Part shown: one piece after another, positions 1 to 20,224 of the stretch
Position numbering within the stretch: the first letter of the stretch is position 1
How the letters are laid out: the number at the start of each line of letters is the position of its first letter
Notes under the pieces: generated by a model
The model's input: the letters and a program-made list of their open reading frames with translations, nothing else
Told to the model about the DNA's origin: nothing
Databases searched by the model: none
Program-made: the position numbers and the translations under genes
From: a virus
Virus record (IMG/VR): IMGVR_UViG_3300046465_000159
Location: 1 to 20,224 of that record
Length of the DNA: 20,224 nucleotides
Direction: 5' to 3' (one strand)

Positions 1-279
1 TAGTTCGTGACTAGGAGCGGCCTTTGCTTGTTTAAGTTGTTCTTTGGTGTAATCATTTTGCTCCATCCATTTCCATACAGCTGGATACAAGTCTGCTGGC
101 TTGTAGTTTTCATAATACCAAGCTCTTGCATGTTGTGCGGCACGATGAAACTGTTCACCAGTCCATTCTTCCCAACCTTCCCAACTAGGTTCAGTAAGTT
201 TATTACCACGTTTGATGCGTGGTGCTCCACGGACAACTTTCTTCTTTGGTTTTTTTGTAATTGATCTTGCAGTAGCCAC
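1..279 (-). CDS. Small basic phage protein, 3' end outside window
   Basis: A reading frame on the minus strand runs off the left edge; 93 codons are visible. It begins with GTG, reading MATARSITKKPKKKVVRG, nine bases after an AGGAG ribosome site. An ATG five bases upstream is in another frame and only four bases from the AGGAG. The N-terminus is lysine/arginine-rich; the rest is rich in Trp and other aromatics (EPSWEGWEEWTGEQFHRAAQ, then YKPADLYPAVWKWMEQNDY). I recall similar small proteins in marine T4-like phages but know no function. It has its own strong promoter just upstream, after hemE. The frame choice rests on the ribosome site and on the protein-like composition. Confidence 0.75.
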   Translation of the reverse strand, partial: MATARSITKKPKKKVVRGAPRIKRGNKLTEPSWEGWEEWTGEQFHRAAQHARAWYYENYKPADLYPAVWKWMEQNDYTKEQLKQAKAAPSHEL

Positions 280-305
280 GTCATAAATCTCCTAAAGTTT
301 CTATT

Positions 306-334
306 AGTATATAGTCTAGGTTGTATTTTGTCAA
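306..334 (-). promoter_or_regulatory. Sigma-70 promoter for the partial gene at the left edge
   Basis: On the minus strand TTGACA (334-329), 17 bases, then TATACT (311-306). It lies between the hemE stop and the AGGAG site of the next gene, about 27 bases before that GTG start. Confidence 0.8.
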
Positions 335-344
335 CAATAAATGG

Positions 345-1322
345 TTAACTATAATGATTTCGAACAGTTTCAATAAACAGTTTTACATTTTTAGGAGGAG
401 TAGTTTTTAGGATACCATGTCCTAGTCCACATACCCAACCTGTTGGATCTTCGATAGTGTCTAACCATTTTTTAATTTCATAGCGTAAAATTGTTTCACT
501 ATCTTGTAATAGTAATGTTTCATCAAAGTTACCTTGTACAAACCCGTGTTCTACTTTCTTAAGAGTTTTGTTTAGGTCAACTGTACTATCTACACCTATA
601 CCTGCAAAATTTAAATCAATTACTTTGTTTAAACTATTATAAGGAAGTGTTCTAGAATAATATGCTGTATTGCCGACATCTGCAAGTTGTTTCAAAAGAA
701 CACTATATTCTTTGTCAAAATAACTCTTATTGATATTTGAAAGACCGCTATCGAATATCATAACAGCATCAGCACCTGCGGCTAACTGTTCTCTAATGCT
801 AGATTGTAAAAGAGGTACCAGCACATCTTTTAAATACATGTGTTTAAATTCATTGCTTACTTCTTCATCACCTATCGCATAATTTAAAATAGTCCAAGGT
901 CCGCCTACAAATCCAACCAATCCCTTTTTGTATGATAACCTATCTCTAGTTTGTTCAAGTGCTTTTGTTTGAAAATTCAAAAAGTTTAATGCTTTTCCTA
1001 TGTCTTTATGATCTACCCAATTGTCTTCGTCTAGGTTCCATTCGAATTTTGGCCCTGGATTAAACTTCAAAGGTAACCCTAAGCCTTCTAAGTGAAATAA
1101 TATATCGCTAAAAAGTATTGCTACATCAAAGTCAAATTCATCTATAGGTAACATTGCAACATCGGTAGCCAATCGAGGAAGTTTGCACATCTGTTCGAAT
1201 GTCCAACTTTCTTTCATAGCCATATATGATGATTGGTATCTACCTGCTTGCCTCATCATCCATATTGGAGGACAAGGATTTTCTGCCCGCTCTAGGGCAT
1301 TTTTAAAAAGTTTATCGTTCAT
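345..1322 (-). CDS. hemE: Uroporphyrinogen decarboxylase
   Basis: Predicted to decarboxylate the four acetate side chains of uroporphyrinogen III to give coproporphyrinogen III, a cytoplasmic step of heme synthesis. At 325 residues it is slightly shorter than the usual 340-355. Family hallmarks are intact: PIWMMRQAGRY at 19-29 (substrate arginines), AILFSDILF with Asp73, GFVGGPWTILNYAIG including the conserved Tyr, FDSGLS near the middle, and GLGHGILKTTPPKNV near the C-terminus carrying the conserved His. All expected catalytic and binding residues are present, so it looks functional. It starts 15 bases after the ligase stop, has no clear Shine-Dalgarno site, and is probably co-transcribed with the ligase. 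A heme-pathway enzyme in a phage is unusual and may redirect the tetrapyrrole pool. Family assignment is very secure; the role in infection is inferred. Confidence 0.95.
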   Translation of the reverse strand: MNDKLFKNALERAENPCPPIWMMRQAGRYQSSYMAMKESWTFEQMCKLPRLATDVAMLPIDEFDFDVAILFSDILFHLEGLGLPLKFNPGPKFEWNLDEDNWVDHKDIGKALNFLNFQTKALEQTRDRLSYKKGLVGFVGGPWTILNYAIGDEEVSNEFKHMYLKDVLVPLLQSSIREQLAAGADAVMIFDSGLSNINKSYFDKEYSVLLKQLADVGNTAYYSRTLPYNSLNKVIDLNFAGIGVDSTVDLNKTLKKVEHGFVQGNFDETLLLQDSETILRYEIKKWLDTIEDPTGWVCGLGHGILKTTPPKNVKLFIETVRNHYS

Positions 1323-1337
1323 AGAATTATTTATGCT

Positions 1338-2678
1338 TTAAATCTTCTCACCAGCTTCAAAACCACGAAATGTTTTGAAACGTGGAAAACGCAAACTGTA
1401 AGTATCTGAATCTTGTGACTTAGTTCTTGCGTCAGCTCTGATTTCTATTAGCTGACCAATGACATTATCACGTTCAGCCCAGTACTCATCACGTTGAGAG
1501 TCAGTGAAACCGCTCCCACAGTTAAGGCGATAATTGTATCCATCGTCTTCTCCTTCTACTATTACGGCACCTAGTCTTCCTTCGTTACGTCCAGTACCTT
1601 CCTCAACGTCAACGACTTTCAAAGTAATTTCAATAAACGGTTTCGCTTTAAGCCAAGCATGTGTACGTTTGCATTCGTAGGGTGCATCAACATCTTTAAT
1701 CATTACACCTTCATAACCACCGTCTACAGCCGTCTTATTAAGCTCTACAAAGCGTTTATTGCCTTCAGGCGTACTAAGGTCTACCTCTTCCCATTCACAC
1801 GCTGTAACGTGCTCTAAGATGTCATTGTTTTCTAGTACCCAATACTTAACTAAATTACTACGATATGTTTGTGGCTTATCCCATCCGCCTTTAAGAAAGT
1901 CTGCTAGTGGAATAAAGTCAAACAAGTGTAGAACTGAGTCAGTTGCGGCCTTACCATCTTTACGATGTACTTGCTTCATAAGGTCTTGAAAGTCTTTGCT
2001 CATTACTTCACCGTCTAGTACACAATCATAAGGAGCAGGCGTACAACTTAGTACGTTCTCAATCTCTTTAATGATGTGTGGGAAGTTATGAAACTGTTTG
2101 CCGTTACGACTAAACAATTCTACCTTACCACCTTTGCATACTGCTAGTACACGAACGCCGTCTAGTTTAACTTCAATCTGTTTCTTGCCAGTCATCTTCT
2201 TTTCGTGATTAGCTGAGTCATGTGCTAGACTACAAGCAAACACAGGAATCATATACTTTGTTTCACCTTTGGCGTTAAACTTTTTAGCAACTTTGTTTAC
2301 AGTCTTTTCACTCACACCGCAACGCAAGTCTTTAATTAAGATACGTCTGTAGAAGCCGTTCCACTGCTCAACAGTAGCAACACTCATTACCAATTCAATA
2401 GCATCACGTGCCGCATGGCCTGTAAGCTCTCTATTGATAAGTTGGTTAGCAAGTACTTTGAAATCTCTCCAAATAAGTCCTTGCCCACGTTGTGTAGTTT
2501 CTACACGCTCTGGAACTTGTTTAACACCAAATGTAACAAGCGGATCAAGTGCCATTGTAACACCTTCAAAAAATTCATCTAGCCCTTCGCCCATAGCACT
2601 AAACAATATTGTTTCTTTGTCTAAACGACTATTGTGTGCTTCTAACTTTGTAATAACGTCTTGTGGTTGTGTTCTCAT
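1338..2678 (-). CDS. ATP-dependent DNA ligase, T4 gp30 type
   Basis: Predicted to seal nicks in phage DNA during replication and repair. The adenylation motif KLDG is at 171-174, with Lys171 the expected AMP acceptor. DGEVM follows in the nucleotidyltransferase domain, then EGVMIKD and WLKAKP (motif V). The C-terminal part (about 355-446, including GTGRNEGRLGAVIVEG) fits the OB-fold domain. The N-terminal ~165 residues resemble the helical domain of T4-type ligases, e.g. ELTGHAARDAIE and LIKDLRCGVS. At 446 residues it is close to the T4 enzyme (487). It has a strong promoter upstream and a GAGG ribosome site in its leader; hemE follows directly. Confidence 0.95.
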   Translation of the reverse strand: MRTQPQDVITKLEAHNSRLDKETILFSAMGEGLDEFFEGVTMALDPLVTFGVKQVPERVETTQRGQGLIWRDFKVLANQLINRELTGHAARDAIELVMSVATVEQWNGFYRRILIKDLRCGVSEKTVNKVAKKFNAKGETKYMIPVFACSLAHDSANHEKKMTGKKQIEVKLDGVRVLAVCKGGKVELFSRNGKQFHNFPHIIKEIENVLSCTPAPYDCVLDGEVMSKDFQDLMKQVHRKDGKAATDSVLHLFDFIPLADFLKGGWDKPQTYRSNLVKYWVLENNDILEHVTACEWEEVDLSTPEGNKRFVELNKTAVDGGYEGVMIKDVDAPYECKRTHAWLKAKPFIEITLKVVDVEEGTGRNEGRLGAVIVEGEDDGYNYRLNCGSGFTDSQRDEYWAERDNVIGQLIEIRADARTKSQDSDTYSLRFPRFKTFRGFEAGEKI

Positions 2679-2706
2679 GTGTGCCTCTTTAATTAATTAT
2701 ATATAC

Positions 2707-2735
2707 ATAATAACATCGTTAAACATATTTGTCAA
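2707..2735 (-). promoter_or_regulatory. Sigma-70 promoter of ligase-hemE
   Basis: Minus strand TTGACA (2735-2730), 17 bases, TATTAT (2712-2707). The -35 box begins seven bases after the CCA end of tRNA-Cys, so the ligase promoter sits directly behind the tRNA pair. Confidence 0.8.
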
Positions 2736-2742
2736 TCGGAAA

Positions 2743-2816
2743 TGGACACTAAGGCCGGAATCGAACCGGCGTACACGGAGTTGCAGTCCGTTGCATAGCC
2801 ACTCTGCCACTTAGTG
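2743..2816 (-). tRNA. tRNA-Cys (GCA)
   Basis: A 74-base cloverleaf on the minus strand. The acceptor stem CACTAAG/CTTAGTG is fully paired, the anticodon stem ACGGA/TCCGT encloses loop CTGCAAC (anticodon GCA), and the T arm is GCCGG-TTCGATT-CCGGC. The discriminator base is U, as typical for tRNA-Cys, and CCA is encoded. One base separates its 5' end from the CCA of tRNA-Trp, so both probably come from one precursor. Confidence 0.95.
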
Positions 2817-2817
2817 T

Positions 2818-2891
2818 TGGCATCGGTGCAGGGAGTCGAACCCCGGCTTTCAGTTTTGGAGACTGACGTGCTACCGTAACACTTCACCGAC
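2818..2891 (-). tRNA. tRNA-Trp (CCA)
   Basis: A 74-base cloverleaf on the minus strand. The acceptor stem is GTCGGTG/CACCGAT with a terminal G-U pair. The anticodon stem TCAGT/ACTGA encloses loop CTCCAAA, giving anticodon CCA for UGG. The T arm is CGGGG-TTCGACT-CCCTG. Discriminator G and an encoded CCA are present, and tRNA-Cys starts after one base. Confidence 0.95.
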
Positions 2892-2906
2892 ATAACTTTT
2901 TTTAAA

Positions 2907-2980
2907 ACTACACTAACTTTGACCCTTTCGAGGCCTCTGTCCCTGCAAAGACACCTTATTGCAGTAAGGTGTAGTGTAGT
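2907..2980 (-). ncRNA. Predicted three-way-junction RNA upstream of the tRNA pair
   Basis: A compact set of nested inverted repeats with no convincing gene. The outer stem is ACTACACTA/TAGTGTAGT (2972-2980 with 2907-2915, 9 bp). Inside are hairpin ACACCTTA-TTGCAG-TAAGGTGT (2951-2972 on the plus strand, sharing one base with the outer stem) and a second arm CTTTG/CAAAG (2917-2921 with 2946-2950) that contains a small CCT-CGAA-AGG hairpin. It lies between a terminator and tRNA-Trp. It is 74 bases long but lacks a T-loop, an anticodon arm and CCA, so it is not a normal tRNA. It may be a processing element, regulator or unknown ncRNA. The fold was drawn by eye. Confidence 0.4.
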
Positions 2981-2983
2981 CAT

Positions 2984-3020
2984 AAAAAAAGCCCCTAATA
3001 AAATTAATTACTAGGGGCTT
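2984..3020 (-). terminator. Rho-independent terminator
   Basis: On the minus strand AAGCCCCTA (3020-3012) pairs perfectly with TAGGGGCTT (2997-2989), followed by a T run to 2984. It would stop transcripts from the zinc-ribbon operon and from the promoter at 3143-3171 just before the structured RNA and tRNAs. It is the only clear intrinsic terminator I found in the window. Confidence 0.85.
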
Positions 3021-3051
3021 GCTTAAAATAACTTTTGGTTACAAAGTCATG

Positions 3052-3111
3052 TCAAAACATACCCCTGGATGGAGGCCAACAAGTAATATATGTTGTATTA
3101 GTCTGTGACAT
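3052..3111 (-). CDS. Candidate 19-residue peptide ORF inside a short transcription unit
   Basis: ATG at 3111 follows an AAGGA ribosome site at eight-base spacing. The frame encodes MSQTNTTYITCWPPSRGMF and stops with TGA. The start lies in CATGTCA (3106-3112) and the stop in TGACATG (3048-3054). These are perfect inverted repeats, so the start and stop regions could pair as the closing stem of a hairpin. The ORF sits inside a promoter-to-terminator unit of about 150 nt. The transcript could be a small RNA with an accidental ORF or a regulated micropeptide or leader mRNA. Coding is tentative because 20 codons carry little statistical weight. Confidence 0.35.
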   Translation of the reverse strand: MSQTNTTYITCWPPSRGMF

Positions 3112-3142
3112 GTTAGTATTCCTTATTTCTTATTATGTGTAT

Positions 3143-3171
3143 ATAATACACTCTTTATTCTGTTGTGTCAA
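3143..3171 (-). promoter_or_regulatory. Sigma-70 promoter of the short sRNA/micropeptide unit
   Basis: Minus strand TTGACA (3171-3166), 17 bases, TATTAT (3148-3143). The -35 box lies inside the last codons of the zinc-ribbon gene (GTT-GAC-ACA). A perfect dyad GTGTAT-ATA-ATACAC overlaps the -10 box at 3137-3151. The expected start is near 3136. Confidence 0.75.
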
Positions 3172-3328
3172 CACCTAATTTGTCTGCTCTGCCTTTTTTT
3201 CCGCAGTGTGGACAATGAAAGGTAGTTCGTTCAATGCAATACTTGTCTTCCATAGTAGCGAATGTAAACCAGCCCTTACATTGAGTGCAGGTTAAATGCC
3301 ATATGATTTCTTTCACTGCATTAAACAT
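3155..3328 (-). CDS. Small zinc-ribbon protein
   Basis: A 57-residue protein with two CxxC knuckles: CTQC at 14-17 and CPHC at 39-42, separated by 21 residues (GWFTFATMED in the loop). This is a typical zinc-ribbon layout, probably binding one Zn2+ and perhaps nucleic acid. Small zinc ribbons are common in large phages, and nothing here fixes a target. The gene starts 17 bases after its upstream neighbour stops and has no strong Shine-Dalgarno site. It is probably the last gene of the operon from the promoter at 3955-3983. Its 3' end contains the -35 box of the next promoter. Confidence 0.8.
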   Translation of the reverse strand: MFNAVKEIIWHLTCTQCKGWFTFATMEDKYCIERTTFHCPHCGKKGRADKLGVDTTE

Positions 3329-3344
3329 TGTAAAAGTATTTAGT

Positions 3345-3485
3345 TTAGAACCCTAGTATACCAAATAAGTTAAACCAACCCATTGCTGTTCCGATTGCAA
3401 CTGGTGTGCCAATCATCATCAGTGCAATAATAAGGAACGCAAGTCCTGCGCCTTTGTTGTCACCTGCTTCGTTATGGTTACTCAT
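3345..3485 (-). CDS. Small single-span membrane protein
   Basis: A 46-residue protein (MSNHNEAGDNKGAGLAFLII at the N-terminus) with a short polar N-terminus and one long hydrophobic segment from about residue 14 to the C-terminus, glycine- and methionine-rich. The ATG lies inside the last codons of the preceding gene (ATGAGTAA overlap of 8 bases), so translation is likely coupled. A longer in-frame start exists at 3560, but it would lie deep in the neighbour and lacks a good ribosome site. No family is recognised; an inner-membrane location is likely. Confidence 0.7.
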   Translation of the reverse strand: MSNHNEAGDNKGAGLAFLIIALMMIGTPVAIGTAMGWFNLFGILGF

Positions 3486-3918
3486 GTTCGCCACCGTATC
3501 CACGTGAGTTAATTCCATTGTCTCTACGGAATGCTTTTGGATTGCGTTTTGCTGTTTCAAATGTTGCTACTGTTACAGCAACCGCGGCAAGTAACAATGC
3601 ATGTATTACCATACTAATTACGCCTGCCCACATACTGCTTACAATAATAGCAAACACAATACACCACATCCACGCAAGTACTTGCATGATCATATGTCGT
3701 GTGCTGAAGTCTGGAATATTACTTAGTGGATTCGTTTCGTGATCCATTACTACATTCCAACAATTATATACCCATTCTCTCATTGATATTACCTTTCTAA
3801 ATATTACCTTTGTAGGATAGTGAGCGTCTACATCATCACGATATTCGATTGCATCGTTTACATCATGAAACTCTTGTGATACTTTACGGTCTTTAAACCA
3901 GGCAGTTACTCGGTACAT
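3478..3918 (-). CDS. Two-span membrane protein of unknown function
   Basis: A 146-residue protein. The N-terminal ~50 residues form a soluble part (MYRVTAWFKDRKVSQEFHDV, then a DAIEYRDDVDAHYP stretch). Two hydrophobic segments follow at about 76-95 (MIMQVLAWMWCIVFAIIVSS) and 98-120 (MWAGVISMVIHALLLAAVAV), then a basic, glycine-ending tail. Its own promoter precedes it. It overlaps the next membrane gene by 8 bases, so the two products may act together. I do not recognise the family. Confidence 0.75.
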   Translation of the reverse strand: MYRVTAWFKDRKVSQEFHDVNDAIEYRDDVDAHYPTKVIFRKVISMREWVYNCWNVVMDHETNPLSNIPDFSTRHMIMQVLAWMWCIVFAIIVSSMWAGVISMVIHALLLAAVAVTVATFETAKRNPKAFRRDNGINSRGYGGEHE

Positions 3919-3954
3919 TGATTAGTTGCTCTCTATAATTTTACTTATAAGAAT

Positions 3955-3983
3955 ATATTAGCACAGTTAAACTAGAATGTCAA
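3955..3983 (-). promoter_or_regulatory. Sigma-70 promoter of the small membrane/zinc-ribbon operon
   Basis: Minus strand TTGACA (3983-3978), 17 bases ending TGTGC, then TAATAT (3960-3955). The TG one base before the -10 also gives an extended -10 element. It lies between the Rieske-homologue stop and the two-span membrane gene. Confidence 0.8.
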
Positions 3984-3996
3984 CCTTTTTTGGAAA

Positions 3997-5049
3997 TTAA
4001 TAAGGATTAATATCTAAGTACTTCCCCCATTCACTATAGTAATGGCGCATACCTACTTCATCATGAATAGTTCCATTTTCATGTCTACCATGCAGTATGG
4101 TTCTTGCTTCAGTGCCTTCACGCATTGTTGTTCCTTGTCCTGCTACACCAATTAGGTCTTCGTGTAGGTTACGTCCGAACGGTCCCCATATGCTGTTGTG
4201 ATGATTGATGCGTGTGCGTCTTTCTTCTGGTGTGTCTTTGCGTAGTCCGTAACCTCTAAATTCTATAAGGACTTTGTTACAGCCTAAAGGAGTTACTGAG
4301 TCACTACGGTATGCGGAACCCCGTAAGTTGAAATTGAAGCCTGGGAATAAGTCGACCATGTACCACTGGTTGGGCGGCAGATTGGGAAAAGATAACTCCC
4401 CTCTATCCTCAAAGCCGTCATACTCAGTATAGTTAACAGTAAAGCTAGACACGTTAACATGACCATTATCAAAAGGAACATTTTTTCTAGCGAAATATTC
4501 ATCGTTAAATCCTGACACACGATTAAAGTAATGCATGAAGTCGTGATAGAATTCACTGTTGGTATCATGCCATAACTTATAGTTCGTATTTATAATTGCT
4601 TTGTGATAGTGGAACACTTCCATTTCTTCTGTGTCAATAGCATCAGCAATACAATCAAATGCACCTGCTGTCCATTCTTCAACACTTTGCGTTGGATTAG
4701 GATCAAGTGTTACCCATACCATACCTCCGTGCTTTACTTCACAATGCAACTGTGGTTCAACAGTTACAATAGGTGCTCCTAGAGTACCACTAGGTGCCCA
4801 ACTGCCATAGTTACGATATGCTCGAACACCATCGCCTGTGTTGTATGCAATAATATTAACACCTGCTATCTGTGTTGTTCGGTAGTCTAGTTTGTTATAC
4901 ATCTCTGAGATGTGACACATAGGAACCCATACTTTTTTAAATATAAGTTCTTGCTCTTGTTCAAATATTTCTGGGCTGTTGTAGGCTGTGCTACTAATTG
5001 ATTCTACGTTTGGTTGTGCTAACCAATTCTTATGATTACGTGGTGGCAT
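3997..5049 (-). CDS. Rieske-oxygenase alpha-subunit homologue lacking the Rieske cluster
   Basis: A 350-residue homologue of ring-hydroxylating oxygenase alpha subunits, which are usually above 400. The start fits the family (YNSPEIFEQEQELIFKKVWV at 23-42, then IAGVNIIAYNTGDGVRAYRN). The usual CxH and CxxH Rieske ligands are absent. After AYRN the sequence passes straight to YGSWAPSGTLGAPI and then VKHGGMVWVTLDPNP, as if the loops around NxCxHRG and CPYHGW were cleanly removed. The catalytic domain remains: NYKLWHDTNSEFYHDFMH carries two His, though spaced HxxxH rather than the usual HxxxxH, and a later FGRNLHEDLIGVAGQG supplies the acidic-ligand region. It may be a non-haem iron protein that receives electrons differently, or a non-catalytic derivative. 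It has a good AAGGAG site and its own extended -10 promoter downstream of the TonB receptor gene. Confidence 0.85.
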   Translation of the reverse strand: MPPRNHKNWLAQPNVESISSTAYNSPEIFEQEQELIFKKVWVPMCHISEMYNKLDYRTTQIAGVNIIAYNTGDGVRAYRNYGSWAPSGTLGAPIVTVEPQLHCEVKHGGMVWVTLDPNPTQSVEEWTAGAFDCIADAIDTEEMEVFHYHKAIINTNYKLWHDTNSEFYHDFMHYFNRVSGFNDEYFARKNVPFDNGHVNVSSFTVNYTEYDGFEDRGELSFPNLPPNQWYMVDLFPGFNFNLRGSAYRSDSVTPLGCNKVLIEFRGYGLRKDTPEERRTRINHHNSIWGPFGRNLHEDLIGVAGQGTTMREGTEARTILHGRHENGTIHDEVGMRHYYSEWGKYLDINPY

Positions 5050-5076
5050 GACTTCTCCTTATGCTATATTTAAATT

Positions 5077-5105
5077 ATTATAGCACAAGAAAATGTCAAA
5101 GTCTA
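5077..5105 (-). promoter_or_regulatory. Extended -10 promoter for the Rieske homologue
   Basis: Minus strand TGC-TATAAT (-10 at 5082-5077) is a full extended -10 element. The hexamer 17 bases upstream is TAGACT (5105-5100), a 4/6 match to TTGACA. A TTGACA also starts at 5099 but is only 11 bases from this -10, so it is probably not the functional -35. Confidence 0.6.
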
Positions 5106-5123
5106 ATAGTGTGTATCTATTAC

Positions 5124-6767
5124 TTAATAGTTAGTGCTTAATGATAAATTGAAAGTCCTGCCTTCTTGTGAAAAGCCATGTGGTGATTCGTAGTTATAAT
5201 CTAGTACGTTATTAAGCATTGCACTAAAGCCAATTCCGCCCCAATGTTTTGTTATTCCAATATCTAACAAATGTAGTTCTGGCATTGTAATAGTGCTCCA
5301 ATTACTGTTGTGTACATCGAGATGATTTCCTTTGTACTTATAGTTTGTATTTAGGCTTACATCATCTTCTAAATCTACACTGTGTAAAAATCCTAAACTT
5401 AGATTAGGACGTCTAAGTTGACGTGTGCTACCTACCTTACTGTCCAGATGACTAGCAAAGAATCTAAAATTATCTTTTGTGTATCCTAGTTCTAATCCTT
5501 GTGTATTAAGATCTCCTATATCACTTTGGAAAAATGTTGTTGTAAAATTGTTGTAATCTAAACTAACCTCTTGCGTGTTAGAATGTTCTACATCTGTGTA
5601 GCGTGTAGAGTTTTTATAGCCTGTTGAATGATTGCCCCTAAGTGTAAAGTTATCTGTAATAGGTTGTAAGAACCCTATTTTATAACTGTCATACTCTTCG
5701 TCTATTCTATAATGGTATGAAAATATATCATAACTATAGTTTGCAAAAAATCCTAAGTTATGGAAATTTGTATCGCTTGTGTCCCATAGGCTCTTAGCAT
5801 TTGAAATGTCGTGCTTGTAATCAAATCCAAATCCCCAATTATCTTTTTTGTGTTCTCCTTTGACTGTATAAGAATTACTACCATAGTCTGCATCATCATA
5901 CTGTCTATCATATTCATGAGTGTGCATGACTAACGAACTTGTACCTAATGTATTATACGAAGTAAGACTAGTTTGAAAAGCATAAAAACTGTTGTCACTC
6001 CATTTGTCTTCTTGTATACCAATGCTGTGTCCGTCTATTTCAGCCCATGTGTTCCTTGTAAACAAACTACTAGTAAAGTTTAGATTGTAATCTATCCACT
6101 TGCTTACGTTTATTCCTAGTGTCTTATTTTTGACTCCGTCGGTTTCGTTTGCTCCTGCTAGTGCTGATTGTGTTTCGCTTTCGTGTAAACCGCCTGACAC
6201 ACTTATATCCCAGTCGTTGAAAGTCTTCCAATAATAGTTACCATTTATAGTATCTTTATCAGCACTTATCTTTTTCTGATAGTCTACTGTGGTAACTAGA
6301 TTCACAGCACCTCCAATAGCATCAGCACCGTAGTGTGCGCCAGCACTTCCTTTGTATACTTCAATCTGATATACATTGAACATAAAGTCTTGTCCAAAGT
6401 CATGTGCGCCTGTAGGTGTACTAGCATCATTAATAGGTATACCGTTAAGTAAAACTAATGTATGATTTGAATTTGTTCCTCTTACAAATATACTTGCTTG
6501 TTGTCCTATAGGTCCTGACTGAGCAACATCCGTACCTTGCACAAAATTCATTACACTAGGTAAATCTATTAGATTATACTTTTGCATTTCAGTTTTGGAT
6601 ATTTTGTATGTTGGACTTATTTGATCGTTTAATTTATTTGAGTTACCAACAAGTATTGTTAAACAAGGGGGATCATCTTGCCAACTGCATTCTATTGGTT
6701 CAGCAGCTGAAATTTTGCCACAAAAAAACACAGCAAGAGCTGTGACTAACATTATTATTTTTATCAT
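5124..6767 (-). CDS. TonB-dependent outer-membrane receptor, BtuB-like
   Basis: A 547-residue receptor (E. coli BtuB is 614). A signal peptide (MIKIIMLVTALAVFFCGKIS, cleavage near AAE at 21-23) predicts export. A TonB-box-like LTILVGNSN lies at 36-44. The plug domain covers about 50-160, with RGTNSNHTLVLLNGIPIND at 96-114 and IEVYKGSAGAHYGADAIGGA at 135-154, the standard plug signatures. The rest (about 165-547) is alternating polar/aromatic beta-barrel sequence ending in NLSLSTNY with a C-terminal aromatic residue. In bacteria this family imports cobalamin, heme, siderophores or other scarce ligands using TonB energy; the ligand cannot be read here. The gene appears full-length. Its promoter predicts transcription from the ATG itself, giving a leaderless mRNA, and there is no ribosome site. 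Possible roles are nutrient uptake for the infected cell or blocking a receptor against other phages. Confidence 0.92.
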   Translation of the reverse strand: MIKIIMLVTALAVFFCGKISAAEPIECSWQDDPPCLTILVGNSNKLNDQISPTYKISKTEMQKYNLIDLPSVMNFVQGTDVAQSGPIGQQASIFVRGTNSNHTLVLLNGIPINDASTPTGAHDFGQDFMFNVYQIEVYKGSAGAHYGADAIGGAVNLVTTVDYQKKISADKDTINGNYYWKTFNDWDISVSGGLHESETQSALAGANETDGVKNKTLGINVSKWIDYNLNFTSSLFTRNTWAEIDGHSIGIQEDKWSDNSFYAFQTSLTSYNTLGTSSLVMHTHEYDRQYDDADYGSNSYTVKGEHKKDNWGFGFDYKHDISNAKSLWDTSDTNFHNLGFFANYSYDIFSYHYRIDEEYDSYKIGFLQPITDNFTLRGNHSTGYKNSTRYTDVEHSNTQEVSLDYNNFTTTFFQSDIGDLNTQGLELGYTKDNFRFFASHLDSKVGSTRQLRRPNLSLGFLHSVDLEDDVSLNTNYKYKGNHLDVHNSNWSTITMPELHLLDIGITKHWGGIGFSAMLNNVLDYNYESPHGFSQEGRTFNLSLSTNY

Positions 6768-6773
6768 ACAATT

Positions 6774-6802
6774 ATTATAACATTTTAAGCAAATAAAGTC
6801 AA
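6774..6802 (-). promoter_or_regulatory. Sigma-70 promoter of the TonB receptor, apparently leaderless
   Basis: Minus strand TTGACT (6802-6797), 17 bases, TATAAT (6779-6774). Only six bases (AATTGT) separate the -10 box from the ATG at 6767, which puts the expected +1 on the start codon. The -35 box begins nine bases after the CCA end of tRNA-Thr. Confidence 0.8.
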
Positions 6803-6811
6803 CCTTTATTT

Positions 6812-6887
6812 TGGTGCCGGCACACGGACTCGAACCGCGGACCTACTGATTACAAATCAGTTGCTCTACCAACTGAGCTATGCCGGC
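6812..6887 (-). tRNA. tRNA-Thr (TGT)
   Basis: A 76-base cloverleaf on the minus strand. The acceptor stem is GCCGGCA/TGCCGGC. The anticodon stem ACTGA/TCAGT encloses loop TTTGTAA, giving anticodon TGT for ACA. The D arm TAGCTCAGTTGGTAGAGCA is standard and the T loop is TTCGAGT. Discriminator A and an encoded CCA are present. It ends the long operon just before the TonB receptor promoter. Confidence 0.96.
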
Positions 6888-6897
6888 AACAAACTAC

Positions 6898-7143
6898 TTA
6901 GTCATGATATCCGTCGTCTTCGTCTAAAACGACAACTTCAGGTTTTGGTTTTTCGACTTGGTAGTACTCGATCATTTGTTCTTCTAGATCTACTTTATCA
7001 AACTCTCCTGCTTCGAGCCTTCGTAGTGCATCTGCGGCACTACTTGCTTGTTTTGTCCGAACTAAATGGGTACATACTCCAACTAGATCCGTTCTATTAA
7101 TGCCAGTGGCACTCATTGCTTCTTCAATAAAGACTCTTCCCAA
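6898..7143 (-). CDS. Small acidic protein between tRNA genes
   Basis: An 81-residue protein on a TTG start, preceded by AAAGG at a suitable distance. A shorter version could begin at the ATG of MSATGINRTD (residue 10). Residues 1-50 look helical (RKTKQA-like stretch: LVRTKQASSAADALRRLEAG). The C-terminus is acidic and ends PEVVVLDEDDGYHD. I know no family. It is placed between tRNA-Gly upstream (23 bases) and tRNA-Thr downstream (10 bases), so its mRNA must be released from a tRNA-containing transcript by tRNA processing. Confidence 0.65.
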   Translation of the reverse strand: MGRVFIEEAMSATGINRTDLVGVCTHLVRTKQASSAADALRRLEAGEFDKVDLEEQMIEYYQVEKPKPEVVVLDEDDGYHD

Positions 7144-7165
7144 TATTTTTACCTTTCAAGTAAGT

Positions 7166-7239
7166 TGGAGCGGGTGAGGAGAATCGAACTCCTATCATTA
7201 GCTTGGAAGGCTAAGGTCTTACCATTACACAACACCCGC
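7166..7239 (-). tRNA. tRNA-Gly (TCC)
   Basis: A 74-base cloverleaf on the minus strand. The acceptor stem GCGGGTG/CACCCGC is fully paired. The anticodon stem TTAGC/GCTAA encloses loop CTTCCAA, giving anticodon TCC for GGA and GGG. The T arm is AGGAG-TTCGATT-CTCCT. Discriminator U and an encoded CCA are present. Four bases separate it from tRNA-Ser. Confidence 0.96.
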
Positions 7240-7243
7240 GTGT

Positions 7244-7333
7244 TGGCGGAAGATGTAGGATTCGAACCCACGGTACGCTCTCACGTACGACGGTTTAGTA
7301 AACCGCTGCTTTAAACCACTCAGCCAATCTTCC
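7244..7333 (-). tRNA. tRNA-Ser with ACT anticodon
   Basis: A 90-base class II tRNA on the minus strand. The acceptor stem is GGAAGAT/ATCTTCC, the D stem GCTG/CAGC, and the long variable arm GTACG-TGAGAG-CGTAC. The T arm is GTGGG-TTCGAAT-CCTAC. Discriminator G (serine type rather than leucine A) and an encoded CCA are present. The anticodon stem GCGGT/ACCGT encloses loop TTACTAA, which places ACT at 34-36 for codon AGU. Bacteria normally use GCT for AGU/AGC, so A34 is unusual. It starts 10 bases after the glycine-zipper gene stop. Confidence 0.88.
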
Positions 7334-7343
7334 AGTTTGTTAT

Positions 7344-7787
7344 TTATTTTTTAAAACTTAGTGTGTAAGTTTTTCCGTCACTCATGAAAGTTACAGTTGA
7401 ATGACTGTAAACTTGTTGCTGTTGTTCATTATAACGTGTGTAATCTGTACATTGACGTTCTTGTTTGTATCCAATGATAGATTCTTTACCTTTGTTTTTA
7501 TCAGCGGCGATCATGCCACCAATAACTGCACCTGCGGCTGCACCATTGTCTTTGCCTGTAGCACCTTTGCCTAGCAGGCCGCCAATAATCATACCGCCAA
7601 GTACATCACCTGCACTAGCACCGCCACCGGTCTGACCGTAGATCGGCACATCAACCCAGTTGCATACTTGCTCAGTGTAAGGTACACGATTAGTAATAGT
7701 CTTATAATGATCTTGTACTGTTTCTGCTACTGCACTAGTTGACATAAATCCAACCATTGCTACTGTTGTTAAAATTTTAGTCTTCAT
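7344..7787 (-). CDS. Exported glycine-zipper protein
   Basis: A 147-residue protein starting MKTKILTTVAMVGFMSTSAV, a signal peptide with cleavage expected after AVA-E near 21-22. Residues 53-97 form a glycine-rich pair of hydrophobic segments (GGGASAGDVLGGMIIGGLLG and NGAAAGAVIGGMIAADKNKG), a glycine-zipper pattern like that of 17-kDa surface antigen/SlyB-type envelope proteins. Two conserved-looking cysteines flank it (Cys42 and Cys113). There is no lipobox. The start overlaps the upstream stop by 11 bases and follows AAGGA. Probably in the periplasm or outer envelope of the infected cell; a lysis, envelope-stress or exclusion role is only a guess. Confidence 0.75.
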   Translation of the reverse strand: MKTKILTTVAMVGFMSTSAVAETVQDHYKTITNRVPYTEQVCNWVDVPIYGQTGGGASAGDVLGGMIIGGLLGKGATGKDNGAAAGAVIGGMIAADKNKGKESIIGYKQERQCTDYTRYNEQQQQVYSHSTVTFMSDGKTYTLSFKK

Positions 7788-8088
7788 TTCCTTCGTCTCC
7801 TCCATTTCCATATGGTAAAACTTTAATTGACTTCACTCTGTCATATCTAAAACTTCTAAAACCTTTAGACTCGACAGCCCATACTGCAACTACCTTGTCA
7901 TTCTTTTGTGATGCTTCTTTCTTTGGATCTGGAAAGAAACTTTCAACTAGTGTGCAAGGCATTACACGTTCGTCACCGTCCAACTTAGTGAATGTGACCT
8001 CTACTACTTCTTTACGAAGTAATTCAATTAGATTATCTCTTGTAGGAATACCTTTAAGGTCTGCTACTGTGTCTTGTACTTGGTTCAT
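7777..8088 (-). CDS. WYL_2/DUF2693-like small phage protein
   Basis: A 103-residue protein beginning MNQVQDTVADLKGIPTRDNL. The start shares one base with the upstream stop (TAATG) and follows GAGGAG. The segment VVEVTFTKLDGDERVMPCTL and later KVVAVWAVESKGFRSFRYD match the pattern I recall for PF10902 (WYL_2, Sm-like SH3 beta-barrel), a family of small proteins found mostly in T4-like phages with no known function. The C-terminus is glycine/acidic-rich and overlaps the next gene. The match is from memory of the pattern. Confidence 0.7.
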   Translation of the reverse strand: MNQVQDTVADLKGIPTRDNLIELLRKEVVEVTFTKLDGDERVMPCTLVESFFPDPKKEASQKNDKVVAVWAVESKGFRSFRYDRVKSIKVLPYGNGGDEGNED

Positions 8089-8264
8089 TACAACTCCTCT
8101 GCAATACCTAGTATTTCTGCAACAAGAAAGCCTAGGGCTAACCAACCCCAACTGCTTGTGGCTAGTGCAACTACACAGCCTGCAATACGTATAGCACTTT
8201 TTACAAGACTGATATAAAAATGTTTCTTACTTGGATCCTTAGGTTCTATTTTTCCGTATTGCAT
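8088..8264 (-). CDS. Small membrane protein (KDPSKKHFYISLVKS type)
   Basis: A 58-residue protein starting [20 protein letters not shown]. One hydrophobic segment runs from about 26 to 54 (RIAGCVVALATSSWGWLALG and beyond), ending in AEEL. It is joined on both sides by TAATG overlaps: its ATG shares a base with the ClpP stop, and its stop shares a base with the next ATG. A GGAG site precedes it. I recall small proteins with this KDPSKKHFYI start in marine T4-like phages, function unknown. The tight coupling with ClpP suggests coordinated expression. Confidence 0.75.
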   Translation of the reverse strand: MQYGKIEPKDPSKKHFYISLVKSAIRIAGCVVALATSSWGWLALGFLVAEILGIAEEL

Positions 8265-8881
8265 TATCTTTTCTCCACTACTTTGTCTGCTAAACCATTT
8301 TCGACAGCTTCTTGTGCGGTTAAGAAAGTATCAAACTTCATTGTTTCAAACAATTCTTCGTATGTCTTGCCTGCTGTATTATGTTTAACGTACAATTCAG
8401 TTAGACGCTTGTTTACTTTTTGAGACTCTTCGTAATGTCTTTTTGCATCTTCAAATTGTAGCTCTTGTACATGCACTGAACCACTTGTGCCAGGTGTACC
8501 TGAACTTACTCTGTGAATCATTGTACGACTCTCTGGAAGTACTACACGTTTGCCTGGCGCTCCTGCTTGTGCTAGGAACGATCCCATTGAACATGCTTGT
8601 CCCATTACAATAGTTCTTACATCACTCTTGATGTACTGCATGGTGTCATAGATAGCTAATCCTGCTGTTACAGCGCCACCGGGCGAGTTGATGTACAAGT
8701 TAATATCTTTATCTGGATTTTCGCTTTCTAAAAATAGTAACTGTGCTACAATTACATTAGCACCATTGTCTTCAACAGGACCATTAAGCATTACAATACG
8801 GTCTTTAAGTAGACGACTATAAATGTCGTATGAACGTTCACCACGAGCTTCTTGCTCAACTACCATAGGTATAAGTGGCAT
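8264..8881 (-). CDS. clpP: ClpP-family serine protease
   Basis: A 205-residue ClpP homologue, the usual length. The catalytic triad is present: Ser98 in GQACSMGSF, His123 in TMIHRVSSG and Asp184 in [12 protein letters not shown]. The [20 protein letters not shown] segment (65-84) and the C-terminal [10 protein letters not shown] are typical. In bacteria ClpP is the proteolytic chamber that works with ClpA or ClpX ATPases; none is encoded here, so it may recruit a host unfoldase. It follows GGAGG, overlaps the upstream stop in TAATG, and sits inside the operon from the promoter at 10068-10096. A second, more divergent ClpP-like gene lies at 16311-16874. An alternative role in capsid maturation cannot be excluded. 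Confidence 0.94.
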
Positions 8882-9075
8882 TATTTGACCTCCATCATAG
8901 GATCAACAGTATTGCTATCGTGCCAGTCTGTTTGATCCGCATTAAATTTACGTGTTGTTGTTTCTTTACGCAACATACCGTCTTTGACACGATATGTAAT
9001 TAGTTCTTGTTTAACGACCCCTGTTGGATCGCTTTCAAACGCACTTACAAGTGGTCCATCAAATTTATTACTCAT
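8881..9075 (-). CDS. Small phage protein of unknown function
   Basis: A 64-residue protein starting [20 protein letters not shown], then a strongly charged middle ([17 protein letters not shown]) and an acidic end. It follows GGAGGAATAAG and overlaps the upstream gene by ATGA. Its stop shares a base with the clpP ATG. No membrane segment or known motif. Position directly before clpP suggests co-expression, nothing more. Confidence 0.7.
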
Positions 9076-9302
9076 CTTATTCCTCCGTCTTTTACTTTGT
9101 ATGATTCTGGCCCTGGGGTTGTAAATTCGTAACCAAACGCATTGCCTACATACACTCGGCCGTTATATTTCATATGAATTTTGTTTGTGGCCATAAACAC
9201 ATTCATCGAATCTTTTTCTTTAAAATTATCAATTTCTGCTTCAACAATCCTGTCATTGTTTGTGCATGTAACTTGACATTTATTATCAAATACTTCTATC
9301 AT
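9072..9302 (-). CDS. Small phage protein of unknown function
   Basis: A 76-residue protein starting MIEVFDNKCQVTCTNNDRIV. Its alternating pattern, including NKIHMKYNGRVYVGNAFGYE, suggests a mostly beta fold. Two cysteines (9 and 13) are too few for a zinc site of its own. It is linked to both neighbours by 4-base ATGA overlaps within the phosphoesterase-clpP operon. No family recognised. Confidence 0.7.
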   Translation of the reverse strand: MIEVFDNKCQVTCTNNDRIVEAEIDNFKEKDSMNVFMATNKIHMKYNGRVYVGNAFGYEFTTPGPESYKVKDGGIR

Positions 9303-9523
9303 CGCATCCCCATTAATTTTAAGTTTAAAACAAAGTTCTCTACCATTAGTTTAACACAACTTGCTTTCAATGTCAAGACATTATTTTCCATTTCAGCAAC
9401 GTGCATAGCCATTAAATTATAGCCCTCATCTTCTGAAATGTTCAGTTGACCCCAATCAATAGGGTCAACTGTATCTGCTTCAAGAGCAAGTTCTTTTATG
9501 ATCTTCCAGTCGTTTTCGATCAT
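9299..9523 (-). CDS. Small, mostly helical phage protein
   Basis: A 74-residue protein starting MIENDWKIIKELALEADTVD, then PIDWGQLNISEDEGYNLMAM and a C-terminal helix-like, leucine- and methionine-rich segment. The DPIDWGQLNISEDE stretch is reminiscent of small conserved proteins in marine T4-like phages. A GAGG site precedes it and ATGA overlaps join it to both neighbours. Function unknown. Confidence 0.7.
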   Translation of the reverse strand: MIENDWKIIKELALEADTVDPIDWGQLNISEDEGYNLMAMHVAEMENNVLTLKASCVKLMVENFVLNLKLMGMR

Positions 9524-10038
9524 ACCAAATCCTCAATATCTACAGGAGTAAAGTTGATTTGCTCAACACTAACACATTTGAAAGGTCCGTCTGGACTAGG
9601 ATTAGTGTGGATATGTCCGTGAACGTTTAACAACGGCTTATCACCAAACCTATGACTCTCAGCAAGTGTACTTGGATGCTGTGGGGTGTGTGTAAACAAC
9701 AAACCTTTATCGCTCATATCAATCCACAACTGCATGTCTTTGAAGAACGGAGCAAGTATTTTTAAGTTGTCGTGGTTACCAACAACAAGTCTTTTCTTGC
9801 CTGGAAGTTTATCAAAGTTTGCAGCCATCCAGTCTGCTTTGTCTAATCCAAAAATAACATCACCACAGTGGATAACAGTATCTTTCGGACCAACAACACT
9901 TACCCAGTTGTCCATCATTGCTTCGTTCATCTGTTCAACAGAATCAAAACCTCTTACAGGTTTGCCAATGTAATCTTTGAATTCAAGGATACCGGCATGG
10001 TTGAAGTGGGTATCACTAATTACGAATATTTTTGCCAT
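9520..10038 (-). CDS. Calcineurin-like metallophosphoesterase
   Basis: A 172-residue protein with the full binuclear-metal motif set: DTH (Asp9, His11), GD at 59-60, GNHD at 87-90, His117 in FTHTP, and HGHIH at 140-144. It is therefore a predicted phosphomonoesterase or phosphodiesterase; the substrate (nucleotide, nucleic acid or RNA end) cannot be read from sequence. Small single-domain enzymes of this type are common in T4-like phages and bacteria. It is the first gene after the promoter at 10068-10096 and opens the longest operon of the window. Confidence 0.9.
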   Translation of the reverse strand: MAKIFVISDTHFNHAGILEFKDYIGKPVRGFDSVEQMNEAMMDNWVSVVGPKDTVIHCGDVIFGLDKADWMAANFDKLPGKKRLVVGNHDNLKILAPFFKDMQLWIDMSDKGLLFTHTPQHPSTLAESHRFGDKPLLNVHGHIHTNPSPDGPFKCVSVEQINFTPVDIEDLV

Positions 10039-10067
10039 GACCTTGTCCTATGTTTGAATATACATTA

Positions 10068-10096
10068 AGTATACGCTCAAGCATTAATTGTGTCAA
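10068..10096 (-). promoter_or_regulatory. Sigma-70 promoter of the phosphoesterase-clpP-tRNA operon
   Basis: Minus strand TTGACA (10096-10091), 17 bases, TATACT (10073-10068). The TGA stop of the preceding gene (10095-10093) is inside the -35 box. Confidence 0.85.
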
Positions 10097-10359
10097 GTTT
10101 TTTTATTTAATATTTCACCATTAATTGGCGGTTGATTGATAAACTTGGGCCATAGTGTTTCAAAAATCAAACTGTCGTCTTGATGTTCAAAATGAAAAGT
10201 ATGCTCATAGTTATCTGTCCAGTCAGTCATACTCCATTGGTGTCTTTCACAGTTGCGTCTACACCATGTCTTACCCTCGTTAACTAAATCGCTGTGAAGC
10301 CTGACACTATAGCCAGGCTTCCAACGGTTCTTATATTCAAATATTTCTATTGGTGTCAA
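10093..10359 (-). CDS. Small phage protein, Trp/His-rich
   Basis: An 88-residue protein on a TTG start that overlaps the upstream stop as TTGA, with GGAG nine bases before. No ATG is available near the N-terminus. The sequence is rich in Trp, His and charged residues: MTPIEIFEYKNRWKPGYSVR, then CRRNCERHQWSMTDWTDNYE and HTFHFEHQDDSLIFETLWPK. No known motif; the cysteine pair CRRNC could contribute to a metal site with nearby His, which is speculative. Its TGA stop forms part of the -35 box of the next promoter. Confidence 0.7.
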   Translation of the reverse strand: MTPIEIFEYKNRWKPGYSVRLHSDLVNEGKTWCRRNCERHQWSMTDWTDNYEHTFHFEHQDDSLIFETLWPKFINQPPINGEILNKKT

Positions 10360-10556
10360 TGTATTGTCTCCGTATGTACATCATCATGTACATCAATACC
10401 AAAGTATTTCCGACACAAGACTAATATTTCAGCCGGAACTTCATCTTCATCTTTGCCGTCTGGAATAAACAATCCTTTTAGTTTGCCCTCTGAGGAAATT
10501 ATTAACCCCCAGTCGTCGTCTTCTAGTGCTTCTTCAAATTCTATCGTTTTCGTCAT
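10356..10556 (-). CDS. Small acidic phage protein (DDDWGLIIS type)
   Basis: A 66-residue acidic protein: MTKTIEFEEALEDDDWGLII, then GKLKGLFIPDGKDEDEVPAE and CRKYFGID. I recall similar proteins with the DDDWGLII...GKLKGLFIP pattern in marine T4-like phages, without known function. A strong AGGAGGAGAAG site precedes it inside the upstream membrane-protein gene, which it overlaps by 23 bases. The next gene starts with TTG over its stop codon. Confidence 0.72.
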   Translation of the reverse strand: MTKTIEFEEALEDDDWGLIISSEGKLKGLFIPDGKDEDEVPAEILVLCRKYFGIDVHDDVHTETIH

Positions 10557-10725
10557 AGACTTCTCCTCCTGAAAAAAATGTAACTTGTATATATCTTAAA
10601 GTAGTGTAGGTTATTAATCCTACAATTAAACACGTAGTATAGTTCTTAAAGAAAGATGCAATAGCAAGTGATATTGCAATAGCCAAATAATCTTTCTTCT
10701 TATCGTTCCATATGATTTTCATCAT
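10534..10725 (-). CDS. Small membrane protein
   Basis: A 63-residue protein starting MMKIIWNDKKKDYLAIAISL. A basic N-terminus is followed by hydrophobic stretches at about 13-26 and 31-41, which could be two short spans or one kinked span, then an acidic tail ending DENDRI. It overlaps tilS by 26 bases and the next gene by 23 bases. The last 23 bases also carry the ribosome site of the following gene, so the 3' coding sequence has two duties. No family recognised. Confidence 0.65.
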   Translation of the reverse strand: MMKIIWNDKKKDYLAIAISLAIASFFKNYTTCLIVGLITYTTLRYIQVTFFSGGEVYDENDRI

Positions 10726-11317
10726 CGGCTACTCTTTTACTTATCATTTTAAACAGGCCGGGATTGACCTTAAGAGCATGTGGCATAAGTTCGTGCCGAA
10801 TATAGTTTCGATTGAATCCAATATCGCTGTTGCTAGGATCAGTAATATAAGGAACATTGTTCAGATTGGCCCAAAGCTCTAAATCACGTTTGCGTGTTTT
10901 TCTAAAAGGCCGCACAACATGATTTCTACGATAGGGTATAATTTTACTTACACCATTTAAACTACTAAAAATCCAAGTTTCAACGCAATCGTCTAGTGTA
11001 TGTGCTGTAACTAAAGGATAATCATTGTGTTTATTAAAAAAGTTATATCGCTGTTCTCTCCAAAAACATTCCCTACTTCGTCCAAGTGGTGCTGTTGTTT
11101 TACACTTGTCTTTTAAAAACGAAATACCATTGTCTCTACAATATCTACTTACAAAAGCATCAGCTTCGTCTGAATGTCCTGTACCGTGATTATAGTGCAA
11201 CACCTTAACAACATGATTCCGTCTAAGAAAGTCAAGAGCAACCATTGAGTCTACACCGCCACTTACTGCCACACTAATTTTACGTGGCAACTTGCCTTGT
11301 AGTTTAATTAAGGTCAT
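10700..11317 (-). CDS. tilS: TilS-like tRNA(Ile)-lysidine synthetase, short form
   Basis: A 205-residue PP-loop ATPase. SGGVDSM (19-25) is the ATP-binding loop. HYNHG (42-46) and TAHTLDDCVETWIFSSLNG follow the TilS pattern, and DPSNSDIGFNRNYIRHELMP is the family hallmark. TilS converts C34 of the CAU-anticodon tRNA-Ile to lysidine so that it reads AUA. E. coli TilS is 432 residues; only the catalytic N-terminal domain is present here, as in the shortest bacterial forms. No tRNA-Ile(CAU) is visible in the window, so the substrate is either elsewhere in the genome or the host tRNA. It overlaps its upstream neighbour by ATGA. Confidence 0.88.
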   Translation of the reverse strand: MTLIKLQGKLPRKISVAVSGGVDSMVALDFLRRNHVVKVLHYNHGTGHSDEADAFVSRYCRDNGISFLKDKCKTTAPLGRSRECFWREQRYNFFNKHNDYPLVTAHTLDDCVETWIFSSLNGVSKIIPYRRNHVVRPFRKTRKRDLELWANLNNVPYITDPSNSDIGFNRNYIRHELMPHALKVNPGLFKMISKRVADDENHMER

Positions 11318-12039
11318 ACCTTATATAGCTTTACATAATTAAGACGTGTTTCGTTTGCGCTGAATAGCTTATTTTGTGTTTGTGATTTTACTTTGGCTTT
11401 GATACGTTTCATGTCGCCTACGTTGTGTTCGAACTTGTTCATAAACGACAAAAGATTGCCGTCCATGACTGCTGTATAGTTATAGCTCTCCCACATACTG
11501 CTATATCGCTTGTCTAGTATTTTAATAACGCCTTCAACAACATCTTTCTCTTTACCTAGGTATTGACTGTCACGATACTCTACACGAATCTCTTTTGTAA
11601 GTCCTGTTTCATGTTGGTCACGTTTTACAAACTCAGGTATAAATGCAATTCGTCCTAGATTATTTACAGGTACAACATCTGCTGATACTGCATCAATCAT
11701 ATCTCTTTTAAAGTCATCTAAGTCAGCAAGTCCTAGCATTACATATCGACGCATCCACTTTTGAATTTCAGCTACTTGAACATAGTCTTCTTCTGTTGGA
11801 ATAGGACGTACATAGTCCATAGGCAAATAAGTTGGATCGCCGTGGTATGCAAACTTTACAATTTCTTTGTTAGAAAACTGTGTTTTGTTTTCAGGTTCTG
11901 AAAAGCGTCTAGTGTCTTTGATGTAGCCGCCATTAACACGTTGCGCGGCGCAGGCCACTGCAAGTGCTTCTTGTGTAGATACTGATTTCATTGGAACTGC
12001 ATCTGGGTGTTTGTAACCATTTTTAACTTGTGTAAACAT
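11314..12039 (-). CDS. Conserved-looking phage protein of unknown function
   Basis: A 241-residue soluble protein starting MFTQVKNGYKHPDAVPMKSV, 5 bases after AGAGG-CT. An upstream in-frame ATG at 12081 is rejected because it lies at the -10 box of the promoter. The sequence includes ALAVACAAQRVNGGYIKDTR, MDYVRPIPTEEDYVQVAEIQ and a basic C-terminal third (MKRIKAKVKSQTQNKLF). No enzyme motif is apparent. As first gene of the tilS operon, and with a basic tail, a nucleic-acid role is possible but unproven. Confidence 0.75.
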   Translation of the reverse strand: MFTQVKNGYKHPDAVPMKSVSTQEALAVACAAQRVNGGYIKDTRRFSEPENKTQFSNKEIVKFAYHGDPTYLPMDYVRPIPTEEDYVQVAEIQKWMRRYVMLGLADLDDFKRDMIDAVSADVVPVNNLGRIAFIPEFVKRDQHETGLTKEIRVEYRDSQYLGKEKDVVEGVIKILDKRYSSMWESYNYTAVMDGNLLSFMNKFEHNVGDMKRIKAKVKSQTQNKLFSANETRLNYVKLYKV

Positions 12040-12052
12040 ATGAGCCTCTGTG

Positions 12053-12066
12053 TGTTGCCTAATTGT
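12053..12066 (-). promoter_or_regulatory. Shared 5' leader element (copy 1)
   Basis: ACAATTAGGCAACA at the expected transcript start of the tilS operon, followed by AGAGGCT as ribosome site. The ParB-like gene leader (15142-15155) has ACAATAAGGCAACA, 13 of 14 bases identical, also followed by AGAGGCT. The coding sequences behind are unrelated, so the leader looks duplicated or selected. Confidence 0.5.
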
Positions 12067-12072
12067 ACATTT

Positions 12073-12101
12073 AGTATACATTCAAACTACGAGGTTGTCA
12101 A
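12073..12101 (-). promoter_or_regulatory. Sigma-70 promoter of the tilS operon
   Basis: Minus strand TTGACA (12101-12096), 17 bases, TATACT (12078-12073). The TGA stop of the DNA methyltransferase gene (12100-12098) is inside the -35 box. Confidence 0.85.
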
Positions 12102-13240
12102 GACTTTTTGAATAGGTAAATACCTTCGCTTTTATAAGCATTTTTAAGTTTATCGTTACCTACACCAGGTCGGACGTTTAATAACATATCAATTTGTTCA
12201 ATGTATTTGAAACCGTTCTTTTCGCTTATGTCTTTCCAACGATCTACAATTTTAAATTCTTCTTTACCATCTTTATAGTCTGCTATATTTACAGCATAAA
12301 GAGCATCTTTTGCTAGAGCTGTATGTAACATCTGTACAGTTGGTTCTACATAGGTTCCAAACCATTCATCTATTGTACTACAACTATTCATGCACTGTGT
12401 AGGTTCATCAGTATATGTTTCTAAATTAAAATAAGGAGGACTACTAAATGCCGCATCATAAGATCCAGGTTCTGGATTAAACTGTTCACTTGGTATATTG
12501 TGCATACTATATCCGCTTCCTAGACCAAGTTCGTTCATTAGTTCACCTAATGCTACAAGACCGCGATGTGTTTTTGTATTTGGATCAATACCAGTATAGT
12601 TGTAACGCATGTTACTTGTCATACTACCTATCATACGTCCACCATAACCAGAACTAAAGTCAAGTACATTACCCCACATAGTAGGACATATGTATTCAAA
12701 TACAGCTCTTGCATTCATAGGTTTAAAGTTTGCAATAGTGCCGCCACTGACTAAATCTAAAGCTCTGCGTATGTTAGCAGGTAGTACGCTTTTTTCTGCT
12801 TCATCTCTGTATTTGTAACAGAAACTAATTGCACGTTTTAGTCTTGTGTCATCATAAAATCTTGCTCGCATACTTACCATTTTGTCTTTGCGTGTGTATG
12901 CTTCTTGCATGTTAGGAAACCAAAACCTACTAAAGTTTTGTCCTGCTGTATTCCCTACACTTATCTTTCCCTCTTGTACAGAATGCGATTTAAAACTTAT
13001 TGACTTGAGTTCAGATTTACAACCTTCTAGTGTAAAGTATGTAATGGGTATAATATTTACACTTCTGTAAATATCAAATACTTCGTTTACAATACTATCC
13101 TTGCCTGCTTCATCTGCAGACTCCCATCGTTCTTTTGTATAAGTTTTAAGTTTATCTTCTACGTGTTCATAGCCGGTATACTTTTCACTCGTAGGTGTTA
13201 CTCCCCATTCATTGCAAATGTGTTTATAGTATTCAATCAT
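12098..13240 (-). CDS. SAM-dependent DNA methyltransferase, N4/N6 type
   Basis: A 380-residue protein. The C-terminal half is a Rossmann-type amino-methyltransferase: VLDFSSGYGGRMIGSM (192-207) matches the SAM-binding motif I, YTGIDPN (215-221) the acidic motif II, and AFSSPPYF (264-271) the catalytic SPPY motif IV of N6-adenine and N4-cytosine methyltransferases. The N-terminal ~165 residues may form the target-recognition or oligomerisation part (FSRFWFPNMQEAYTRKDKMV). Likely role: modifying phage DNA against host restriction or marking it for a phage nuclease. It overlaps the HNH-like gene by 8 bases, which suggests a functional cassette with the two genes upstream. DNA target sequence cannot be deduced. 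Confidence 0.85.
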   Translation of the reverse strand: MIEYYKHICNEWGVTPTSEKYTGYEHVEDKLKTYTKERWESADEAGKDSIVNEVFDIYRSVNIIPITYFTLEGCKSELKSISFKSHSVQEGKISVGNTAGQNFSRFWFPNMQEAYTRKDKMVSMRARFYDDTRLKRAISFCYKYRDEAEKSVLPANIRRALDLVSGGTIANFKPMNARAVFEYICPTMWGNVLDFSSGYGGRMIGSMTSNMRYNYTGIDPNTKTHRGLVALGELMNELGLGSGYSMHNIPSEQFNPEPGSYDAAFSSPPYFNLETYTDEPTQCMNSCSTIDEWFGTYVEPTVQMLHTALAKDALYAVNIADYKDGKEEFKIVDRWKDISEKNGFKYIEQIDMLLNVRPGVGNDKLKNAYKSEGIYLFKKS

Positions 13241-13745
13241 TGAAGAGCTTTGTCAACTCATATTTTAGCAAATACAATTGGTGCATATTAGTTGCATTAT
13301 TACGATATGTATTTGCCTGTACACTCATGACTTCAAAATTGCTAATGTCTTCACGTTTTACACCGCCTCTACTTTGCTGTTCAATATGATCCATACTAGG
13401 ACGAAAAGCAGGATGCGGAACAGCAGTATTTTTACCTAATCCGTAATCAAGTAGTGTACCAAACACAGGACATCGGTCTGGCGCTTGTTCGTATAGTTCT
13501 TTTGGATCAACACCGTAACGGTTACCACTGTGACACCAGATCCATTTCATATCCCTATGTTCTAAAAAGTGTTCGTGTAACTTTTGTGATCCACCATGTG
13601 TTGCACTATCATATTCTATCTGATGTTTCTTATCGAGTATTTTTTGCTCCATAAGATCTTTATCTGCCATAGGAATAGTGTCGGGGAGAACACTAAGTAC
13701 CTCCCCTAACTTTGATAACAGTTCTTTATACTGTGATTGTTTCAT
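13233..13745 (-). CDS. HNH-like nuclease-fold protein
   Basis: A 170-residue protein starting MKQSQYKELLSKLGEVLSVL, six bases after GAGG. A longer in-frame start inside the upstream gene is rejected. The C-terminal part resembles compact HNH proteins of phages: CPVFGTLLDYGLG, then PSMDHIEQQSRGGVKREDIS and NFEVMSVQANTYRNNATNMH. Asp-His in SMDHIE is the expected first catalytic position and Asn in YRNNAT the later one. It overlaps the ParB-like gene by 20 bases and the methyltransferase by 8, which links a putative nuclease to a putative modifier. Whether it cleaves DNA is inferred. Confidence 0.65.
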   Translation of the reverse strand: MKQSQYKELLSKLGEVLSVLPDTIPMADKDLMEQKILDKKHQIEYDSATHGGSQKLHEHFLEHRDMKWIWCHSGNRYGVDPKELYEQAPDRCPVFGTLLDYGLGKNTAVPHPAFRPSMDHIEQQSRGGVKREDISNFEVMSVQANTYRNNATNMHQLYLLKYELTKLFND

Positions 13746-15126
13746 CTTCATCCTCAAACGCAAAATCTGCATCGTCGAAATCTTGTTGATTGTATTCTTC
13801 TACATCAAGTCGATCCCAAATACGGTTGTCTTGGATAAGAACATGATTAATAAAGTACTCAGTTGTAGTTCCGTTTTCACGTACTACAGCAGGTAACTCT
13901 AATTTCAACAAGCTCTTGCTAGACAAGCCTTCTGGATGTGTACGATAGTAATCGTAATTAAGTATCATACTACGCAATGCACTTGCAATCATAAACGGAA
14001 AGCTCTCTTGACGTCCACGGAAGTCATCTGCATCTTTCGGATATGTTTTGCCAATCAACTTGCGTACTTGTGGCCACAATGCATCTTTGCCTGACGCTCT
14101 GTTAGGAGTACTTGCTTTGTCAGGATAGTATGCTTGAATTGCATTTACAAGTTCTGTTTCAAGTTTACGCATTTCACCTGAGGCAAAGTTATGATTCTTT
14201 TTGTAGTACCACATAAGTGTTGCAATACCCCATACAGTTGCATGACAAAGTTCGCCATTGCCCCATGCTGTACGCACTGTTCGGATTGCACGTTTAAAAA
14301 TATCTTCACCGTACTGTCCACGATAGTCAAACAGTTTATCTGCTCGGTTACAACTACCAGCACTTTTACTTGTGCCTTGTGTAGCAATAGCAAATGCTTC
14401 AAACTCTGCAAGTTCGTTGAACATGTTCAAGTATGGAGCATCACCTGCTTTTGCTGGGAAGCCATCTTTTTCCATTTCTTGAGCTCGGTAAACACGTACC
14501 TTATAATCATCAAACCATTCAGTAGTTTTGTTTGAAATGTTACGAGCACCAAACTGGTTAGCATTATCACTCTTGCTGTCACTTATAATATAAGTTGCAG
14601 GACATACACCAGCACCTACTAATGCACGTGAACAGGTAGCATGTTGCGAGTCATTAATATCAATTGTGCCGTCGGATTGCTTACGTCCGTGTGCAGGGTC
14701 ACAAAGTTTTGTATCCCATTCAATTAAGATATCTTTGATGATGTGTGCAACATCGATGTTACGTTGTACATTGTAGTCAATGTATACATCTTCCCATGCA
14801 AACTCGTCTGCACCTTGCACACGTTCTTGCTCTACAAATACTGGAAGATTGTAGCCGTAAAAAATACTTTTGCCTGTTGACGTATCAACACTATCACGCA
14901 TCACACGTAATACTTCTTTTACAACATTAAGGAATGGCTGTCGCTTAGGCATAAAGCCTGAACAGTCAATCACTTTTGTTTTTAGTCCTTTGAGTAATGT
15001 TTTTAGGTCACCGTCTGGTTGACCTGCTAGACTAGTAAGTCCTTTTGTACGTTCTTCAGTTGGTCCAAAGATACGCTCTAAGTCGTCACCAAATTCGTCA
15101 AGTAAATCTTCATGATAATTTCGCAT
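13726..15126 (-). CDS. ParB-N/DGQHR-like domain protein
   Basis: A 466-residue protein. Residues 115-200 follow the ParB N-terminal/DGQHR-type pattern: YIDYNVQRNIDVAHIIKDIL, then IDINDSQHATCSRALVGAGV (156-174, DSQH in place of DGQHR) and QFGARNISNKTTEWFDDYKV. Such domains occur in ParB-like NTPases and nucleases and in DndB-like regulators. The rest is mostly soluble and helical; the C-terminus is very acidic (DFDDADFAFEDEDE). A promoter and a GAGG site precede it. It is first in a three-gene overlapping set with an HNH-like protein and a DNA methyltransferase, so a role in DNA modification, restriction or DNA binding is likely but unproven. Confidence 0.6.
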   Translation of the reverse strand: MRNYHEDLLDEFGDDLERIFGPTEERTKGLTSLAGQPDGDLKTLLKGLKTKVIDCSGFMPKRQPFLNVVKEVLRVMRDSVDTSTGKSIFYGYNLPVFVEQERVQGADEFAWEDVYIDYNVQRNIDVAHIIKDILIEWDTKLCDPAHGRKQSDGTIDINDSQHATCSRALVGAGVCPATYIISDSKSDNANQFGARNISNKTTEWFDDYKVRVYRAQEMEKDGFPAKAGDAPYLNMFNELAEFEAFAIATQGTSKSAGSCNRADKLFDYRGQYGEDIFKRAIRTVRTAWGNGELCHATVWGIATLMWYYKKNHNFASGEMRKLETELVNAIQAYYPDKASTPNRASGKDALWPQVRKLIGKTYPKDADDFRGRQESFPFMIASALRSMILNYDYYRTHPEGLSSKSLLKLELPAVVRENGTTTEYFINHVLIQDNRIWDRLDVEEYNQQDFDDADFAFEDEDETITV

Positions 15127-15141
15127 AGTTTTAGCCTCTAT

Positions 15142-15155
15142 TGTTGCCTTATTGT
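15142..15155 (-). promoter_or_regulatory. Shared 5' leader element (copy 2)
   Basis: ACAATAAGGCAACA just after the predicted start point, followed three bases later by AGAGGCT. It is nearly identical to 12053-12066 in the tilS operon leader. The two promoters also share a TATACT -10 box and stop/-35 fusion. Confidence 0.5.
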
Positions 15156-15161
15156 TCTTAT

Positions 15162-15190
15162 AGTATACTATCAGTTTAAATAGTTGTCAA
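15162..15190 (-). promoter_or_regulatory. Sigma-70 promoter of the ParB-like/HNH/methyltransferase set
   Basis: Minus strand TTGACA (15190-15185), 17 bases, TATACT (15167-15162). The TGA stop of the FkbM gene (15189-15187) is inside the -35 box. A perfect 12-base palindrome ATAGTATACTAT (15160-15171) covers the -10 box. Confidence 0.85.
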
Positions 15191-16233
15191 TCGAAAAGTT
15201 GTCCAAAAGTATTATCTGCTTGTGCCATAGCACCGTAGTCAGTTGCTAGATGTACTTCACGTGGTACAAATAATCTATCCATATACTTTTTAATTTGTTT
15301 GTGTTTCATGCCAATGTCCTGTCCAAAGAACATGCCTCTTTGATCTGCATTTGCCGCACGTCTTACTGCACTTACACAGACATAGTCACGCTCTGCAAAG
15401 AAGTCATATAAGTCTTGTGGCTCGTATCCAAATAGTGTGCATTGCTTAGGTACAATTTCAACTTGTACGCTAGGTCGACAACGATCGATTGTTTCTTTTG
15501 CACCTTGTATAACTAGTAACTCACTACCTTCAACGTCAATCTTAATTGCATCTACGTCATCAAAATTATAACTGTCAATTGTTCTTGCTGGTACCGGTAC
15601 TAAGTTTTGACTTGGACGTAGTACATAATCTTTGCTGTCTAAAACAACGTGATTATGACCACCGTGATCTGTGTGATCTAAAATATCAATAGTACCTTCA
15701 TTACGATTAGTTGCGGCAACTTCATGTACAGTTATGTTTGCAACTATATCCATAGATTGATGTATACCTTTGTAAGTATACCAACCTGCTACTGCATCTT
15801 CATCACGATACATATCTCCTTCTTGATCTGTACCTTTCCAGTAGACACCTTTTAACTTTTGTTTTTGCGCTATTGCAATATTTGCTTTCAGCATTTTTAA
15901 AGTAGTAGGTGTAGGCTCAAACGATTCTACGTTCTCTGCCCATTCGCTATACGCAATAGTATTGTTGCCTACATTGGCTCCGACATCTACAATACGTTTT
16001 GCATTAGGATAAATTGTTCTGATAAGCCTTGAGTTGTTTCCTTGATAATATACGTTATTTCCGCTGAATCGAGGCCCTTGTAGGTTATCATGTGCAAGTA
16101 ACCAGTAGCAACGACCAAACTTGTTTACTACAAGTCTAAATGTTGGATCGTTATATAACCCACTTGCTTCTTTAAATCCAAAATTGTCTTGAAATTGTTG
16201 TGCTGAGATTTCAGCTGTTATTTTTTGCGGCAT
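15187..16233 (-). CDS. FkbM-family methyltransferase
   Basis: A 348-residue SAM-dependent methyltransferase. RIVDVGANVGNNTIAYSEWA (80-99) is motif I, followed by ESFEPTPTTLKMLKANI as motif II. VDAIKIDVEGSELLVIQGAK is the characteristic FkbM IDVEG block, and PSVQVEIVP follows. FkbM proteins usually O-methylate sugars or small molecules, and copies are frequent in marine phages, where they may modify glycans or capsid components. The substrate is unknown. AAAGGAG lies before the ATG. No strong promoter is seen in the 77 bases upstream, so it is probably read from the SprT-like promoter. Its stop forms part of the next -35 box. Confidence 0.88.
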   Translation of the reverse strand: MPQKITAEISAQQFQDNFGFKEASGLYNDPTFRLVVNKFGRCYWLLAHDNLQGPRFSGNNVYYQGNNSRLIRTIYPNAKRIVDVGANVGNNTIAYSEWAENVESFEPTPTTLKMLKANIAIAQKQKLKGVYWKGTDQEGDMYRDEDAVAGWYTYKGIHQSMDIVANITVHEVAATNRNEGTIDILDHTDHGGHNHVVLDSKDYVLRPSQNLVPVPARTIDSYNFDDVDAIKIDVEGSELLVIQGAKETIDRCRPSVQVEIVPKQCTLFGYEPQDLYDFFAERDYVCVSAVRRAANADQRGMFFGQDIGMKHKQIKKYMDRLFVPREVHLATDYGAMAQADNTFGQLFD

Positions 16234-16310
16234 GTTAATTCTCCTTTAACCAATTTTCGCTTGTTGTATTATTAATTATAAAATTTATTAGTTGAATAAA
16301 GAAAACCTGG

Positions 16311-16874
16311 CTATAAAATATCATCTGCTATGCCAAGGTCGACTAATTGTTTGGCTGTGTAGTATTGATCACTAGGATTTTTTATAAACTTTGCATTAAC
16401 TTCTTGTACAGTCATGCCTGTTGCATCTTTAAGAATTTGCATACATCTCATTTCACAGTTTTTATTTTCTTTCATCTGTGCTTTCATGTCGTGCATTTTA
16501 GCGTCCATATTATCGCTATGCTGGTGATTCATTATACCTGTGTTCTTACCAATCCAACGATATCCTTTTGTACCACTTGCAAATATCATAAACCCTGCAC
16601 TCATAACAGCACCAATGCCTACAGTACTAATATTGTGATAGCTGTTTTTCATAACATCAATAAGAGCAAACATCTCATAGAGATCTCCACCTGTGGTGTT
16701 AATATAAAGTTCAAGTGTTCTTTTCGGTTTTTTTGTTAGGTTAGCACTAAGGATCCATTTAATGGCTTCACTCACGTTATCGCTATTAATCTCACCGTTT
16801 AGATAGTGAATGTCGTTATCAAGTAACGATCTATCTACAGCATCTGAGCTGTTCCAACTATCGTATTTTGGCAT
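16311..16874 (-). CDS. Divergent ClpP-like serine protease
   Basis: A 187-residue ClpP/SppA-superfamily protein, clearly different from the clpP at 8264-8881. LELYINTTGGDLYEMFALID (55-74) matches the ClpP INSPGG region. GIGAVMSAGFMIFASG places Ser92 as nucleophile, NHQ places His117, and SDQYYTAKQLVDLGIADDIL gives Asp169. The triad therefore appears complete, although the residues around the serine depart from GxxSMG. The 120-150 segment is unusually rich in Met and Lys. Possible roles are a partner of the first ClpP in a mixed ring, an independent protease, or a capsid protease. AAGGA precedes the ATG; it follows the SprT-like gene by 18 bases. Confidence 0.82.
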   Translation of the reverse strand: MPKYDSWNSSDAVDRSLLDNDIHYLNGEINSDNVSEAIKWILSANLTKKPKRTLELYINTTGGDLYEMFALIDVMKNSYHNISTVGIGAVMSAGFMIFASGTKGYRWIGKNTGIMNHQHSDNMDAKMHDMKAQMKENKNCEMRCMQILKDATGMTVQEVNAKFIKNPSDQYYTAKQLVDLGIADDIL

Positions 16875-16892
16875 AAATTTCCTTACACATAT

Positions 16893-17330
16893 TTATGGTA
16901 TTTGAGTCCATTTTTGTTTTCCTAGTTTATTTGCTTCACAATATCTTACAAACAAACCTGTTTCACGACCATGTGCTTCTATTTCCCATGGAAGATCCCA
17001 GTAACTTACTTTTTTAGGATTATATGTTTTGCCCATCCAACAGTCAACTTTTGGATTTAATTCACGTCGAGCATACTGTTTAACATGTACCATTTCATGG
17101 GCAAGTGTTTCTAACAAGTTACGCATTGACTGTGTTTTATCAAGCTCTATCTCAAATGTTCTATCGTTGTCTGTTTCTAAACAATAACCCATAGCACCTT
17201 GAGGCTTACACAATCTCACAGTAATATCTAAAGTACGCATTCGCGGCATTAACATTTTCACACAGAATTCAACCATGCTTTGAGCATGTTTTTTCTGTGA
17301 TTTTGATCCGCCGACAATATTAATAAGCAT
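16893..17330 (-). CDS. SprT-like zinc metallopeptidase
   Basis: A 145-residue protein starting MLINIVGGSKSQKKHAQSMV. ATG at 17330 lies eight bases after AAGGAG and is preferred to a GTG at 17339 that is in frame but almost touches the ribosome site. LAHEMVHVKQYARREL contains the zinc motif HEMVH (78-82) and WEIEAHG gives a possible third ligand (Glu118). This layout is SprT-like; small proteins of this kind occur in T4-like marine phages. Predicted to be a metal-dependent peptidase, cytoplasmic, target unknown. It is first in an operon with the ClpP-like and FkbM genes. Confidence 0.8.
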   Translation of the reverse strand: MLINIVGGSKSQKKHAQSMVEFCVKMLMPRMRTLDITVRLCKPQGAMGYCLETDNDRTFEIELDKTQSMRNLLETLAHEMVHVKQYARRELNPKVDCWMGKTYNPKKVSYWDLPWEIEAHGRETGLFVRYCEANKLGKQKWTQIP

Positions 17331-17343
17331 TACATACACTCCT

Positions 17344-17371
17344 TATACTAATATAGTATAGCAGATACTAT
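17344..17371. repeat. Triple TATACTA-type repeat over the SprT-like promoter
   Basis: Three 7-base units TATACTA (17344-17350), TAGTATA (17354-17360) and GATACTA (17364-17370) alternate in direction with 3-base gaps, one helical turn apart. The middle unit is the -10 box. ATAGTAT-AGCAG-ATACTAT (17353-17371) is a perfect inverted repeat. It could be an operator, or simply a by-product of AT-rich promoter sequence. Confidence 0.4.
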
Positions 17372-17383
17372 GTTTTTTGTCAA
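17355..17383 (-). promoter_or_regulatory. Sigma-70 promoter of the SprT/ClpP-like/FkbM operon
   Basis: Minus strand TTGACA (17383-17378), 17 bases ending CTGC, then TATACT (17360-17355); TGC-TATACT is also an extended -10. The TGA stop of the AbrB-like gene (17382-17380) lies in the -35 box. Confidence 0.88.
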
Positions 17384-17580
17384 GTTTTTTGGGTTGGTAT
17401 TTTGTCTATTTTTTCAATTCGGATAGTTCCTTGATCACCCCATTCTATTCTAAGGTTATCGCCTTCTTTCCATCCTTGAGCTTCCATGATTTCATCTGGT
17501 ATTTTCATGTTCATCATTTCTTTATCACCGGGTATATCTTGAAAGATGTCTTCTACTTTGAATTCTAACATTTTTTTCAT
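17380..17580 (-). CDS. AbrB/MazE-like small protein
   Basis: A 66-residue protein starting MKKMLEFKVEDIFQDIPGDK. ATG at 17580 follows AGGAGA at a good distance; a longer frame to 17664 is rejected for lack of a ribosome site and overlap with the plus-strand gene. KIPDEIMEAQGWKEGDNLRI followed by EWGDQGTIRIEKI matches the swapped-hairpin AbrB/MazE/SpoVT pattern (IPxEIxxxxGWxxGDxLxI). Such proteins bind DNA as dimers in bacteria. Similar small proteins occur in cyanophage- and pelagiphage-like genomes. No toxin partner is next to it in the same orientation; the divergent neighbour is an unknown plus-strand gene. Confidence 0.75.
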   Translation of the reverse strand: MKKMLEFKVEDIFQDIPGDKEMMNMKIPDEIMEAQGWKEGDNLRIEWGDQGTIRIEKIDKIPTQKT

Positions 17581-17599
17581 GTTGTCTCCTATTGATAAA

Positions 17600-17607
17600 T
17601 ATTTATA
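17600..17607 (-). promoter_or_regulatory. TATAAATA, T4-late-type promoter candidate
   Basis: TATAAATA on the minus strand, 20 bases before the AbrB-like ATG, is the T4 late-promoter octamer. It overlaps a perfect 12-base palindrome ATAAATATTTAT (17595-17606) between the two divergent genes. With one clear instance in an AT-rich window it may be chance. Confidence 0.35.
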
Positions 17608-18023
17608 TGAAGGACGCATATACCCATGCATTTTATGGTATAGTACGCGAAACACAAGATACACATGGTTACGAACTTCCTGAGCATCTTGAATCGTATG
17701 TAGTCATGCTATTGGCTAGTTACGTAGAACGTCCTAACTTTCTTCCTAATAACAGCTTTGCTGAAAGTTACCTAAATTTAAGCAAACGTATGGATGCAAA
17801 ACAACTAGGCGATACTTGTCTCTTTGTATCAGGAGTTTTTCCTTCGTATGGAAAACGTAAAGGCCTATCAAAATCTTACTATATTAACATAGGCACAGGA
17901 AGTTATTCAACTATGTATGGCGAGCTATTTGAAGACCTCGCCACACACTTTAATTTTTTAAGTGACTTTATTGAATTAAGTACTAGTTCTGCCAAAGGTG
18001 TGCAGAGTAACCTTTTCCGTTAG
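17607..18023 (+). CDS. Lone plus-strand gene, bacterial-like protein of unknown function
   Basis: The only convincing plus-strand gene: 138 residues from the ATG (MKDAYTHAFYGIVRETQDTH), or 143 from an in-frame TTG at 17592. No ribosome site precedes either. YELPEHLESYVVMLLASYVE, GDTCLFVSGVFPSYGKRKGL and SKSYYINIGTGSYSTMYGEL look like a real folded protein. I recall bacterial proteins with the LGDTCLFxTGVFP...YYxxIGxxSY pattern and no known function; those are longer at the C-terminus, so this one may be shortened. Its 3' end overlaps the convergent minus-strand gene by 41 bases. Orientation and resemblance suggest later acquisition from a bacterium. Confidence 0.72.
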   Translation: MKDAYTHAFYGIVRETQDTHGYELPEHLESYVVMLLASYVERPNFLPNNSFAESYLNLSKRMDAKQLGDTCLFVSGVFPSYGKRKGLSKSYYINIGTGSYSTMYGELFEDLATHFNFLSDFIELSTSSAKGVQSNLFR

Positions 18024-18705
18024 TATCACCACCTAGATTGTCTATATCAACACCATCATACTCTATGTTACTAATTGTGTCATCACCATTAGCATACTCA
18101 AGTGTGTGTATTTTTAATTTCTTAGGATCAAAGTCTCCTACAGTTTCAATGACACCTTCAAAGAAAGTACCTTTCTCAGCACTGTAGAATTGACAAATAT
18201 ATTCAGCGTCCCATTCTTCGTAATCACTAACACCCATTTCTGTAAGTTCTAGTTCATAGTTGTTTGCTTCGTCGATTTCATTAACATATTCGGAAAGATC
18301 TTTCCCGTCGACTATCTCTCTTTTAACTGAACTGTTGTATTCACCATCTTCAACTTCTTCAATAGTAAGTCTAGCATTATTATAGTCAACACCGTTTTGA
18401 TGTTCTAGTTCATCATGATGTTCATACCAAGGACGACCGTCACCATCTTCATCCATCATAAAGTCTGCTTCTTTAGGAACTTCAGTTAGATTTTCAAAAT
18501 CGTAATCGCCGTCTTCGGAACCTGTCATGTATGTAACTAAGTCACCGTCATAGTGTTCTTCTGTATGTGCTTTCCAAAAATCATACTGATCTTTGTTTAA
18601 TGGAATATACGCTGCTTCTCCGCCGTATCCCCAAAGCATAATACGATAGAATCGTGGACCTTTGAGTGTTTCTACTAGTTCTGTTTTTTCTTCAGTTGTT
18701 GCCAT
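17983..18705 (-). CDS. Acidic phage protein of unknown function
   Basis: A 240-residue, highly acidic protein starting MATTEEKTELVETLKGPRFY; the ATG follows the upstream stop by one base, with GGAG before it. A longer start at 18732 lies inside the neighbour and is rejected. RIMLWGYGGEAAYIPLNKDQ forms the most distinctive block, and I recall similar starts in marine T4-like phage proteins. The middle is rich in Asp and Glu (DEDGDGRPWYEHHDELEHQN). No catalytic motif is seen. It ends the peroxiredoxin operon and its last 41 bases are shared with the convergent plus-strand gene. Confidence 0.75.
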   Translation of the reverse strand: MATTEEKTELVETLKGPRFYRIMLWGYGGEAAYIPLNKDQYDFWKAHTEEHYDGDLVTYMTGSEDGDYDFENLTEVPKEADFMMDEDGDGRPWYEHHDELEHQNGVDYNNARLTIEEVEDGEYNSSVKREIVDGKDLSEYVNEIDEANNYELELTEMGVSDYEEWDAEYICQFYSAEKGTFFEGVIETVGDFDPKKLKIHTLEYANGDDTISNIEYDGVDIDNLGGDTNGKGYSAHLWQN

Positions 18706-18706
18706 T

Positions 18707-19249
18707 TCATATCTCCATGTCAGCTGCAACAATATATCTATTGTTAGTTGAAGTTAAAATACCTGGACGGTGCCAAGTGTTGCCAGGAAAGATTATCCAG
18801 TTTCCTACACGCATTTCTGCATAGTACTTTCCTCTGTTGTTTACACCGTTTGGTGCAATTTCTGTACCTGACTGAGATAAGTCTACAGTTTCATCAGGTG
18901 CATTTAAGTAGTATACGCCACTAACAACTTGCGAACCTTCTCGCAAGTGTTGATGCCAATAAGTATCACGATCTTCCTGTGTGCTTAGGTTAGTTTTATA
19001 TCCCCAACTCTTAACACTTTTAATTTGTGCTTCTCTCCCCATAAATGCAAAGCAACTCCATATGAAACTCATTTTTAAGTTTATCCAACGGTCATGTGGT
19101 AGACCAAAAATATTAATATCAGTTTGATATGGAGGACTATTTTTCCAATAGTGTCCGTCTGCTATAACATTATTAATGTCGTCACACATTGCATTTCTTG
19201 CAGAAACGTCTATTAAATTATTCCAATCGTAATACTCATGTATCTGCAT
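18707..19249 (-). CDS. 2OG-Fe(II) oxygenase (PF13759-like)
   Basis: A 180-residue double-stranded beta-helix oxygenase of the type common in cyanophages and marine T4-like phages. TYWHQHLREGSQVVSGVYYL (97-115) carries the proximal iron ligands His99 and His101, and WIIFPGNTWHRPG (151-163) the distal His160. NRYIVAADM supplies Arg171 as the likely 2-oxoglutarate contact. Predicted to hydroxylate an unknown protein or small-molecule substrate with Fe(II), O2 and 2-oxoglutarate. It starts directly at the peroxiredoxin stop (TAAATG), with no strong ribosome site, suggesting translational coupling. Confidence 0.85.
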   Translation of the reverse strand: MQIHEYYDWNNLIDVSARNAMCDDINNVIADGHYWKNSPPYQTDINIFGLPHDRWINLKMSFIWSCFAFMGREAQIKSVKSWGYKTNLSTQEDRDTYWHQHLREGSQVVSGVYYLNAPDETVDLSQSGTEIAPNGVNNRGKYYAEMRVGNWIIFPGNTWHRPGILTSTNNRYIVAADMEI

Positions 19250-19783
19250 TTATCTATGCTCTAAATATGCACAGCAATTTTCAGGCGTAGTTTGTTCATA
19301 CGGATCATCATCGTCACCGTTATTATTAATGCCTGGCTCCTGCCACCATTTTTCAACAACTCCGTCTTTGATAACAGCCATGTAACGCCATGAACGTAAT
19401 CCAAAGCCTAAGTGATTCTTACCAATCAACATACCCATAAAACGTGTAAAGTTTCCTGAACCGTCTGGGATAACTTTTACATTTTGTATCTTTTGTTGTT
19501 TAGCCCACGCATTCATTACAAACGCATCGTTAACTGAAATACAATATACTTCGTCAATATCTGCATTACGGATCTTATCGTAGTTTTCTTCAAAGCCAGG
19601 TAGTTGGTAAGTTGAACAGGTTGGCGTAAACGCTCCTGGCAAACTAAACAATACTACTCTTTTTCCTTTGAGTAACATATCGCTAGTTACATCTTCCCAA
19701 CGGTAAGGGTTAGGTCCGCCGATTGATTCATCGCGAACTCTCATTTTAAACATTGTACAAGGTATCTTATAACCTTCAATCAT
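19250..19783 (-). CDS. Peroxiredoxin, Prx5-like
   Basis: A 177-residue thiol peroxidase predicted to reduce peroxides in the cytoplasm. LFSLPGAFTPTCSTYQLPGF contains the peroxidatic Cys56 with Thr53 and Pro52; RSWRYMAVI gives the conserved Arg133. SVNDAFVMNAWAK and the LGFGLRSWRY block are typical of the Prx5 group. A CC pair near the C-terminus (170-171) is a possible resolving site. AGGAG precedes the ATG, with a strong promoter behind it. The next gene is an iron oxygenase, so the operon joins peroxide defence to O2-using enzymes. Confidence 0.92.
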   Translation of the reverse strand: MIEGYKIPCTMFKMRVRDESIGGPNPYRWEDVTSDMLLKGKRVVLFSLPGAFTPTCSTYQLPGFEENYDKIRNADIDEVYCISVNDAFVMNAWAKQQKIQNVKVIPDGSGNFTRFMGMLIGKNHLGFGLRSWRYMAVIKDGVVEKWWQEPGINNNGDDDDPYEQTTPENCCAYLEHR

Positions 19784-19811
19784 AATTGTATTCTCCTATT
19801 TTATTAGCTTT

Positions 19812-19840
19812 ATAATAGCACTATTTTTTATATTTGTCAA
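19812..19840 (-). promoter_or_regulatory. Sigma-70 promoter of the peroxiredoxin operon
   Basis: Minus strand TTGACA (19840-19835), 17 bases ending GTGC, then TATTAT (19817-19812), with TGC as extended -10. The TGA stop of the upstream gene (19839-19837) is inside the -35 box. Confidence 0.85.
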
Positions 19841-20224
19841 CCAAGACAGATAGTTAAACTACATCTTTTTTCTGGTGCGTCTATGCAGGCATGAGGAGTG
19901 TTAGCTGGAATAATTACTTGATCACCGGGTTTGATATCTAATGGCTTTGAAAACTGATTTTCTGGATTAAGCATCCATTTAGTTGTTCCGTATATACTTG
20001 TTGAAACTACATTGTATTCATGCGAATGTAGGTCAAAACTAGGTCTATTTACGGTAGTGCCTGAACTCATGTAAATATTGCCTGTAGGCATTTCACCTAT
20101 ATAGTGTAACAACAAAGTTTCTAACTTACGCATATCAGGATGTATGTCTAAACAATTATTAAGCATAGTAGTAAAGCCTCTACTGTACAGCTCATACCAT
20201 TTATCAAATATTATAGACTGGTAT
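19837..20224 (-). CDS. Cupin/JmjC-like oxygenase-fold protein, 5' end outside window
   Basis: The frame is open to the right edge (visible N-terminal part YQSIIFDKWYELYSRGFTTM), so the true start is probably outside; ATG at 20166 is an internal methionine. The visible ~129 residues resemble cupin_8/JmjC-type folds: FDLHSHEYNVVSTSIYGTTK carries a HxHE iron-ligand-like cluster followed by the GxxKW segment, and PGDQVIIPANTPHAC gives a distal His after the GDxxxIPxxxPH turn. It may be an Fe(II)/2-oxoglutarate hydroxylase like its downstream neighbour. The TGA stop is fused to the -35 box of the peroxiredoxin promoter. Confidence 0.7.
   Translation of the reverse strand, partial: YQSIIFDKWYELYSRGFTTMLNNCLDIHPDMRKLETLLLHYIGEMPTGNIYMSSGTTVNRPSFDLHSHEYNVVSTSIYGTTKWMLNPENQFSKPLDIKPGDQVIIPANTPHACIDAPEKRCSLTICLG

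Follow-up and report, generated by a model that had tools for sequence, protein, structure and literature searches.

Vitamin B12, which shapes plankton communities, is in short supply in surface seawater, and its receptor BtuB is also a classic receptor of phages and colicins. Genes for TonB-dependent receptors have been described in marine phages, e.g. the SusC-type receptor of the megaphage Mar_Mega_1, for which a role in sugar uptake was proposed (PMC9723777). The pelagiphage Polarivirus skadi carries an annotated TonB-dependent receptor among its tail and capsid genes, a position taken to indicate an adsorption receptor (PMC10504331). The taxa carrying the AdoCbl-variant riboswitch were given as 'Marine', not as phage, in a 2010 table (PMC2864571). 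In a literature search that covered few subscription journals, no paper was found that unites phage, B12 riboswitch and BtuB, nor any that places this RNA (RF01689) in a phage context, and no B12 receptor system was found in isolate phages.

The window considered here is an entire IMG/VR contig of 20,224 bp. It probably carries a phage auxiliary gene for a loop-pruned receptor of the BtuB family, which would give an infected Gram-negative marine host the means of taking up cobalamin. The features referred to below are as follows.

345 to 1322, minus strand: hemE, part of the phage backbone and common in marine phages without the receptor
3997 to 5049, minus strand: Rieske-type ring-hydroxylating oxygenase (Pfam Ring_hydroxyl_A, 2.9e-6), an adjacent, independently exchanged cassette
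5124 to 6767, minus strand: BtuB-like TonB-dependent receptor of 547 aa with an ATG start (open reading frame, Plug domain, AlphaFold2 model, Foldseek, tree)
5127 to 6290, minus strand: beta-barrel, aa 160-547 (AlphaFold2 model; loop-length comparison, with the extracellular loops of strands 7-16 shortened relative to SAR11 and gammaproteobacterial BtuB)
6306 to 6629, minus strand: plug domain, aa 47-154 (Pfam PF07715)
6645 to 6662, minus strand: TonB-box-like LTILVG, aa 36-41, a weak motif (inspection; position before the plug; low-confidence model region)
6705 to 6767, minus strand: signal peptide, aa 1-21, with a cleavage site between ISA and AE (inspection; N-terminal helix in the model)
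6774 to 6802, minus strand: sigma70-type promoter TTGACT-17-TGTTATAAT, 7 nt before the ATG
6812 to 6887, minus strand: tRNA-Thr(TGT), with the upstream cassette boundary inside it at about 6856 (from the empty-site contig L014)

An earlier note on this DNA had claimed a full-length TonB-dependent receptor, and the open reading frame, Pfam, structure prediction, Foldseek and inspection bear this out, with signal peptide, plug, barrel and an aromatic C-terminus all present. The signal peptide (MIKIIMLVTALAVFFCGKISA followed by AE) was read by eye, and the last residue is a tyrosine. The Plug domain is the sole Pfam domain (5.6e-19; 69.1 bits, cut-off 23.9), the barrel model PF00593 staying below threshold on this protein. 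An AlphaFold2 model built from a 27-sequence homologue alignment (pLDDT 77, pTM 0.78) contains the plug followed by 21-22 barrel strands; the weak hydrophobic motif CLTILVG (aa 35-41) lies before the plug, in a region (residues 28-49) where model confidence is below 50. The top Foldseek matches of the model in the PDB are all E. coli BtuB (2gsk, E 1.2e-25, TM 0.81), which is also the top PDB sequence match, and the top NCBIfam match is TonB-B12 (2.5e-29). The BtuB equivalog cut-offs are failed by a wide margin (TIGR01779, 102.3 vs 599.7 bits; NF007926, 94.4 vs 836 bits).

The claim that promoter and codons look like those of the neighbours also held. The promoter matches the sigma70 consensus at 11 of 12 positions, the adjacent Rieske gene has one of the same type, and the GC content and codon use of the receptor gene fall inside the neighbour range (codon correlation 0.74, neighbours 0.62-0.87). 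With the end of the -10 element only 7 nt from the ATG, the receptor mRNA may be leaderless (6767-6802). The gene is under purifying selection, with a dN/dS of about 0.06 (dN 0.025 and dS 0.39 against L003; dN 0.078 and dS 1.33 against L004).

It could be argued that a bacterial receptor was misjoined to a phage contig, or was captured recently and is a functionless passenger, since the window itself has no recognisable capsid or terminase gene. We find this hardly credible. The receptor occurs with the same neighbours in four contigs of other metagenomes (L002, 100% protein identity; L003, 95%; L004, 86%; L010, partial), and the junction between tRNA-Thr and receptor recurs in the first three of these independent IMG/VR contigs; as the tRNA lies directly upstream of the receptor in both L003 and L004, the junction is no assembly accident. 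A 29 kb contig behind L004 with the same gene order (G003) extends into tail-fibre, virion-structural and tail-protein PHROGs. A terminase is present on 4 of 28 receptor contigs, none of them the window, and a tail sheath on another. (A search for the T4 Gp23 capsid protein over the receptor contigs gave no match, and the control likewise matched nowhere.) The low dN/dS, and the phylogeny described below, count further against a passenger. The possibilities named as refuting a phage receptor, a bacterial chromosome or a chimera at tRNA-Thr, thus fail: the receptor sits in a real phage lineage, and a chimera is ruled out by the recurrent junctions and the empty-site contig. Being host-type, intact and conserved, with synteny, purifying selection and virion genes on a syntenic contig, the receptor gene is an auxiliary metabolic gene.

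It is also a swappable cassette. A sibling phage with the same flanks (L014) is 97% identical upstream and then jumps from window position 6856, within the tRNA-Thr, to 5132, with some 50 unmatched bases at the join; it lacks the receptor and has the Rieske gene. Conversely, L003, L004 and L010 jump from about 5129 to 3350; they have the receptor and, at that place, no Rieske gene. The Rieske-type protein itself has weak family matches, with relatives in the phage contigs L014, L016, L018 and L024.

Outer membrane transporters had been said to be seldom seen in phages. For isolates this stands: no record in the isolate-phage collection has a full-length receptor match, the matches there being partial, confined to the plug and located in apparent bacterial contaminant contigs. 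It does not stand for uncultured marine phages, as one alignment-based scan alone returned 70 viral receptor loci and another scan found further ones. With earlier loci included, the phage receptors form 28 clusters at 95% identity plus one fragment, and neighbours were tallied over 27 clusters, the truncated L137 being left out. In several of these lineages (L009, L126, L145, L147) thyX directly adjoins the receptor gene.

A single-sequence scan for bacterial relatives found none. When one genome per species was searched across 84,980 species, the matches listed contained a single close one over the full length, in the SAR11 single-cell genome L163 (E 8e-83; the next best of those listed, 2e-24). 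Such a receptor was then found at E <1e-100 in 19 of 297 Pelagibacteraceae genomes; at 1e-70, only two of 367 genomes from the class of L163 qualify, and these were part of the SAR11 set anyway. These SAR11 receptors are chromosomal and about 620 aa long; the copies L254 and L256 lie beside the 23S rRNA gene, and one copy does so within a 1.2-Mb contig. The earlier note had asked for a phylogeny against host receptors, and in the resulting tree (132 rows, quick search, midpoint root, Gammaproteobacteria not sampled systematically) 29 phage receptors group with 19 from SAR11 in a single clade (SH-aLRT 100), to the exclusion of 75 other bacterial receptors. The SAR11 receptors are sister to 22 phage sequences, the window among them, that make up a phage-only clade, and a second phage clade of 7 branches outside. 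The phage copies are therefore old, and the capture not recent.

The evidence for a B12 ligand comes from these relatives. In SAR11, an AdoCbl-II (B12) riboswitch, RF01689, immediately precedes 12 of the 19 receptor genes. With a covariance model built from 18 RNAs (12 SAR11, 6 phage), 30 of 72 phage loci were found to have a same-strand riboswitch upstream of the receptor; six of these loci are in the model, and 10 of 27 phage clusters are represented among the 30. The covariation is strong: 99.2% of cells are paired, 13 pairs show changes on both sides, and not one of 500 shuffles scores as high. The riboswitches of L145, L132, L120 and L102 have a diverged core (GATTACTTGATACGG vs CTGTTCCTGCAACGG in host copies), which perhaps reflects an altered ligand preference.

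A second link is DUF6580 (PF20221), a small membrane protein whose gene comes after that of the receptor in 17 of 19 SAR11 loci; in all seven clade-I phage clusters it overlaps the receptor start. Conversely, the receptor stands beside DUF6580 in 52 of 80 viral DUF6580 loci, and a riboswitch was found in 17 of the 81 loci searched; individual sites include L153:5324-5833, L011:9535-10008, L244-L261 and L323:2697-3185. The closest folds to its model (pLDDT 82) are ECF vitamin S-components, a weak resemblance at E 0.19 and worse, and its sole PDB profile match is 6fnp_A (E 0.23), which we take to be the cobalamin S-component CbrT. DUF6580 is thus a candidate B12 permease, paired with B12 receptors in both phages and SAR11. 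In most clade II clusters, radical-SAM genes are next to the receptor or close by, and several of the receptor-adjacent proteins have a B12-binding domain, in some cases below the Pfam cut-off. No radical-SAM gene was found in the 69 hemE loci that lack the receptor. Overall, 23 of the 27 phage clusters show at least one of the three links (riboswitch, DUF6580 or radical-SAM), a pattern suggesting that certain phages drive B12 uptake in the cells they infect.

The window subclade (the window, L003, L004 and L006) has neither riboswitch, DUF6580 nor a radical-SAM neighbour, and the cluster of the window is among the four of 27 that remain unlinked, so that cobalamin for the window copy is inferred from its kin. 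A riboswitch at the window receptor was sought and none found, the 44 nt from tRNA-Thr to the start codon being too short to hold one. In the window lineage a strong phage-type promoter stands where the riboswitch would be, which suggests expression whatever the B12 level. It is also conceivable that a receptor of BtuB architecture whose lineage has lost its B12 partners now imports another scarce ligand such as heme, a siderophore or some other compound, the more so as shortened loops could change the pocket and hemE lies on the same contig. We consider this unlikely. Sister branches at 54-59% identity have B12 riboswitches or else radical-SAM genes whose products contain B12-binding domains, and the sibling L014, of the same backbone, has a DUF6580 gene (overlapping locus L323, 2697-3185), the family that accompanies these receptors. 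The hemE gene mostly occurs without a receptor: one scan gave 71 viral hemE loci, 69 of them without a receptor in the stretch examined, so its proximity is probably incidental. The window hemE (345-1322) has no significant PHROG match, and its isolate-phage matches are solely apparent bacterial contaminant contigs. The tetrapyrrole theme that had been drawn from hemE finds no support here, and among the ligands once proposed (cobalamin, heme or a siderophore) it is cobalamin, with the support of relatives, that fits best.

The barrel of most phage receptors is smaller, by about 70 residues, than that of their bacterial kin. It comprises 388 residues in the window and 378 in its phage clade, against a median of 457 in SAR11 and 466 in gammaproteobacterial BtuB. 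In clade II copies the barrel is some 70-80 residues shorter, chiefly through losses in the extracellular loops between strands 7 and 16 (e.g. 35 to 20 and 30 to 13 residues, mid-strand to mid-strand), and the loops between strands 3-6 and 17-22 keep the host length. Since the basal phage copy L145 (454 barrel residues) is unpruned, like the SAR11 copies, the shortening arose within phages. Economy is a possible cause, as is escape from rival phages and toxins. The latter leads to a further reading, a variant of the receptor masking suggested in the earlier note, in which the phage receptor displaces or stands in for the B12 receptor of the host and serves superinfection control, its pruned loops denying a docking site to rival phages or colicin-like toxins and still admitting the vitamin. 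The place of the lost residues speaks for such a role; however, nothing shows rival marine phages using a receptor of this kind, the loop topology was taken from a moderately confident model, and economy could account for the shortening, and so we hold this reading to be very unlikely.

The host is most likely a SAR11-like alphaproteobacterium, to judge from the phylogeny and from a permuted (two-piece) tmRNA of alphaproteobacterial type near the receptor in relatives (L007:9544-9895, L100:1975-2330). The GC content of the phage (37.5%) is higher than that of the SAR11 loci (25-32%). Several results on such hosts were counted against B12 uptake. TonB_C was detected in none of 44 SAR11 genomes, receptor carriers included, with a control positive in E. 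coli, Caulobacter and Bacteroides; TonB_2 was found in one of the 44. Most SAR11 genomes have one ExbD/TolR-type gene (PF02472), which is uninformative as a marker of a TonB system because this family probably also catches TolR. As consumers of B12 in SAR11, two candidates were rejected: the reactivation domain of MetH is found in none of 297 genomes, and TIGR02504 for the ribonucleotide reductase is below cut-off in all genomes but one, the protein examined being a class I NrdA. A minority of SAR11 has two kinds of TonB-dependent receptor (loci L243-L272), although no canonical TonB was detected there.

Under the preferred reading, cobalamin uptake, the phage would make its own outer membrane receptor while infecting a marine Gram-negative host, most likely a SAR11-like one. 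The receptor, presumably coupled to TonB, would carry cobalamin, or a cobamide related to it, through the outer membrane of the infected cell, as the kin of this receptor suggest, and the inner-membrane machinery of the host would complete the uptake. The benefit may lie in B12 for radical-SAM enzymes, which are neighbours in related phages, or for host metabolism. More tentatively, and with rather less than even confidence, marine phages, mainly those of SAR11-like hosts, may carry a B12 acquisition set of their own made up of an AdoCbl riboswitch, an S-component-like DUF6580 permease, a pruned BtuB receptor and B12-dependent radical-SAM enzymes, the parts of which are shuffled among cargo islands, with a pruned receptor that admits B12 and offers rivals no docking site.

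Widespread phage B12 receptors, some of them controlled by B12 riboswitches, would give viruses a direct part in B12 traffic, and they would offer a concrete handle on why phages encode outer membrane transporters. In SAR11 as well as in phages, DUF6580, a family of unknown function, would be tied to the uptake of B12. Some SAR11 genomes, moreover, encode a TonB-dependent receptor with no TonB detected.

Among known systems, E. coli BtuB (2gsk, 1nqh) shares with the window receptor the fold of plug and barrel, the top plug sequence match and the aromatic C-terminus. It differs in that the window receptor is phage-encoded, has 18% identity to it in the structural alignment, falls below the equivalog cut-offs and has shorter outward loops at strands 7-16. 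The BtuB-like receptors of SAR11 (Pelagibacteraceae) are the sister group, with full-length homology, and have the riboswitch and DUF6580 in common with the phage family, but they are longer, chromosomal and unpruned. The same RNA family, AdoCbl-variant or AdoCbl-II (RF01689), precedes many of the phage and SAR11 receptor genes. Mar_Mega_1 and UniProt A0A8D9FQQ5, the latter the only significant viral fold match of the window receptor (11% identity), are parallel cases of an annotated TonB-dependent receptor from an uncultured marine phage; they differ in that the annotation is SusC, with no B12 link reported. Polarivirus skadi is alike as a SAR11 phage with a gene of the same name, but the phage collection, from which the Skadi record is perhaps absent, gave no significant match to the window receptor.
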